Assembly (NCBI GenBank): GCA_947501265.1
Contig: CANMVY010000002.1
Coordinates: 147,048-211,047, forward strand
DNA length: 64,000 bases
Source: Bacteroidota bacterium
GTDB taxonomy: Bacteria; Bacteroidota; Bacteroidia; UBA7662; CANHCV01
Reading direction: 5' to 3'
The notes under the pieces were generated by a model. The model was not told where the DNA came from. It worked only from the letters and a program-made list of their open reading frames with translations, and ran no database searches. Shown in pieces: positions 1-64,000 of this stretch. Position numbers and translations under genes: made by a program. Numbering within the stretch: the stretch's first letter is position 1; every line of letters starts with the position of its first letter.

Positions 1-1
1 C

Positions 2-712
2 GTGAAGCAAGCCATTCAACCTACTGAAACGTTGTTCGTGGTGGATTCCATGACGGGGCAAGATGCGGTAAATACCGCAAAAGCATTCCATGATCGTTTG
101 AATTTCGACGGGGTTATTTTAACCAAATTGGATGGAGATACCCGCGGTGGAGCGGCGCTTACGATTTCTTTTACGGTAGGCAAGCCCATCAAATTCGTTG
201 GAACCGGCGAGAAGATGGAAGCGTTGGATGTTTTCCATCCCGACCGAATGGCCAACCGAATTTTGGGAATGGGCGATGTGGTTTCGTTGGTAGAACGGGC
301 GCAAGAAGCTTATTCGGATGAGGAAGCCAAGAAATTGGAAGCCAAATTGCGGAAGAACCAATTCGATTTCAACGACTTTTTTGAACAAATTCAGCAAATC
401 AAAAAGATGGGGAACATCAAGGATTTGATGGGAATGATTCCAGGCGTTGGCAAAGCCATGAAAGATTTACCGGTTGACAACGACGCGTTTAAATCGGTTG
501 AAGCGATCATTCAAAGCATGACTCCGGAAGAACGCCGCAAACCAGAAATTTTGAGTGGAAGTCGCCGCAAGCGCATTGCCCGCGGAAGTGGATATGACAT
601 TCAGCGTGTAAATCAATTGATTAAGCAATTTGAAGACATGCAGAAGATGATGAAAATGATGAATAAAATGGGCAAAGGCGGTAAAGGGATGAAAATGCCT
701 TTTGGCTTTTGA
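2..712 (+). CDS. ffh: Signal recognition particle protein Ffh, C-terminal part (5' end outside window)
   Basis: Ffh is the GTPase protein of the signal recognition particle; with 4.5S RNA it binds signal sequences on ribosomes and delivers them to FtsY, which is also in this window at 34793-35746. The visible 236 residues cover the end of the G domain, with the guanine-specificity motif TKLDGD followed by GGAAL, and the whole M domain. The M domain carries the RNA-binding GSRRKRIARGSG segment and ends in a methionine-rich stretch (MQKMMKMMNKMG). The reading frame is open from the first base, so the first visible GTG is unlikely to be the start and the gene is simply cut. It ends 51 bases before rpsP, whose promoter overlaps its stop codon. 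Confidence 0.96.
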   Translation: MKQAIQPTETLFVVDSMTGQDAVNTAKAFHDRLNFDGVILTKLDGDTRGGAALTISFTVGKPIKFVGTGEKMEALDVFHPDRMANRILGMGDVVSLVERAQEAYSDEEAKKLEAKLRKNQFDFNDFFEQIQQIKKMGNIKDLMGMIPGVGKAMKDLPVDNDAFKSVEAIIQSMTPEERRKPEILSGSRRKRIARGSGYDIQRVNQLIKQFEDMQKMMKMMNKMGKGGKGMKMPFGF

Positions 713-737
713 TAATAAAAATCTTTTCTTACCTTTG
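707..737 (+). promoter_or_regulatory. Promoter of rpsP (Bacteroidota -33/-7 type)
   Basis: TTTTG at 707-711 is followed after 18 bases by TACCTTTG at 730-737, matching the Bacteroidota consensus TTTG-N19-TAnnTTTG. The -33 element overlaps the ffh stop codon. The rpsP start codon lies 26 bases further on. Confidence 0.8.
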
Positions 738-763
738 CACCTCACTTAAAACAAACCTTTACA

Positions 764-1558
764 ATGTCTGTAAAAATTCGTTTACAACGCCACGGCCGGA
801 AAGCTAGTCCTTTCTACTATATCGTGGCTTCCGACGCACGTTCACCACGTGATGGTCGTTTCATCGAGAAAATCGGTTCTTACAATCCGGTTACTGTTCC
901 TGCTACCATTGAATTGAACGTTGATCGTGCAGTTTATTGGTTAGGTGTTGGAGCTCAACCGACCGATTCCGCCCGTGGAATTCTATCCCACAAAGGCGCT
1001 ATGTACAAAAAGCACTTGTTGCGTGGAGTATCGAAAGGTGCATTCACCATGGAAGTTGCTGAAAAAATGTTCCAAGAGTGGTTGGATTCCAAAGGCACTT
1101 CACTTGATCAAGCGAAGAAAGCCAAGGACGACAAAGCTGCGAAGGCGCGTACTGTTCAATTGGCTGCTGAAGCCAAGGTTGCTGCTGAAAAAGCGGCTGC
1201 TATTGCTGCGAAAAACGCTCCAGTTGTAGAAGAAGTTGCCGAGGAAGCTGCTGAAGAAGTTGCTGTTGAAGAAACAGTTGCTGAAGCTCCTGCTGTTGCT
1301 GAAGAGGCTCCGGCTGCTGAAGAGGCTCCGGCTGCTGAAGAAGCTCCCGCTGCTGAAGAAGCCCCCGCTACTGAAGCTCCTGCTGCTGAAGAGGCTCCTG
1401 CTGCTGAAGAAGCTCCCGCAGCTGAAGAGGCTCCTGCTGCTGAAGAAGCTCCCGCAGTTGAAGAAGCTCCCGCTACTGAAGAGGCTCCCGCTACTGAAGA
1501 GGCTCCTGCTGCTGAAGCTCCTGCCACAGAAGAAGGCGAAGCTCCTGCTGCTGAGTAA
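764..1558 (+). CDS. rpsP: 30S ribosomal protein S16 with long Ala/Glu/Pro-rich C-terminal tail
   Basis: S16 is an early-assembly protein of the small ribosomal subunit that binds 16S rRNA. Residues 1-about 85 are canonical ([13 protein letters not shown], then [20 protein letters not shown] and GAQPTDS). Typical S16 is 80-90 residues, but this one has 264. Residues 86-150 form a Lys/Ala-rich helix-like extension, and residues 172-264 consist of about fifteen EAP-containing repeats. A shorter Ala-rich extension is common in Bacteroidota S16; this tail is strongly acidic and repetitive. The gene has its own promoter (707-737) and terminator (1583-1610). rimM and trmD, frequent partners elsewhere, do not follow. 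Confidence 0.97.
1277..1555 (+). repeat. In-frame tandem repeats encoding the AEEAPA-type tail of S16
   Basis: The unit is about 18 bases and encodes variants of AEEAPA, with occasional 15-base units ([10 protein letters not shown]) that keep frame. About fifteen EAP cores are present. Synonymous variation (gct/gcc/gca, gaa/gag) shows that the copies are not freshly amplified. Loss or gain of whole units would keep the protein in frame. Confidence 0.9.
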
Positions 1559-1582
1559 TATAAAAAATTCAGAATTAACGAA

Positions 1583-1610
1583 GCCCCTACCAAATGGTAG
1601 GGGCTTTTTC
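1583..1610 (+). terminator. Rho-independent terminator of rpsP
   Basis: GCCCCTACC (1583-1591), a four-base loop, and GGTAGGGGC (1596-1604) form a perfect 9-bp stem followed by TTTTTC. It lies 24 bases after the rpsP stop. Confidence 0.92.
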
Positions 1611-1672
1611 TTTGTATTCCATCAACAGAACTTTTCTTTCGACTAAATTTCAATTTTTCCTATCTTTAACGC

Positions 1673-2875
1673 ATGGGAGAAATCCAAAATCAAGAAAACA
1701 TCCTTTTAATTTTTCAAAAAATCATCGAGCAAGAGAGCAAAACTTCAACGTATAAGTTTGCCCTTCTACGCGCTGTAATTGATCTCATAACCGCTCAATC
1801 GCCCCATATCGAAGATCGCGCTACACATGTGGCTATTCCAGTGCAATTAGTCAGCGATAAATGGTTGTTTTATTATTGGGATTTGATCGCTGAAAATTAT
1901 TCCCAAATTCATTCTGGGAGAAATTTAGCCTTTGAAGAACAACTTCGGGAATTACAAAAAAACCATTCCATTCAAAACTATTGGGATTTTAAACAAGAGT
2001 TTCAGAAACCAAATTATTCAGAAGAATTGAAGGAACGTTTTGTATCCCTGGCAAAGGGTTTAAACGAAACCATCCTAAAAAATCCAGTTAAATATATTGG
2101 TACCTCCATGGGGAAAGGGTATAATTCTTTGTTTCAGGTGGAAGCAGGGAAAGCTATTCGAGGAAATAGGATTACTGGTTATTTTGATTTACTTCTAAAT
2201 TCACCTAAAATTCTACTTGAAAAATCGTATTTCGAAGGACTTAAAGTGTACGGAGGTTTGCTTTCGGGATCCAATTCAATCATCATGAATTGGGTGGATT
2301 TCATGCAGAATAAATCCTTAAAAGGGCCTCTAAAATCAAAAAAAGAAGAAACCATTGCTAATGAAGATTTGGCCGTTTATGCTAGAAGATCTCCACTAGA
2401 TTTATTGTTGCAAAGCGCTTTGGTTGAAAGACAAACTGCATCAATCAGAAATTTTTGGTCGCAAAAAATGAAGAATGGGCATTCCGTTTTCTGCACTTGG
2501 TCTGGAGAACCCATTAAAAAAGTTGATGATTTGGCTATTGACCACGCTATCCCGTTTTCGGTGTTGTTCAATAACGATTATTGGAATTTAGTGCCCGCAA
2601 AAAACAGTGTCAATTCAAAAAAAAGCGATAAAATACTGTCCAAACAACAGCTTTCCAATTCAAAATCACGCCTTTTATCCATCTGGAAAGAATATCAATC
2701 CACAACAGAATTGGCCCCAATTTTTCTTTCTCAATGTCAAATTTCCCTCACGAAGGATACCGAAATCTCCTTGGAAAAACTCTTCGACAAATTCCTGAAA
2801 ATCAATGAAGGCTTTGTTGATTTAAGAGGGATGGAAAGTTGGAATTTTTCCAAGGAAGCAGAAAATATCAATTGA
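1673..2875 (+). CDS. HNH endonuclease domain protein
   Basis: A 400-residue protein with a C-terminal HNH nuclease core at about residues 271-320: CTWSGEP (C274), AIDHAIPFS with the candidate general base His291, NDYWNLVPA with Asn305, then NSVNSKKSD. This matches the D-H...N-L...N-x-x-K pattern of HNH enzymes, but there is no second CxxC, so no zinc knuckle is evident. The N-terminal 270 residues contain a helical segment (YKFALLRAVIDLI) of the kind seen in HNH proteins of unknown specificity; I do not recognise a named domain. There is no methyltransferase or helicase partner next to it. The gene is a monocistron between two terminators. A weak TATCTTTA (1661-1668) may be its -7 box. Restriction or defence is possible but not shown. 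Confidence 0.8.
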   Translation: MGEIQNQENILLIFQKIIEQESKTSTYKFALLRAVIDLITAQSPHIEDRATHVAIPVQLVSDKWLFYYWDLIAENYSQIHSGRNLAFEEQLRELQKNHSIQNYWDFKQEFQKPNYSEELKERFVSLAKGLNETILKNPVKYIGTSMGKGYNSLFQVEAGKAIRGNRITGYFDLLLNSPKILLEKSYFEGLKVYGGLLSGSNSIIMNWVDFMQNKSLKGPLKSKKEETIANEDLAVYARRSPLDLLLQSALVERQTASIRNFWSQKMKNGHSVFCTWSGEPIKKVDDLAIDHAIPFSVLFNNDYWNLVPAKNSVNSKKSDKILSKQQLSNSKSRLLSIWKEYQSTTELAPIFLSQCQISLTKDTEISLEKLFDKFLKINEGFVDLRGMESWNFSKEAENIN

Positions 2876-2895
2876 TCGAAAAAATGATCTCCCAC

Positions 2896-2926
2896 AAAAA
2901 ATCCCGCCGAAGCGGGATTTTTTTTA
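2896..2926. terminator. Bidirectional terminator between convergent genes
   Basis: ATCCCGC (2901-2907), loop CGAA, GCGGGAT (2912-2918), with an A-run before and a T-run after. It can end both the HNH gene (plus) and the DUF4139 gene (minus, stop at 2937). Confidence 0.93.
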
Positions 2927-2936
2927 TTACGTCATC

Positions 2937-4565
2937 TTAATTTCCGAATTGGACTTGCTTGCCCTTGGGGTATTTCACGGAATAAATCAATCGGACTTTT
3001 TTCGATTCATTGGCTTTCAACGCTACCGACCAATGAACTTCACCCAAATCTTTATTCAACGTAGCGCCGGTTAATTCACTTTGCTCCACCTCAATTTCGG
3101 CATTTCTGGAAATTGGAATCTGATCGAAAAGTTGAACATTCACCGATTCTGAATTATTGTTTCGAAGGGTAATTTCGTAACCATAGGTTTCCTTGATGGT
3201 CAATCCTAAGATCTTTTTCTCCTTAAAATCATTCAATTGAATACGATTAACACTCATTTTTTGATCTTTACCCAACGAAATGGCCAAGGTATCGGTTACC
3301 GCTGTTGGATCAAAAAAGGTATTGCCAATGTAGCTCCCATCAATGAACAAATTCACCAACCCAGGCGTCAAATTGTATTGACCCCAATCGGTAATTTTAG
3401 CCATCAAAAACACCTGGTTTCTAAGTTTTGGAATACTCACGTAATCCATGGTACAAGGTAGCTCATAATCCATCACGGGAACAACGGTAGCTTTTCCACC
3501 ATGGCGAATCGTTTGAGGCAATGAAATGGTATATTCCGCATTCAATTGATTCTGGCTAACTTCTACTTTATACTCGTACTTCTTATCAGCATCATCCATC
3601 ACCATGGCCACATCCATTTCAGCCCTTGCAGCAGGAGCAGCATTGAGTCGTTTTACCCGAACATTTTCCAGCATTTCCTTTCCACCGTAAGTTCCATAAA
3701 CAGGAGGCGTGTAAAAATTGACGAACATGGGTGATAGGATTGGCAACTGATGGTCGGTTTCTCCCAAAGAAGTAGAGATTTTCAGTTGAACATCTTTCCA
3801 ATCTACCCCAGTGGATTGATCCACCTGAGCACGAAAATTCAATTGAATCTTTCCATCTCGTCCGTCTTTCCTTAAATCGTACACCGGTTGCCAACTGGCT
3901 TGCTGCATTCGGAAATTCAAAGTAATATTGGATTTATTCGCCACTTTAGACAAAACCGAAAGAATAACCACGCCCGAAACCTTACTGTGAACGTTATTCC
4001 ATTCATTAATCTGGTTTTGAAGGTTGTTTTTTCTCAAATTTATTTTATTGATTTGAAGATCAACCTCGTACATCAATCGCTTGATTTCATTTCCTTTAGA
4101 ACGCGTCACCTCCAACAGTGCTCGCAACTCGGTAGGCGACATTCCATTTTGAGTGGATCCCAGTTTTTGGTTGTTTTTCAACGTTTGTTCTTCCAATTCC
4201 AACACGTTTCGCTGGTCGTTCAACTGGCGAATTTGCCAATCTAAACCAACGATGGAATCTTGGTATTGATTGATTTTGGATTCCTTCACCGGCGTAAAGT
4301 AATCTTTCTCAAAAGTTACCCCTAATAACGTAGCTCCACCTTCGATTTTGGCTTGAATGGAGTTCTCTGTTATTTCAGCGGGAAGATTGGTAATTCGAAT
4401 TTCTGACCTCCCCTCGCCTACTTGGGCCGTTGTTTTATAAAACATTTGACACCCAGAACGGAAAACGGTTACAGAGGTTAATTCGGAGGTGACTTTTACG
4501 GTGTTTTCTGCTTTACTTAATAAAGAAACAAAAACAGCTGCGGCAATGAGAATGGTGGATTTCAT
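2937..4565 (-). CDS. Secreted DUF4140/DUF4139 (MuiA-like) protein
   Basis: A 542-residue exported protein. The start was set at MKSTILIAAAVFVSLL, which gives a clear signal peptide; the open frame continues upstream to 4817 but that part overlaps the M1 peptidase gene and has no signal character. Residues about 25-125 look like the DUF4140 N-terminal domain (SVTVFRSGCQ, ITNLPAEIT, LGVTFEKDYF), residues about 125-215 are a coiled coil, and the rest is the beta-rich DUF4139 domain (ASWQPVYDLR, GVDWKDVQL, STSLGETDHQLP). The family is often annotated mucoidy inhibitor MuiA-like; its biochemical role is unknown. It is the last gene of a minus-strand series with the M1 peptidase and HupE-like genes, separated from the peptidase by a 59-base gap containing a hairpin. 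Confidence 0.86.
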   Translation of the reverse strand: MKSTILIAAAVFVSLLSKAENTVKVTSELTSVTVFRSGCQMFYKTTAQVGEGRSEIRITNLPAEITENSIQAKIEGGATLLGVTFEKDYFTPVKESKINQYQDSIVGLDWQIRQLNDQRNVLELEEQTLKNNQKLGSTQNGMSPTELRALLEVTRSKGNEIKRLMYEVDLQINKINLRKNNLQNQINEWNNVHSKVSGVVILSVLSKVANKSNITLNFRMQQASWQPVYDLRKDGRDGKIQLNFRAQVDQSTGVDWKDVQLKISTSLGETDHQLPILSPMFVNFYTPPVYGTYGGKEMLENVRVKRLNAAPAARAEMDVAMVMDDADKKYEYKVEVSQNQLNAEYTISLPQTIRHGGKATVVPVMDYELPCTMDYVSIPKLRNQVFLMAKITDWGQYNLTPGLVNLFIDGSYIGNTFFDPTAVTDTLAISLGKDQKMSVNRIQLNDFKEKKILGLTIKETYGYEITLRNNNSESVNVQLFDQIPISRNAEIEVEQSELTGATLNKDLGEVHWSVALKANESKKVRLIYSVKYPKGKQVQFGN

Positions 4566-4586
4566 AAATAAACTTTTTACCAAGAC

Positions 4587-4618
4587 GAAGGCGCCTGGGA
4601 ATTTCCACAAGCGCCTTC
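4587..4618 (-). other. Intergenic hairpin between M1 peptidase and DUF4139 gene
   Basis: GAAGGCGC (4587-4594) and GCGCCTTC (4611-4618) are perfect inverted copies around 16 bases that themselves can pair (TGGGAA/TTTCCA). No T-run follows on the minus strand, so it resembles an attenuating or mRNA-stabilising hairpin more than a classic terminator. Confidence 0.55.
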
Positions 4619-4624
4619 CATTTT

Positions 4625-6898
4625 TTATTTTCCTTTCATGGGATTCATCGGAGAATCGTATTTCATGATCTCGAAATGTTCGGTCTCCAATATTCTCGGA
4701 AACGCGTTGTTGTCGGTATCGGTATCGCAGGTTTCCAACAACGGATCGAAAACAAAACGCTTCACCGGTTTTTCGGTTACCAAAACCTTGTTGCATTTGT
4801 TTTCGTTTTTCAACCACACCTCCACCGGAAAACGTCGAATTTCCTTGGTTCCATCCTCATACTGCAATTCAACAATCAACGGAGTGACCAATCCTCCAAC
4901 ATTTTCAAACGTAAGTTGGTAGTAATGCATGGATGATTTCAAGAACTTCTTGTCTTCCTCGCTCAGTCCATTCACAAAATTGCTGTACTTCCTTTCATCC
5001 TCGGCGGTTACCTTCAATGGGTCGTAGCTGTTGTAAAAATCCAATAATTCGGGCTTCAATTCCACGTACGCTTTTTCGATGTCTTTCTTGTTTCTTTCTT
5101 TAGAAATATCGATGGGCTGCCCATCTTTTTCAGACTTTTTAAAGCCTTTCTCGGCAGCCGGACTTTGGTCACTCAAAGCCAAATGCTTCACCGAGGTTAG
5201 ATCAACATCCACCCGATCGGTGGTATAGAACCAACCGTGCCAAAACCAATCCAAATCAACGGCAGAGGCATCCTCCATGGTACGGAAGAAATCGCTTGGA
5301 GATGGATGTTTAAAGGCCCAACGGCGGCAATATTCTTTGAAGGCAAAATCGAACAACTCGCGTCCCATCACCGTTTCACGAAGGATATTCAGGGCCGTTG
5401 CCGGTTTGCCGTAAGCGTTGTTTCCAAACTGAAGCAAGCTTTCCGAATTCATCATGATGGGCGACTGCATGTTCTTGGGGCTGCGCATGTAATCGGTTAA
5501 GTTGCGGGCGGGGCCTCGGCTACTGGGGTAATTGCGATCCCACTCTTGTTCAGCTAAATACTGAACGAAAGTATTGAGACCTTCGTCCATCCACGTCCAT
5601 TGGCGCTCATCGCTGTTGATGATCATGGGGAAGAAGTTGTGTCCCACTTCGTGGATGATCACGCTAATTAATCCGTATTTGCGGCGTTCGGAGTACGTTC
5701 CATCTTTATCGGGGCGGGCACCGTTGAAGGAAATCATGGGATATTCCATCCCGCCCACCGGACCGTTGGCTGAAATAGCCACCGGATACGGATAATCGAT
5801 GGTGAATTTGGAGTAAATGCGCACGGTGTGGGCAACGGCTTCGGTGGAGTATTTTCCCCAAAGTGGGTTGGCTTCCGGTGGGTAGGCCGACATGCAAAGT
5901 ACATTCCGTGAGCCAAGTTTAACGCCCATGCCATCCCAAATGTATCGTCGGGAAGAGGCGAAGGCAAAATCGCGTACATTTTTAGCCTCGAACACCCACG
6001 TCTTTTCCGAGGTGGAACGTCCGTCTTGAATATTGGCTTTTGCTTCTTCTTCGGTTACGATCAAGGTTGGGCGATCGGCCACTCGTGCTGCTTCCAATCG
6101 TTTTTGTTGGGTGGCGCTAAGGACAGATGATGCATTGCGCAACTCCCCGGTAGCCACTACGATGTGATCGGAAGGAACGGTGATTTCTACTTTGTAATCG
6201 CCGAAATTGAGGGTAAACTCACCAGAACCAAGGAATTGCTTGTGCTGCCAACCTACGTTATCGGAATAAACACAAAGGCGTGGGAACCATTGAGCCATTT
6301 CGAAAATGTAATTGCTATCGGATTCAAAAAATTCGATGGCACCTCGGCCGCCTGCGAAACGGGCATCATTCAATTTGTGCTTCCAAGCAATTTGAAATGA
6401 AAAATCACCTTTTGAAGCTAATCCGCTAGGCAAATCTACCCGCATCATAGTTTCGTTGACGGTATATTTTAGCTTTTTCCCAGAAGCATCGGTTACCGAA
6501 AGAATATCGCATCCTCCTTCAAAAGAAGGTTTAGCCATTCTTTTTAAATTCCCAACATCGTTCTTATTATCCAATGTTCCATTCCGCATTTGGGTAGATG
6601 TGTTGGCATTTCGGTAGATGTTTTGATCCAACTGCAACCACAAATAGGTTAACCGATCTGGAGAGTTGTTGTGGTAGGTGATGGTTTCCTTCCCTTCCAA
6701 CATCAGTTGGGCCTCGTTGATTCGAACCTGAATGTGGTAATCCACTTTTTGCTGCCAATAGTTGGCCCCTGGGGCTCCACTGGCGTTTCGGGTGGAGGAA
6801 GGAGTGGGCCACTCTTCTTCCAATTGCTTAAATTTTGAGCGTTCTTGCCCAAATACGACGCCTACAAAGGCCATTGCAAAGAAAAATATTTTCTTCAT
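4625..6898 (-). CDS. M1 family zinc metallopeptidase, exported
   Basis: A 757-residue protein with signal peptide MKKIFFFAMAFVGVVFG. The M1 hallmarks are in place: substrate-binding GGMEYP (the GxMEN-type loop) and the zinc site HEVGH (His416, Glu417, His420) with the third ligand Glu439 in WMDEGLN, exactly the HExxH-18-E spacing. An N-terminal beta-domain precedes the thermolysin-like domain. It is predicted to hydrolyse peptides from the N terminus in the periplasm or at the cell surface. The start is three bases after the stop of the HupE/UreJ-like gene, so the two are co-transcribed. The same gene grouping (M1 peptidase, HupE/UreJ, DUF6702) recurs in Bacteroidota. Confidence 0.93.
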   Translation of the reverse strand: MKKIFFFAMAFVGVVFGQERSKFKQLEEEWPTPSSTRNASGAPGANYWQQKVDYHIQVRINEAQLMLEGKETITYHNNSPDRLTYLWLQLDQNIYRNANTSTQMRNGTLDNKNDVGNLKRMAKPSFEGGCDILSVTDASGKKLKYTVNETMMRVDLPSGLASKGDFSFQIAWKHKLNDARFAGGRGAIEFFESDSNYIFEMAQWFPRLCVYSDNVGWQHKQFLGSGEFTLNFGDYKVEITVPSDHIVVATGELRNASSVLSATQQKRLEAARVADRPTLIVTEEEAKANIQDGRSTSEKTWVFEAKNVRDFAFASSRRYIWDGMGVKLGSRNVLCMSAYPPEANPLWGKYSTEAVAHTVRIYSKFTIDYPYPVAISANGPVGGMEYPMISFNGARPDKDGTYSERRKYGLISVIIHEVGHNFFPMIINSDERQWTWMDEGLNTFVQYLAEQEWDRNYPSSRGPARNLTDYMRSPKNMQSPIMMNSESLLQFGNNAYGKPATALNILRETVMGRELFDFAFKEYCRRWAFKHPSPSDFFRTMEDASAVDLDWFWHGWFYTTDRVDVDLTSVKHLALSDQSPAAEKGFKKSEKDGQPIDISKERNKKDIEKAYVELKPELLDFYNSYDPLKVTAEDERKYSNFVNGLSEEDKKFLKSSMHYYQLTFENVGGLVTPLIVELQYEDGTKEIRRFPVEVWLKNENKCNKVLVTEKPVKRFVFDPLLETCDTDTDNNAFPRILETEHFEIMKYDSPMNPMKGK

Positions 6899-6901
6899 CG
6901 G

Positions 6902-7495
6902 TTAAAATATCAAGTTAAATAAACACATTCCTATTCCTATTCCAGAAACCACCAAAACCAGCTCTCGGTTTTTATTGGGAGCCAACGAGTTGAAAATGGT
7001 CGTCAATACCAAGATCGACAGAACACCCACCAATTGAGCTGCTTCTAATCCTATTCCAAAACCAAGCACGCTAAAAAACATCCCATCCTGAGGCAACATG
7101 CTTCCTACCTCAGAACCAAAAGCCAAACCGTGCAACAAACCAAAAATCAATGGAAAGATGACTATCCATGCGTTGTTTTTCCCATTCCATTGAAAAATAT
7201 TTCCAAAGGCTGAAAAAAGTATGGTCAGAATAATTCCCGTCTCAATCCAAGAAAACCGAAAGGAATCCGGAAAAAAAGCACATAAGAAAAGGGTGATGGT
7301 GTGACCTAACGTAAACAAGGAAACTGCCAACAGCCATTTCTTCCAATCTTGAAATTCGAAAGGTAGCATTAGGATGATTAAAAACATCCAATGGTCCCAC
7401 GATGAGAAATTCATCAGGTGATGCCATCCAACGAAAAAGTAAGTTTGAAGGTTTTCCAAGAATTGGTTGATTGGAAGGTGAAAAATAGGAAACAA
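6902..7495 (-). CDS. HupE/UreJ-like integral membrane protein
   Basis: About 185-197 residues with five to six hydrophobic helices. The family signature appears near the N terminus, where GWHHLMNFSSWDHWMFL corresponds to the GxxHxxxxxDH motif of HupE/UreJ transporters, and a second histidine-bearing helix follows (FGLLHGLAFG). The family is linked to nickel or related metal uptake, but in Bacteroidota the substrate is unproven and no urease or hydrogenase is nearby. No ATG is available near the start: 7495 is TTG, and a second TTG at 7459 would begin 12 residues before the motif, which fits the family better. The divergent DUF6702 gene starts only 17 bases away. Confidence 0.82.
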   Translation of the reverse strand: MFPIFHLPINQFLENLQTYFFVGWHHLMNFSSWDHWMFLIILMLPFEFQDWKKWLLAVSLFTLGHTITLFLCAFFPDSFRFSWIETGIILTILFSAFGNIFQWNGKNNAWIVIFPLIFGLLHGLAFGSEVGSMLPQDGMFFSVLGFGIGLEAAQLVGVLSILVLTTIFNSLAPNKNRELVLVVSGIGIGMCLFNLIF

Positions 7496-7512
7496 TTTTT
7501 GAACTTCGCACC

Positions 7513-7938
7513 ATGTTTTGGACTTTCCTTGTACTCCTTTTTAATTTCCACCCGGTTCATCTCAGCATAGCCGAGTTGAAACCATCGGAAAAATCGATGA
7601 AAGGCACCCTCAAAGTGTTTGCCGACGATTGGGAGTCTGCAGTGGGTGCCCAAGAAAAAGATGCCAATTTTAGATCAAAAAGCGAGCTTTACTTGCAAAA
7701 AAACTTCTATTTGGCGCATGGGAAAAAGAAAATTGTTCCTGTAGTTCTCGGAAGTAAATCCATCAATACCCAACAATTGGTTTTCTCCATTGAATTTAAA
7801 AATGCGAATTCGGTAAAAGGAGAAATCCACAATACCGTGCTTTTGGACCTGTTCGAGGACCAACAGAATTTGGTGCATTGGGGAAAGAAAAGTTTCGGAT
7901 TTACGCCCGTAAAAACCGTTGAAAAATTATTGCCATGA
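7513..7938 (+). CDS. DUF6702 family small exported protein
   Basis: A 141-residue protein with a short hydrophobic N terminus followed by HPVHLSIAEL, the conserved N-terminal motif of the DUF6702 family. The remainder is a predicted beta-sandwich (LKVFADDWESAV, VFSIEFKNANSV, VHWGKKSFGFTP). Function unknown. The gene diverges from the HupE-like gene with 17 bases between starts, and its last four bases (ATGA) overlap the start of the deaminase-like gene. GAACTTCGCACC immediately upstream (7501-7512) resembles the TAnnTTTGCACC type of -7 box, which would make the mRNA almost leaderless. Confidence 0.8.
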   Translation: MFWTFLVLLFNFHPVHLSIAELKPSEKSMKGTLKVFADDWESAVGAQEKDANFRSKSELYLQKNFYLAHGKKKIVPVVLGSKSINTQQLVFSIEFKNANSVKGEIHNTVLLDLFEDQQNLVHWGKKSFGFTPVKTVEKLLP

Positions 7939-9308
7939 ATCCAAGGGAGACGAACATCAATCGTTGGATAGAGCAAAACCGGGATCGGGAAGATGTTCTC
8001 ATGGAATGGGTAAAACGAATGCCCAAAGGCGGCGATTTGCATCAGCATTTCGATGGGTCCTTGCTTACCGAAAACCTCATCAGTAGTGCCGTTGAGCAAG
8101 GTCTTTGGGTTTGCATGGATGACTTTTCGGTGAGTCGGCAACCCCAGGTTGAAAAGCAATGGAAGCATTTACCCGAATTATTCCAAAGCGCCGATTGGGA
8201 AAACATTCTTGAATGCCTCCTTCGGGCGTGGTCGATCAAAGATTTTGATGCAACTCGAAATGCCGCGGATGAGCATTTCTTCGGAATTTTCCCTAAATTT
8301 TTCGATGTTATTCCTGGATACACCGAAGATGGCCTGTTAGAAACCAAGAACCGTTGTTTGGAGGAAAAGGTAAACTACCTAGAAACCCACTTTGAAAATT
8401 TTCCCGCTCAAATTGAAAATCAATTTCTTGCCGAAATTTCGAAGAATTGGAGCATCATGGCCGCTTGGGAGAATGATTTAACCCACGAATTCGAAGCGGC
8501 CTTCCAACAATTGCAAACCACGAACAATCGTTCCCTGGTAGAAAACACCTGCAACAGAATTCAGGAAGTGCACCAACGATTGAACATCGACGATGATCGT
8601 TTTACGTTGAGGTATTTGATGTATGTCCTTCGCCTTTTGCCAGAGCATTTGGTCTTCGAGCAAATGTACTTGGCGTTCTTGTCGTGTGAAATTTCTGAAC
8701 TGCTGGTTGGAATCAACCTCGTTGGAGCCGAAAACCATCCCATTACGCAATCCGACCTGAAGCTGCATCTACAGATGGTTTCGTTTTTCAAGAAAAAATT
8801 TCCGAAGGTTTCGGTGGCGCTGCATGCAGGGGAATTGACTCGGGAATTAACGGAACGTTTCCTGCATCCTCATACCATCAGTCAATCGGTGAAGGCAGGG
8901 GCCCAACGCATTGGACACGGGGTAGCCATCGAATGGGAATGGAATGAGGAGGAAACGTTGAAGATCATGAGAGAGCAGCGCATTCCATTGGAAATCAATT
9001 TGGGGAGCAACGAATTTATTTTAGGGATAAAGCCCGAAGAACATCCTTGGAGACGCTATTTGAAAGCTGGAGTTCCGTTGGTTTTTGGATCGGATGATTT
9101 AGGTATTTTGCGATCGGATCGAAATCGGGAAGTAACCCGTTTTTTCAGCCAATACGGTGGAACCTATTCTGAATTTAAGGATATGGCCTTGAACGGTATT
9201 TTGTACTCTTTTTTGAAAGACAAGGATTACAAAAACCAAATTTTAAATCGTTTAAAGGCAGATTTTGATACCTTTGAAAAAACTTTTGAAGATGAATGCA
9301 CGCGTTAA
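7935..9308 (+). CDS. Adenosine deaminase-like metal-dependent hydrolase
   Basis: A 457-residue TIM-barrel hydrolase of the adenosine/AMP deaminase family. Metal and catalytic motifs are visible in order: GGDLHQHFDGS (His36, His38), LHAGE (His297 and Glu300), RIGHG (His328) and GSDDLG (Asp387/388). About 250 residues separate the first and second motif, more than in ordinary adenosine deaminase (around 340 residues), as in the ADGF/CECR1-like group; there is no signal peptide. The first motif has Gln and Phe where HVHLDG is usual, so the substrate may not be adenosine. The start overlaps the preceding stop by ATGA, indicating translational coupling with DUF6702. Confidence 0.82.
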   Translation: MNPRETNINRWIEQNRDREDVLMEWVKRMPKGGDLHQHFDGSLLTENLISSAVEQGLWVCMDDFSVSRQPQVEKQWKHLPELFQSADWENILECLLRAWSIKDFDATRNAADEHFFGIFPKFFDVIPGYTEDGLLETKNRCLEEKVNYLETHFENFPAQIENQFLAEISKNWSIMAAWENDLTHEFEAAFQQLQTTNNRSLVENTCNRIQEVHQRLNIDDDRFTLRYLMYVLRLLPEHLVFEQMYLAFLSCEISELLVGINLVGAENHPITQSDLKLHLQMVSFFKKKFPKVSVALHAGELTRELTERFLHPHTISQSVKAGAQRIGHGVAIEWEWNEEETLKIMREQRIPLEINLGSNEFILGIKPEEHPWRRYLKAGVPLVFGSDDLGILRSDRNREVTRFFSQYGGTYSEFKDMALNGILYSFLKDKDYKNQILNRLKADFDTFEKTFEDECTR

Positions 9309-9708
9309 AAACATCTTGGTTTTCGTTGGGGCCTTGATTTTGGGATCCTTGGTAAACGGATTAATCATTCAATACGGTCCACTTTTAATTCCACCTCCAG
9401 AAGGATTGGATTTTTCGACGGAAAAGGGATTATTGGAAGGAATGCCTAGGATGGAAGCTCGGCATTTTGTAACACCATTTTTCGCCCATGCCATCGGCAC
9501 TTTTGTATCTGCCATGTTGATAAAGCGCTTTGCTTTTGAAAATGCCGGTCGCTACACGTATGGAGTTGCTATTTTCAATCTTATGGCTGGCATTTACATG
9601 GTTTATTTATTGCCTGCCCCGTTTTGGTTCGAAGCCATTGATCTCATTTTCGCCTACCTTCCCATGGCGTGGTTGGCCAATAAATGGGTTCCGGCTCGGG
9701 TTTCGTAA
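9292..9708 (+). CDS. Small integral membrane protein, function unknown
   Basis: A 138-residue hydrophobic protein with about four transmembrane helices (ILVFVGALILGSLVNGLII; FAHAIGTFVSAMLI; VAIFNLMAGIYMVYLL; AIDLIFAYLPMAWLA) and a loop with PPPEGLDFS. I do not recognise a family. The start chosen is the ATG of MNARVKN, overlapping the deaminase-like gene by 17 bases; an in-frame ATG at 9265 would add nine residues and lengthen the overlap. Position and overlap suggest it is translated from the same transcript. Confidence 0.72.
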   Translation: MNARVKNILVFVGALILGSLVNGLIIQYGPLLIPPPEGLDFSTEKGLLEGMPRMEARHFVTPFFAHAIGTFVSAMLIKRFAFENAGRYTYGVAIFNLMAGIYMVYLLPAPFWFEAIDLIFAYLPMAWLANKWVPARVS

Positions 9709-9761
9709 CGTTCAAATTTGCTCACTTTTAAACAAAAGGCGGTTGCCCTTGTTAAAAAGAC

Positions 9762-10313
9762 ATGAGAACATTATTTATTTCGGTATTAGCCCTTCTCGGG
9801 TGTACCTCCAATTCCCAAAACAAATCATTAACGCCTCCCGTAGAATCTATTTTCAACCTTTCTTTCAAGGATATTGATGGAAATGTGGTAAAGATGGAGC
9901 AATACAAAGGGAAGCAAATTTTAATCGTGAACACGGCTTCGGAATGCGGTTATACGCCTCAATACCAAGATCTTCAAAAATTACACGAAGCTTACCCGAA
10001 TTTGGTGATGATCGGTTTTCCATGCAATCAGTTCATGGGACAAGAGCCAGGAGGAAATGCCGAAATCAAATCTTTCTGTCAGAAAAATTACGGTGTAACT
10101 TTTTTAATGGCCGAGAAAATTGACGTTAAAGGAAAAAACCAGCACCCCATTTACCAGTGGTTAACCCAGAAAGAAAAGAATGGCGTTGAGAATTCAACCG
10201 TTTCATGGAATTTCAACAAATTCCTCATTGGTGCCGACGGCACTTACCTTGGGCACTTTCAATCGGGCACCAAACCCATGTCGAAAGAAATTACCGATTT
10301 AATTTCTAAATAA
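9762..10313 (+). CDS. Glutathione peroxidase family lipoprotein
   Basis: A 183-residue thioredoxin-fold peroxidase. The peroxidatic site is NTASECGYT with Cys62 replacing selenocysteine; FPCNQF (Cys88), FCQKNYGVTF (Cys106) and SWNFNKFL are the other conserved blocks. Non-selenium enzymes of this type usually take electrons from thioredoxin rather than glutathione. The N terminus (MRTLFISVLALLGC) has a lipobox with Cys14, so the enzyme is predicted to be membrane-anchored outside the cytoplasm. It ends 13 bases before a strong terminator that also contains the next gene's start codon. Confidence 0.93.
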   Translation: MRTLFISVLALLGCTSNSQNKSLTPPVESIFNLSFKDIDGNVVKMEQYKGKQILIVNTASECGYTPQYQDLQKLHEAYPNLVMIGFPCNQFMGQEPGGNAEIKSFCQKNYGVTFLMAEKIDVKGKNQHPIYQWLTQKEKNGVENSTVSWNFNKFLIGADGTYLGHFQSGTKPMSKEITDLISK

Positions 10314-10325
10314 ACAAGTATTTTT

Positions 10326-10354
10326 GAAGGGTGAAATTTCACCCTTCTTTTTTT
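10326..10354 (+). terminator. Terminator of the peroxidase gene overlapping the helicase start codon
   Basis: GAAGGGTGAAATTTCACCCTTC minus its ends is a perfect palindrome spanning 10326-10347 and is followed by seven T residues (10348-10354). The GTG at 10331-10333 in its left arm is the only plausible start of the downstream 1227-codon frame, because TGA at 10325-10327 closes that frame just before it. Confidence 0.85.
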
Positions 10355-13300
10355 GACCGTCTTCGAGAAAAGCTCGTTGGAGAATCTGGTCGCTCCATTT
10401 ACCTCCACGCTCTACCCGGAAAAACGGGTTCGCGCCTGGAGTTGCACGATTTGTACTACGTTCTCAAAGGCGCGGAAAATCGCTTTTTGCAATTGCTCCT
10501 ATCCGAAGAGGCCTTCTCGTTAGAACTCCCCATCCCTACCTCCCAAATTCCTGCCGATTCCCCATTAAAAACCATCTTCCGCAAACTCCAAAATGCGTCG
10601 TTTGAACACGAAAACCTTTTGAAAGAAACGGGTGTTTCTACTTTTTCATTCGGTTATCCCTTGTTGGTTCACCAAAATCAAGATCGCATTTGGGCAAGTC
10701 CGTTGTTCATTTGGCAGCTTGATATTCACATGGATCCGCTCAACAACGCCATTGTGATTTCCAGGAATAGAACCAAGCGAAATGGGCGTTGGACGGTTTC
10801 ATCCATGCACGAGTTTTCCATCAACGAAACGTTAGGACAACATTTCAAACGCATTGGAAAACCTGCATTGCCCGAATTAGAAGGTTTTTTAAACGAAGAC
10901 GATTTGCTTTCTGTGGATGAAATGCATCGGTTTTTGGTACAATTCGCCCAAGAGCAGGGATATGCTTCCGAAGCTTTCGACCCTCAGCTATTAAAATCGT
11001 ATTTAGGCGCCTCGGTTTTGCCGCTGCCCAACCGCGATCGAATGGCGCTTGAATTCAAGGAAAAGAAAGAATATCTTTTATTTTCTGGGGTTTTTGGGAT
11101 TTTCAAACAACGCAAAAGCGCCATCATCAAGGAATTGAATGGTTTAGAGAGTGTAGAATTATTCCCTCCGCTTCCTCCCAAAAAACGAATTCCCTTCTCC
11201 CCTATTCCAACCGATCCATCCCAACAATCGGTGCTCATGAATTTAGGAGAAGCCGAGGTTACCGTTATTCAAGGTCCTCCCGGAACGGGAAAAAGCCAAA
11301 CGTTAACGGCCATCATTACCCAAGCTTTGCTGAATCGAGAAAAAATCCTGGTGGTTTGCGAAAAGAAAACGGCCATGGAAGTATTGGCGCAGAACCTAAT
11401 AAAAGTGGATCCCAGGTTGGGTCAACACCTCGCTCTGATTGAAGATCCATTTGCCGATCGAGATGAAGTAGTTACCAAGGCAAGAGAAAAAATAGAGAGG
11501 AAAGAGACCGAGGAAGGCAATGCCTTTTCAAAGACGGTGCTCACTCAAATGGAGCAATTGGAAAACGATGTGCACCTTTACGAAGAACGATTGAGCAAAC
11601 TACAATCTCCACTTTTCGATCAGAAAAACTGGATGGAATGGGTGGAATTATTTGATCAACTTGGAGGTCCAATTGAATTGAACGAAGATCTTCCCCACCT
11701 CACCTTTTCTTTCGAGGAAAACGAGTACCAATGGGTTATCACCACAGCGAAAACCTTGCACCAATGGGAAGAACAAATTCCTCAATTTACCCAACATTCC
11801 TTTTTTGAATACAACTCAACTCAACTTCAAAACAATACCTTTCCTACCCACTTTTCTGAACTGTATCGATCCATCCAAAAGTGGAATCAGATAGAAATTG
11901 CCTTACGAACCGGAAGCGAATCCGAAAATTGGAGAACATACCTTCAAACCTGGGAAGATTGGAAAAAAACCGGAATTGCCCTTCATCGTGAATTCAAATC
12001 CAACGCTTCCATTTCGTGGAGTGGATTGGGATTAACCTTAAGAAAATGGTTGTCATTATTCTCATCCTCAACGAAGTTGACCTTAGAAAATCGGGAAAAA
12101 TGGCAAAAAAACTGGGAAAATTGGAAAAAAACCTCATCGTCCCTGGGTGAATTGGATTCTGGAAATCTTATTTTTCTGAACCAGGAATTCACTTTTGGTG
12201 AAGTGCCCAAAAACTGGCGAAAAGCAAGCAGCATTTCGTCAAGCCTTCAACAATTATTGCATACGCGGGAGAAAATTTTGGCGGAAGTCCGTCAAAATCC
12301 CATCCTTCCAACCTCCATTCCCTTTGAATTCGAAACCCTCTTGAATTGGGTACAATCCTATGAGAAAGAAGTGGCACGAATTGGGTTGTTTCACGAAATC
12401 AAACAAGGCTGGGAAAAATTCACGACCGACCAAAAAACCTGGGCGCAGGCCATCCTTGAGCGAAAAATCTCAACAGAAAAGGTTCTACGTTGGTACCTGC
12501 ATTGGTTTTTTCAATTTAAAAAAGATCTTTCTCTTCCGTCTGACGTTCAAGAACCGCTACAGCTCGCGCACCGATTGCGGCATTTGGCTCCCGCCATGCT
12601 CGATTTTATTCAATCGCAGGAGTTGGAACGTACCAATGCTGCGTTGCAGAAGTTCAAGGATAAAGGAATCTCGCCCATTGGTTTGTACAATAAAAGGGGG
12701 GCGAAAGGACAAAAACGAAATCCGCTTCGGCAAATCATCGGAACCGACACCGAGTTGTTCACCGATTTATTTCCGGTGGTGATGATGAATCCCGTTACTG
12801 CCAGTCAAATTCTTCCTTCCAATGCGGCTCTATTCGATTGGATATTGCTGGACGAAAGCAGTCAGCTGCGGGTGGAGGACACGTTTTGTTGCTTGCGAAA
12901 AGCGAATAGAGCTATCATTTCAGGCGATGAGCAACAAATGCCACCGTCGGATTACTTTTCTTCGGATTTTTCGCTCTCTCCCGATGAAGAAGAATCGGGA
13001 GAATGGACGGAAAAGGAAGCACAAAAAAGTCTTACCGAGGCAGAATCGCTCTTGGATTTTGCGCTTCAACTACCGCTGTCGAATCAATTACCCCTATCCA
13101 TCCATTACCGTTCGGAACATCCTTTGCTGATTCAGTTTTCCAACGCAGCTTTTTACCAGAACCAATTGATTCCCATTGCCGCCGACCGCATGGATTCTCC
13201 CATTTATTTTCATTCGGTAAATGGAAATTATGAAGATGCGACGAATCCCATGGAAGCCCTTGCTTTGGTCGAGGCCATCAAAAAAATTCAGCCGCTACCT

Positions 13301-14014
13301 AACGGAAACTGGCCAAGCTTTGGAATTGGAACCCTGAATTTGTACCAACGAAATCTAATTTTAGCCAGCATCGCTCAAAAACAAATGGAAGATGCCGCAT
13401 TTCGCGATGTTTGGCAGCATTTAGAAAGTTCGGCATTTGTAAAAAACTTGGAGCATATTCAAGGAGACGAACGCGATATTTTATTCATTTCGACCACTTT
13501 CGGGCCCGATCGAAACGGAAAATTTAGAAGGAACTTTGGGCCCATCTCTCAAAAAAATGGCTTCCGATTGCTGAACGTTTTGATAACCCGAGCCAAAAAA
13601 CGAATGGAAATTTTTTGTTCTATTCCCGATTCCGTTTTGCAAGAAACAAGTTCCATATTGCAAGAACAAGGAAAAACAGGTGGATATTACTTCCTAAGTT
13701 TTTTGAAATATGCCAAGGCCTGTTCCAATCTTCAATGGGAAAATGCCAATTCGGTATTGAAAGAAGTTAGTGGCAACGGGGTTTCGGCCAATCCGTCTCC
13801 TCAACTCTTCGCTGATTGGTCGGCCGAACGCAAAAAAGCGCTCATCAAAGACGGTGGTGTACATTTAAAAAAGGGTACCCGATTCTTGTGGAACGATTGG
13901 GGTAAAAGGTTTGCCGAAAGAAAAAACTTCTGGGTTCATCAAACCTTCTCGCTCCGGTGGCTTACCCATTACGATGAGGAAAAGAACAAAATGGAGGATT
14001 ACCACCAACGCTAA
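10331..14014 (+). CDS. Large superfamily 1 (Upf1/DNA2-like) helicase-ATPase
   Basis: A 1227-residue protein with a complete set of SF1 motifs: Walker A GPPGTGKS (315-322), Walker B DESSQ (841-845), GDEQQMP (865 on), HYRSEHP (925 on), QGDERD (1044-1049) and TRAKKR (about 1086-1091). A helical insertion of some 500 residues, rich in Trp and Glu, lies between Walker A and B as in the large AAA_11/AAA_12 proteins. The N terminus (FFDRLREKL, IYLHALPG) matches the start of that family, which supports the GTG start at 10331. I see no nuclease domain at the C terminus. Nucleic-acid unwinding is likely; the pathway is unknown. The start codon is buried in the preceding terminator stem. hpt follows after five bases. 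Confidence 0.88.
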   Translation: MKFHPSFFDRLREKLVGESGRSIYLHALPGKTGSRLELHDLYYVLKGAENRFLQLLLSEEAFSLELPIPTSQIPADSPLKTIFRKLQNASFEHENLLKETGVSTFSFGYPLLVHQNQDRIWASPLFIWQLDIHMDPLNNAIVISRNRTKRNGRWTVSSMHEFSINETLGQHFKRIGKPALPELEGFLNEDDLLSVDEMHRFLVQFAQEQGYASEAFDPQLLKSYLGASVLPLPNRDRMALEFKEKKEYLLFSGVFGIFKQRKSAIIKELNGLESVELFPPLPPKKRIPFSPIPTDPSQQSVLMNLGEAEVTVIQGPPGTGKSQTLTAIITQALLNREKILVVCEKKTAMEVLAQNLIKVDPRLGQHLALIEDPFADRDEVVTKAREKIERKETEEGNAFSKTVLTQMEQLENDVHLYEERLSKLQSPLFDQKNWMEWVELFDQLGGPIELNEDLPHLTFSFEENEYQWVITTAKTLHQWEEQIPQFTQHSFFEYNSTQLQNNTFPTHFSELYRSIQKWNQIEIALRTGSESENWRTYLQTWEDWKKTGIALHREFKSNASISWSGLGLTLRKWLSLFSSSTKLTLENREKWQKNWENWKKTSSSLGELDSGNLIFLNQEFTFGEVPKNWRKASSISSSLQQLLHTREKILAEVRQNPILPTSIPFEFETLLNWVQSYEKEVARIGLFHEIKQGWEKFTTDQKTWAQAILERKISTEKVLRWYLHWFFQFKKDLSLPSDVQEPLQLAHRLRHLAPAMLDFIQSQELERTNAALQKFKDKGISPIGLYNKRGAKGQKRNPLRQIIGTDTELFTDLFPVVMMNPVTASQILPSNAALFDWILLDESSQLRVEDTFCCLRKANRAIISGDEQQMPPSDYFSSDFSLSPDEEESGEWTEKEAQKSLTEAESLLDFALQLPLSNQLPLSIHYRSEHPLLIQFSNAAFYQNQLIPIAADRMDSPIYFHSVNGNYEDATNPMEALALVEAIKKIQPLPNGNWPSFGIGTLNLYQRNLILASIAQKQMEDAAFRDVWQHLESSAFVKNLEHIQGDERDILFISTTFGPDRNGKFRRNFGPISQKNGFRLLNVLITRAKKRMEIFCSIPDSVLQETSSILQEQGKTGGYYFLSFLKYAKACSNLQWENANSVLKEVSGNGVSANPSPQLFADWSAERKKALIKDGGVHLKKGTRFLWNDWGKRFAERKNFWVHQTFSLRWLTHYDEEKNKMEDYHQR

Positions 14015-14019
14015 ATCAC

Positions 14020-14562
14020 ATGGAAATCAGAAACATCGATCACTTATCTTTTGAACCGTTCATTCGGGAAGAAGAAATTCAACTTGCCATTGAACGTTTG
14101 GCGAGAGAAATTGCTCCAGACTGGAAAGATAAAAATCCACTGGTTTTGGTCGTTTTGCAAGGAGCATTTGTTTTCGCTGCCGATTTACTGAGGCAGTTCC
14201 CCTTTTCGGTGGATATTGAATTCATCCGAGTGAAGAGTTACGAAGGAACAGAAAGTTCAGGAGAAGTTCGTAGTGTCATGGGTTTAGAACTTCCTATTAA
14301 TGGCCGAAACGTTTTAATTGTAGAAGACATTGTTGACACGGGCAAAACATCAGTTTACTTAAGAGACTTATTGATAGAAAAGGGTGCAAATCATATTTCT
14401 ATGGCTACCTTTTTGTATAAACCGGCTGCCAATCAAACCGATTTTGAACCTGAATTTGTTGGATTAAAAATTGATCCCACTTTCGTGGTCGGTTATGGAT
14501 TGGATTACGAAGGAAAAGGGCGTCATTGGCCCGGTTTGTGGCGGTTGATTTCCGAGAAATAA
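14020..14562 (+). CDS. hpt: Hypoxanthine phosphoribosyltransferase
   Basis: A 180-residue cytosolic purine-salvage enzyme converting hypoxanthine or guanine and PRPP to IMP or GMP. The PRPP loop VEDIVDTGKT, the flexible-loop residues FIRVKSYEG and the purine-binding VGYGLDYEGKGRH are all present, and the length is normal. It starts five bases after the helicase stop and could be expressed from the same message. Confidence 0.95.
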   Translation: MEIRNIDHLSFEPFIREEEIQLAIERLAREIAPDWKDKNPLVLVVLQGAFVFAADLLRQFPFSVDIEFIRVKSYEGTESSGEVRSVMGLELPINGRNVLIVEDIVDTGKTSVYLRDLLIEKGANHISMATFLYKPAANQTDFEPEFVGLKIDPTFVVGYGLDYEGKGRHWPGLWRLISEK

Positions 14563-14576
14563 AAAGAAAATTTTCC

Positions 14577-14584
14577 GACCTTTG
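14577..14584 (+). promoter_or_regulatory. -7 promoter element of the two-domain oxidoreductase
   Basis: GACCTTTG followed by CA resembles TAnnTTTGCA. It ends five bases before the ATG at 14590. No good -33 element at the expected distance was seen. Confidence 0.55.
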
Positions 14585-14589
14585 CAAAT

Positions 14590-16725
14590 ATGATACAAGC
14601 TGTGGTTAAAAAGGGACGTGTTATTGGTGAACGTGTTCCTACTCCTTTGGTTTCAGATGGTTGTTTATTGATTAAAGTGGTGAATTCCTGCATTTCTGCT
14701 GGCACTGAAATGGCCGGCGTGAATGAATCGGGCAAATCCATCATTAAACGAGCCATGGAACAACCTGAACAAGTGAAGGAAGTTCTGCAGTTCATGAAAA
14801 CCAATGGCATTCAACGAACTTTGGCGAAAGTTAAAGGAGCATTGGATGGTGGTAAACCAACGGGATATTCCATTTCTGGGATTGTGATTGGATTAGGAGC
14901 CGGCGTTTCTGGATTTTCGGTGGGCGATTCGGTTGCTGCCGCCGGTGCTGGATTGGCCAATCACGCCGAATACGTGGATGTGCCCGTTAACTTGGTCATG
15001 AAAATGCCTCAGGGCATGGACCACCAAAAGGCCAGCACCGTTACCTTAGGCGGCATTGCCATGCAAGGCGTACGCAGAGCTGATTTGCGCTTGGGGGAAG
15101 TTTGTGTCGTGGTGGGCGCCGGAATTCTTGGATTATTGGCGCAACAAATGCTTCAGCTTTCTGGGGTAAGAACCATTGTTACCGATTTAGATCCCTCCCG
15201 ATTAGACATTGCTAAAAAATTAGGAGCTGAACGCATCGTTAATCCGGCCAGCGAAGACGTTACGGCTGTGATTAACTCTTTAACGGGTGGACATGGAGCC
15301 GATGCGGTTTTGTTTACCGCGGCAACGTATTCGTCGGAACCCCTTTCCACCGCCTTCAAAATGTGCAAGAAGAAAGGACGCGTGGTGTTGGTAGGCGTTT
15401 CGGGCATGGAAATCAAACGAGGAGATATTTACGCGAAAGAACTCGACTTCCTTATTTCAACCTCGTATGGTCCCGGACGTTACGACGCCAATTATGAGGA
15501 AAAGGGATTGGATTATCCGTTCTCTTACGTTCGTTGGACCGAAAATCGAAACATGACCGAGTATTTGCGTTTGGTTCATGAAAGTAAAATTGATTTATCG
15601 TTGCTCATCGATGCGGTTTTTCCGATCGAACAAGTTGAAGAGGCTTTTACGGCTCTCAATTCGGAGGGGAAAAAACCGATCATGACGTTGTTGGATTACG
15701 GAAAAGATGGTATTGAATCGTTTCTTACTAAAAATGCAGATGAGAAACGAATTTCCATCAACACTCGGCCAACGAATGCTTCCAAAATTCGGGTTGCGAT
15801 TGCCGGGGTTGGCGGATTTGCAACGGGGATGCACCTCCCGAACCTAGCAAGCCTTTCCAATCAGTTTGAAATTCGAGCCATTTACAACCGAAGCGGACAA
15901 AAGGCAAAAGCCGTTGGAAATCAATATCAAGTAGCTTATGCCACTTCCGACTATCAGGAGTTGTGCAACGATGCCGATTTAGATTTAATCATGATTTGTA
16001 CCCGCCACGGCAATCACGCCGAATTGGCTTTGCAGGCATTGAAGGCGGGAAAACATGTTTTTGTTGAAAAGCCTTTGGCCATAAATCCTGAGCAACTGGA
16101 AGGAATTAAAGATTTCTATGCAGATGGAACGGAAAATAAACCGGTTTTGATGACCGGTTTCAATCGCCGATTTTCTACCTACGCTCAGGAAATGAAAAAA
16201 GTAACGTGCAAGAGAAGCAATCCATTGCTCATGCATTACCGCATGAACGCCGGTTTTATCCCGTACGATCACTGGACCCACGATGACGGCGGAAGAATCA
16301 TTGGAGAAGCTTGCCACATCATCGATTTAATGACCTTCTTCACGGAAAGCAAGGTTGTTTCAGCGCATTTCGAAGGACTTTCTGGAAATGAGCGCGTTCG
16401 CAAAACAGATAATGTGAGCATGCTTTTGAAATACGAAGACGGCTCGATTGCTCACATCGATTATTTTGGAACGGGATCGAAACAATTGAGCAAGGAATAC
16501 TTAGAAATTCACTTCGACGATCAGAGTTTGGTGATGGACGATTACAAATCGTTAAAAGGTTATGGAGTGAAATTGAAGGCGATTCAAAGTTCCATTTCTG
16601 AAAAAGGACAAAAAGAGGAACTAAACTTCTTGTACCAGACTTTGAAGGAAGGTGGCCCTTGGCCCATTGCCCTTTGGGACATGATTCAAACCACCGAAAT
16701 TACCTTTGAAGCAGTAAAAGAATAA
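14590..16725 (+). CDS. Two-domain oxidoreductase: zinc-type alcohol dehydrogenase plus Gfo/Idh/MocA domain
   Basis: A 711-residue fusion. Residues 1-about 385 are a medium-chain dehydrogenase/reductase (SAGTEMAGV, VVGAGILGLLAQQM as the NAD(P) Rossmann motif, GGHGADAVLFTA). Residues about 400-711 are a Gfo/Idh/MocA oxidoreductase (VAIAGVGGFATGMHLPNL, HVFVEKPLAI with the Lys-Pro of the family, GGRIIGEACHIID). Such bi-domain oxidoreductases usually sit in polysaccharide or capsule clusters and act on sugar derivatives; here no glycosyltransferases are near, so the substrate is open. The stop is two bases before the TauE start. Confidence 0.9.
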   Translation: MIQAVVKKGRVIGERVPTPLVSDGCLLIKVVNSCISAGTEMAGVNESGKSIIKRAMEQPEQVKEVLQFMKTNGIQRTLAKVKGALDGGKPTGYSISGIVIGLGAGVSGFSVGDSVAAAGAGLANHAEYVDVPVNLVMKMPQGMDHQKASTVTLGGIAMQGVRRADLRLGEVCVVVGAGILGLLAQQMLQLSGVRTIVTDLDPSRLDIAKKLGAERIVNPASEDVTAVINSLTGGHGADAVLFTAATYSSEPLSTAFKMCKKKGRVVLVGVSGMEIKRGDIYAKELDFLISTSYGPGRYDANYEEKGLDYPFSYVRWTENRNMTEYLRLVHESKIDLSLLIDAVFPIEQVEEAFTALNSEGKKPIMTLLDYGKDGIESFLTKNADEKRISINTRPTNASKIRVAIAGVGGFATGMHLPNLASLSNQFEIRAIYNRSGQKAKAVGNQYQVAYATSDYQELCNDADLDLIMICTRHGNHAELALQALKAGKHVFVEKPLAINPEQLEGIKDFYADGTENKPVLMTGFNRRFSTYAQEMKKVTCKRSNPLLMHYRMNAGFIPYDHWTHDDGGRIIGEACHIIDLMTFFTESKVVSAHFEGLSGNERVRKTDNVSMLLKYEDGSIAHIDYFGTGSKQLSKEYLEIHFDDQSLVMDDYKSLKGYGVKLKAIQSSISEKGQKEELNFLYQTLKEGGPWPIALWDMIQTTEITFEAVKE

Positions 16726-16727
16726 AC

Positions 16728-17540
16728 ATGGAAATCCTCGGTTACGCCCTCGCCCTTTTGATCGGATTAAGTCTCGGACTCATTGGCGGGGGCGGATCCA
16801 TTTTAGCTCTTCCTGTTTTGGTTTATATTTTAGGCGTTCCAGAAATGGAGGCTACCTCCTACTCTTTTTTTGTGATTGGATTATCGGCTTGGGTAGGGAC
16901 GTTTCAAAAAATATTCGAAAAATTAATCCATTACAAATCTGCGATAATCTTTGGAATTCCCTCCATTATCTCGGTTTATTTCTCTCGTTGGTACATTCTT
17001 CCTAATATTCCATCCAAGGTTCCCATGCTTGGTTTAGAAATTGAAAAAGAACAATTATTGATGCTATTTTTCTCTTTGATCATGATTTTCGCAGGATTGA
17101 GCACCATCAAAAAAAGAAAGAATCACCATCATCATGATGAAGTTGCTCTAAATCACCATCACCACCTTCATCCAAACCGTTGGGCATTACTCTCCGTTTT
17201 CGGATTAGGGGAAGGGATTTTAACGGGTATGGTTGGTGCCGGAGGCGGATTTTTAATCATCCCCATTCTCCTTTTAGTTGGGAAATTACATACCAAGAAA
17301 GCCATGGCAACCTCCCTTTTTATCATTGCCGTCAAATCAAGTCTGGGATTTTTAGGAGATCTCACCCGCTTTCATCCCAATTGGTGGATTATTCTTCCAT
17401 TTGCAGGAATATCCATTGTAGGAATTTTTATTGGCGATTATTTTGCCTTAAAAATCAAGGGGAAAATTCTGAAAACCATTTTTTCATTTTTCCTGATTTT
17501 ACTTGGGATCACTATTTTTGTGATTGAACTTCTTTCTTGA
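16728..17540 (+). CDS. TauE/SafE family membrane exporter with His-rich loop
   Basis: A 270-residue polytopic protein of the TauE/SafE (sulfite/sulfonate exporter) family, with the duplicated signatures GLIGGGGSILALPVL near residue 20 and MVGAGGGFLIIPILLL near residue 170. About eight transmembrane helices are predicted. The central loop at residues about 132-152 is unusually rich in histidine (two HHHH blocks), which suggests metal binding. It is coupled to the multihaem cytochrome gene by a TGATG overlap, which points to export or handling of a sulfur compound together with electron transfer. The substrate is inferred from the family only. Confidence 0.9.
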   Translation: MEILGYALALLIGLSLGLIGGGGSILALPVLVYILGVPEMEATSYSFFVIGLSAWVGTFQKIFEKLIHYKSAIIFGIPSIISVYFSRWYILPNIPSKVPMLGLEIEKEQLLMLFFSLIMIFAGLSTIKKRKNHHHHDEVALNHHHHLHPNRWALLSVFGLGEGILTGMVGAGGGFLIIPILLLVGKLHTKKAMATSLFIIAVKSSLGFLGDLTRFHPNWWIILPFAGISIVGIFIGDYFALKIKGKILKTIFSFFLILLGITIFVIELLS

Positions 17541-19450
17541 TGAAAAAAAGTATTTGGATTTGGTGTTTATTGGCTGTTGGACTTTTTTTCCTTTGGAATT
17601 GCAATAACCAAAGCCAAGAAACCTCTTCAAAACCGAACAACTCTTCTCCTTGGTTAAACATTCACGACACCGTTAACTACGTTGGAATGGCCAAATGCGC
17701 CATGTGCCACGATACCATTCGCCACACCTTTGTTCATACCGGCATGGGGCAATCCTTTGATACTGCTTCCTTTGAAAAATCCGCCGCCGATTACCATCAC
17801 CCCATCATTTACGACAAAACCGTAAACTTTTATTACCAAGCCTTCAAATCGAACGGAAGCATTTTCATGCGAGAATTCCGACTTGAAGGACGGGATACCG
17901 TTCACAATCGGGTTGAAAAAATTGATTATATCGTAGGTTCTGGCCAACACACCAACAGTCACCTCAGCAGTACTAATGGGTATTTGTACCAAATGCCGAT
18001 GACGTTTTATACCCAACAGAAAAAATGGGATTTACCCCCCGGATTCGAAAACGGAAACAACAGTCGATTTTCAAGAATTCTAAACTCAGAATGCATTTCC
18101 TGCCACAATAGTTTACCCGAAATGGATGGTGGAAGTGAAAACAAATTCACCTTCATGCCCAAAGGCATTTCCTGCGAGCGATGCCACGGCCCCGGAGAAC
18201 TTCACGTGCATGAAAAATTGAAAGGTGTTTTGGTAGATACCAAAAAAGACACCGATTTCACCATTGTAAATCCGAAAAAATTATCGTTCGATTTGCAAGT
18301 TAGCCTTTGTCAACGATGCCATTTGCAAGGAAATGCGGTATTAAAGCCGGGAAAATCCTTTTTCGATTTTCGTCCTGGTATGGCTTTAAGTGATGTGATG
18401 AGTGTTTTTCTTCCCCGATACGAAAACGACCCTTCCTTCATCATGGCTTCACATGCCGATCGCATGACGCAGAGCAAGTGCTTTACCAAATCGGGGAAAC
18501 TTACATGCATTACCTGCCATAACCCGCACGTTAGCGTGAAGGTGACTGGGAAACAAGCCTTCAACGATGCTTGTAATTCCTGCCATACGACTTCCAATAA
18601 GCACCTTTGCACCAAGGCAGGAATCACTGCTCAATCGAATTGCGTGAGTTGTCACATGCCCAGAAGCGGAACGAAAGACATTCCCCACGTGACCGTTCAC
18701 GACCATTACATTCGGAAACCTGAGGCCAAAACAAAAGTTACGGGTGAAAAACGTTTTATTGGCCTGGCTTCGATCAACGAAAAGAATCCTTCGGCTCTCA
18801 CAATGGCCAAGGCCTACGGTCAATTTTTTGAACGGTTCGACAATGGTAAAATTCAACATTTAGATAGTGCATTCCATTATTTGAAATTGGTGAAAGTGAG
18901 AGATTCTGAATATTGGAAAACCAGTGTTTATTTGAATTTCATGAAAGGTAATTTTTCTGAAGTTTTGGAAGCTGGCAATCGATTAGGAGTGGGGAATTGG
19001 GATGCATGGACTGCTTACAGAATGGGAGAAACTCAACATGAAATGGGCATGCTTTCCGAGGCAGTTGGGTCGTTGAAAATGGCCGTAAAACGGCAGCCGA
19101 GGAATTTAGAATTTCAGAATAAACTTGCAGCCTATTTAATGGAGAGTCAGGATTTTGCATCCGCAAGGAAAACCTTGGAATGGATTATTCAGGAAAACCC
19201 AAAGGAGGTTCAGGCATGGAATAATCTCGGGTTTTTACTTCTCCAAAGCGGTAACGGAGCAAAGGCCGGAGACTGTTATCGAAAAGCTTTGGCTTTGGAT
19301 CCCGATTACGAGCCGTTGTTGATGAATTGGGCTGGATACTGTTTGTATCAGGGGAATATACCAGAGGCGAAAAAGTTCATTTCGAAAATTCTGAAAAGGA
19401 ATCCTCAAAATGAACAAGCAAAATCGGTTCTGGAGCAATTAAAATCCTAA
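17540..19450 (+). CDS. Seven-haem c-type cytochrome with C-terminal TPR domain
   Basis: A 636-residue exported protein. Seven CxxCH haem-binding motifs occur at residues 53, 185, 212, 257, 323, 345 and 368 (CAMCH, CISCH, CERCH, CQRCH, CITCH, CNSCH, CVSCH). From about residue 430 the sequence becomes tetratricopeptide repeats (for example AWNNLGFLLLQSGNGAKAGD). The N terminus has a hydrophobic segment ending in LWNC, so Cys21 may be lipidated, although the lipobox is imperfect. The architecture resembles cytochrome c554-like/TPR proteins found in Bacteroidota and Planctomycetes. ATG at 17540 overlaps the TauE stop; a TTG one codon earlier is less likely. It probably carries or delivers electrons in the periplasm; the donor and acceptor are unknown. 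Confidence 0.9.
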   Translation: MKKSIWIWCLLAVGLFFLWNCNNQSQETSSKPNNSSPWLNIHDTVNYVGMAKCAMCHDTIRHTFVHTGMGQSFDTASFEKSAADYHHPIIYDKTVNFYYQAFKSNGSIFMREFRLEGRDTVHNRVEKIDYIVGSGQHTNSHLSSTNGYLYQMPMTFYTQQKKWDLPPGFENGNNSRFSRILNSECISCHNSLPEMDGGSENKFTFMPKGISCERCHGPGELHVHEKLKGVLVDTKKDTDFTIVNPKKLSFDLQVSLCQRCHLQGNAVLKPGKSFFDFRPGMALSDVMSVFLPRYENDPSFIMASHADRMTQSKCFTKSGKLTCITCHNPHVSVKVTGKQAFNDACNSCHTTSNKHLCTKAGITAQSNCVSCHMPRSGTKDIPHVTVHDHYIRKPEAKTKVTGEKRFIGLASINEKNPSALTMAKAYGQFFERFDNGKIQHLDSAFHYLKLVKVRDSEYWKTSVYLNFMKGNFSEVLEAGNRLGVGNWDAWTAYRMGETQHEMGMLSEAVGSLKMAVKRQPRNLEFQNKLAAYLMESQDFASARKTLEWIIQENPKEVQAWNNLGFLLLQSGNGAKAGDCYRKALALDPDYEPLLMNWAGYCLYQGNIPEAKKFISKILKRNPQNEQAKSVLEQLKS

Positions 19451-19480
19451 GCACTCACCAAAAAATTTAGAATTCTTCCT

Positions 19481-19488
19481 TATTTTTG
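19481..19488 (+). promoter_or_regulatory. -7 promoter element upstream of the DUF2809 gene
   Basis: TATTTTTG matches TAnnTTTG exactly. It covers the first possible TTG start (19486), which favours the later TTG at 19507 as the real start. Confidence 0.6.
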
Positions 19489-19506
19489 GCAAAAGAATCC
19501 ACCTTT

Positions 19507-19899
19507 TTGAAACACCGTCATCCCAAATATCAGATTCTCTTTTTCATCGTTGCCTTATTGTTTGGCTTAAGCGTTCGAAATTCGGAGCCGCATCTGCCCT
19601 ACTATTTAAGTTTAATAGGGCCCGATATGATATGGGCTGGTATGGTGTTTTTGGGATTTGGCATTTTATTCCCCAAAACAAATACATTAACCATCGGAAT
19701 TTATTCCCTCTTATTTGCTTTCGGTATTGAATTAAGTCAGCTTTATCAAGCTCCTTGGATTCAAGACATTAGGTCCTACAAATGGGGTGGATTAATTCTT
19801 GGTCATGGTTTTCTGTGGAGCGATTTATTGGCCTATTCGATGGGGATTGCTCTCCTTGCATTTTTAGATGATCGATTCATCTACCGCGTCAAGAAATAA
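19507..19899 (+). CDS. DUF2809 family membrane protein
   Basis: About 130 residues with four predicted transmembrane helices. The family block FGIELSQLYQAPW, then GGLILGHGFLWSDLLAY, is clearly recognisable. Function unknown. There is no ATG near the start; TTG at 19507 (followed by KHRHPKYQ) was chosen because the alternative TTG at 19486 lies within a -7 promoter element. It precedes the P450 operon by 47 bases, and whether it belongs to it cannot be told from sequence. Confidence 0.82.
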   Translation: MKHRHPKYQILFFIVALLFGLSVRNSEPHLPYYLSLIGPDMIWAGMVFLGFGILFPKTNTLTIGIYSLLFAFGIELSQLYQAPWIQDIRSYKWGGLILGHGFLWSDLLAYSMGIALLAFLDDRFIYRVKK

Positions 19900-19946
19900 T
19901 TGCCTATTTCATTTTTTTATTTTAGATTTGGTCATTATCATCAACC

Positions 19947-21293
19947 ATGAAAAAGATATTTCAACCCATGGCATCCGGGAAAAAGCCATTTATTGGTCAT
20001 TTCTTAGCTTTTCGTAAAAATCCATTTGCCTTTTTTCAACAACATACTACCGAACAAAAAGATCTTTTTTGGTTCGATTTATTGAGCAGAAAAATTCTGG
20101 TTCTTAATCATCCAGAAGCTGTAAAACATGTCTTGATTAACAAAGCAAAAATCTATTCGCGAAAACCGACTTACCATTTTTTGGTGGAATTATTGGGCGA
20201 AGGATTGCTGACCACCGAAGGCGATATTTGGAAACAAAAGCGACGTTTAGCCCAACCGTTTTTCACCAAAGAACAAATGGATGGATTATTCGGTATCATG
20301 GAACATTCTGCGAAGACTTTTTGGGATGATTTTCAACTTCACCAAACGTTTAATTTGGAAGAGGAAATGAATCACCTCGCCTTGGTCATGCTCACCGATT
20401 CCATTTTGCAGGCGGAAATGGATTTCCATTTCCATGACATTAAGGAACACTTGCACATTGCGTTGGAATACCTTACCAAAAACCGATTCAATGCTTTTAA
20501 ATGGCAAAAAAAGCTTCCTTCAAAAATCAAAACCAAAGGAAGAAACAGCATTTCAGAATTGAAAAAAATCGTTGGACAAATCATCGAACATCGAAAAGAA
20601 TCAACCCATGAGCACCATGATTTATTGGCCATGTACATGTCCACTTCAGATGCAGAAACGGGAAAAACGCTTCAAGCCGATGAAATCCTCGATGAAGTAA
20701 TGACCATGTTTGTAGCGGGGCACGATACCACCTCGGTGGTCTTAACATGGACCCTTGTATTATTGCACCAACATCCAGAATCACTTCAAAAAGTTCGACA
20801 AGAGATCGATGAAAACTATCACGGCCAACCCGTGAACAATGAAGAATTAAAGAAATTCTCGTATTTAAAAATGTGCATCAACGAATCCATGCGTTTGTAT
20901 CCGCCCGTTTGGAGTTATGGTCGCAAATCGATGGAAGAAGGTGAAATCATGGGAATCCCTATTCCCGAAGGTAGCAATGTGAATATCCCCGTTTTATTCC
21001 TCCATCGAAATCCCAGTTATTGGGAAAAACCAACGGAGTTCTATCCAGAACATTTCGAAGATGAAGCCGTAAAACAACGGGATAAATTGGCCTATATTCC
21101 GTTTAGTGCAGGCCAACACCGATGCATTGGCGAATACTTCGCCTTGGTGGAAGTTCAGATGGCATTGATTCACCTCATCAAAAATTATGATTTTCGGATC
21201 ACTTTACCCCCAAAAATTGAATTGGATTTATTGGTAACCATCAAACCCAAATATCCCATTTCCTTTGAACTTTCCCCAAAAACAACGGCATGA
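19947..21293 (+). CDS. Cytochrome P450 monooxygenase
   Basis: A 448-residue P450 with all core motifs: I-helix oxygen-activation motif AGHDTT (257-262), K-helix ExxR as ESMR (313-316) and haem loop FSAGQHRCIG (386-395) with Cys393 as axial ligand. No fused reductase domain and no ferredoxin gene lie beside it, so electrons must come from elsewhere. The I-helix and haem-loop style resembles the fatty-acid/CYP4-like bacterial P450s, but the substrate is not deducible. It is the first of four genes joined by 4-base overlaps; the stop overlaps the acyltransferase start (ATGA at 21290-21293). Confidence 0.95.
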   Translation: MKKIFQPMASGKKPFIGHFLAFRKNPFAFFQQHTTEQKDLFWFDLLSRKILVLNHPEAVKHVLINKAKIYSRKPTYHFLVELLGEGLLTTEGDIWKQKRRLAQPFFTKEQMDGLFGIMEHSAKTFWDDFQLHQTFNLEEEMNHLALVMLTDSILQAEMDFHFHDIKEHLHIALEYLTKNRFNAFKWQKKLPSKIKTKGRNSISELKKIVGQIIEHRKESTHEHHDLLAMYMSTSDAETGKTLQADEILDEVMTMFVAGHDTTSVVLTWTLVLLHQHPESLQKVRQEIDENYHGQPVNNEELKKFSYLKMCINESMRLYPPVWSYGRKSMEEGEIMGIPIPEGSNVNIPVLFLHRNPSYWEKPTEFYPEHFEDEAVKQRDKLAYIPFSAGQHRCIGEYFALVEVQMALIHLIKNYDFRITLPPKIELDLLVTIKPKYPISFELSPKTTA

Positions 21294-22054
21294 GTTATAC
21301 CGAAAAACCTTGGCTCCCCTACCGCGATAGCATTGTCGATTTCCTCAAATTAGGAGGGGAACGAAACATGGCTCACGCTAATTTTGAAGTAGAAATCAGC
21401 AAAATGACCGAGGCGATTGCCCAAAAGAAATTAAAGGTGCATTCGGGCATTTCACAATTGGCTTACTTGCTCTGGTGTTATGGTCAGGCCGTAAAAAAAC
21501 ACCCGGAGATGCAGGGAATAAAAAAAGGGAAAAAACTCATCATTTTCGACGATGTGGATCTTTCAATGATTTTTGAAAAGGAAACACCTACGGGAATCAA
21601 GGTTCCGGTGCCTTACATTTTCAGAGCTATTCAAAACAAATCTTTCGATGAAATCTTGGAAGAGTTTAAAAAAGCAGAAGGGATGTCGTTGGAGCAGCTA
21701 AACATTCGTAAAAAAAGCAAGTTTTTTCAAATGCTTCCTTCTGGTTTACGGCAATGGATTTTAAAACGTGCCCTTTCGAATCCGCATAAATGGAAAGAAG
21801 CGTTGGGCACGGTAGCATTTACAACGCTCGGACTCCTCATCCGAAATCGAAAATTTTGGCCCATACCCATTGGTCCGTACGGACTCATGATGGCGGCGGG
21901 CAGTTCCTATTCCGTTCAAGATATTAACGGGAAACGGACTTATTTGTGCATGGTGGTTCATTTCGATCACAACTTGGTGGATGGTGCTCCCGCCGTTCGC
22001 TTTGGAAAAACATTCATGAACCTTATTGAAAGCGCTGAAGGATTAACGTCATGA
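21290..22054 (+). CDS. Stand-alone 2-oxoacid dehydrogenase-type (E2/CAT fold) acyltransferase
   Basis: A 254-residue protein equal to just the catalytic domain of lipoamide acyltransferases. It has no lipoyl or E3-binding domain. The catalytic HxxxDG motif is present as HFDHNLVDGAP (His227, Asp231), and the substrate-channel region KVPVPYI resembles the E2 family. Without a lipoyl domain it probably transfers an acyl group from CoA or another thioester to a small molecule, as chloramphenicol acetyltransferases do. It is embedded between the P450 and the hydroxylase::GH3 fusion with 4-base overlaps on both sides, so it most likely acts in the same pathway. Confidence 0.85.
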   Translation: MSYTEKPWLPYRDSIVDFLKLGGERNMAHANFEVEISKMTEAIAQKKLKVHSGISQLAYLLWCYGQAVKKHPEMQGIKKGKKLIIFDDVDLSMIFEKETPTGIKVPVPYIFRAIQNKSFDEILEEFKKAEGMSLEQLNIRKKSKFFQMLPSGLRQWILKRALSNPHKWKEALGTVAFTTLGLLIRNRKFWPIPIGPYGLMMAAGSSYSVQDINGKRTYLCMVVHFDHNLVDGAPAVRFGKTFMNLIESAEGLTS

Positions 22055-24597
22055 AAAACGAAAACATAAAAGCGCTCTTATCGTGGGGACTTTACCCCAT
22101 CACCTTTTTGGGTGCAGCATTTCTATTCGTTTTCCTCTTCAATCTCAATCCCAAATACCTTGAATTTGCCACCACCCTTCCAGTCCTATTATCCATCTTG
22201 ATCATCCATTGGGGAGAAAAATTTCTTCCTTTTCGAAACGAGTGGATGCCCAAAAAAGAAGACTATCAAACCGATGGATGGTATTTGATTTTGGTGCAAA
22301 CCATTCTTCCCAAGGTTTTTACTTTTTTACTGGCAAGCGTTTTTCTCAAATTCATACCCGAATTAACACCCCAATCCATTTGGCCACATCATTGGAACAT
22401 ATGGGCACAAGTTCTTTTAGTGACCCTCATTTCCGATTTTCTCAGGTATTGGCTTCACCGATTAAGTCATACCGTTCCATTCTTTTGGCGATTCCATGCC
22501 GTTCACCATTCGGTTGAAAAACTATATTGGCTCAATACCAGTCGTTTTCATCCCGTTGAAAAACTATTTCAATTTATTTTAGATGTTCTTCCCTTCCTCT
22601 TGTTGGGGGTTTCTAAAGAAGTGCTTGCCTTTCATTTGGTGTTGTACGGCGTTAACGGATTCTTCCAACACTGCAACATTCAGTTGAAGTTTGGTTGGCT
22701 GAATTACCTGATTTCGAGTTCCGATCTTCATCGCTGGCACCACGCCCGAGAGATTCATGAATCGAACAACAATTATGGAAATAACATCATTCTTTGGGAT
22801 CTTCTTTTTGGTTCTTATTACAATCCTCAAAAACCCATCAATGAAATTGGCCTCTTTAATCGCAACTATCCACAAGCATTCGATGGCCAATTAACGGCTC
22901 CATTCGTGAAACAACTCGATAAAAAACCCAAATTTCATCTCGGCCTACTGGACCTATTGATCAACAGAATCATGGATTTGAAGGTAAACCGATTAAAGAA
23001 AAATCTGCATCCTCCCTTTTTCGAACATTGCAAAAATCCCGATGTAGAGCAATGGAAGGTTCTTCAAAAATTCCTGAAACAAAATGCTTCTACGGAGCTT
23101 GGAAAAAAATATCAATATCAAAATATTCATTCCATTGAAGATTTTCAAAAAGCCGTACCGGTTCATGATTATGAGGCATTTCGAGAACTGATTTTACAGC
23201 AAATACATGAGCCAGAAAATCAGGTTTTTGTCGCTGAAAAGCTAATCCTTCTAAACAAAACCAGTGGAAGCACCAACACCCCCAAACTCATTCCAGTAAC
23301 CCAATCGGTTTTGGATGGTCTCAAATACAGTCAAAATTTATCCTTAAGTTTTCAGTACAATCTGGAACGAAAAGGATATTCCGGTAAAATTTTAGGTATC
23401 GTTAGTCCGGCGCAGGAACCGATTTCAGATTTACCTGTTCCCATCGGATCTGCGTCCGGGCATTTTTACAAGAACATGCCGAGAATGGTAAAAAACAAAT
23501 ACGTTGTTCCCCATTCTGTCTTTGAAATAGAAAACTTTGAGGACAAATACTACATCATCCTTCTCCTTGGTATTCAACATCAACATGTAACCTACATTGG
23601 TACCGCAAATCCATCTACCGTATTGAAATTGAACCAAATTTTAAACCTTAGAAAAAAGGATTTATTGCATGATTTGAAATCAAAAACCATTTCAACTTCG
23701 TCAGATATTCCAGCTAACATCCGTGCAAAAGTTCAAAAGAACCTAAAACCAACTTTAAGCCGATTAGAGGAGTTAGAAATGATTTTCCAACAAGATTCCA
23801 TTTCTTTTTCGGATATCTGGCCCTACCTGAGGTTGCTCAACACGTGGACTGGCGGTAGTTGTGGAATTGCACTCCATGCAGCAAAGGCCCTCATTCCGTC
23901 TGAAACAACGATTATTGATCCCGGATACCTTTCTAGTGAATTTCGAGGAAGCGTTACTTTGGATTTAAAAACCCAAGGAGGTGTTCCCACCTATTTTTTA
24001 AACTTCTTCGAATTTGTTGAGGAAGAGCTTTTTGAAAATGGGAAGATGGATTTCCTAACACTTGGGAAATTAGAAATTCACAAAAAGTATTATGTTTTTG
24101 TTACCACCCCATCGGGTTTGGTTCGCTACGCCATGAACGATATCGTTAAGGTGGTAGGATTTATCGATAAAATGCCATTGATTGTTTTTGTTCAAAAAGG
24201 AAATGGAATCACCAATATTACAGGAGAAAAATTGCATGAAGGACAGGTATTAACCGCTTTAAATCAGCTTCAGCTATCCTTGGCATTTGCTCAAGTTTTG
24301 GCCAATGAAGAAAAATCCCAATACGAAGCATACCTGGAATTTGAAAATCCGCCGCATGATTTGAAACAACTTGCCAATCAATTGGACGAGGCCATCGCCC
24401 GCAACAACTCCGAATATGCCGAGAAACGCAATAGCGGGCGACTTCATCCATTAATCATCTTTCCATTGAAAAATGGCACCTATGACCAAATAAAAAAAAT
24501 GGGCGTGAAAGCGGGGCAAAATGAATCTCAATTCAAAACCATCCTACTACAATACGCGTCGAAGTACACCATCCCCTTGCGAAATTATTTGGCATGA
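22051..24597 (+). CDS. Fusion of fatty-acid-hydroxylase/sterol-desaturase domain with GH3 acyl-adenylate/amide synthetase domain
   Basis: An 848-residue protein. Residues about 10-260 are a membrane di-iron fatty acid hydroxylase with its histidine clusters HRLSH (136-140), HAVHH (149-153), His167, His207 and HRWHH (227-231), between several transmembrane helices. Residues about 320-848 are a GH3 domain of the adenylate-forming superfamily: phosphate-binding NKTSGSTNTPKLIP (Thr404-Thr408), TYIGTANPS, LNTWTGGSCG, TTPSGLVRYAMNDIV (about 685-700) and GITNITGEKL. Plant GH3 enzymes adenylate carboxylic acids and join them to amino acids. The joining of hydroxylation and activation in one chain suggests a membrane-linked carboxylic or fatty acid substrate. 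Both ends overlap neighbouring genes by four bases. Confidence 0.9.
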   Translation: MKNENIKALLSWGLYPITFLGAAFLFVFLFNLNPKYLEFATTLPVLLSILIIHWGEKFLPFRNEWMPKKEDYQTDGWYLILVQTILPKVFTFLLASVFLKFIPELTPQSIWPHHWNIWAQVLLVTLISDFLRYWLHRLSHTVPFFWRFHAVHHSVEKLYWLNTSRFHPVEKLFQFILDVLPFLLLGVSKEVLAFHLVLYGVNGFFQHCNIQLKFGWLNYLISSSDLHRWHHAREIHESNNNYGNNIILWDLLFGSYYNPQKPINEIGLFNRNYPQAFDGQLTAPFVKQLDKKPKFHLGLLDLLINRIMDLKVNRLKKNLHPPFFEHCKNPDVEQWKVLQKFLKQNASTELGKKYQYQNIHSIEDFQKAVPVHDYEAFRELILQQIHEPENQVFVAEKLILLNKTSGSTNTPKLIPVTQSVLDGLKYSQNLSLSFQYNLERKGYSGKILGIVSPAQEPISDLPVPIGSASGHFYKNMPRMVKNKYVVPHSVFEIENFEDKYYIILLLGIQHQHVTYIGTANPSTVLKLNQILNLRKKDLLHDLKSKTISTSSDIPANIRAKVQKNLKPTLSRLEELEMIFQQDSISFSDIWPYLRLLNTWTGGSCGIALHAAKALIPSETTIIDPGYLSSEFRGSVTLDLKTQGGVPTYFLNFFEFVEEELFENGKMDFLTLGKLEIHKKYYVFVTTPSGLVRYAMNDIVKVVGFIDKMPLIVFVQKGNGITNITGEKLHEGQVLTALNQLQLSLAFAQVLANEEKSQYEAYLEFENPPHDLKQLANQLDEAIARNNSEYAEKRNSGRLHPLIIFPLKNGTYDQIKKMGVKAGQNESQFKTILLQYASKYTIPLRNYLA

Positions 24598-25676
24598 TTA
24601 CGAATTATTTGGTAGAAAACCTCGAAATCCCATTTCGAGTAGCCTTTAAACATCATTCGGCAACCCGTTCGGTAAGTCAAACCATTTTGGTTCGATTGGT
24701 TGGCGATGATTGGGATGGATGGGGCGAAAGTTGCCCTCGTGCTTACGTTTCTGGAGAATCGTGTGAATCGGCAACCCAACAAATTCATGCATGGTTAAAG
24801 CCGGGAATTCCTTTTTTCGATTTAGCTTCATGGAATGCTTTTTGCCAAGCGCACAAGGCGAGTATTGAAAATTATCCGGCAGCGTTTTGTGCGCTTGAAT
24901 TGGCTTTTTTTGACGGCTACAGCAAAAAATTACAAAGCCCGGTGTCCACCATTTTGGGATGGAAATCCCTAACCAATACCTTTAAATTTACTGCGGTTCT
25001 CGGCGATGGTTCCTTGGCTACCTTTCAATCCCTTGCCAAAGCCCACTTGGATTGGGGATTTACTTCGTTCAAGGTAAAAATATCTGGAAATCAAGATGCA
25101 GATTTCGAAAAACTCCGTTGGCTCATCGATCAAAATTCTAATTTATCCATTCGATTGGATGCAAACAATGGATTTTCATCCGTTGAGCAAGTCGTCGATT
25201 ACCTAGGTCGAATTCCAATTCGAATTGAGGCCTTGGAAGAACCATTGGAATCGAAATCACCCGATGATTTAATACAACTCATTCAACAAATTGACCAAGC
25301 AGTTATCCTGGATGAAATGGCCATTCATGAACAAGATTTGGACAAATATTCGAGTGTTTCTCCCCAAATTTGGATCAATCTAAGGGTTTCAAAAATGGGT
25401 GGTATTCAGTCAACCTATCGAATATTGAAGAAAGCAGAAAAACTCGGATACGGAATTGTGGTTGGTTCACAAGTGGGCGAGACTTCACTTTTGGGTCATG
25501 CCGGCTTATTGATTGCTCAACAAGTCGAGAATTTAATTGGCTTGGAGGGCGGTTATTCCGACCTTTTTTTACAGCAAGATCCTTTTGCGCCCCAAGTAAA
25601 ATTTGACTCCCACGGTGAATTCCATGGTGAGCAATTGGCTCAAACGTTGGGTTTCGGAAATCGAATCAGTTTTTAG
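24594..25676 (+). CDS. Enolase-superfamily enzyme (muconate lactonizing/dipeptide-epimerase subgroup)
   Basis: A 360-residue protein of the MLE subgroup. The catalytic KxK (FKVKIS, Lys160/Lys162), metal ligands Asp189 (RLDANNGF), Glu215 or Glu216 (LEEPLE) and Asp240 (ILDEM), and the second base Lys267 (VSKMGG) are all present. These allow alpha-proton abstraction next to a carboxylate. Ala-Glu dipeptide epimerases carry a C-terminal DxD for the peptide amino group; here that region reads GLEGGYSDL, so dipeptide epimerase activity is doubtful. O-succinylbenzoate synthase or a new epimerase/racemase are alternatives. Its start overlaps the fusion gene by ATGA, and its stop overlaps the stop of lepB on the other strand. 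Confidence 0.83.
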   Translation: MITNYLVENLEIPFRVAFKHHSATRSVSQTILVRLVGDDWDGWGESCPRAYVSGESCESATQQIHAWLKPGIPFFDLASWNAFCQAHKASIENYPAAFCALELAFFDGYSKKLQSPVSTILGWKSLTNTFKFTAVLGDGSLATFQSLAKAHLDWGFTSFKVKISGNQDADFEKLRWLIDQNSNLSIRLDANNGFSSVEQVVDYLGRIPIRIEALEEPLESKSPDDLIQLIQQIDQAVILDEMAIHEQDLDKYSSVSPQIWINLRVSKMGGIQSTYRILKKAEKLGYGIVVGSQVGETSLLGHAGLLIAQQVENLIGLEGGYSDLFLQQDPFAPQVKFDSHGEFHGEQLAQTLGFGNRISF

Positions 25677-27013
25677 TGATCTACCGTATGGAACATTCTA
25701 TTCCAACGAATGCCCATTCCTTTTGAAAAACGATCCATACTCAACCAAATGAAAACAGCTTTTCCAACGACGTGATCTTCAGGAACAAATCCCCAAAATC
25801 GAGAGTCCAAAGAATTGTGTCGGTTGTCTCCCATCATCCAATAATAATTCATTTTGAAGGTATAAGTAGTGGTTGGCTTTTCATTCAGTAGAAACTGATT
25901 GTTTACCCATTCCAATTTATTTCCTTCGTACACGGTGATGGCTCTTTCGTAAAGTGCTAATGTCTTTTCGTTTAGTGGAATAGTAACACCCGCCTTAGGT
26001 ATCCAAATAGGTCCGTAAAAGTCAGGATTCCAATTGAATAATTCCGGAGATCCTGGGAAAACCGAAGGATCGGGGAAACCTGCTGTAAACGGATAGGCCA
26101 AACGAACCGAATCGATGGATTTCAACTTTTTCAATCCTTCCAATTGAGTTTGATTTAAATCGAATAAATAGATGGTTTCGTGCCCTTCCATCGGACCATT
26201 TCCGGAACTAGCATCAATATTCACCAAAAAATCATCGTGCAATTGTTGAATATCCAACGGTTGGTTGGAATAGAGGAAGTATTTGTATTGAAGATTTTCG
26301 GGGTGATTGTACCCTTGTGGTTTTCCATTGATAAAAACCTGCTTGTTGCGTACTTCCAACGAATCTCCGGCAATGGCCACGCATCTTTTGATGTAGTTTT
26401 CCTTTTTATCAACCGGGTGCCAATCTTCCATAGGATAATTGAAAACCACCGCGTCTCCTCTTTGAACCGCTCCAAATCCTGGCATTCTGCTGTAGGGCAA
26501 TTGAACCAATTTCAGATAAGATTTGCCATCAACAAAGGGCAATTTATTGTGAACAAATGGAAAAGAAAGTGGGGTATTGGGGACACGAGCACCATAACTC
26601 ATTTTACTCACAAATAGAAAATCACCCACCAACAACGAATTTTCCATGGATGATGTTGGAATAGTGTATGCTTCAATGAAAAAAGTACGGATGAACGTCG
26701 CTGCAACCACGGCAAAGGAAATCGTATCAACCCAATCGCGAACTTTTGTTTTTGGAATGTCGTTGCGAATGGTAACGTAATACCAGAAGTTAAATCCTTG
26801 CAATACCACCAATAAAATCAGCGGATTAACCAATCCGGCTCCAGCAATGGTGGTTAACAAGATAAAACTTATAACATTGAAAAGGGTGATTCCAATGAAC
26901 CATTTTCTCTGGCGCTCGGTTAAACGATCCATGAATGGGAAAATCCGATGAAACCATTTGGCCAAAGGCGATAATTGATCAACGGGAGTCGGTTCAAATT
27001 TATTTAATTCCAT
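25673..27013 (-). CDS. lepB: Signal peptidase I
   Basis: A 446-residue Bacteroidota-type leader peptidase that removes signal peptides from exported proteins. There are two to three N-terminal membrane helices, then the catalytic Ser122 (PTSSMENSLL) and the general-base Lys209 (YIKRCVAIAGD). The C-terminal box MMGDNRHNSLDSRFWG is canonical. It is longer than E. coli LepB (324) because of an insertion between the Lys box and the C-terminal box, usual in this phylum. It lies 10 bases after dapB in the parA-parB-DUF5683-dapB-lepB order. Its last four bases overlap the convergent epimerase-like gene. Confidence 0.95.
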   Translation of the reverse strand: MELNKFEPTPVDQLSPLAKWFHRIFPFMDRLTERQRKWFIGITLFNVISFILLTTIAGAGLVNPLILLVVLQGFNFWYYVTIRNDIPKTKVRDWVDTISFAVVAATFIRTFFIEAYTIPTSSMENSLLVGDFLFVSKMSYGARVPNTPLSFPFVHNKLPFVDGKSYLKLVQLPYSRMPGFGAVQRGDAVVFNYPMEDWHPVDKKENYIKRCVAIAGDSLEVRNKQVFINGKPQGYNHPENLQYKYFLYSNQPLDIQQLHDDFLVNIDASSGNGPMEGHETIYLFDLNQTQLEGLKKLKSIDSVRLAYPFTAGFPDPSVFPGSPELFNWNPDFYGPIWIPKAGVTIPLNEKTLALYERAITVYEGNKLEWVNNQFLLNEKPTTTYTFKMNYYWMMGDNRHNSLDSRFWGFVPEDHVVGKAVFIWLSMDRFSKGMGIRWNRMFHTVDH

Positions 27014-27023
27014 GTTTTTATCA

Positions 27024-27728
27024 TTATGCTCCTAATCCGAGCAAGTCTTTCATTCCAAAAATTCCTTTTTTTCCTACCAACCATTCCGCAGCATCTATCG
27101 CTCCATTGGCAAATCCATCTCTAGAAAACGCCTCGTGAGTCATTCGAATTTCATCCACGCCACTCGTAAAAGCCAAGGTATGTGTTCCAGGAACATGATC
27201 GATTCGATCGTGGGTAACCGGCAAAGTTTTGGCCTCTGAAGATGGTCCATGAATCCACTTTTCCAAGTAAGAATGCTGGAGAACAACTTCGGCAGTTGTA
27301 ATGGCCGTACCACTGGGTGCATCCAACTTTTGCGTGTGGTGAATTTCGTGCAAGGAGGCGCGATATTGGGGATGTTGATCAAATAATTTGGAAAGAAAAG
27401 CTGAAGCTTCCCAAAACAAATTTACCCCGATGCTAAAATTAGAGGCAGTAAACAAAGCCCCTTGATTCGAATGGTACCATTCGTCAACCATGGCTTTATG
27501 TTGGTACCAACCGGTGGTTCCAACAACAGTAGGAACACCCGCTTCGGATAGCCATTTTAAATTATCCAACACCACATCGGGGCGGGTAAATTCAATGGCT
27601 ACATCTGCCTGATTTAAATCGCGTGGAGAATCAAGATCAATTTTGGCCACAATATCGTGACCTCTTTCCAAGGCTAAACGCTCAATGGTTTGACCCATTT
27701 TTCCGTATCCTACTAATGCTATTTTCAT
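27024..27728 (-). CDS. dapB: 4-hydroxy-tetrahydrodipicolinate reductase
   Basis: A 234-residue cytosolic enzyme of the lysine/diaminopimelate pathway that reduces hydroxy-tetrahydrodipicolinate with NAD(P)H. The nucleotide-binding GYGKMG, the VVGTTGW block, and the catalytic HEIHHTQKLDAPSGTA segment are present. It is shorter than the E. coli enzyme (273), as usual for Bacteroidota. The stop of the preceding DUF5683 frame overlaps this gene's start region by four bases, indicating coupling. Confidence 0.96.
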   Translation of the reverse strand: MKIALVGYGKMGQTIERLALERGHDIVAKIDLDSPRDLNQADVAIEFTRPDVVLDNLKWLSEAGVPTVVGTTGWYQHKAMVDEWYHSNQGALFTASNFSIGVNLFWEASAFLSKLFDQHPQYRASLHEIHHTQKLDAPSGTAITTAEVVLQHSYLEKWIHGPSSEAKTLPVTHDRIDHVPGTHTLAFTSGVDEIRMTHEAFSRDGFANGAIDAAEWLVGKKGIFGMKDLLGLGA

Positions 27729-28261
27729 CTGATTCTCAAAGATAAACCCAATTGCGTTGAATTGGTTGCACCATCGAAGTTGAATGTGGGACGAAGGGAC
27801 AAATCATCAGATACATTAAACTCAAACAAATGGGCATCTACCGTTGCATCGGCAATTTGAAGTCCGTATGCCAAAACCAATAAAATGATCCCAAGGTCTT
27901 TTGAATTTTTCAACTTTAATTTCTCGGTCGAAAGGGAACTGAGAGAAGACGAAGGGAATGGATCAATCAATTGCGGCTGAGTTGCCTTATTTTGTTCATA
28001 AAACCATTTGGATTGATAATTTAATCGAGCCAAATCGTAATTTTTTTTTTGATCAAAATGATACAACAGGGCTCCTCCCATCAAAGCATAAGCCACTGGA
28101 ATCTTCCAATATTGCTGGTTGTAGGCTTGACCCAGCCCCGGTAAATAGGTCGATTTAAGAGCGGCTTTTTTGGGACTGTGATGAATAACAGAATCCATGG
28201 TTTGGCCCTGAAGAAACAGAGAAACCAACGTAAAAAACAGGGCCAATCCGAACTTCAGCAT
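27725..28261 (-). CDS. DUF5683 domain protein
   Basis: A 178-residue protein with an N-terminal signal peptide (FGLALFFTLVSLFLQGQ) and the DUF5683 block AALKSTYLPGLGQAYNQQYWK followed by hydrophobic segments. Function unknown; its constant place between parB and dapB in Bacteroidota is the main clue. The start codon shares one base with the parB stop (TAATG), so it is translated from the same message. Confidence 0.88.
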   Translation of the reverse strand: MLKFGLALFFTLVSLFLQGQTMDSVIHHSPKKAALKSTYLPGLGQAYNQQYWKIPVAYALMGGALLYHFDQKKNYDLARLNYQSKWFYEQNKATQPQLIDPFPSSSLSSLSTEKLKLKNSKDLGIILLVLAYGLQIADATVDAHLFEFNVSDDLSLRPTFNFDGATNSTQLGLSLRIR

Positions 28262-29130
28262 TACTTTTTAAAGTATTCAAGGATTTTATTCAAGTGGGCA
28301 GTGCTAGCGAAAGGAATGGAAATCGAGCCTTTCCCTTTTGCGTTGACTTTAATGGCCACTTTCGCTTCCAAAAGTCCAGAAAGCTGGCCTTCTAATTGCT
28401 GATAAACAGGAGGAACACTGGTTTTCTCTACGTTTTTAGGAGCAGACTTCCCTGCCTGACGAACCCATTCTTCCACTTGTCGAACCGACAACCCTTTTTC
28501 AAGGATTTGATTGAAAATGAAGAGTTGTTCATCCACATGTTCTACATTGATGATGGCCCTAGCGTGACCCATAGAAATCTTTTTGTCGCGAATCGCCAAT
28601 TGAATTTCCGGTGGGAGTTTTAATAAACGAACGTAGTTGTTTACGGTTGAGCGCTCTTTCCCTACCCTAGCAGCAAGATCATCCATCAACAGATTGCATT
28701 CCTCGATCAATCGTTTGTAGGAGATGGCAATTTCAATGGCATTGAGGTCTTCCCGTTGGATATTCTCGATCAAGGCCATTTCCATCATCCCTTGATCGTC
28801 GGTTTCGAGAACGTAAGCGGGAATTTCGGTAAGACCAGCTAGTTGCGAAGCCCTCCAACGGCGTTCCCCGGAGATCAACTGATACGAATAGGCATTCAAA
28901 CGGCGAACCGTAATTGGCTGAATAACCCCGTGAATTTTAATACTTTCCGCAAGCTCAGTTAAAGCCGTTTTTTCAAATGTTGCTCGGGGTTGAAACGGAT
29001 TGGTTTCTACCTGCTGAATGGGAATGGTTGACATTCCTGAGGCCGAAGCAGCAGGTTGGGCAAGGATCTCTTTGGCATCGGGCAAGATGGCTCCGATCCC
29101 ACGTCCGAGTGCAGATTTGGGATTACTCAT
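28261..29130 (-). CDS. parB: Chromosome partitioning protein ParB
   Basis: A 289-residue ParB/Spo0J. The CTPase/ParB box is visible as VNPFQPR-like (ETNPFQPRATF), GERRWRAS and ENIQREDLNAIE, followed by the helix-turn-helix (RVGKERSTVNNYVRLLKLP) and a C-terminal dimerisation segment. It binds parS sites near the origin and loads condensin. It overlaps parA by four bases. No parS-like 16-mer was found in this window. Confidence 0.97.
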   Translation of the reverse strand: MSNPKSALGRGIGAILPDAKEILAQPAASASGMSTIPIQQVETNPFQPRATFEKTALTELAESIKIHGVIQPITVRRLNAYSYQLISGERRWRASQLAGLTEIPAYVLETDDQGMMEMALIENIQREDLNAIEIAISYKRLIEECNLLMDDLAARVGKERSTVNNYVRLLKLPPEIQLAIRDKKISMGHARAIINVEHVDEQLFIFNQILEKGLSVRQVEEWVRQAGKSAPKNVEKTSVPPVYQQLEGQLSGLLEAKVAIKVNAKGKGSISIPFASTAHLNKILEYFKK

Positions 29131-29903
29131 GATTTAAAGGAAGCATTTTTTTGAAGAATTTCTTGCGCCAAAGCAAGGTATTGTTGTGCGCCGGTAGAAG
29201 ATGCATCGTGAAGAATAACAGGTTTTCCAAAAGAAGGCGCTTCCGAAAGTCGAACAACTCGGTGGATGATGGTTTCAAAAACCATGTTATTGAAGTGAGT
29301 TCTAACTTCATCCACCACTTGTTTAGCTAGTCGAAGACGGCTGTCGAACATGGTTAATAAAAATCCTTCGATTTTCAAATTTGGATTCAAACGGCTTTGA
29401 ACAATTTTAATGGTATTCAATAGCTGCCCCATTCCTTCTAATGCAAAATACTCGCACTGAATAGGAACGAGAACAGAATCGGAAGCCGTTAATCCATTTA
29501 CGGTGGTCAAACCCAAAGACGGTGGTAAATCGATGATGATGTAAGCGTACTTTGACTTGATGGGTGCTAAGATTTTCTGAAGCGCTTTTTCACGGTTATC
29601 CCGATTAATCAATTCCACCTCCGCTCCAGCCAAGTCGATGTGGGAAGGTAGTAAATCCAAATTAGGGGTTTCTGTTGGAATGATGGACTCTTCTGCAGAA
29701 GCGCTTCCCATCAAACATTCGTACAATCCTTTCTTTATCGATTTAGGATCAATGCCTAATCCGCTGGTACAATTGGCCTGAGGATCAGCATCTAACACCA
29801 ATACTTTTTGCTCCAACACCGCGAGAGATGCTGCTAAATTGATGGCTGTGGTACTTTTTCCGACCCCACCTTTTTGATTTGCAATACAAATAATTTTACC
29901 CAT
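29127..29903 (-). CDS. parA: Chromosome partitioning ATPase ParA (Soj)
   Basis: A 258-residue MinD/ParA-type ATPase with the deviant Walker A QKGGVGKSTTAINLAA at the N terminus, the DADPQANCTSGLG box and Walker B IIIDLPPSLG. It binds DNA non-specifically and works with ParB to separate replicated origins. It is the first gene of the minus-strand parA-parB-DUF5683-dapB-lepB unit and diverges from the solute-binding protein gene. Confidence 0.97.
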   Translation of the reverse strand: MGKIICIANQKGGVGKSTTAINLAASLAVLEQKVLVLDADPQANCTSGLGIDPKSIKKGLYECLMGSASAEESIIPTETPNLDLLPSHIDLAGAEVELINRDNREKALQKILAPIKSKYAYIIIDLPPSLGLTTVNGLTASDSVLVPIQCEYFALEGMGQLLNTIKIVQSRLNPNLKIEGFLLTMFDSRLRLAKQVVDEVRTHFNNMVFETIIHRVVRLSEAPSFGKPVILHDASSTGAQQYLALAQEILQKNASFKS

Positions 29904-29963
29904 ATAGTCTACGATCTACCATTCATTCTCACTCCCTCTTTCCTTCCCGAAATGTAAAAAAAC

Positions 29964-29994
29964 TTGATTTTCAGTTGAATGAGCGCTAAGTTTG
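29964..29994 (+). promoter_or_regulatory. Promoter of the solute-binding protein gene
   Basis: TTG (29964-29966), 20 bases, then TAAGTTTG (29987-29994). The ATG at 30003 follows eight bases later, while an upstream in-frame ATG at 29979 would be untranscribed, so the promoter decides the start. Confidence 0.72.
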
Positions 29995-30002
29995 TTCAAC
30001 GA

Positions 30003-31652
30003 ATGAGCACTTCAAAAATACAAAAACCCCTCAGTTTTGCCCACGCATTCCTCTTCTTTTTATCCACGATGTGGATAATTGGTGGATGCAACACCCCTCG
30101 TTCAAAAAACGAAAATAAGCTGGTTTTTACGATGAATATTTTCTCGGGAATTTCCACGTTAGACCCTGCATTTGCTAAAGATAAATCGGCCATTTGGACC
30201 ACCCATCAAATTTTCAATGGTTTGGTAAAGTTGGATCAACACCTACAACCGTTGCCCGATTTGGCCGAAAGTTGGGAAATTTCTGCCGACTTAAAGACCT
30301 ACACCTTTCATCTAAAGAGGGATGTTTATTTTCACGAATCGCCCAAACTAAAATTTAAAAGTAGAGCTTTCAATGCCCATGACTTTTTGTTTAGTTTTCA
30401 GAGAGTTATGGATCCGGAAGTAGCATCTTCTGGAGCGTGGATTTTCAACGAAAAAGTAGATTCACTTCACCCGTTCGAGGCGCCCAACGACTCTACCTTT
30501 ATCATTCGATTGAGGAGACCTTTTGCCCCATTTCTTGGATTATTAAGCATGCCCTACGCTTCGGTAGTTGCTAAAGAAACGGTAAACAACAAAGATTTCG
30601 CAACTCACCCGGTTGGCACAGGTCCTTTTCAAGTTTTCGAACACGGGCCGGGTGAAGCATTAATTTTGCACAAAAACCCACGCTACCACGAAACCGATAG
30701 CGAAGGAGTTCGACTCCCCTATTTGGATGCCGTGAAAATTACATTTATCCCAGACCGTTCTTCGGAGTTCATTTCTTTTCTTGCGGGCAATTTGGATTTC
30801 ATCAACGGATTGGATGCTGCCTACAAAGACAAGTTATTGGATAAAAATGGAAACCTTCAACCGGCATTGAGAGGAAAAATCAACCTTTTAAAAAGCTCCT
30901 ACCTCAACACCGAATATTTAGGATTTTCCATGTCGGAAAAATGCCCCCTTCCCTACAGAAACCCCTTGGTTCGAAAGGCCATGGCTTGCGGATTTGATCG
31001 CGGAAACATGTTAAAGTATTTAAGGAACAACATCGGTATTCCGGGAACGGCCAGCATGATTCCTCCAGGGTTACCAGGATTTGACTCTTCGTTGTTGGAT
31101 GAGAATCGCTTCCAACCCCAACTTGCACTCAAATTGCTGCAAGAAGCAGGATTCCCAAACGGCAAGAATTTACCCAAGATTAAGTTGTGGACCAATCCGA
31201 CGTATTTGGACTTGTGTTTGTTTCTTCAGGATTCGTGGAAAAAGTTGGGGATTCCTGTTGAAGTTGAAAGCATGCCGCCTGCACAATTAAGGAAAGCCAT
31301 CAAAAGCGGAGAGGCGGCATTTTTTCGAGCCAGTTGGATTGCCGATTACCCCCATTGCGAAAACTATTTTCAGCTATTCTATTCCAAAAATTTTTCTCCC
31401 CAAGGCCCCAATACCACCCATTTTTCAAATTCCATTTACGACCATCACTTTCAAGAATACGCCCAAATTTCCCAGCAACGAGAAAGCGAGGTATTGGCTG
31501 CAAAATTGCAACGTTTCATCATCCAAGAATCTCCTGTAATTGTTCTTTATTACGACCAGGTTGTTCGATTTACTCAAAAGAAATGGGAAGGATTAAAACC
31601 AAATGCCATCAATCAATTGGAACTTTCGCATGTTAGACCATCTGCCCATTGA
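30003..31652 (+). CDS. ABC transporter substrate-binding lipoprotein, family 5 (oligopeptide/dipeptide type)
   Basis: A 549-residue periplasmic binding protein resembling OppA/DppA. The N terminus ends in IIGGC (Cys29), a good lipobox. The SBP family 5 features are clear: DPAFAKDKSAIWTTHQIFNGL, PDLAESWEIS, YTFHLKRDVYFH, HPVGTGPFQV and YLNTEYLGF. No permease or ATPase genes are adjacent, which is common for such genes in Bacteroidota. The start at 30003 was chosen over 29979 because a -7 element lies between them. Confidence 0.93.
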   Translation: MSTSKIQKPLSFAHAFLFFLSTMWIIGGCNTPRSKNENKLVFTMNIFSGISTLDPAFAKDKSAIWTTHQIFNGLVKLDQHLQPLPDLAESWEISADLKTYTFHLKRDVYFHESPKLKFKSRAFNAHDFLFSFQRVMDPEVASSGAWIFNEKVDSLHPFEAPNDSTFIIRLRRPFAPFLGLLSMPYASVVAKETVNNKDFATHPVGTGPFQVFEHGPGEALILHKNPRYHETDSEGVRLPYLDAVKITFIPDRSSEFISFLAGNLDFINGLDAAYKDKLLDKNGNLQPALRGKINLLKSSYLNTEYLGFSMSEKCPLPYRNPLVRKAMACGFDRGNMLKYLRNNIGIPGTASMIPPGLPGFDSSLLDENRFQPQLALKLLQEAGFPNGKNLPKIKLWTNPTYLDLCLFLQDSWKKLGIPVEVESMPPAQLRKAIKSGEAAFFRASWIADYPHCENYFQLFYSKNFSPQGPNTTHFSNSIYDHHFQEYAQISQQRESEVLAAKLQRFIIQESPVIVLYYDQVVRFTQKKWEGLKPNAINQLELSHVRPSAH

Positions 31653-31992
31653 AATAAAAGGTTATTATTTGAATCATCCAAAGGAGGTTCAAGAAAGAAT
31701 GCTCATCATTCGGAAAACAGCCTTAGAAATATTGGGAGATTGTACCGAATGCATTTCTTACGGAATTCCAACATTTAAAAAAAAGAAGAATATTTTCCAT
31801 TATGGAGCATTTAAAAACCATATTGGCCTTTACCCAGGATCTAAGGGGGTTGAATTTTTCGTTTCGCAATTCCCCCATTATTCCACTTCAAAAGGATGTA
31901 TTCAGATTCAACACCAAGAAGATTTGAATTTGTTAGCATTAAAATCCTTGCTTACCTTTCTCTTGAAAAACACCTCGAGTGGCGAAAAATAA
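31630..31992 (+). CDS. DUF1801 (YdhG-like) protein
   Basis: A 120-residue cytosolic protein. The DUF1801 pattern CISYGIPTFKK, then HYGAFKNHIGLYPG and KGCIQIQ is easily recognised. Members are related to frataxin-like iron chaperones in fold, but the function is uncertain. The start at MLDHLPIEIK overlaps the 3' end of the binding-protein gene by 23 bases; an earlier ATG at 31603 would add nine residues. Confidence 0.86.
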   Translation: MLDHLPIEIKGYYLNHPKEVQERMLIIRKTALEILGDCTECISYGIPTFKKKKNIFHYGAFKNHIGLYPGSKGVEFFVSQFPHYSTSKGCIQIQHQEDLNLLALKSLLTFLLKNTSSGEK

Positions 31993-32497
31993 TTGGATAA
32001 GCAGAATAATTTGGATGATTACCTTAGGGTGTGTCTTGTCTTTTCCATTTTATTCCCTTGTTTTCCAAAAAAATTCATCCAAAAGAATCATCTCGAACCT
32101 TCAAAGTCAAGGCTGGTGGGAGATAAAAAATGCTAATTTCCAGTTCACCTTTGGTCCCTCTGACTTGCAAAAGATCGAATGGGAAGACGAGCAGGAATTT
32201 GTTCTCGATGGAGAGTTCTATGATGTTATTGAACAATCTGACTCCTGCGGATATTCCATTTTCAAGGTTTATAAAGATCATCACGACACCCAATGGAAAT
32301 CGTTAAAAACGCTGGCTAAAAAGCAAAAAAACGAACGAAAATCAAATCATTCCTTTTCATTGATTTGGATTTGTGATTTTTCAAATCCGTTTCCTTTTTT
32401 GATTTCTATTGAAGAAAAAAAGAGAACGATTCATAACAAAATCAAACCACTTTTATTTATTTCAACAAATACCCATTCTCCACCTCCAGAAGCTTGA
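31979..32497 (+). CDS. Small membrane-anchored protein upstream of TonB receptor
   Basis: A 172-residue protein with one N-terminal hydrophobic segment (ISRIIWMITLGCVLSFPFY) and a mixed soluble part. The block EFVLDGEFYDVIEQSDSC resembles a motif I have seen in small conserved proteins encoded just before TonB-dependent receptors in Bacteroidota, and the C terminus ends in HSPPPEA. The start is GTG at 31979, overlapping the DUF1801 stop by 14 bases; an ATG at 32015 is possible but would cut the membrane segment. I cannot assign a function. Confidence 0.7.
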   Translation: MAKNNWISRIIWMITLGCVLSFPFYSLVFQKNSSKRIISNLQSQGWWEIKNANFQFTFGPSDLQKIEWEDEQEFVLDGEFYDVIEQSDSCGYSIFKVYKDHHDTQWKSLKTLAKKQKNERKSNHSFSLIWICDFSNPFPFLISIEEKKRTIHNKIKPLLFISTNTHSPPPEA

Positions 32498-32541
32498 TGC
32501 ATTCCTTTCAGAATTAAAACATCAAAAAAAACATCAAGCTT

Positions 32542-34758
32542 ATGAAAAAAATCATCATGGGGGCATTCTTGGGATGCTCCTTTGCATCATTATGGGGACA
32601 AGAAAAATTCGATAGTATTCCCAAAATGACCATTCAAGAGGTAGAAATATCTACCCATTCCTTTTTGAAAAGAAACGTTTCGAGCATCCAGCCTATCCAA
32701 TCCATTGATGCAAAAAAAATTGAAATGTCCATGTCGGCAACCACAGCCGATGCCCTGCTGCTAAACACCAACGCATTCATCCAAAAAAGTCAGCAGGGTG
32801 GCGGTAGCATTACTCTTCGAGGTTTTGAAGCCAGTCGTGTTTTGCTCTACATCGATGGGGTGCGTTTGAATAACCTCATTTACCGATCGGGGCATTTGCA
32901 GAACATCATTACATTGGATCCGTTTGCTTTACACGAGATCAATCTCCATCTTGGGGCTTCCTCCAACCTATTTGGCAGCGATGCTCTCGGTGGAGTTGTT
33001 TCGGTTACGACCTTGCTGCCGAAATTTTCAATGGAAGAACGCTTCAAATGGACAGGAAAAATTTCTACTTCCTTTCAATCGGTAAACCAAAGCACCCAAA
33101 ATCACTTTCAAATCTCCCAATTTAATCGAAAATGGTCGTTCAATACAGCCGTAACATGGAGCGATTTCGGTGACTTAAAATCAGGTAGAAATCTCAATCA
33201 TTTTTACCAACAAGACTACCAATTACGACCATTTTCCATCGTTCGAAATCAGGGTCTTGATTCCATCATTCCAAATGCTAATCCTTATTTACAATCCGGT
33301 TCGGCATATTCTCAATTCGATTTTATTGAAAAAATTGCTTTTCGAAAAAACGAGCATATCCTGCATCATCTCAACCTTCAGTTCTCCAATTCTTCCAATA
33401 TTCCGAGGTATGATCGGCTTACTGAAATGGCCCAAGGAACCCCAAAATTCGCAGAATGGTATTATGGGCCACAAGTACGATCATTATTGGCCTACGATCG
33501 AGTAAGAAAAAATGAATCGGCTTATTTTCAAACTACTCATGTTGGATTGAATTTCCAACACGTTGAAGAAAGTCGTTTTCAACGCCGATTTCAATCGAAT
33601 AACTTGGATCGTAGAAATGAAAACGTTAACGTTTGGGGAACGAAAGCTTGGGCCGAACGAAAAAACGGCAATCAAACCACGGTGGTCGGAGGTGATGTTT
33701 ATTTGAATTTCTTGGAATCTACCGCCAACCGAACCCAGCTTTCCTCCGGAAATCAAGTTGCCCTCGACACCCGATATCCTAATGGAAAAAATTCCATGCA
33801 TCAAGCAGGAATTTACCTTGAAAACAAGTACAACTGGTCGCCAAAAGTGCAAAGTCAATGGGGAGGGCGCCTCGGATATTCCATGCTTTCAAGTCAATTG
33901 ACCGATTCCATATTCTTCAAATTTCCCTTTTCATCCATTCAACAAAACAACCTTACCTATTCTGGAAATGCGGGGTTAGCTTTTTTTTCAAAAGGAATGG
34001 AGGAAGTAGAGCAATGGAAAACCACGTTGTTTTCCTCCACGGGATTCCGAGCTCCTAACATTGATGACCTTGGAAAAATATTTGAAACAGCAAAAGGAAA
34101 TATCATCGTACCCAACGAATCCATAAAACCGGAAAAAACCTGGACTACCGACTTGGGTATTACGAGAATGAGCAAACAGTTGGTCTGGGAAACCCATGCT
34201 TACGCAACGTTGTTTTTCGATGCCATTGTAACCAGTCCGTTTCAGTACCAAGGCAAAGATTCCATCGTTTACGATGGTGTTTTAAGTGCGGTTTTCGCCA
34301 ATCAAAATCAGCGCCGAGCATTTGTTTTGGGCGGAAATAGTCAGTTGTCTTGGAGAATCACCCCTCATTTAACCTGGAACATAGGGGCTAACTATACCCG
34401 TGGAAGGATTATTGTTGGAGACACAACCACTCCGCTAGACCATATTCCTCCTTTGCAAATTTCTTCCGATGTCAATTACCATGTTGGAAAAATTGCCATT
34501 TGGGGTCAATTTTATTACCAAGGAAAAAAAGACATTCGGGATTATTTATTAAATGGGGAGGATAACGAGCAATATGCACCAGCAGCTGGCATGCCGGCTT
34601 GGATGGTCGTTCATTTAAAATGCAGGGTTGCTCTTGTAAAGGGTATTGTTGTTCAAGGTGGTATCGAGAATATTTTTGATACCCAATACCGTGTTTTTGC
34701 GAGCGGGATCAACGCAGCAGGTCGAAATTTTCAAATTTCATTGCGAAAGTCCTTTTAA
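32542..34758 (+). CDS. TonB-dependent outer membrane receptor
   Basis: A 738-residue beta-barrel receptor with a signal peptide (IIMGAFLGCSFASLWG), an energy-coupling segment at about residues 28-40, a plug domain (ADALLLNTNAF, GGSITLRGFEASRVLLYIDG, FGSDALGGVVSVTT) and a barrel ending in an aromatic residue (ISLRKSF). Unlike the receptor at 44170-46539 it lacks a CarboxypepD_reg domain. The substrate (siderophore, cobalamin or metal) is unknown. It follows the small membrane protein by 44 bases and ends at a bidirectional terminator. Confidence 0.93.
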   Translation: MKKIIMGAFLGCSFASLWGQEKFDSIPKMTIQEVEISTHSFLKRNVSSIQPIQSIDAKKIEMSMSATTADALLLNTNAFIQKSQQGGGSITLRGFEASRVLLYIDGVRLNNLIYRSGHLQNIITLDPFALHEINLHLGASSNLFGSDALGGVVSVTTLLPKFSMEERFKWTGKISTSFQSVNQSTQNHFQISQFNRKWSFNTAVTWSDFGDLKSGRNLNHFYQQDYQLRPFSIVRNQGLDSIIPNANPYLQSGSAYSQFDFIEKIAFRKNEHILHHLNLQFSNSSNIPRYDRLTEMAQGTPKFAEWYYGPQVRSLLAYDRVRKNESAYFQTTHVGLNFQHVEESRFQRRFQSNNLDRRNENVNVWGTKAWAERKNGNQTTVVGGDVYLNFLESTANRTQLSSGNQVALDTRYPNGKNSMHQAGIYLENKYNWSPKVQSQWGGRLGYSMLSSQLTDSIFFKFPFSSIQQNNLTYSGNAGLAFFSKGMEEVEQWKTTLFSSTGFRAPNIDDLGKIFETAKGNIIVPNESIKPEKTWTTDLGITRMSKQLVWETHAYATLFFDAIVTSPFQYQGKDSIVYDGVLSAVFANQNQRRAFVLGGNSQLSWRITPHLTWNIGANYTRGRIIVGDTTTPLDHIPPLQISSDVNYHVGKIAIWGQFYYQGKKDIRDYLLNGEDNEQYAPAAGMPAWMVVHLKCRVALVKGIVVQGGIENIFDTQYRVFASGINAAGRNFQISLRKSF

Positions 34759-34760
34759 GA

Positions 34761-34790
34761 AAAAGAGCCAGATTGAAACCTGGCTCTTTT
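34761..34790. terminator. Bidirectional terminator between TonB receptor and ftsY
   Basis: AAAAGAGCCAG (34761-34771) and CTGGCTCTTTT (34780-34790) form a perfect 11-bp stem with an 8-base loop. The A and T arms give a U-tract in either direction. Confidence 0.92.
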
Positions 34791-34792
34791 AT

Positions 34793-35746
34793 TTATTTTC
34801 CGAATAACGATTCAACAAAAGCTTTTTTATTGAAGATCTGAAGGTCATCGATAGCTTCGCCAACTCCAATGTATTTTACGGGAACTTTAAGTTGATCAGA
34901 TATTCCGATCACAACTCCTCCTTTTGCAGTTCCATCCAACTTGGTCATCGTTAAGCTATCCACGTCGGTTACTGCGGTAAATTCTTTGGCTTGATTCATG
35001 GCGTTTTGCCCCGTTGAGGCATCGAGTACCAGCATAACTTCATCGGGTTTACCATCCATCACCTTGGACATCACCCGTTTAATTTTACCGAGTTCTTGCA
35101 TGAGATTGGCTTTGTTGTGTAAACGTCCTGCTGTATCAATAATCGCCAAATCATACCCGTTATCTACCGCATACTTAACGGTATCGAAAGCCACTGCAGC
35201 GGGATCGGCATTCATTCCTTTGTTCACAAACCCACATCCGGCGCGTTTGGCCCAAACTTCCAACTGATCCACGGCCGCTGCGCGGAAGGTATCTGCAGCA
35301 CCAATCACCACCTTGTATCCTTTTTGCTGGTAGATGTGAGCCAGTTTTCCAATGGTGGTGGTCTTCCCTACTCCATTCACGCCAACAACCATTAATACGT
35401 AAGGGCGATTTCCGGCGGGAATGGTATAATCTTCCCACTCCGTTGTTTCATTTTCAGAAAGCAATTGAGCAATTTCCTCCCGAAGAATTTGTTGCAGCTG
35501 ATCGCTGCCAACGTACGAATCTCGTTTAACTCGTTCTTCAATACGCTCAATAATTTTTAAAGTTGTTTCAACACCTACATCGGAAGTAATTAAAATCTCT
35601 TCCAACTGATCCAACACTTCATCGTCTACGGATGATTTTCCAACCAAAACTTTTGCAATTTTGGTAAAGACATTTTCGCGCGTTTTTTCAAGCCCTTGAT
35701 CGAGTGCTTCTTTTTTCTTTCCTGAAAAAAAATCCCAAAATCCCAT
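34793..35746 (-). CDS. ftsY: Signal recognition particle receptor FtsY
   Basis: A 317-residue SRP-type GTPase that receives Ffh-ribosome complexes at the membrane. The acidic A domain is very short, and the NG domain is complete: GVNGVGKTTTIGKLA (P loop), DTFRAAAVDQL, DTAGRLHNKANLM and the guanine-specificity TKLDGTAKGG. It starts five bases after the fumarylacetoacetase stop, so the two are probably co-transcribed. Confidence 0.97.
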   Translation of the reverse strand: MGFWDFFSGKKKEALDQGLEKTRENVFTKIAKVLVGKSSVDDEVLDQLEEILITSDVGVETTLKIIERIEERVKRDSYVGSDQLQQILREEIAQLLSENETTEWEDYTIPAGNRPYVLMVVGVNGVGKTTTIGKLAHIYQQKGYKVVIGAADTFRAAAVDQLEVWAKRAGCGFVNKGMNADPAAVAFDTVKYAVDNGYDLAIIDTAGRLHNKANLMQELGKIKRVMSKVMDGKPDEVMLVLDASTGQNAMNQAKEFTAVTDVDSLTMTKLDGTAKGGVVIGISDQLKVPVKYIGVGEAIDDLQIFNKKAFVESLFGK

Positions 35747-35751
35747 ACCGA

Positions 35752-36990
35752 TTAAATTGCTGGTAAAATTTTTGATTTACACTCTCCAAAACCAACCCGA
35801 ATTCCATCTTTTTCTGCAAATCCTCGCATGATAACGGTATCACCATCTTGAATGGAAGCGCGGGATGATCCATCTTTCAAAGTAATCGGATTTTTTCCGC
35901 CCCAAGCCAATTCCAACATTGAGCCAAAGGAATCTGGCGTTGGTCCAGAAATGGTTCCAGAAGCCATCATATCTCCAATCCGAACATTGCACCCGTTAAC
36001 GGTATGGTGAGCCAATTGCTGAGCCATATTCCAATACATGAACTTAAAATTCGATTTTGAAATCAGTTCTTCGTTACCGTTTTCTGGTTGAAGAAGTACT
36101 TCAAGATTCACATCGAAATGCATGTTTTGACGGTATTCAAGGTAAGGCAACACCTTAGGCTCTTGAGTAGGACCGACTACACGGAATGGTGACAAAGCTT
36201 CCATGGTTACAATCCAAGGGGAAATAACGCTACCAAAGTTTTTAGCTAAGAAAGGGCCCAAAGGAACATACTCCCAACGTTGAGTGTCTCTTGCCGACCA
36301 ATCGTTGAAAACAACCAACCCAAAAATGGAATCCTCGGCCTCGTCGGTAGTAATTTGTTCTCCCAATTCGGTATTTCTTGAAACCAAAAAAGCCATTTCC
36401 AACTCAAAATCAATCATTTTACTCGGCCCAAAAGATGGAACATCGGAGCCTGCGGGCAGAAACTGAATTTTAGGACGGTGGATGTTGGTTCCTGAAACGA
36501 CAATGGAACTTGCGCGACCGTGATAACCAACAGGCAAGTGTTTCCAATTGGGCAACAAAGCATTTTCGGGATCTCGAAACATTTTCCCCACGTTTCTAGC
36601 GTGATCTTCGGAGCTGTAAAAATCGGTGTAATCCCCAATATGAACGGGAAGATGCAAGTTCGCCGATTCCATGGGACACAAAAGTTCGTCTTTATGAGCG
36701 TACAATTCAGAATCGGTATGGGTGAGTTGTTGTTGCAACCAATTTCTCAACCAAACGCGAGATTCCTTTCCACAACCCATAAAATTGTTTAAAATAGGTT
36801 CTTCCAAAGTTACGGAAGCAAATGGAGCATGTTGAAACAAGCCCTTTTGTGCACATGATTTCAAATCAACAATGGAATCGCCGATGGCAACACCCAATCT
36901 TTGATCAAGGTTAGGGGTTGAAAATGAACCAAATGGCAAGTTATAAATGGAGAAATCTGAATGATCAGAAATGGTTAACCAAGACTTCAT
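35752..36990 (-). CDS. fahA: Fumarylacetoacetase
   Basis: A 412-residue hydrolase of the last step of tyrosine/phenylalanine catabolism, cleaving fumarylacetoacetate to fumarate and acetoacetate. Visible motifs include HIGDYTDFYSSEDHARNVG, GYHGRASSIVVSG, the metal-binding FELEMAF and NDWSARDTQRWEYVPLG. The start MKSWLTIS was chosen over an in-frame ATG 36 bases upstream because it fits the family N terminus. A TACCTTTGCA -7 box (minus strand, 37009-37016) lies 18 bases upstream. Other genes of the pathway are not in the window. Confidence 0.94.
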   Translation of the reverse strand: MKSWLTISDHSDFSIYNLPFGSFSTPNLDQRLGVAIGDSIVDLKSCAQKGLFQHAPFASVTLEEPILNNFMGCGKESRVWLRNWLQQQLTHTDSELYAHKDELLCPMESANLHLPVHIGDYTDFYSSEDHARNVGKMFRDPENALLPNWKHLPVGYHGRASSIVVSGTNIHRPKIQFLPAGSDVPSFGPSKMIDFELEMAFLVSRNTELGEQITTDEAEDSIFGLVVFNDWSARDTQRWEYVPLGPFLAKNFGSVISPWIVTMEALSPFRVVGPTQEPKVLPYLEYRQNMHFDVNLEVLLQPENGNEELISKSNFKFMYWNMAQQLAHHTVNGCNVRIGDMMASGTISGPTPDSFGSMLELAWGGKNPITLKDGSSRASIQDGDTVIMRGFAEKDGIRVGFGECKSKILPAI

Positions 36991-37008
36991 GAATTCTATT
37001 TTTTTGTG

Positions 37009-37016
37009 CAAAGGTA
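37009..37016 (-). promoter_or_regulatory. -7 promoter element of fahA
   Basis: Reads TACCTTTG on the minus strand, continuing GCAC as in the rpsP promoter. It ends 18 bases before the ATG at 36990. No convincing -33 element was seen. Confidence 0.6.
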
Positions 37017-37130
37017 CGTATTGCAAAATAGAAGAAGGAACATTAGGTTCGGCTGGAACAAAAAACTCGCTTCTTTTTTCAAGAAAATCAAAATGTGTAA
37101 AACAAAAAAACGAAATCCTCCGTTATAGAA

Positions 37131-37161
37131 TTGTATCTGAGACATATTTTTTGTAATTTCG
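37131..37161 (+). promoter_or_regulatory. Promoter of gltA
   Basis: TTG (37131-37133), 20 bases, TAATTTCG (37154-37161), 20 bases before the ATG. The same TAATTTCG variant occurs before fdhD at 47678-47685. Confidence 0.65.
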
Positions 37162-37181
37162 AGCCAAAATTAAAGACAGCC

Positions 37182-38468
37182 ATGTCGAACAAAGCAACAC
37201 TATCCTACAACGAGAAAACTTACGAGTTAAATGTTCATCCCGGAACCATGGGCGACGAAGCCGTAGACATCACCAATTTAATGGGTGAGTCTGAACTAAT
37301 CACCTTAGATTCGGGTTACAAAAACACCGGAAGCACCAAATCCAAGATCACTTTCATTGACGGAGATAAAGGAATTCTTTTATACCGCGGTTATCCCATT
37401 GAACAGTTGGCTGAAAAATCTAACTTTCTAGAAGTTTCTTATTTGTTGATTCACGGTGAACTTCCAACAGATGTGCAAATGGCCGAATTCTCGGGATCCA
37501 TTTCGAATCATACTCTGGTTCACGAAAATGTGAAGAAGTTTTTAGATGCTTACCCATCCAACACTCACCCCATGGGTGTAATGATGGCAGTCATTTGCTC
37601 GCTTTCATCCTTCTATCCCAACAACGCAAATCCAAAGACGTCTCCTGAGGAAGTTGAAGTAACCATTCATCGCCTGATGGCAAAAATGGCGACCATTGCA
37701 GCGTGGACTTACAAGAAATCCATGGGTCATCCCTACAACTATCCCAACAACAAGTTGAATTACGTTTCCAATTTCTTACAGATGATGTTTGGATTGCGTA
37801 CAGATGATTACCATCCAGATCCAATCATTGTTGATGCGTTGGATAAATTATTGATTTTGCACGCCGATCACGAACAGAATTGTTCTGCAAGTACGGTTCG
37901 AATGGTTGGTTCATCTCACGTTAATTTGTACGCAGCAATCGCTGCGGGAATCGGCGCTTTGTGGGGACCACTTCACGGCGGTGCTAACCAAGAGGTGATT
38001 GAGATGTTGGAAAACATCAAAGCTGCCGGTGGTGACGTAAAAAAATTCATTGAGAAAGCGAAAGACAAGAACGATCCTTTCCGACTTATGGGATTCGGTC
38101 ACCGTGTTTACAAAAACTTCGATCCTCGTGCGAAAATCATCAAACAATCGTGCGATCAAGTTCTTGCCAAATTAGGCATCAACGATCCAGTTCTTGATAT
38201 TGCAAAGCAATTGGAAGAAGCCGCATTGAATGATCCTTACTTCATTGAAAGAAAATTGTATCCAAACGTCGATTTCTACTCAGGTATCATTTATCGCGCT
38301 ATTGGAATTCCTACTGAAATGTTTACTGTGATGTTTGCCTTAGGTAGACTTCCTGGATGGATTGCTCAATGGAAAGAAATGCGTGAAATGGGAGAACCCA
38401 TTGGACGTCCTCGACAGTTGTACCTAGGAAATGGTCCACGAGATTACATCAATATTCAAAAGCGATAA
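37182..38468 (+). CDS. gltA: Citrate synthase
   Basis: A 428-residue type II citrate synthase condensing acetyl-CoA and oxaloacetate at entry to the TCA cycle. Catalytic histidines lie in WGPLHGGANQEV and GFGHRVYKNFDPRA, and VDFYSGIIYRAIGIP holds the conserved aspartate. An in-frame ATG at 37131 exists, but it lies in the -33 promoter element; the start MSNKATLSYN is standard. The gene is monocistronic with its own promoter and terminator. Confidence 0.97.
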   Translation: MSNKATLSYNEKTYELNVHPGTMGDEAVDITNLMGESELITLDSGYKNTGSTKSKITFIDGDKGILLYRGYPIEQLAEKSNFLEVSYLLIHGELPTDVQMAEFSGSISNHTLVHENVKKFLDAYPSNTHPMGVMMAVICSLSSFYPNNANPKTSPEEVEVTIHRLMAKMATIAAWTYKKSMGHPYNYPNNKLNYVSNFLQMMFGLRTDDYHPDPIIVDALDKLLILHADHEQNCSASTVRMVGSSHVNLYAAIAAGIGALWGPLHGGANQEVIEMLENIKAAGGDVKKFIEKAKDKNDPFRLMGFGHRVYKNFDPRAKIIKQSCDQVLAKLGINDPVLDIAKQLEEAALNDPYFIERKLYPNVDFYSGIIYRAIGIPTEMFTVMFALGRLPGWIAQWKEMREMGEPIGRPRQLYLGNGPRDYINIQKR

Positions 38469-38474
38469 TTTAAA

Positions 38475-38508
38475 AAGCCCTCCGAAGAATTTCAGAGGGC
38501 TTTTTTTT
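38475..38508 (+). terminator. Rho-independent terminator of gltA
   Basis: AGCCCTC (38475-38481) pairs with GAGGGCT (38494-38500) and is followed by a long T-run; an A-run precedes the stem, so it may also serve the minus-strand kinase gene. Confidence 0.88.
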
Positions 38509-38532
38509 GTGGTGAAAACAATACCTTGAACG

Positions 38533-41500
38533 TTATACTCCAAACTCCGTTTTCAATTGTTTCACCACTTCTACTAAAACAGAATCAACTTGGTCGATTT
38601 TGTCGGAAAGGCTATCCAAATCCATACGATTTCTGGAACACTCTTCAATACTTCGAATTACTTGGGCAATTTCTTGAATCTCCATCAAATCAATGGACGG
38701 TTTCAACTGATGGGCCATGCTGTAAATTTGATCATAATCCCCTGTTTGAAGTCCAACATGCATATTTTGAACCAACATAGGGGTATTTTTCACAAAAATG
38801 GAAATCATTTTTTCAATAAATTCATCATTGCCTGAAGCAACTTCTTTTATTTTATCCAAGGAGTACGTCACTTTGTTTTCTTTTTTAGGAATTTCGCTTG
38901 TCAAGATCGGTTGAGGATCTGCAAGTTCAAGAACTTTTTGAATTTTTTGAATTAAAATCTCGGGTTCAAAAGGCTTAGAAAGGAAATCATTCATTCCTGC
39001 CTCATGATACCTTTTTTCATCTCCTGTAAGCGCTTTAGCTGTAAGTGCAATGATTGGTGTTGCTATTTGGTATTCGTTTCTAATTTTTTCAGTAGCCTCA
39101 ATCCCTCCCATGTAAGGCATTTGAATGTCCATCAAAATCAAGTCAAATTTCTGATTCTTAACGGATTCGATAGCTTCTAAACCATTTCCTGCAGTTTCTA
39201 CCACAATTCCTTTGCCTTCCAAAATAGTGGTCGCAAGGAATTGATTCAGTTGATTATCTTCAACCACTAAAACACGCAAGCCTTTCAATGAATTGGTAGA
39301 TATTGGAATGTTATGTTGATCGTGGGGCAAGTCCTTGAATTGTCCAATATTCAGGTTTAATTCGAAAAAGAAAGAAGTACCCATTCCTTTGGTTGATTCT
39401 ACCCAAATTTTTCCTTGCATCAATTCAACCAATTGTTTTGAAATGGTCAATCCTAATCCTGTACCTCCGTATTTACGAGAAACCGAATCATCTTCCTGAG
39501 AGAACGATTCAAAGATTTTGTCGATTTTGGAGGGATCAATTCCGATTCCTGTATCCTTCACTTCAAAACTTATTTTTTGAATGCTTCCTTCTTGTTTGAT
39601 GACTTTAGCAATCAGTTCTACCTTACCATCTGGAGTAAATTTAATGGCGTTTGAAAGCAAATTAAGGAGAATTTGATTGATTCGAGTTGGGTCGCCTAAA
39701 ACAACGGGTGCAATTTGAGGATCAATTTTAAAGGAAAGCATGATGGATTTTCCAGCTGCAAGATGATTAACCGATCCAATAACATTCTTGACCATTTTAT
39801 CTACCGAGAAGCCAATGGTTTCTACATTCAACTTGCCGGCTTCAATTTTAGAAAAGTCTAAAATATCGTTGATGATCGATAAAAGGTTTTTGGATGAAGT
39901 ACGTATTGCATCCAAATAAACTTTTTGTTTTCCAGAGAGTTCGGTGTTGGAAAGCAAGGATGACATCCCTATGATGGCGTTCATGGGGGTACGAATTTCG
40001 TGGCTCATGTGCGCTAAAAACACCTCTTTTGCATGCGAAGATGCCTCAGCTCGTTCTTTAGCCTCAGCCAAAACCTTTTCAGTTTCTTTTTGAGAACTAA
40101 TGTCCACATGTAGACCAATAGAACCTACCAATTGTCCATTGGGGTCGAAAATTGGCGCTCCAGATATGATCATCGGGATCAATTCTCCCGACTTCTTTTT
40201 AACAATGGCTTCATAAACGTTGGAAATCCCTTTTTCTCGCTCTTTTAGTGCTTTATCAAAAATTTCTACTTCTTGGGCAGTTGGAAGAAACAACGCTCGA
40301 GCATTTTTCCCTAGAATTTCTTCCACATCAAAACCAACCATTTTACAAAATATTGGATTTGCAACGAGAATGTTTTCTTGATTATCGACCTCTAGGATCC
40401 CCATTTCAAGATTTTCAATGATTCCTCGGTATTTTTCCTCGGAATATTGCAACAGCAGTTGGGCATTGTGTTCATCCGTTACATCGTGAAAAAACCAGAA
40501 GGACCCTTTCTCACCATGGGTGGTTTTGATCGGGGTATATTCCAAATCAAAAACTCGACCATCCTTCATGAAAAATCGTTTTCTTTCTGAAGTTTTATGC
40601 TGCTGAAGATCTTCTTGAATGGCCCTTTCAAATTCCTCAGGATGCACGAGTTCTTTTTTGATGTGATCAAAAATTTGATGAAACGAAATCAGATTATTGA
40701 CATCCAAAGAATTTATTTGAAACCAATTGAGTAAAAATTCATTGGTTGTTTCAACTCGACCATTTGAATCGGCAAGTAAAACCCCTGATTTAAAATTGCT
40801 TAATAAGGTAACAAGTCGATTTTTAAGATTCAATACGGCTTGGTCGGATTCCCGTTTTTCAGTAATATCACGAGCGATAGAGGTAATATGAACAATTCCA
40901 TTCGATTCAAAAATCATTTGGGTGCTTTGTGCTAACCAAATTTCTTTTCCAGACTTTGAAACAACCGGAAATTCATGATAAGAGACATCCTGTTCACTTT
41001 CCAATTGTTGAGCATAGAATTGATAAACCTCGTCTTTATAGTTCGGATGCACAAAATCCAAAAAATGATTCCCAATTAACTCACTATCGGAATAACCTAA
41101 AATTTTGGAGGCCATGGGATTCACAAAAATGAACATTCCCGATTGATCTGTTCTAAAAATAATATCGGAAGCATTTTGAACGATCTGTTCAAACTGCCGT
41201 TGGCTCTCATCGGCTATTTTTTCTGCTTCTCTTAAACGAGTAATGTCCGTTCCGTAAACGTTGATGTAATTGGCTTCAAAAATGGGACAAATGTTTAAAA
41301 GGAAAACTCGCTTTTCGGCCTCAATTTCAATAGAAAATGATTTCTTTTTTATTTGGGCTAAACGAGCAGCTCGTTTCCACTCGCGACCTAAATAACCATG
41401 CGTTTTTTTCTGGGCGATGGAATGAATGATTTCTTCGCTTGAGCTATTGGAATACAATAAAAAACCATCAAAAGAAATCCTGAAAACAGGATTAGGATTT

Positions 41501-41703
41501 TCATTGGGGAACCTCGAAATGAGTTCTACTTCCTTGGTTCGCTTCTCAACCGTAGATTCAAGATTAAGGTTAAGCTGTTTTAATTCTTCGTTAGCGTGAT
41601 ACAAATCCATGCTTCGCTCTTCGAGAATACGCTCTGCCTCTTTTCGTGCACTTCTCTCGCGTTCGAGCAATCGTTTGTAAATTTCTATCTCGTGCTGACT
41701 CAT
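38533..41703 (-). CDS. Hybrid sensor histidine kinase with PAS, receiver and Hpt domains
   Basis: A 1056-residue soluble kinase with no transmembrane helices. An N-terminal coiled coil is followed by about four PAS domains (residues about 65-545), HisKA with phospho-acceptor His568 (FLAHMSHEIRTPM), HATPase (LLNLLSNAIKFTPDG, DTGIGI, GTGLGL), a receiver with Asp859 (LILMDIQMP) and an Hpt domain with His998 (MAHQLKPS). All elements of a phosphorelay are in one chain, and the likely final acceptor is Asp56 of the response regulator at 42239-43591. It overlaps the H-NOX gene by four bases, so its input is probably the H-NOX protein. Confidence 0.95.
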   Translation of the reverse strand: MSQHEIEIYKRLLERERSARKEAERILEERSMDLYHANEELKQLNLNLESTVEKRTKEVELISRFPNENPNPVFRISFDGFLLYSNSSSEEIIHSIAQKKTHGYLGREWKRAARLAQIKKKSFSIEIEAEKRVFLLNICPIFEANYINVYGTDITRLREAEKIADESQRQFEQIVQNASDIIFRTDQSGMFIFVNPMASKILGYSDSELIGNHFLDFVHPNYKDEVYQFYAQQLESEQDVSYHEFPVVSKSGKEIWLAQSTQMIFESNGIVHITSIARDITEKRESDQAVLNLKNRLVTLLSNFKSGVLLADSNGRVETTNEFLLNWFQINSLDVNNLISFHQIFDHIKKELVHPEEFERAIQEDLQQHKTSERKRFFMKDGRVFDLEYTPIKTTHGEKGSFWFFHDVTDEHNAQLLLQYSEEKYRGIIENLEMGILEVDNQENILVANPIFCKMVGFDVEEILGKNARALFLPTAQEVEIFDKALKEREKGISNVYEAIVKKKSGELIPMIISGAPIFDPNGQLVGSIGLHVDISSQKETEKVLAEAKERAEASSHAKEVFLAHMSHEIRTPMNAIIGMSSLLSNTELSGKQKVYLDAIRTSSKNLLSIINDILDFSKIEAGKLNVETIGFSVDKMVKNVIGSVNHLAAGKSIMLSFKIDPQIAPVVLGDPTRINQILLNLLSNAIKFTPDGKVELIAKVIKQEGSIQKISFEVKDTGIGIDPSKIDKIFESFSQEDDSVSRKYGGTGLGLTISKQLVELMQGKIWVESTKGMGTSFFFELNLNIGQFKDLPHDQHNIPISTNSLKGLRVLVVEDNQLNQFLATTILEGKGIVVETAGNGLEAIESVKNQKFDLILMDIQMPYMGGIEATEKIRNEYQIATPIIALTAKALTGDEKRYHEAGMNDFLSKPFEPEILIQKIQKVLELADPQPILTSEIPKKENKVTYSLDKIKEVASGNDEFIEKMISIFVKNTPMLVQNMHVGLQTGDYDQIYSMAHQLKPSIDLMEIQEIAQVIRSIEECSRNRMDLDSLSDKIDQVDSVLVEVVKQLKTEFGV

Positions 41704-42242
41704 GCTAATTCATCTACAAGAAATCGAACCTCTGCTCCATCAGAATTCCATTCTAAAACTTGAATTTTTACTTTTTGCTGAAAATAATGTGCACTTGCAT
41801 CGATCAATCCTTCTGCAAATGGGAACATTTTTCGCTGAGAACGATAAATCATCTCAATCATGTTATCAGCTTTACGAACTGTTTCAAATTGAGGCAATTC
41901 CGCATCAGGATAAAGTTTCATTACCTCAATATGGATGTAAGAATCTACCTCATCAAGCAATTCAAAAACCGTATTCACTCTTTGAAAAAAAGGTAGATAC
42001 ATTTTTGAAAATCTTCCAGCAAGATATTGCCCAAATACCTTTTCTAGGTCGGGAATACTTGCACCAGTGGCTTGGGAAAGATGCCCAAGGATAGACACCA
42101 AATCGGAAAAGGGATAAGTACCAACCGAGGTGAAAATACCTTTTGAAACCAATTCTTTAGGTTGAATAATTCGATCAACCATTTCTATTCCGAATCGATC
42201 TTCAACCATTTCCATTAATTCTGTAAATACAATCCCTTTCAT
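41700..42242 (-). CDS. H-NOX haem nitric-oxide sensor protein
   Basis: A 180-residue stand-alone HNOB/H-NOX protein. The start MKGIVFTELMEMVEDRFG is typical, the proximal haem ligand is His104 (YIHIEVMKLYPDAELP), and the haem-propionate motif YxSxR is present as Y133-S135-R137. H-NOX proteins bind NO through ferrous haem and in other bacteria inhibit a co-encoded histidine kinase. Here the gene lies between a response regulator and a hybrid kinase, each overlapping by four bases, which strongly supports a three-component NO-sensing unit. Confidence 0.95.
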   Translation of the reverse strand: MKGIVFTELMEMVEDRFGIEMVDRIIQPKELVSKGIFTSVGTYPFSDLVSILGHLSQATGASIPDLEKVFGQYLAGRFSKMYLPFFQRVNTVFELLDEVDSYIHIEVMKLYPDAELPQFETVRKADNMIEMIYRSQRKMFPFAEGLIDASAHYFQQKVKIQVLEWNSDGAEVRFLVDELA

Positions 42243-43591
42243 GCTAATTCTCCATTTTGATACATCCTGTAAATAGTTGACTTTCCAATGTCCAGCTTCT
42301 CAGCTACAACGGGAATATTCTGATCATACTTCTGCAAGAAACGTTGAATAATCCGGATGTTATACTCTTTCAACGTTAATTCCTGATTGAATAAATTTTC
42401 TTGTTCATTCTCTAAAGTAAGAATGCAATCCGTTTCCTGAATAACTCCAGTATTGGACATGACAGCGGCCATTTCGATAACATTTTTCAATTCGCGGATG
42501 TTTCCAGGCCAAGAATAATTGATTAATTTTTTACTAGCTTCTGGTGAGATTTTATATTTCGAAACCTCGTTAGTAACCGCATATTCATCTAAGAAAAAAC
42601 GAGCAAGCGGCATGATATCTTCCGATCGATCTTTCAATGCCGGTAAATGAATGGGCAATCCCATTAAAGTGTAGTACAAATCTTCTAAAAAATTACCTTT
42701 TTTCACTTCCTCAAAAAGGTTCTTCTTCGTTGAAACAATAATTCTAACCGAAAATGGAACGGGTGTATTTCCACCCAAACGATATACCACCTTTTCGCGA
42801 AGAATCCGCAATAGCTTCACTTGCGACGAGGAATCAAAACTACATACTTCATCAATAAATAAAGTACCGCCATTTGCCTCTTCAAATTTACCTTTTCTTC
42901 TAGCTTGAATCAATGGAAGTGCTCCTTTTTCAGCACCCAACATCTCAAGATCTAGCTCATGCCCTTTGGAACCACCACCCTGCAATACAACAAACGGCTT
43001 GTCTTGTCGATCAGAATGGTAATGAATGGCTTTGGCAACAAGCTCTTTCCCCGTTCCTGTTTCACCAATGACCAAAACATTGATGGCAGATTTTGCTGCT
43101 TTTTCCATCATGAGATGGGCATTTAAAATAGCTGGAGAATTTCCTTTTAAAATCTGATCAAACCGAAACTTTAAAGTTAATTCTCCTCTTAAATCGGCCA
43201 ATTGTTTTCTTAAAGAAACCGTTTCAAAATGCTTGGAAACAATATTAAAAAATCGGTTAGGTGCATCATCATTTTTTTCTAAATAGTCGTCAGCACCTTC
43301 CTTAAGCAATGAAATTGCCGTAGAAATCTCTTCCTGAGCAGAAACAATCACCACCAAAGAATCAGGAGAATTCGCTTTAATATCTGTCAGAAAATCATCT
43401 CCACTCCCATCGGGAAGGGAATGGTCTAAAGAAATCAAATCCGGCTCTAAATGCAAATTTAAAATGCACTCTCTGCCAGAACTGAATCGACTGATGGCCC
43501 ACTCTGGGTTTTTGGAAACAGCGTTGGAAAGAATTTCACCATAAAACGGATCATCTTCTACAATGAATACTCGAAAAGGATTTTGTGGCAT
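42239..43591 (-). CDS. NtrC-type response regulator with degenerate sigma-54 activation domain
   Basis: A 450-residue protein: receiver (residues about 5-120; phospho-acceptor Asp56 in SLDHSLPDGSG), AAA+ domain (about 140-370) and Fis-type helix-turn-helix (about 410-450, AEKLDIGKSTIYRMY). Walker A GETGTGKE (166-173) and Walker B TLFIDEV are intact. The sigma-54 contact loop GAFTGA is replaced by GALPLI (213-218), and the usual arginine fingers in FREDLYYRL are Leu282 and Thr288 (FLEDLYYTL). It therefore probably binds DNA but may not remodel sigma-54 polymerase. The start MPQNPFRVFIVEDD is preferred over an ATG 33 bases upstream. It is the first gene of the H-NOX operon. Confidence 0.92.
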   Translation of the reverse strand: MPQNPFRVFIVEDDPFYGEILSNAVSKNPEWAISRFSSGRECILNLHLEPDLISLDHSLPDGSGDDFLTDIKANSPDSLVVIVSAQEEISTAISLLKEGADDYLEKNDDAPNRFFNIVSKHFETVSLRKQLADLRGELTLKFRFDQILKGNSPAILNAHLMMEKAAKSAINVLVIGETGTGKELVAKAIHYHSDRQDKPFVVLQGGGSKGHELDLEMLGAEKGALPLIQARRKGKFEEANGGTLFIDEVCSFDSSSQVKLLRILREKVVYRLGGNTPVPFSVRIIVSTKKNLFEEVKKGNFLEDLYYTLMGLPIHLPALKDRSEDIMPLARFFLDEYAVTNEVSKYKISPEASKKLINYSWPGNIRELKNVIEMAAVMSNTGVIQETDCILTLENEQENLFNQELTLKEYNIRIIQRFLQKYDQNIPVVAEKLDIGKSTIYRMYQNGELA

Positions 43592-43623
43592 ATTTTTGAA
43601 TGGGTCTTCAAAAATAATTCTCA

Positions 43624-43654
43624 ATTTTGGAAAATCAATGTTTCATTTTGGAAA
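43624..43654. repeat. Pair of direct repeats ATTTTGGAAA in the H-NOX operon/GNAT intergenic region
   Basis: ATTTTGGAAA occurs at 43624-43633 and again at 43645-43654, a period of 21 bases or two helical turns. It sits in the 90-base gap between the divergent response regulator and GNAT genes. This is a plausible operator for a dimeric regulator, possibly the NtrC-like protein itself. Confidence 0.5.
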
Positions 43655-43681
43655 TTTGCCATCTTTACTAAAATAAGTTGC

Positions 43682-44173
43682 ATGAAATCACTTCTACATC
43701 CCATTTCTCTGGATCAAGTTCACGAATTGGCAACAATGGCTAAAGAAATTTGGTATGAATATTACCTAAGCATCATCACTCAAGAACAAATTGATTACAT
43801 GCTTGATCAATTTTATCATCGTGAAAAGCTGGAAAACGAATGGAAAAGCGGCAATCATTTTTTTAATATTGGAGAATCGGAGGAACCAATCGGTTATCTT
43901 TCAATTTCAGAAAGTGAAGAAGGCCAATTTTTCATTCATAAATTTTACCTCAAAAAAGAAAATCGAGGCGGCGGAATCGGTTCACGAGTATTTTCAGAAA
44001 TCCTCAAAAAGTACCCCAATGCCAAAGAAATTCGACTTCAAGTGAATCGAATGAATGTTGCATCCATCAATTTTTATTTCAAAAATGGATTTAAAATTGA
44101 GAAATGGGCCGACTTTGAAATTGGAAACGGATATGAGATGAACGATTACATCATGCTGTGGAAACAACCTTAA
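43682..44173 (+). CDS. GNAT family N-acetyltransferase
   Basis: A 163-residue acetyltransferase. The acetyl-CoA-binding signature is FYLKKENRGGGIGSRVF, followed by the GNAT motif B region VNRMNVASINFYFKNGF. The substrate is unknown. The start at 43682 (MKSLLHPISLDQ) fits the family; an upstream in-frame ATG at 43583 would run across the intergenic region and the start of the divergent regulator. The stop overlaps the stop of the convergent TonB receptor gene by four bases. Confidence 0.9.
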   Translation: MKSLLHPISLDQVHELATMAKEIWYEYYLSIITQEQIDYMLDQFYHREKLENEWKSGNHFFNIGESEEPIGYLSISESEEGQFFIHKFYLKKENRGGGIGSRVFSEILKKYPNAKEIRLQVNRMNVASINFYFKNGFKIEKWADFEIGNGYEMNDYIMLWKQP

Positions 44174-46539
44174 AAATCGAACATGATCCCGAAAGTGGAA
44201 ATCATTCTTCCTGTATCTGCATTGATGAGCTTGGTTTGGTACTGCCCATTTCCAGCTAAAACAGGTTGATGGTTGGCATTGCGTTCCAAAATCAGATAGG
44301 GAACTGCTGGCAAAGAACTGCGATTGGCATTTGCCAAATCGATGAAAAGGTTCAAACTCTTTTTGTTGAAATGAAAAGTTTTGTCCACCCTTAAATCAAA
44401 CTGACCATATCCCGGCAATCGAGCCTGATTCAATTGATTGGCGTAATCGAACACCCCTCTTTGATTAATGTCCCAAACGCTCATTTGCGAGGAAAGAGCA
44501 ATATCGTAAGGCGTATAGGGATTACCACCAGCGTATCCATACCTTAGACCAACTTGCCAATGTTTGGTGAACACTTTTCCAAAAGAAATTGTTGAAAAAT
44601 ACCGATTATCCCAAGCTGATGGCACCCATTTCCCATTCCGATCTGAGAATTCACTCACCACATAGGTGGCATTAAACATCCAAAAATAGTTCTTTTTCAA
44701 TTGCTGTTTTGCTTGTAGTTCCAAACCATAAGCATGTCCAGAAGATGTTGAATTTGCCAGTTGATTTCCAACTAAAACATAATTGGCATTCGCATTCGAA
44801 AAGGAAATGGAATCGAACAGCAAGAATGGAACTTGGCTATACTTTTTATAGAAACCCTCCATTTTAAACTGATAGCCTTGCTCATTTTTATGCTCTATTC
44901 CAAGAACAATTTGGCGCGATTTCATGTAATCCAAATTTGGCTGATTCTCCAATCCTTGGTTACCGTACATCATGACTACATAGGCGGGCAATTGGTAATA
45001 AATTCCAGCATTTCCATGAATCCACCATTGGGGAGAGAACTGAAAAGACGCCGATAGGCGAGGTGAAAATTGCCGCCAAAATTGACTCATTTTTTCATTG
45101 TAGGAATTGGCATCCATGCGAATTCCTCCCGACATGCTGAAGTTTCCCCAAACCCGACCGATGTTAGAAAAGAAACCGTACCTGAACATGTTTAGTTGAT
45201 TGGAGTAATCAATCGTATCGATTCGTGCATCGCGATGGGTAAAATAGGAAAAGTTAGAAGCTCTAATTTCATCTATTTCACCGTTTACTCCGTAGGCCCA
45301 CTCCCACTCTCTTTCGTATCCCTTTTGTTCAAGTCGAAATTTATTTTCTGCCTCAATCGTTTGATAGCGCATCAACAAATTCTCAGGTATTGTTACGTTT
45401 TCACGGTATTTGTTGGCCTTGTTCAAGGTCCAATTTCGACTAAAAACCACGGAATACACACTTTTGGGAAGGTAATGCTTGTAGTGAATTCCAGCGGTAT
45501 ATTGATAAATATTACCTTCAGGAATGTATCCCACGTTGTACAGAATTGCTTCAGACGAATCGTTATTCGTGCGATTTAGGCGATATTTATCGTAACCGCC
45601 CAACGCGACTAAGGTAATTTCATTTTTGTCGTTAGGGCGGTAAACTTGTTTGTACTGAACATCGGAATACGTTGGAATTACCGGTAATCCCAATGCTTCC
45701 AATACGTGTTGAACATAACTTTCTCGGGCTGAAAAGAAAAAGGACGATTTTTTTCCCATGGGTCCTTCCAATTGAAATCCCCAATCGGAATAACCGAGGT
45801 TGAAACTTCCTCCAAAACGATCTTTGCGCCCTTCTTTCTGAGTCATTTCCAGAACAGAACTCAACGCATTGGGTCGATTGGATGGAAAAGCACCGGTGTG
45901 CAATTCTGCACTTTTGAGCATTCGAGCATTTACGATGCTATTTGGACCGCCCGAGGTTCCTTGAACGGTAAAGTGCGTTAGACTTGGAATTTCAATTCCA
46001 TCCAAGTAAAATCGGTTTTCATTGGATGCTCCTCCACGTATGACAATGTTGTAACCAAAAGAAACCCGGGGCGAAACGCCGGGCAAACTGCGAATGGTTT
46101 TAGAAATGTCTAACGCAGAGCCTGGCATCCGTTCTAATTCATAAGCTGAAAGCGATTGAATGGATAATGGACTTTCTTTTGTTCTGGAAAATGCATCCTC
46201 GGTAATCAAAACAGCATTCATTTCGTGGCTTTTTGACACCAAAATGAATTCGTAGTAGGTCGGTTTTGCGGAAGTTAATTCAAGTTGATAAACCAATTGT
46301 GAAATGTAACCGAGAGCAGAAACTTCCACGTTGTAAATGCCTGGTTTTACTTTTAGCTCAAACTTTCCATTTTCATCGGAAATGCAAGCAGAATTTTGAG
46401 TAAGCAATCGAACCGTTGCTCCAACCAATGGTTCTTTTCCTTTATCGCTGAATACGGTTCCTTTAAGAATAGCATTTTGTCCAAGGCCAATTGAGGCTAA
46501 AAAGATGATTAAAACGAAACCAAGCAGCGATTTTTTCAT
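44170..46539 (-). CDS. TonB-dependent receptor with CarboxypepD_reg domain
   Basis: A 789-residue outer-membrane receptor. After a signal peptide comes a carboxypeptidase regulatory-like beta-sandwich (residues about 22-105: LKGTVFSDKGKEPLVGATVRL, DENGKFELKVKPG), then the plug (SLPGVSPRVSFGYNIVIRGG, NRFYLDGIEIP) and a barrel ending in MFDF. This architecture is typical of Bacteroidota importers, but no SusD-like partner is adjacent. A -7 box TAACTTTG ends four bases before the ATG. Substrate unknown. Confidence 0.93.
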   Translation of the reverse strand: MKKSLLGFVLIIFLASIGLGQNAILKGTVFSDKGKEPLVGATVRLLTQNSACISDENGKFELKVKPGIYNVEVSALGYISQLVYQLELTSAKPTYYEFILVSKSHEMNAVLITEDAFSRTKESPLSIQSLSAYELERMPGSALDISKTIRSLPGVSPRVSFGYNIVIRGGASNENRFYLDGIEIPSLTHFTVQGTSGGPNSIVNARMLKSAELHTGAFPSNRPNALSSVLEMTQKEGRKDRFGGSFNLGYSDWGFQLEGPMGKKSSFFFSARESYVQHVLEALGLPVIPTYSDVQYKQVYRPNDKNEITLVALGGYDKYRLNRTNNDSSEAILYNVGYIPEGNIYQYTAGIHYKHYLPKSVYSVVFSRNWTLNKANKYRENVTIPENLLMRYQTIEAENKFRLEQKGYEREWEWAYGVNGEIDEIRASNFSYFTHRDARIDTIDYSNQLNMFRYGFFSNIGRVWGNFSMSGGIRMDANSYNEKMSQFWRQFSPRLSASFQFSPQWWIHGNAGIYYQLPAYVVMMYGNQGLENQPNLDYMKSRQIVLGIEHKNEQGYQFKMEGFYKKYSQVPFLLFDSISFSNANANYVLVGNQLANSTSSGHAYGLELQAKQQLKKNYFWMFNATYVVSEFSDRNGKWVPSAWDNRYFSTISFGKVFTKHWQVGLRYGYAGGNPYTPYDIALSSQMSVWDINQRGVFDYANQLNQARLPGYGQFDLRVDKTFHFNKKSLNLFIDLANANRSSLPAVPYLILERNANHQPVLAGNGQYQTKLINADTGRMISTFGIMFDF

Positions 46540-46543
46540 GCTG

Positions 46544-46572
46544 CAAAGTTAATTTCATGCTGCTTGGAGCAA
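46544..46572 (-). promoter_or_regulatory. Promoter of the CarboxypepD_reg TonB receptor
   Basis: On the minus strand TTG (46572-46570), 18 bases, TAACTTTG (46551-46544). Only GCAG-like four bases separate the box from the ATG at 46539, so the transcript should begin at or beside the start codon. Confidence 0.7.
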
Positions 46573-46607
46573 CTAAGGGAATTGTCAGTTGTTGGTCAAA
46601 GTAGGTG

Positions 46608-47624
46608 TTATTCGTCCTTGCACAAACCCTCCACCACGTGGAAAGCATCGTGAACTTTGGTGAGCTCTGACATGATCTTTTCATTTTTGGTTGGTTTACT
46701 CACCAACTCTTGCACCACTTTCGCTTGTTTCACCAGGTCTTCCAAGGCCTTACGAATGCTTGGGGAATCGTATGAAGCGGGCAACTTTCCGTTTTTCAAG
46801 GCTTCGCCTTTCATCACCATTTCTGTTGCCCTTAAACGAATTGGATCGAAATTGCCTTCCTCGGCAGGATGAAAAGTTTGGGCCATCACCTTGTGAAAAT
46901 CCTTCAATTCAATCCACGCATCCTTTTCAATCACCTTCAAAAATGGATCATTCAACGCTTTTTGGTAATTCTTATCCACCTCAACCCAATTGATCACATT
47001 CCAAATAGCACCCAAATAATCGTTTCGCTTGTTTTGGTATTTCAAATAATACGCATGCTCCCAAACATCAATGCCCAAAATGGGAATTCCGCGTTCTTTC
47101 ATCGCATCCATAATTGGATTATCTTGATTTGCCGAAGAACACACCATCAATTTCTTTTCTGGTGTTACCACCAACCAAACCCATCCCGAACCAAAACGAG
47201 TCATCGCTCCCTGATTCATCATTTTCTTCAAAGAATCCAAACTGCCCCATTGCTGAGTGATGGCTTTAGCGACAGGCATTTCAGAATTCCAAGGTTGATT
47301 GACCCCTAAAACATTCCAAAACAAGGTGTGATTGTAATGTCCGCCTGCATTATTTCGAATGGCATCCCCAGTTCTTGATGCCACTAACAACATTTCTTCC
47401 AATGATTTTTTCTCGTACTTCGATCCGGCCAAAGCCTTGTTCAAATTATTCACGTAAGCTTGGTGGTGTTTGGTATAGTGAATTTCCATGGTGGCCGCAT
47501 CAATGAACGGTTCCAGGGCATTGTAAGCATACGGCAGAGAACCCAATCTGAAAAAATCGGGATTATTTTGAGTGAATGCAAAGGTTGAAACCATTGCGAA
47601 AAGGAGGGTAAAAAGATGCTTCAT
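46608..47624 (-). CDS. Exported Fe/Mn superoxide dismutase with extra C-terminal domain
   Basis: A 338-residue protein. A signal peptide (MKHLFTLLFAMVSTFAFTQ) precedes a complete Fe/Mn SOD domain (about residues 25-215) with metal ligands His49 (EIHYTKHHQAYV), His99 (GGHYNHTLFW), Asp186 and His190 (GIDVWEHAYY). Residues about 225-338 are an additional predicted helical domain with several His and one Cys (KVMAQTFHPAEEGNF; VHDAFHVVEGLC), which ordinary 200-residue SODs lack. It converts superoxide to peroxide and oxygen, here in the periplasm. The start at 47624 gives the better signal peptide; 47639 is possible. A TAAGTTTG box lies 12 bases upstream. Confidence 0.93.
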   Translation of the reverse strand: MKHLFTLLFAMVSTFAFTQNNPDFFRLGSLPYAYNALEPFIDAATMEIHYTKHHQAYVNNLNKALAGSKYEKKSLEEMLLVASRTGDAIRNNAGGHYNHTLFWNVLGVNQPWNSEMPVAKAITQQWGSLDSLKKMMNQGAMTRFGSGWVWLVVTPEKKLMVCSSANQDNPIMDAMKERGIPILGIDVWEHAYYLKYQNKRNDYLGAIWNVINWVEVDKNYQKALNDPFLKVIEKDAWIELKDFHKVMAQTFHPAEEGNFDPIRLRATEMVMKGEALKNGKLPASYDSPSIRKALEDLVKQAKVVQELVSKPTKNEKIMSELTKVHDAFHVVEGLCKDE

Positions 47625-47636
47625 AGGATTTTTTTT

Positions 47637-47644
47637 CAAACTTA
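47637..47644 (-). promoter_or_regulatory. -7 promoter element of the superoxide dismutase gene
   Basis: Reads TAAGTTTG on the minus strand and ends 12 bases before the ATG at 47624. No clear -33 element. Confidence 0.55.
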
Positions 47645-47677
47645 ACGGAAAGAATCAATTTTTTGTTCATTTCAAGG

Positions 47678-47685
47678 TAATTTCG
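47678..47685 (+). promoter_or_regulatory. -7 promoter element of fdhD
   Basis: TAATTTCG, seven bases before the ATG at 47693 and identical to the gltA box. It faces away from the superoxide dismutase promoter 33 bases to the left. Confidence 0.5.
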
Positions 47686-47692
47686 TTGAATC

Positions 47693-48508
47693 ATGTTGGC
47701 CCGCCCCATCCCCATCGTTCGTACCATCGACTCGGTTAAACAACCGGAAATGGATTTATTGGCCGAAGAAGCCCCGCTTGAAATTCGAATCATTTTCGGC
47801 CAAAATGACAATCGAAAAGAAAAGTCACTATCGGTAACCATGCGAACACCGGGCGATGATAAGCACCTCGCTCTTGGTTTTTTATTCACCGAAGGGATGA
47901 TTGATTCCCCATCAGAAGTTTTGGAAATTCGCCATTGCGAACAAACGCCTCTGGAAGCCCGAGGCAACGTCATCAAAGTGTGGATGAATACCGATTGGAG
48001 CTGGCCGCAGCATTCCATGGAACGAAATTTCTACACCACCTCCAGCTGCGGAGTATGTGGGAAATCGTCCATCGAATCCATCCATTCTCGTTGCTCCTAT
48101 TCCATCTCTTCCCTAAAATTCGATGAAGAAATTCTCGGCGAACTTCCTGAAAAATTACGATTAGCTCAAATTGCCTTCAAGCACACCGGTGGAATTCACG
48201 CTTCGGCCTTGTTCAATAACCTAGGGGAAATCCAATCGGTAGCCGAAGATGTAGGCAGGCACAATGCATTGGATAAAATCATCGGGAAAGCCTTCATCAA
48301 CCATCAACTTCCGCTTTCTCAAACCATCCTTTTGGTAAGCGGGCGATTGAGTTTTGAATTGGTCCAAAAAGCAGCAACGGCCGGAATTCCAGTCATCGCC
48401 GCCATCGGCGCACCGTCGTCCTTGGCGGTAGAACTTGCAAAAAAAATGAACATCAAATGTTACGGATTCGTAAAAGAAAAACGATGGAACAACTATACCC
48501 CAGAATAA
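47693..48508 (+). CDS. fdhD: Formate dehydrogenase accessory sulfurtransferase FdhD
   Basis: A 271-residue sulfurtransferase that moves sulfur from a cysteine desulfurase to the molybdenum cofactor of formate dehydrogenase. The active-site loop SSCGVCGKSS has Cys119 and Cys122, and AEDVGRHNALDK and VSGRLSFELVQKA are conserved family blocks. No formate dehydrogenase gene is in the window; a MoaD-like gene begins at 63835. The mannosidase start lies 25 bases inside its 3' end. Confidence 0.95.
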   Translation: MLARPIPIVRTIDSVKQPEMDLLAEEAPLEIRIIFGQNDNRKEKSLSVTMRTPGDDKHLALGFLFTEGMIDSPSEVLEIRHCEQTPLEARGNVIKVWMNTDWSWPQHSMERNFYTTSSCGVCGKSSIESIHSRCSYSISSLKFDEEILGELPEKLRLAQIAFKHTGGIHASALFNNLGEIQSVAEDVGRHNALDKIIGKAFINHQLPLSQTILLVSGRLSFELVQKAATAGIPVIAAIGAPSSLAVELAKKMNIKCYGFVKEKRWNNYTPE

Positions 48509-51153
48509 TTACGCTTCTTACTTTCTTTTCCATCCTTGGAATTTCTAACGCTCAAATTGCAGATACGTTAACCGGTTGGACGTTCAAAGTACCCTCCCAC
48601 GAATCAACGGCAACACATGCAAACCAATGGCTTCCATGTCAAGTACCTGGAACCATTTACAGTGCTTTGTATGAGAACCAACTCATCCCCAATCCCCTAT
48701 TGGGAGACAATGAGAAAAACGTACAATGGATTGAAGAAAGGGATGGTTACTTCAAATGCCTATTCACTCCATCTCCAGAGATTTTCACCAAAACAAACAT
48801 CGAAATCATTCTCAAGGGGCTAGATACTTATGCTCAAGTTTTTTTGAATGGTAAAGCCATTGCTCAAACCGACAACGCATTTCGAACTTATCGAATTGAT
48901 GTGAAACCATGGTTAAAACCCGGTAAAAACGAACTGCTTATTTCTTTTGAATCGGCGGTAAAACAAGGGAAATTTTTGGCAAAAAATCATCAACCCTATT
49001 TACCAGGGGATGAACGCGTTTTTGTACGCAAACCGCAATACCAATTCGGCTGGGATTGGGGTCCGAGACTTGCAGGATTTGGCATTACCCAGCCGGTTGT
49101 TTTGGAAGGATGGGATCAGTTCCGAATTTCAGATCTCCACGTTCAAACCCAACTGAATGAAACCATGGATACAGCTTGGGTGCAAGTGAATGCAGATGTT
49201 GTTTCCAACTCTGCGTTGGCTGTTCCTGTTGAATTTTTCTTGCGAGATAACTTGGATTTAGATTTTGGAACAACCCATATTCACCAAAAAACCAATGTGC
49301 TATTAAATCCGGGAACCACAACCATTTCTCAAAAACTGGTTCTTCCAAATCCAGAATTATGGTTCCCAAATTCTAACTATGCAAAAACGTACAAAGCAGC
49401 TTTTGCCATTCTTCAAGACACCCTAAATCCGATTAGTAGAAGCTGTATTTTTGGAGTCCGTACGATTGAATTAGATACCACCAATGGAGGATTTTCTTTC
49501 GTGGTAAACAAGACTCCCGTTTTTGTTACCGGTGCCAATTATATCCCCGAATCGGCTTTTGGGCCCGTTGGATTATTCGATTCGGCCAAGGTAATCAACA
49601 ACCGATATCAGCGCTTTTTTCAGTTCAACGAAGCCGGCGTAAACATGATTCGAATTTGGGGCGGTGGCCTTTACGCCGACGAAGAGTTGTTGGATTATTG
49701 TGACATGGCGGGAATCATGGTTTGGCAAGATTTCCCTTTTGCTTGTGGCATGTATCCGGGGGATAAGTCATTTTTATTTTCGGTACAAGAAGAAGCTACC
49801 GAGCAAGTGAAAAGAATACGAAATCACCCCTCTCTTGCACTTTGGTGTGGAAACAACGAAAACGATGAGGGGTGGTTCAATTGGGGATGGCAAAAGCAAT
49901 ACGGTTATTCTCCAAAAGATTCAGCCAAGGTTTATGCCGATTATCAGTTATTGTTCAATAGCCTTTTGCCCGGAATTGTCCAAAATTATCATCCCAGCGC
50001 CCCCTACGTGCATTCATCTCCTCGTTACGGCTGGGGGCGCACCAAAAGCATGACCGAAGGCGATAGCCACTACTGGGGAGTTTGGTGGGGAATGGAACCT
50101 TTTGAAAAATACACCCAAAAAGTCCCTCGATTCATGTCTGAATTTGGATTTCAAGCCCTACCCCACCTCAGCACCTGGAAAAAAACGGTTTCCGATAGTT
50201 CCATGTTTTGGAAATCGCCTGAATTGAAGGCCCATCAAAAACACCCTACCGGGTATGAAACGATTGAAACCTACCTTCTTCGCGACTACCCAAAACCGGA
50301 AAAATTGGAGGACTGGATTTATTTAAGTCAACTCAATCAGGCAAGAGGAATCGGAATGGCTCTTTCAGCCCAACGTAAAGCTGCCCCGTATTGCATGGGC
50401 TCTCTCTTTTGGCAATGGAACGATTGCTGGCCCGTAAGTAGCTGGAGTGCTGTAGATTATTATGGAAAACCTAAAGCGTTATTTGAACACCTAAAAACTG
50501 CATTTAACGATAACTTTTTGGTTGTGGATACCCAAGAAAACCTGGTTAAATTCTTTTGGACTCGGAAAACACCGTTTACAAAAAATACCCTTCAGGATGA
50601 ACCCAGTTTCGAAATTCAACTCTTTCACCGAGATGGAAAAGTTTTAAAAAGTTGGTCAATCGTTCCCAACCAAGAATGGTTTGAAGGGACTAAAGGCACT
50701 GATTTTGTCCTTCCAATCCTTGAGTTTTCCCTGGATACCATCGAAGGATTTCATAAGGAAGAGTGCATTTTGTACTACTCGACCATGTATCCAGGATGTG
50801 AGGATATGATCGAATACCCTTCAGAATTCACGTTTGTACGTCCGAAAGATCTTCAGCTTCTTCCAGAAAATATACAATGGAAGGTAAAAAAATGCCGATA
50901 CGACGATTGCAAAAATCGGTTTAACCTAAGCATTACGTCCCCTTACTTTCAAAAAGATGTTTATTTGTTGGATAAATCAGATCGATTAAATTTCATGAAT
51001 ACCGACCAGATCAACATCTCAAGTTCACTACCTTCTTTTTTTAGCTTTCAAGGAGAAAAAGTGATCTACCACGGGACAAAAAAGGAAATAAGAAAGATTA
51101 AAAAAGCCATCGAAGTCCAAACCCTTAACCAATTCTTGGGGAAAAATCCGTAA
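48484..51153 (+). CDS. Beta-mannosidase, glycoside hydrolase family 2
   Basis: An 889-residue exported enzyme that removes terminal beta-mannose from oligosaccharides. Signal peptide ITLLTFFSILGISNAQ; N-terminal GH2 sugar-binding domain (VPGTIYSALYENQLIPNP, GLDTYAQVFLNG), immunoglobulin-like domain, then the TIM barrel with acid/base Glu459 (LWCGNNENDEGW) and nucleophile Glu553 (FMSEFGFQALP). The start MEQLYPRIIT was preferred to an ATG 27 bases upstream because it opens directly into the signal peptide; it overlaps fdhD by 25 bases. No other polysaccharide-utilisation genes are adjacent. Confidence 0.94.
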   Translation: MEQLYPRIITLLTFFSILGISNAQIADTLTGWTFKVPSHESTATHANQWLPCQVPGTIYSALYENQLIPNPLLGDNEKNVQWIEERDGYFKCLFTPSPEIFTKTNIEIILKGLDTYAQVFLNGKAIAQTDNAFRTYRIDVKPWLKPGKNELLISFESAVKQGKFLAKNHQPYLPGDERVFVRKPQYQFGWDWGPRLAGFGITQPVVLEGWDQFRISDLHVQTQLNETMDTAWVQVNADVVSNSALAVPVEFFLRDNLDLDFGTTHIHQKTNVLLNPGTTTISQKLVLPNPELWFPNSNYAKTYKAAFAILQDTLNPISRSCIFGVRTIELDTTNGGFSFVVNKTPVFVTGANYIPESAFGPVGLFDSAKVINNRYQRFFQFNEAGVNMIRIWGGGLYADEELLDYCDMAGIMVWQDFPFACGMYPGDKSFLFSVQEEATEQVKRIRNHPSLALWCGNNENDEGWFNWGWQKQYGYSPKDSAKVYADYQLLFNSLLPGIVQNYHPSAPYVHSSPRYGWGRTKSMTEGDSHYWGVWWGMEPFEKYTQKVPRFMSEFGFQALPHLSTWKKTVSDSSMFWKSPELKAHQKHPTGYETIETYLLRDYPKPEKLEDWIYLSQLNQARGIGMALSAQRKAAPYCMGSLFWQWNDCWPVSSWSAVDYYGKPKALFEHLKTAFNDNFLVVDTQENLVKFFWTRKTPFTKNTLQDEPSFEIQLFHRDGKVLKSWSIVPNQEWFEGTKGTDFVLPILEFSLDTIEGFHKEECILYYSTMYPGCEDMIEYPSEFTFVRPKDLQLLPENIQWKVKKCRYDDCKNRFNLSITSPYFQKDVYLLDKSDRLNFMNTDQINISSSLPSFFSFQGEKVIYHGTKKEIRKIKKAIEVQTLNQFLGKNP

Positions 51154-51158
51154 TTTTG
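51151..51158 (+). promoter_or_regulatory. -7 promoter element of prfB
   Basis: TAATTTTG; its first three bases are the stop codon of the mannosidase gene. It ends seven bases before the ATG at 51166. Confidence 0.6.
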
Positions 51159-51165
51159 CGCCCGT

Positions 51166-52254
51166 ATGACGAACGAGCAATTTGAGGAGGCTAGAACCCG
51201 AATCTCCAACTTAAGGGGGTTCCTTTCCATTGAAGAGCGATTGGAGAAAATCAATGAAATTGAGCGCCTTTCGGCCGCTCCCGATTTTTGGGACGATGCG
51301 AATAAGGCGCAAGAAACATTGAGATCCATCAAATCCGATAAAATGTGGGTGGGTGAATTCAATGATCTGAAAAGCTCTTTTGATGATCTTGAAGTATTGA
51401 AGGAATTCAAAGAAATGGGTGAAACATCGGAATTAGAGCTCGATTCGGCCTACAACTCCACCTTTAAAATGTTGGAGGACTTGGAGTTCAAAAACATGAT
51501 GAGTGCAGAAGAAGACATTCTCGGTTGCGTTCTGGAAATCAACTCCGGAGCCGGCGGTACCGAATCGCAAGATTGGACCAGCATCATGATGCGCATGTAC
51601 CTCATGTGGGCAGAAAAACACAGATTTACCGTTCGTGAGTTGGAAATGACACCGGGTGAAGAAGCCGGCGTAAAGTCTGTTTCCTTGGAAATCACCGGGG
51701 AATTTCCTTATGGATATTTGAAAGGCGAAAACGGCGTTCACCGTCTCGTGCGAATTTCTCCTTTCGACGCCAACCAACGCCGTCATACTTCTTTCGCTTC
51801 GGTCTATGTTTACCCGCTGATCGATGATAACATTGTGATTGAAGTCAAAGACGCCGATGTAGATTTGCACACTTCTCGTTCGGGTGGAGCTGGTGGACAA
51901 AACGTAAACAAAGTAGAAACCAAGGTGCAATTAACGCACAAACCAACCGGAATTGTGGTGGTTTGTCAAACCGAACGAACCCAATTGGGCAACCGTGAAA
52001 AAGCCATGCAAATGTTGAAATCGCGCTTGTACGAATTGGAAGTAAGACGCAGAAACGAAGAGCGCGATAAAGTTGAAGCCGGAAAACTGAAGATTGAATG
52101 GGGATCTCAAATTCGAAACTACGTTCTTCATCCTTATAAATTGGTGAAAGATCTCCGCACCGAATACGAAACCTCCGACGCCTTTGGTGTTTTGGATGGA
52201 GAGCTCGATGAATTCATCAAACAATTTTTGTTGGGATACAACGGAAACCGATAA
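51166..52254 (+). CDS. prfB: Peptide chain release factor 2, encoded without a frameshift
   Basis: A 362-residue release factor that reads UGA and UAA. The catalytic GGQ is in [14 protein letters not shown] and the domain layout is standard. Many prfB genes need a +1 frameshift at an in-frame UGA near codon 25. Here the frame is continuous, although an AGGGGG tract (51214-51219) and the following CTT remain where the E. coli signal lies, with TCC replacing the UGA-C position. The SPF-type anticodon region was not analysed in detail. A -7 box lies just upstream. Confidence 0.95.
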
Positions 52255-52282
52255 TTGGCTCCATTTTTGATGTACAGAAAAC

Positions 52283-52657
52283 ATGTTTAAACTCGTTCAA
52301 ATTTGCTTGATTTCTGTTGGATTATTGCTGGGAAATCCTACATTTGACCCGCTAATTTCATCCATTCAAACCAATCAAATTTCTGAATTAAGTTCTCATT
52401 TCGATGAAGAAATTTCAATAACACTCGGCAAAACAAAAGGTTATTATTCCAAGAGCAAAGCCGAGCAATCTGTTCAACAATTTCTTAAGGAACATCCTGT
52501 CCAAAAAGCCTTTATTCAATCAACTGGAACTAAAGACGACGATCAATTTGCAATCGGAAAAATGATCGATAAATCAGGCAAATCATTTCGCTTGTATTTG
52601 ATGGGAAAAGAAAAAAATCACCGATTTGTTTTGCTCGAATTACGCTTTCAAGAATAA
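52283..52657 (+). CDS. DUF4783 domain protein
   Basis: A 124-residue exported protein with signal peptide (FKLVQICLISVGLLLG) and an NTF2-like small domain typical of DUF4783 (SHFDEEISITLGKTKGYYSK, AEQSVQQFLKEHP, GTKDDDQFAIGKM). Function unknown; it is regularly found directly before nadC in Bacteroidota, as here, with five bases between the genes. Confidence 0.86.
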   Translation: MFKLVQICLISVGLLLGNPTFDPLISSIQTNQISELSSHFDEEISITLGKTKGYYSKSKAEQSVQQFLKEHPVQKAFIQSTGTKDDDQFAIGKMIDKSGKSFRLYLMGKEKNHRFVLLELRFQE

Positions 52658-52662
52658 AATCC

Positions 52663-53505
52663 ATGAATCCATTTTCACTTTCCGATATCATTCGCAATGC
52701 TTTGGCAGAGGACCTGGGCGATGGCGACCACTCGGCCCTTTCTTGTATTCCAGAAAATGCCCGTTCCAAAGCGAAGTTATTGGTGAAAGAACCGGGCATC
52801 ATTGCAGGCTTGGAGGTTGCAAAAATGGTAGCTCATGAAGTCGATCCGACGCTTTCCATTAACCTTCTTAAAAAAGATGGCGAATGGGTTAACTCAGGAG
52901 AAATCGCTTTTTTTATTGAAGGCAACAGTCGATCGCTGCTTTCTGCCGAACGAATCATCCTGAATCTGATGCAGCGAATGTCGGGAATCGCTACCCAAAC
53001 TCACCGAATCACTCAATTGATATCCCATACCAAATGTCGAGTTTTGGACACGCGAAAAACCGTTCCTGGTTTACGCGCCTTCGACAAATGGGCAGTAAAA
53101 ATTGGAGGTGGCGTTAATCACCGTTTCGGTTTATTCGACATGATCATGATCAAAGACAATCATGCCGACTATGCGGGAGGGTTGGCCAATGCCATTCAAA
53201 ATTGCAAGAATTACTTGCAAAAAACGGGGAAAGATTTATTGATTGAAGTGGAAACACGTAATTTGGAAGAAATTGATATTGCGCTTCAAGCAGGAGGAAT
53301 TCACCGAATCATGTTCGATAATTTTGATTTTGAAACCATGAAAAAAGCCGTTCAACGGGTGAACGGCCTTTGTGAAACGGAGGCATCCGGTGGAATAACG
53401 GAAGAAAACGTGGTTCAATACGCTGAAACCGGAGTCGATTTCGTATCCATGGGATGTTTAACCCATACCGTTCGCAACCTCGACCTTAGTTTGAAAGCGG
53501 TTTAA
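52663..53505 (+). CDS. nadC: Nicotinate-nucleotide pyrophosphorylase (quinolinate phosphoribosyltransferase)
   Basis: A 280-residue enzyme of de novo NAD synthesis that turns quinolinate and PRPP into nicotinate mononucleotide. Motifs: AEDLGDGDHSALSCIP, RIILNLMQRMSGIAT, LDTRKTVPGLRAFDKWAV and KDNHADYAGG; the C terminus has EASGGITEENV and GVDFVSMG. It is coupled to DUF4783. Its last four bases overlap the convergent Spy-like gene. Confidence 0.97.
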   Translation: MNPFSLSDIIRNALAEDLGDGDHSALSCIPENARSKAKLLVKEPGIIAGLEVAKMVAHEVDPTLSINLLKKDGEWVNSGEIAFFIEGNSRSLLSAERIILNLMQRMSGIATQTHRITQLISHTKCRVLDTRKTVPGLRAFDKWAVKIGGGVNHRFGLFDMIMIKDNHADYAGGLANAIQNCKNYLQKTGKDLLIEVETRNLEEIDIALQAGGIHRIMFDNFDFETMKKAVQRVNGLCETEASGGITEENVVQYAETGVDFVSMGCLTHTVRNLDLSLKAV

Positions 53506-53975
53506 CGCATAGCGTTTTTCAATACTTGCTGGTAAAATTCCTTTTCCCCGGCAATGATCATGGCCACTTTTTTTACTGGAAGCACCTTTTTAAATTCTTG
53601 AAAAGAACGTCGTTCCAATTCGATTTCCTTTTGTCGTAAATCGAGAATATCAACCATGTTTCGTTCTACTTCTGCATCAGACAAGGTTGCAAAATCTTTT
53701 TTGGTGTCATTCAATTCGGCCCGCAAAAGTTTTTTTATCGATTTTTTCTCGTCCTCAAATTTGTTATAAACGGGCCAAAAACGGGCCGCCTCATCCGAGG
53801 TTAAATTTGCTTTTGAGGTCAAAAAAGCAACTTTCTGTGCTTCCAAATTTTCTTTTCTCGCTTGCATTTCTCCTTTTTTCATTCCTGGGTTTCCAGGTTT
53901 TCCACCGCGTGGAGGCTGCGCCATGGTTTTCCATCCAAAGAAAATCAAGGCAAAAAGAAACATCATTTTTTTCAT
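53502..53975 (-). CDS. Spy/CpxP-like small exported protein
   Basis: A 157-residue protein with signal peptide (MMFLFALIFFGWKTMA), a Gly/Pro-rich linker and a long charged helical region. NLTSDEAARFWPVYNKFE resembles the LTxxQ/Spy-CpxP repeat pattern of periplasmic stress sensors. It is the third gene of a sigma factor, membrane protein, sensor series, so it may modulate the ECF sigma factor as periplasmic sensors do elsewhere. It lies one base after the preceding stop. Confidence 0.75.
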   Translation of the reverse strand: MKKMMFLFALIFFGWKTMAQPPRGGKPGNPGMKKGEMQARKENLEAQKVAFLTSKANLTSDEAARFWPVYNKFEDEKKSIKKLLRAELNDTKKDFATLSDAEVERNMVDILDLRQKEIELERRSFQEFKKVLPVKKVAMIIAGEKEFYQQVLKNAMR

Positions 53976-53976
53976 A

Positions 53977-54315
53977 TCAATACATTGTTTTTAATTCATC
54001 AATCAATTCATCCTCCATCATACTCGCTTCATTTTCAAAAGAAAGGTTAGCAGAAAGAACTTCTAAATTTTCTTCCGAAGCTTCGAAATGCTCTTGTAAA
54101 TACACAAATTCTGGATTCTCGTTGGTGGCATGAATGGGAACTTCAACTTTAGAAGGAAACAACCAAACGAGCAACGCAAAAGAAGCGGCTAAAGTCAACA
54201 TGCTCCAATATGAATGAATCCCTTTCCTGTTATTTAGTTGAAGCAAATTCTTTTCAAGATCAATCAAAAATTGGGGATTGGGTTGAAATCTATTTAAATC
54301 TTTCGGGTGTTTCAT
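53977..54315 (-). CDS. Single-pass membrane protein, putative anti-sigma factor
   Basis: A 112-residue protein with one central transmembrane helix (SMLTLAASFALLVWLF) flanked by a short basic N-terminal part and an acidic C-terminal part. No zinc anti-sigma motif is visible. The role is inferred from position directly after the ECF sigma gene (30-base gap) and before the Spy-like gene. Confidence 0.65.
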   Translation of the reverse strand: MKHPKDLNRFQPNPQFLIDLEKNLLQLNNRKGIHSYWSMLTLAASFALLVWLFPSKVEVPIHATNENPEFVYLQEHFEASEENLEVLSANLSFENEASMMEDELIDELKTMY

Positions 54316-54345
54316 AGGTAATCAGATGGTTTGGACGCGGAAGGT

Positions 54346-54891
54346 TTAAATCCTTGTTATTATTTTTTTTATTTTCTCCATGGCATGGTGATAGGATGCC
54401 TTTAGTGCACCTACTGAAATTCCGGTTATTTGAGAAATATCATCGTACGTTAATTCATCGAAATAACGAAGTGAAAACACTTGTTTCTGACGCGATGGAA
54501 GTTCGTCAATGGCCGATTCAAATTTTTCCCACAATTCATCTGTGGATATTTCAAATGCCTGATTGTCTGTTTTTAATTCTGAACCGTGGTATTCTTGAAT
54601 TTCCTCCGTCCGAAATCGGTTTTTTCTTTTCAGGAAATTGATGCATTCGTTGGTTGCGATTCGGTACAACCAAGTGGAAATTTTTGATTCTTCTCTAAAA
54701 AACTCTAAGCCTTTCCAAGCCTTGGCAAAAACAATTTGAACAACGTCCTCGGTATCGGCTTGGTTTTTGAGCATGGCCGAAACGTGACGATAAATGGGAT
54801 ATTGGTAATGATGAAGGAGCTTTTTTATCGCCAACTCGATTCGATTGTCTCGATAGGCCAATAAAATTTCATGATCTTTTTCCTCCAACAT
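54346..54891 (-). CDS. RNA polymerase ECF sigma factor
   Basis: A 181-residue sigma-70 family factor with only regions 2 and 4: DTEDVVQIVFAKAWKGL and STWLYRIATNECINFLKR (region 2), then LPSRQKQVFSLRYFDELTYDDIS with the helix-turn-helix SVGALKASYHHAMEKI (region 4). It directs polymerase to a regulon that often includes its own operon. The downstream membrane protein and Spy-like protein are the probable regulators. Confidence 0.94.
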   Translation of the reverse strand: MLEEKDHEILLAYRDNRIELAIKKLLHHYQYPIYRHVSAMLKNQADTEDVVQIVFAKAWKGLEFFREESKISTWLYRIATNECINFLKRKNRFRTEEIQEYHGSELKTDNQAFEISTDELWEKFESAIDELPSRQKQVFSLRYFDELTYDDISQITGISVGALKASYHHAMEKIKKIITRI

Positions 54892-54930
54892 AATTCAATA
54901 GAGCAAAGAAATGAAAAAGGTTTAAAGCGT

Positions 54931-55611
54931 TTAGAAGAATTTTTTCAGTTCTAATAAATGATGAATTTCAAACGGAATATCTTCTGGTTTGGGCTGCTGA
55001 AAATGATTGTAATAAATCGCATTCCAACCTGCTGTGATAGGACCACGAACATCGGCATCTAAGTTATCTCCAATCATCCACGCTTTTTCAAGGTTAGCAC
55101 CTGTTTTTTCTAAGGAAAATTGAAAAATAGACGGATGTGGCTTTTGAACGCCAAATACTTCAGAAACGATAACTTCTTGAAAATAACTGCCCAAGGGGGT
55201 CGATTTTAATTTTACTTCAGCTGCATCTTTGAAACCATTGGTAATTAAGTGCAATGGGTATTTAGGGCTGAGGTAATCCAAAATTTCAAGAGCACCCGGC
55301 ATCAATTGGGTTTTAAAGGGGGCTCGTTTTAGATATTGAACGGACAATTCATCGGCAAGAACAGCATCGGGTTTCTTCAGAGCTTCCAAGGTTAACGCAA
55401 AGCGAGAAACCCGCAAAGTGACCTGATCGATATCATTCATGGACCATCGCTTCCACAAGGCGGCATTAATATCTTTGTAAATAGGAAAAAATTCTTCCAA
55501 TAAAATGCCTTTGGGAGCTAGGTATTCATCGGCCAGTTCCACCAAAGTTGACTTGGAATTTGCTTCGAAATCCCAAAGGGTGTGGTCCAAATCAAAAAAG
55601 ATGTGGGTCAT
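54931..55611 (-). CDS. HAD-superfamily nucleotidase/phosphatase, YjjG type
   Basis: A 226-residue HAD hydrolase. Motif I is FFDLDHTLWDFE, motif II is LITNGFKD and motif IV is MIGDNLDADVRG. The pattern fits the YjjG group of nucleotidases, which dephosphorylate non-canonical pyrimidine nucleotides. The start codon shares one base with the stop of the methyltransferase gene (TAATG). Confidence 0.88.
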   Translation of the reverse strand: MTHIFFDLDHTLWDFEANSKSTLVELADEYLAPKGILLEEFFPIYKDINAALWKRWSMNDIDQVTLRVSRFALTLEALKKPDAVLADELSVQYLKRAPFKTQLMPGALEILDYLSPKYPLHLITNGFKDAAEVKLKSTPLGSYFQEVIVSEVFGVQKPHPSIFQFSLEKTGANLEKAWMIGDNLDADVRGPITAGWNAIYYNHFQQPKPEDIPFEIHHLLELKKFF

Positions 55612-56291
55612 TATCCAAATGGTTTTCGAATCACCACAGAACCACCAATATCGGGAATGGGAAGGTAGGAAAGTGGATTGCCTTGGGCGTACTCTTCTAC
55701 GGCTGCTCGAACTCCGGGGTATTGATCATTGTGATAATCGTGCACAAAAATGAAGCCGCCTGGACTTAATCTAGGGTAGAAAAATCGAAGACCTTCAACG
55801 ATGGGCTCGTACAAATCGGTATCCAAACTCACCAAGCAGAACGATTCATTTTCTAAGCCCATGGCCGTTTGCGGAAAATAACCGGGACGGAATTGGGCTT
55901 GATTTGGATAGGGTAATTTCCTCTTCACCAAATCAACCGAAGTTTGGGAAAAATCTTGCATTCCATCTGAAAATCCACGATTCTGATCCGTTATGATGTC
56001 TTCTTGGTGAAATCCAGAAAAGGTATCAAACAGATAAATGGTTTTATTGGGAAAAACAAAATTCAAGTCTTTGGCAAAATCTCCTTGGAATACCCCTACT
56101 TCGGCCACATTTCCAGAAATTTGATGCCGATGAATTTCTTCGGCAGCAAGATCTAAAGTGGCTCTTCGAACAAAATCCAAGCGATTCCAATCCAATTTTT
56201 TGGAACGATGGGTATAGGAATGTGCCTCTACCAAATAGCGATTTTGGCGATTGAGAAATGAGGAGACTTTTTTGAATAAAAACTTTTTCAA
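55611..56291 (-). CDS. TylF/MycF-like SAM-dependent O-methyltransferase
   Basis: A 226-residue class I methyltransferase. The SAM-binding loop is VAEVGVFQGDFAK, with YLFDTFSGF, SLDTDLYEP (metal-binding aspartates) and GGFIFVHDYH characteristic of the macrocin O-methyltransferase group. The target is probably a sugar hydroxyl, but no sugar cluster is nearby. The start is TTG at 56291: an in-frame TAG lies two codons before it, and no ATG is close. It starts three bases after the shikimate kinase stop. Confidence 0.85.
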   Translation of the reverse strand: MKKFLFKKVSSFLNRQNRYLVEAHSYTHRSKKLDWNRLDFVRRATLDLAAEEIHRHQISGNVAEVGVFQGDFAKDLNFVFPNKTIYLFDTFSGFHQEDIITDQNRGFSDGMQDFSQTSVDLVKRKLPYPNQAQFRPGYFPQTAMGLENESFCLVSLDTDLYEPIVEGLRFFYPRLSPGGFIFVHDYHNDQYPGVRAAVEEYAQGNPLSYLPIPDIGGSVVIRKPFG

Positions 56292-56294
56292 TTC

Positions 56295-56771
56295 CTAAAG
56301 TTGGAAAACAAAGTTAGCACGGGAATAACAGTTTTCCCGACTTTTCATGGTTTCAATGAAGTTTTCTTTCCCAAGTAAAACCAAGGGGCGATCGGCACTT
56401 TGCGACACCCTACTCCACGCCATTTCTGGAGAAAGGTTGATCCAAACTACCGTTCCATTGTTCAGCATCCAGTCCATGTTATCGTGAAACAAGGGTGTCC
56501 CTCCACCGCAGGCAACCATTCCTGAAGAAATGGAATGCAGGTATTTTTGTTCAAGCAAGCGAAAGTGATTTTCACCGAAATTTTTGAAGAGATTGGAAAT
56601 GGATTGGCCTTCATGAATTTCAATCATTTTATCCAAATCGAAGTGGGACAATCCCAAACGGTTGGCCCATTTTTTCGCGAGCGTAGACTTCCCCGAACCT
56701 GACGGGCCAATCAAAAAAACCAATCCTCGGTGCTCAATTTCTTCTACTTTGGTTATTCGACGAGGGGCCAT
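56295..56771 (-). CDS. aroK: Shikimate kinase
   Basis: A 158-residue kinase that phosphorylates shikimate in aromatic amino acid synthesis. P loop IGPSGSGKSTLAKK, substrate-binding DLDKMIE and FRLLEQKYL, the CGGGTPLF loop, the lid ADRPLV and the terminal RENCYSRAN motif are present. The stretch 56772-56909 upstream holds no gene. Confidence 0.93.
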   Translation of the reverse strand: MAPRRITKVEEIEHRGLVFLIGPSGSGKSTLAKKWANRLGLSHFDLDKMIEIHEGQSISNLFKNFGENHFRLLEQKYLHSISSGMVACGGGTPLFHDNMDWMLNNGTVVWINLSPEMAWSRVSQSADRPLVLLGKENFIETMKSRENCYSRANFVFQL

Positions 56772-56909
56772 GTAATTTCTTATTCAAAAAAGCAATTCGC
56801 GAAATATTTCTAATTCTGAAGGCTTGATTCTTTTTGAAACAATCAATCAAGTCACTGAAAGAATCGCTGCAATGGAACAAAGTTACTTCCATCGCTTTGA
56901 AAATTCATC

Positions 56910-57995
56910 CTATGTCAATTGAACTCCCAACCAATGTCCAACTCCGTAGGTAACTGCAGCAGCGGTTAATCCAAAAACAACTTGCCGAAAGCCTGAGAAC
57001 CAGATGCTTTTACCTGTAAACAATGTTAATGCGGACCCGATTAAAAATAATCCAAGGGCTGAAAAAATACCACCTTGAATGATGGCTGGAAACCCTTCCG
57101 TCCAAAAATAGGGCAAAACCGGGAAAATCGCGCCAATAGAAAATAGAACAAAAGAAGATATGGCAGCTACCCAAGCCGAGTCCTTCATTTCTTCTGGATC
57201 GATGTTTAGCTCTTCGCGGATCAACACTTCTTTCAGTTTTTCTGGATCTTCGGCAATTTCTGCTACCATTTTTTGAGCAATTTCCTGTGAAAATCCTTTT
57301 GATTTAAACAACAACTCCAATTCTCGAAGCTCCTCTTCCGGATGTGCTTCCAGCTCTTCCGCTTCGAGTTCCATTTGGCGTTCGTACATTTCCTGAGCTC
57401 CCTTAACCGAAATCCACTCTCCCATGGCCATGGAAATGGAACCGGCCAACAATCCAGCCATGCCCACCACCAATACCTCTCCAGAACCTTGCATTGCACC
57501 AGCGACTCCCATCACCAAACTTAGGTTGGAAACCAAACCATCGTTTGCCCCTAAAATGGCTGCACGAATGGCATTTCCGCCCACGGTGCGATGCCGTTTC
57601 TCCACCGAAGAAACGCTTCCACCACTCATCGATTGAATCGACTGAAGGATAACGGTATGAATATTTTCCCGACCATCCAATTGAATTCCAGCCGCTTTTT
57701 TGCTCTGCCCGGCTGCGTAGCCAATTGACTTTTCGGTTTTTAGCAATTGTGAAATAACCACATCATATCCCATTTTCATTCCAATCCAATTCCAAATTTT
57801 CGCCCGAAAAGACGGTTCCGGTGGATGGGTAATTCCCCAATGATCCATCATTTTCTGGGCATGAAATTGTTCAAAATTAGCCATTTGTTGGTAATACTCT
57901 GCCAACTCCGGATTTTCTTGGGCCTTGGCAACGCATTGGTACAAATAGGATGAATCGATTTCGACCTGCAATGCGGCCATGGTGTTTTTATTCAT
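56910..57995 (-). CDS. Ferritin-like/CCC1-VIT1 fusion iron transporter (MbfA-like)
   Basis: A 361-residue protein. Residues 1-about 125 form a rubrerythrin-like di-iron four-helix bundle: Glu12, ExxH at Glu42-His45 (EQFH), Glu88, and ExxH at Glu110-His113 (ENIH). Residues about 135-361 are a CCC1/VIT1 membrane domain (GGNAIRAAILGANDGLVSNLSL, MAMGEWISVKGAQEMYERQ) with an acidic cytosolic loop and five helices. Fusions of this kind (MbfA) export iron from the cytoplasm and protect from iron and peroxide stress. The gene starts just past the pnp terminator; TATCTTTA shortly upstream may be its -7 box. Confidence 0.92.
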   Translation of the reverse strand: MNKNTMAALQVEIDSSYLYQCVAKAQENPELAEYYQQMANFEQFHAQKMMDHWGITHPPEPSFRAKIWNWIGMKMGYDVVISQLLKTEKSIGYAAGQSKKAAGIQLDGRENIHTVILQSIQSMSGGSVSSVEKRHRTVGGNAIRAAILGANDGLVSNLSLVMGVAGAMQGSGEVLVVGMAGLLAGSISMAMGEWISVKGAQEMYERQMELEAEELEAHPEEELRELELLFKSKGFSQEIAQKMVAEIAEDPEKLKEVLIREELNIDPEEMKDSAWVAAISSFVLFSIGAIFPVLPYFWTEGFPAIIQGGIFSALGLFLIGSALTLFTGKSIWFSGFRQVVFGLTAAAVTYGVGHWLGVQLT

Positions 57996-58004
57996 GGAAT
58001 AAAG

Positions 58005-58033
58005 ATAAAAAAAGCCCCGAAGAATCGGGGCTT
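58005..58033 (-). terminator. Terminator of pnp
   Basis: On the minus strand AAGCCCCGA (58033-58025), loop TTCT, TCGGGGCTT (58020-58012) and a T-run. The T-run overlaps the region where the MbfA-like gene's promoter is expected. Confidence 0.9.
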
Positions 58034-58040
58034 GTAAACA

Positions 58041-60278
58041 TTAATTTTCTCGGGTACGTGGTCCGCGATCTCCTCGATCTCGGCGATCACCACCACGGTC
58101 GCCACGATCGCGACGATCCCCTTCGGGACGAGGCGGACGTGGAGTGGCTGGGCGCTCTACATAACCTTCGGGTTTCTCTTGGAATACCTTCGCGCTAAGA
58201 CGGAATTTACCGGTTTTTGGATCAATTTCCATCAAACGAACCTTGATCATTTGTCCTTCTTCAAGTACATCTGCCACATTGTCGATGCGGTCCCAGCTCA
58301 ATTCAGAAACGTGAAGCAAGCCATCACGTCCTGGCATGAACTCAACGAAAGCTCCGTACGCCTGAATGGAACGAACCTTGCCTTCGTAATCGGCACCAAT
58401 TTCTGGACGACCTGAAATACCTTTGATGCGAGCGATGGCTTTCTCCATTCCCTCTTGATCGATGGAATAAATTTGAACCAATCCAAATTTACCTTCATCT
58501 TCAATGCTAATCGTGGTATTGGTTTCACGCTGTAGCTCTTGAATGTGCTTACCACCAGGTCCAATGATGGGCCCAATAAATTCTGCATCTACTCTCAAGG
58601 CAACAATACGTGGGGTATGCGATTTGTAATCTTCATTAGGAGCCTGGAGTGTTTCATTCATTTTTCCCAAGATGTGCAAACGACCTTCTTTCGCTTGCAA
58701 AAGTGCTGTATTCAATAGGTCGTATGGAAGTCCATCAATTTTGATATCCATTTGAACCGCAGTAATACCGTTGGAAGTACCGGTTACTTTGAAATCCATA
58801 TCGCCCAAGTGATCTTCATCACCCAAGATATCAGAAAGAATCGCTGCGCGATCGCCTTCTTTGATCAATCCCATGGCAATTCCGGAAACAGGAGCTTTAA
58901 TTTGAACCCCTGCATCCATAAGCGCTAATGTTCCAGCACAAACGGTAGCCATGGAAGAAGATCCGTTAGATTCCAAAATATCGGAAACAATACGAATGGT
59001 ATATGGACATTCTTCTTGGTTTGGAAGTACCTTACGCAATGCGCGGGCAGCTAGGTTACCGTGTCCAATTTCGCGACGGCTTTGCCCGCGATTTGGTTTT
59101 ACCTCACCGGTAGAGAAGCCTGGGAAATTGTAGTGCAACATGAAGCGTTCGTAATAATCGAACATGGCTCCATCCAACAACTTTTCGTCTTTCTTCGCGC
59201 CCAACGTAACCGTAGTTAGGGATTGCGTTTCTCCGCGGGTAAACACGGCTGAACCGTGAGCTCCTGGAAGATAATTCACTTCCGACCAAATCGGACGAAC
59301 GGTGGTGGTATTACGACCATCCAAACGAATACGTTCCGACAAAATCATTTCACGCATGGCTTTGTACTCCACATCGTGAAAATATTTCTTCACCAAAAAC
59401 ATGTTCAAACCAGCTCTTTCCTCGTCAGAATACGTAGAAAGGAACTCTTCTAAAACTGCTTTAAAATCTACTCCTCGGTCTTTTTTACCTTTTCCGCTTT
59501 TGGCAACGACGTAAACTTTATCGTAACAAGCTGCTTCAATTTTCTCGCGCAATTCTTCGTCGTTGTTCTCGTGGCAATACTCACGTTTTTGTGTTTTACC
59601 CGCCATTTGAGTGAATTCCATCAAGGCTGCACAATGCACTTTAATGGCATCGTGAGCAACTTGAATGGCTTTCAACAAATCTGCTTCTTGTACTTCAGAA
59701 CCTTCGCCTTCTACCATCACAATGTTGTCCATGGTTGCTGCAACGATGATATCTAAATCGGCCATTTCAATTTGAGAAGTAGTTGGATTCACCAAATATT
59801 CTCCGTTTACGCGAGCTACACGTGCTTCTGAAATTGGGCCATTGAATGGGATATCGGATGCTGCGAGGGCTGCGTTGGCGGCCAAACATGCTAGAGCATC
59901 GGGTTGCATTTCGGGATCGGCTGAGATCAAGAAAACTTGAACTTGCGTATCAGCGTGAAAATCTTCAGGGAAAAGTGGACGAAGCGCACGGTCTACTAAA
60001 CGACAGATGAGAATTTCATAGTCGGACGGACGCATTTCGCGGCGGTGGAACGATCCTGGAATTTTACCGTTGGAAGCGAATTTCTCTTGGTAATCAACGG
60101 TGAGTGGCATAAAATCCACGTTTTCACCGGCATCAGCTTTTGCACAAACAGTGGCTAAAAGCATGGTGTTTCCCACCTTTAATACGGCGGATCCATCGGC
60201 TTGACGGGCAAGTTTGCCGGTTTCGATGGTGGCCATTTGACCGTTTCCTAGGTCAAATGATTTGGTAATAATGTTCAT
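58041..60278 (-). CDS. pnp: Polyribonucleotide nucleotidyltransferase (PNPase)
   Basis: A 745-residue 3'-5' phosphorolytic exoribonuclease. It has two RNase PH domains ([35 protein letters not shown] with [11 protein letters not shown]), a KH domain ([12 protein letters not shown]), an S1 domain ([16 protein letters not shown]) and a C-terminal tail of about 30 residues with repeated RRDRGDRG, likely an RNA-binding add-on. The start [11 protein letters not shown] is standard; an in-frame ATG 45 bases upstream was not used. It follows rpsO, as in many bacteria. Confidence 0.97.
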
Positions 60279-60397
60279 ATTCAAGAACGATGCATCGGGA
60301 ATTGTAAGAAGAGTTGGGTACAACTCCTTTTGCTTTTATGTTATTTCCTCTTCTCGACCGCTTACCTCAGCCGGATTGCTGGGTAAAGGACCGCCTA

Positions 60398-60427
60398 AAA
60401 AAGGCGATTGTGAAACAATCGCCTTTA
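60398..60427 (-). terminator. Terminator of rpsO
   Basis: AAAGGCGATTGT (minus strand from 60427) and its complement (60412-60401) form a 12-bp stem with a 3-base loop, followed by a six-base T-run (60403-60398). Confidence 0.9.
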
Positions 60428-60431
60428 AAAA

Positions 60432-60701
60432 TTACTTACGTAAACCTAATTTGCTTACGATCGCACGATAGCGAGTAATATCTTTCTTAATCAAGTAGTT
60501 CAACAAACTACGACGTTTACCTACCATTTTCACCAACGAAAGTTGAGTGCTGTAATCCTTTTTGTGGATTTTCAAGTGGGCAGTAAGATCGCTGATGTGC
60601 TTGGTGAACAATGCGATTTGTGCTTCAGATGACCCGGTGTTCTTTTCAGAACCACCGTGTTCAGCAATAATTGATTTCTTGTCTTGAGCGCTAGTAGCCA
60701 T
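60432..60701 (-). CDS. rpsO: 30S ribosomal protein S15
   Basis: An 89-residue primary 16S rRNA-binding protein of the small subunit. GSSEAQIALFTKHISDLTAHL, HKKDYSTQLSLVKMVGKRR and LLNYLIKKDITRYRAIV are the expected helices, and the length is normal. It has its own promoter and terminator. Confidence 0.97.
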   Translation of the reverse strand: MATSAQDKKSIIAEHGGSEKNTGSSEAQIALFTKHISDLTAHLKIHKKDYSTQLSLVKMVGKRRSLLNYLIKKDITRYRAIVSKLGLRK

Positions 60702-60721
60702 TCTTATCTAATTTCGAGGGG

Positions 60722-60753
60722 CAAAGTTAAAAATTCAATTCTAATATTCCAAA
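60722..60753 (-). promoter_or_regulatory. Promoter of rpsO
   Basis: On the minus strand TTTG (60753-60750), 20 bases, TAACTTTG (60729-60722), 20 bases upstream of the ATG. Both elements match the Bacteroidota consensus. Confidence 0.8.
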
Positions 60754-60759
60754 CCTTTT

Positions 60760-61599
60760 TTACATCAACATGCGCAAAATATGAGCAATTTTTGTTTTTA
60801 GTTCTTTTCGATGAACAATAAAATCGAGAAATCCGGTTTCTTGAACCATTTCAGCTGTTTGAAACCCTTTCGGCAAATCGCGTTTAATGGTTTCTTTGAT
60901 GACACGAGGACCAGCAAATCCAATCATGGCTCCTGGCTCTGAAATGTTGAAATCTCCCAACATGGCATAAGATGCTGTAACTCCACCAGTAGTTGGATCG
61001 GTCATTAAAGAAATGTAGGGCAACTTTTCTCGTCCTAATTGAGCCAATTTCGCAGACGATTTGGCCATTTGCATCAATGAAAATGCAGCTTCCATCATGC
61101 GCGCACCTCCCGATTTGGAAATGATCATCAGGGCCTGTCGGTTTGCAATGCAATGATCTACCGCACGAGCAATTTTCTCTCCCACAACTGCACCCATCGA
61201 CCCGCCGATGAAGTTGAAATCCATGCAACAAATGGTCATGGGAACTCCATCAACTTTTCCGGTTGCAGTACGCATGGAATCTTTCAATCCGGTTGATTTT
61301 TGGGTTGCTTTGATGCGATCAGAATACGGTTTACTATCTACAAACTCCAACGGATTTGCCGCTTCCAAATTCGCATCCAACTCGGTGTATTTGTTATCGA
61401 ATAAAATTTCGAAATACTCATCAGAACCAATGCGCAAGTGATAATCGCATTTGGGACAAACCCAAGAATTGGCATGTACATCGTCGGTCAGAATGGTTGT
61501 TTTACAACTTCCACATTTGAACCAAAGGCCTTCGGGAACTTCCTTTTTCTCTTCAGTTTGGGTAAAAATCCCCTGAGTTTCTCTCTTAAACCATGTCAT
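60760..61599 (-). CDS. accD: Acetyl-CoA carboxylase carboxyltransferase subunit beta
   Basis: A 279-residue subunit that, with AccA, moves carboxyl from carboxybiotin to acetyl-CoA for fatty acid synthesis. The N-terminal zinc ribbon has Cys29, Cys32, Cys48 and Cys51 (CGSCKTT; CPKCDYH). [20 protein letters not shown] and [14 protein letters not shown] are the crotonase-fold signatures. The start is the ATG at 61599, one base after the aldolase stop; a TTG three codons earlier is possible but unnecessary. Confidence 0.97.
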
Positions 61600-61600
61600 A

Positions 61601-62674
61601 TTAGCCAAGGGTATTGATGTTGTTTAAATCCTCGAAAGCCTGCTTCAAACGAGCACGGAAAGTATCCTCTCCTTTTCGAAGCCAAACGCGAGGATCGTAG
61701 TATTTTTTATTGGGCTTGTCGTCGCCATCCGGATTCCCGATTTGCCCTTGCAAATAGCCTTTCTTGCTTTCAACATAATCACGTACACCTTCTAAATAAG
61801 CGTATTGCAAATCGGTATCGATGTTCATTTTGATCACTCCGTAAGAAATGGCTTCGCGAATTTCTTCCAAGGTAGATCCTGAACCTCCGTGAAAAACAAA
61901 ATCAATAGGTTTGGATTCCGACAATCCAAATTTCTGACGAACATATTCCTGAGAATTATGAAGAATCACCGGAGTGAGCTTTACGTTTCCAGGTTTGTAA
62001 ACGCCATGAACGTTTCCGAATGCGGCAGCAATGGTGAATTGGTTGCTAACCTTCATCAATTCTTCGTAAGCATAGGCAACTTCATCGGGTTGGGTGTACA
62101 ACTTCGAAGAATCTACATCGGAGTTATCTACTCCATCTTCCTCTCCTCCAGTAACGCCCAATTCAATTTCCAAGGTCATTCCCATTTTGCTCATGCGTTC
62201 CAAGTAACGCTTGCAGGTTTCAATGTTTTCATGGATGGGCTCTTCGCTTAAGTCCAACATGTGCGAACTGTACAACGGCTTTCCAAATTGTTGAAAATGT
62301 TTTTCCGAAGCATCCAAAAGTCCATCAACCCATGGCATCAAGTTGCGGGCGCAATGGTCGGTATGAAGAATAACGGGCACACCATAAGCTTCTGCCAATA
62401 GATGGATGTGTTGAGCACCAGAAATGGATCCCAAAATGGCAGCACGTTGCTGTTCGTTAGAAAGTCCCTTACCGGCATAAAACACCCCTCCTCCATTGGA
62501 AAACTGTATGATTACGGGAGAATTTACCTCTTTCGCGGTTTCTAAAACGGCATTTACGGAATTGGTACCCACCACGTTTACCGCAGGTAAGGCGTACCGA
62601 TTTTCTTTGGCGTGTGCAAATAATTTTTGAACATCTGCCCCAGTGACAACTCCACTAGCAATTTTCAAAGCCAT
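61601..62674 (-). CDS. fbaA: Fructose-bisphosphate aldolase class II
   Basis: A 357-residue zinc-dependent aldolase of glycolysis and gluconeogenesis. The metal-binding [20 protein letters not shown], the [13 protein letters not shown] block and FHGGSGS are present. The start [10 protein letters not shown] was chosen over an upstream ATG that lies near the -7 box TACTTTTG (62704-62697). It is followed by accD with a single base between stop and start. Confidence 0.97.
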
Positions 62675-62696
62675 GTTGATTTCCTTTTTGTTTCTG

Positions 62697-62704
62697 CAAA
62701 AGTA
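62697..62704 (-). promoter_or_regulatory. -7 promoter element of fbaA
   Basis: Reads TACTTTTG on the minus strand, 22 bases upstream of the ATG at 62674. Confidence 0.55.
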
Positions 62705-62729
62705 GGCAAGAAGCACCAAAAATTCATCC

Positions 62730-62737
62730 TAACTTTG
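62730..62737 (+). promoter_or_regulatory. -7 promoter element of the acyltransferase gene
   Basis: TAACTTTG, only four bases before the ATG at 62742, so the transcript should start at the initiation codon. It lies back to back with the fbaA box 25 bases away. Confidence 0.65.
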
Positions 62738-62741
62738 TGGA

Positions 62742-63833
62742 ATGTTGTATCAAAGCGTGCGCCTACTCATTGGCTTCTTTTTGAAGATGTATTTCCGAAG
62801 AATAAAATTTTCTGGAATGGAAAACATCGATGAATCAAAACCAACTTTATTGTGCGGCAACCACACGAATGCGTTTTTAGAAGGTGTTCTTATTGCCGCC
62901 AATTATCCCAATGCCAAACTCTATTTTTTAGCCAGGGCCGATGTTTTTAACCACCCTTTGGCCGCAAAAATTTTAGATAAACTCCACATCATTCCCATCT
63001 ACCGCATACGGGATGGATACAATGCCTTGGACCGAAACAAAGACACCTTCAACAAGGTTACGCAACTATTAAAAGAAGGAAAACACGTCATTATCTTCTC
63101 CGAAGGCGATTGCATTGCCGAAAAACGACTTCGCAGCTTGAAAAAAGGATCGGCTCGATTGGCTTTTCAAGCCGTTGAAGAAGGATTGGAAGATCTTCAA
63201 ATTATTCCCGTTGGAATTAACTACACCGGATTTGGAAAAGAAGGAGAGGATGCATTGATTCAATTTTCTGAACCTTTCAATGCCAATGATTATTACCCTA
63301 AATCGGAAACCGAGAAAGCTTCCTCTCTCAATCAATTCAATAACCGATTAATTGAAGGATTAAAAGAAGCCGTGGTGGATTATCCGGTAGAGGATTATGA
63401 AAATATTAACGATTACACCCAACAAAGAAGGATCGCAGCTATTCTGGGACATCGAAACGGAACCGGAAGCGAGCCAGGAATTGCAGAAGAACGTCAGTGG
63501 GTAGCCGATTACCCTGAGGGAGTGCCCGCAGCAGCTCCTCAAAAACAACGATTCTTAGAAAAACTTGCCATTGGAGAATCAAACTTGTTGCTTCCCATTT
63601 TCTTTATTCCCCACTTTATTGCCAACCGACTTACAAAAAAAGTGGTCAAGTCGCTCGATTTTTTCCAATCCATGGAAGTCGCATTTCGAATGGTCCTGGT
63701 TCTCGTTTGGGGATTGGTGTTCACCACTGTTCTCACCATTTTGGTTGGCGGAAAGTTGGGAATTTGGGTTGTACTTTTTCTTCTTTACTTCCTACTTTAC
63801 CGTTTTCATTGCAACAATCGTCCCCTTCATTGA
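62742..63833 (+). CDS. Glycerolipid (1-acylglycerol-3-phosphate type) acyltransferase
   Basis: A 363-residue PlsC-family acyltransferase. The active-site block is GNHTNAFLEG (family NHPNSFLD, with Glu here instead of the catalytic-motif Asp), followed by FLARADVF, IPIYRIRDGY and FSEGDC (the FPEGT-type phosphate-binding motif). The C terminus has two hydrophobic segments (MVLVLVWGLVFTTVLTILV; WVVLFLLYFLLY). It probably acylates a lysophospholipid at the inner membrane. Asp-to-Glu in the active site is a conservative but notable change. Confidence 0.86.
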   Translation: MLYQSVRLLIGFFLKMYFRRIKFSGMENIDESKPTLLCGNHTNAFLEGVLIAANYPNAKLYFLARADVFNHPLAAKILDKLHIIPIYRIRDGYNALDRNKDTFNKVTQLLKEGKHVIIFSEGDCIAEKRLRSLKKGSARLAFQAVEEGLEDLQIIPVGINYTGFGKEGEDALIQFSEPFNANDYYPKSETEKASSLNQFNNRLIEGLKEAVVDYPVEDYENINDYTQQRRIAAILGHRNGTGSEPGIAEERQWVADYPEGVPAAAPQKQRFLEKLAIGESNLLLPIFFIPHFIANRLTKKVVKSLDFFQSMEVAFRMVLVLVWGLVFTTVLTILVGGKLGIWVVLFLLYFLLYRFHCNNRPLH

Positions 63834-63834
63834 T

Positions 63835-64000
63835 ATGCATTCCTTGATCTTTTACGGTAAACTCAAGACTTTGTGCACTGAAACGGTGCTTCTTCCCTCC
63901 CAAATTTCGGTGGAGGATTTGAGGAAATCGCTTAATGAACATTTTCCGCAACTCCATGGGGAGCCCTTTCTTTTGGCTGGCGAAAAGGGCATGCTTCACG
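63835..64000 (+). CDS. MoaD/ThiS-like protein, 5' part (gene continues past window)
   Basis: Fifty-five codons are visible, starting MHSLIFYGKLKTLC one base after the acyltransferase stop. The beta-grasp pattern (LIFYGKL, then ISVEDLRKSLNEHFPQL and PFLLAGEKG) resembles MoaD, the small subunit of molybdopterin synthase. The C-terminal Gly-Gly that would prove this is outside the window. A molybdenum cofactor gene would be in keeping with fdhD at 47693. Confidence 0.6.
   Translation, partial: MHSLIFYGKLKTLCTETVLLPSQISVEDLRKSLNEHFPQLHGEPFLLAGEKGMLH

Follow-up and report, generated by a model that had tools for sequence, protein, structure and literature searches.

What does a bacterial operon produce that combines a cytochrome P450, an E2-type acyltransferase, a membrane hydroxylase fused to a GH3 acyl-acid amido synthetase, and an enolase-superfamily enzyme? 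In 2025, a study described aminolipid synthesis that depends on a GH3-type enzyme, OlsH, which uses ATP to form N-acyl ornithine from ornithine and a free fatty acid (PMC12493201). According to the same study, almost 90% of bacterial GH3 matches occur in Bacteroidota, where production of N-acyl ornithine is thought unlikely and the functions of the GH3 homologues need study. We analyzed such an operon in a stretch of 64,000 nucleotides (the window) from a genome of 26 contigs and 2.33 Mb that is 99.99% complete and whose relatives in public collections are Bacteroidota MAGs. Our main reading, to which we assign a probability of roughly 0.55, is an ATP-dependent pathway of GH3 type that leads to an N-acyl amino-acid lipid (an aminolipid or lipoamino acid). 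The gene set represents a small, directly testable system for the role of bacterial GH3 proteins. From it, amide lipids can be predicted that may contain D-amino acids and could be sought in lipid surveys.

Organization of the operon

The operon consists of four intact open reading frames for five predicted enzyme activities, with the following features:

19947..21293, plus strand: cytochrome P450, 448 aa (PF00067, 1.3e-85), predicted acyl-chain hydroxylase
21290..21293, plus strand: ATGA stop/start overlap between the P450 and acyltransferase genes (sequence)
21290..22054, plus strand: stand-alone E2/CAT-fold acyltransferase, 254 aa (PF00198, 7.4e-12), predicted O-acyltransferase
22051..22054, plus strand: ATGA stop/start overlap between the acyltransferase and fusion genes (sequence)
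22051..24597, plus strand: FA_hydroxylase::GH3 fusion (PF04116, PF03321, PF23571, PF23572)
24594..24597, plus strand: ATGA stop/start overlap between the fusion and enolase genes (sequence)
24594..25676, plus strand: MLE-subgroup enolase-superfamily enzyme, 360 aa (PF13378, 3.5e-16), predicted N-acyl-amino-acid epimerase

Open reading frames and domain matches agreed with the preliminary description of the locus as regards the four families and the three overlaps at 21290, 22051, and 24594. That description had also taken the overlaps as a sign of one translationally coupled pathway, which the overlaps alone do not support. Exact 4-base overlaps occur at 9 of the 41 adjacent same-strand gene pairs in the window, six of them outside the operon, and are thus too ordinary there to be more than weak evidence for a pathway. 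The 3' end of the enolase gene shares four further bases (25673-25676) with the stop of a convergent signal-peptidase-like gene. With respect to recent transfer, the base composition was not unusual (GC content of 0.404 in the operon and 0.417 in the window).

Directly upstream of the operon lies a gene for a DUF2809 membrane protein (window positions 19486-19899), which is kept at this position only in the host genus. By eye, two further upstream regions were read as a multihaem-like protein with several CxxCH motifs and a repeat-like C-terminal region (17537-19450) and as a single open reading frame joining an alcohol-dehydrogenase-like to an oxidoreductase-like part (14590-16725).

Conservation and distribution of the gene cassette

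Other genomes were scanned with the GH3 alignment as query, using one genome per species. Eight loci were obtained with 46-99% identity, and the next matches did not exceed 26%. Seven of the eight encode the P450, the E2-type acyltransferase, the FA_hydroxylase::GH3 fusion, and the enolase in the same order; in one of these (L044) the contig stops inside the enolase gene, and in another (L048) the enolase gene starts three bases past the fusion. The eighth (L046, from genome G011) is a contig end with the GH3 part and the enolase only, again with a 4-base overlap. Genome searches added two cassettes of the same order. One, in G618, belongs to another class, related to the host only at the phylum level. 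The other, in G111, carries an additional gene of the leucine-carboxyl-methyltransferase family between acyltransferase and fusion. This inserted gene (L078, 8063-8956) has a 4-base overlap with the acyltransferase gene, and carboxyl methylation of the product by the encoded enzyme is possible.

Complete cassettes thus occur in seven lineages (the host genus, L047, L048, L049, L050/L051, G111, and G618), all of which have the fusion. Junctions in the other genomes measure -11 to +16 bases; where the extra gene is inserted, the distance is 879. At E 1e-10, the flanks of different lineages have no homologues in common except for one gene in L048 and L049, which lies upstream of the one cassette but downstream of the other; common flank homologues were found within the same-lineage pairs window/L045 and L050/L051. 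Identity between lineages is 42-64% for the P450, 39-79% for the acyltransferase, 41-66% for the hydroxylase, 40-62% for GH3, and 32-51% for the enolase. The distance matrices of the genes correlate across cassette lineages with r values of 0.78-0.96, uncorrected for shared descent. A gene order conserved in unrelated genomes with unrelated flanks exceeds chance and is strong evidence for a unit. To judge from these sequence comparisons, selection has kept the four genes together as a unit. The proposed coupling into one pathway is accordingly supported by the order and the fusion conserved in seven complete lineages, and homologues of the four genes proved to be neighbors in other genomes as well, as the preliminary description had led one to expect.

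The cassette is rare and was found in about 1% of the sampled genomes of the class. At E 1e-30, acyltransferase homologues occurred in 6 of 395 class genomes, and the four that matched at E 1e-100 or better were those in the cassette. In a draw from the phylum, the acyltransferase was present in 2 of 396 genomes and the fusion in the same two. Throughout these class and phylum searches, the cassette was the only place where close homologues of the acyltransferase or of the fusion turned up. Likewise, every enolase that matched at E 1e-90 or better lies within it, while the gene contexts of weaker kin (1e-36 to 1e-60) are different. The cassette is scattered in its occurrence (in the family of G111, one genome out of ten has it), which suggests that it has been transferred or lost as a single block.

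The hydroxylase-GH3 fusion protein

The fusion protein consists of an OlsE-like membrane hydroxylase (approximately residues 1-290) followed by a GH3 acyl-acid amido synthetase (approximately residues 300-848). PF04116 matches residues 122-255 (1.3e-29), and the histidines H136, H140, H149, H152, H153, H167, H207, H227, H230, and H231 are conserved. In PMC12493201 (title of its ref. 42) and PMC11631085, OlsE is described as an ornithine-lipid head-group hydroxylase that acts at C4. The hydroxylase part matches the OlsE model NF052566 over its full length (6e-59, 200 bits). It has the PF04116 domain with its histidine clusters, but it stays below the equivalog cut-off of 475 bits and, as a further difference from OlsE, is fused to a GH3 ligase. 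Against the full-length model, fused hydroxylases scored 177-200 bits, whereas four relatives from the class that stand alone reached 69-119 bits.

The N-terminal, central, and C-terminal GH3 domains were matched at 1.1e-58, 2.1e-15, and 4.8e-16. By comparison with the motifs given in PMC12493201, T404SGxT..PK412 (TSGST..PK), G625xxxSE630 (GYLSSE), and G689LxRYxMND697 are conserved. The three nucleotide-binding motifs are kept in eight copies. With these motifs and all three domains, the protein belongs to the GH3 acyl-acid amido synthetases in the broad sense. However, the OlsH model NF052613 was matched with only 65 bits, in two pieces. The range among the relatives (60-77 bits), far from the 620-bit cut-off, led us to reject an assignment as OlsH, and with this distance the ornithine specificity cannot be transferred. 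Three other GH3 proteins of the host reach 317-395 bits with the same model, far above the fused domain; their single-domain genes are located at L038 5592-7094 (host contig C2), L039 4869-6383 (host contig C4), and L040 4842-6389 (host contig C3). The closest solved structures of the fusion are plant GH3 proteins. An AlphaFold model of the whole fusion was of low confidence (pLDDT 63.6, pTM 0.50) and was left out of the interpretation.

The P450 and the E2-type acyltransferase

The P450 contains an I-helix motif (AGHDTT), ESMR, and a haem-binding motif (FSAGQHRCIG), with small variation among seven aligned copies. Its profile neighbors in the PDB span CYP46A1, CYP97-type enzymes, and CYP102, a range from which no substrate can be predicted; hydroxylation of an acyl chain is its putative role.

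In the acyltransferase, the catalytic H227xxxD231G232 is invariant in seven copies. The PF00198 match and the HxxxDG motif place it in the E2/CAT fold and are shared with the catalytic domain of 2-oxoacid dehydrogenase E2 and with CatA-like acyltransferases. In contrast to the E2 subunits, the protein is a single domain of 254 aa without lipoyl or E3-binding domain, and its neighbors are cassette genes rather than genes for E1 or E3, so it does not qualify as such a subunit. From CatA-like enzymes it is set apart by a weak match to NF040637 (25 bits, cut-off 250). A distant pair of E2-type acyltransferase and P450 genes with a 4-base overlap occurs in G129 (L079, C13, 6767-9788, minus strand), which is consistent with these two enzymes working together. 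After this pair come a panD-type gene for aspartate 1-decarboxylase and an unclassified gene of 182 aa, GNAT-like by eye; the locus may represent the same theme with beta-alanine.

The enolase-superfamily enzyme

Residues K160xK162, D189, E215-E216, D240, K267, and E318 are invariant in nine copies of the enolase. With the KxK motif, the sixth-strand lysine, and three metal-binding acids, the enzyme belongs by its residues to the MLE-subgroup racemases and epimerases. The best PDB profile match was 2p88, an N-succinyl-Arg/Lys racemase (4.7e-39). The AlphaFold model (pLDDT 90.5) was matched best by 1jpm, an L-Ala-D/L-Glu epimerase (Foldseek, TM 0.84). Fold, KxK, sixth-strand lysine, and metal ligands are common to 2p88 and the dipeptide epimerases 1jpm and 3jva, whereas identity in the structural alignments is about 20-23%, the gene context differs, and the cassette enzyme has its own invariant motifs RVSKxGG, QVGE, and EGxY. 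These nearest matches, the N-succinyl-Arg/Lys racemase and the dipeptide epimerases, act on N-acylated alpha-amino acids, and N-succinyl-amino-acid racemases work through a lysine pair (PMC8142540). The residues would also fit OSB synthase or beta-elimination chemistry. As for a role as the MenC of the host, which we rejected, a second enolase-superfamily gene adjoins a MenA-like (UbiA-type) gene on another contig, the names MenA and MenC being our own reading of these sequences.

Two large genomes contain enolase kin directly after a weakly GNAT-like gene of 250 aa (L104 7093-8990 and L105 7532-9686). The two GNAT-like genes are 34% identical to each other, their GNAT match is below the Pfam cut-off, and one of them has a 4-base overlap with the enolase relative. 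In Marivirga (L053, 9231-11545), a distant homologue of this gene (21% identity to the L105 copy) directly precedes a GH3 gene.

A putative pathway to an N-acyl amino-acid lipid

Two independent parts of the cassette suggest an N-acyl amino acid as the substrate class: the OlsE-like hydroxylase, joined with an amide ligase in one polypeptide, and the enolase, whose nearest matches act on N-acyl amino acids. Such a compound is probably also the type of product formed. This reading gains further support from the enolase kin behind weakly GNAT-like genes and from the leucine-carboxyl-methyltransferase-family gene in one lineage. In the proposed route, the GH3 domain would adenylate a free or P450-hydroxylated fatty acid and couple it to an amino acid via the alpha-amino group. 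A basic amino acid, for example ornithine or lysine, is the most likely partner; that the head group is indeed one of these two is rather doubtful. The OlsE-like membrane hydroxylase on the same polypeptide would hydroxylate the head group. The P450 would hydroxylate the acyl chain, and the E2-type enzyme would esterify the chain hydroxyl with a second acyl group, the role of OlsI in the OlsH pathway. Most simply, these two enzymes would stand in for the 3-hydroxyacyl precursor and the O-acyltransferase on which other aminolipid pathways rely; the chances of an O-acylated chain are a little short of even. With its two lysines, the enolase could take the proton off the alpha carbon of the N-acyl amino acid and put it back to give the D epimer, a step that we propose tentatively. 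The full scheme would have a single polypeptide that both amidates and hydroxylates the head group, a chain hydroxyl provided by the P450, inversion to the D form by the enolase, and as product an acyloxyacyl D-amino-acid lipid of the membrane or of signaling, encoded by a mobile cassette; in this detail it is somewhat unlikely to hold.

We also compared the distribution of the cassette with that of the canonical aminolipid N-acyltransferases. PF13444 (OlsB/OlsF-type acyltransferase) is absent from the host genus including the host genome, from G111, and from the L050 and L051 genomes; it is present in G011 and in the genomes of L047-L049, the L048 and L049 copies being of OlsF-like size (587-600 aa). 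Within the class, 92 of 149 genomes carry it. Presence and absence did not form a pattern of complementarity. As several carriers of the cassette also have PF13444, the cassette is not simply a substitute for ornithine-lipid synthesis.

Alternative products

The PF13444 data bear on one alternative, an ornithine or lysine lipid proper, of variant form, for which the GH3 domain would take the place of OlsH. The precedent of OlsH (PMC12493201), the OlsE-like character of the fused domain, and the lack of any PF13444 protein in a host genome of 99.99% completeness would agree with it. However, the GH3 domain is far under the OlsH cut-off and less OlsH-like than the three other GH3 proteins of the host, and PF13444 proteins also occur in the L048, L049, and G011 genomes, so that we consider this product unlikely. 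The conjugated acid might instead be a terpenoid, carotenoid, or aromatic acid. Plant GH3 enzymes conjugate hormone acids, and among solved structures the fusion is nearest to plant GH3s; the P450 profile, too, resembles CYP46A1 and CYP97-type enzymes. Yet the cassette includes no terpenoid gene and has no common flanks, and the family score marks the hydroxylase as OlsE-like, which makes such an acid very improbable. The preliminary description had envisaged an oxidized fatty or terpenoid acid converted to an amide or ester conjugate. Its amine conjugation is supported by the GH3 motifs, the OlsE-like fusion, and the racemase-like enolase, which together favor a lipoamino acid over a terpenoid.

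The enolase allows for a different outcome, a small diffusible N-acyl dehydroamino acid. A beta-hydroxyl introduced by the P450 or the hydroxylase would be O-acylated by the E2-type enzyme to become a leaving group, and elimination by the enolase would yield an alpha,beta double bond. Enolase-superfamily enzymes do perform beta-eliminations, dehydratase families are among the weak enolase matches, one cassette lineage has a methyltransferase, and N-acyl dehydrotyrosines are bacterial products (PMC12479983). The known loci for these compounds, however, carry NasY, ThiF-type, and nitroreductase genes instead (PMC12479983), the best enolase matches are epimerases and racemases, and the OlsE-like domain indicates a lipid head group. 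We regard this outcome as quite unlikely and favor the N-acyl amino-acid lipid.

Comparison with known aminolipid pathways

A literature search on GH3 with P450, acyltransferase, racemase, and lipoamino acid, whose coverage included few subscription papers, returned no description of the gene set and no characterized pathway with it, in agreement with the preliminary description. The closest system is the OlsH/OlsI/OlsG locus of Singulisphaera acidiphila (PMC12493201), in which a GH3-family amide enzyme is likewise located beside an O-acyltransferase and a head-group modifier. The O-acyltransferase is an alpha/beta hydrolase there and has the E2 fold in the cassette; as head-group modifier, the S. 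acidiphila locus has a methyltransferase, whereas the cassette has a fused hydroxylase. In addition, the cassette contains a P450 and an enolase, neither of which is reported from the S. acidiphila locus, and its GH3 sequence is far from OlsH. The cassette could thus be a variation on the theme of GH3-dependent aminolipid synthesis that follows a route not described before and leads to a new product.
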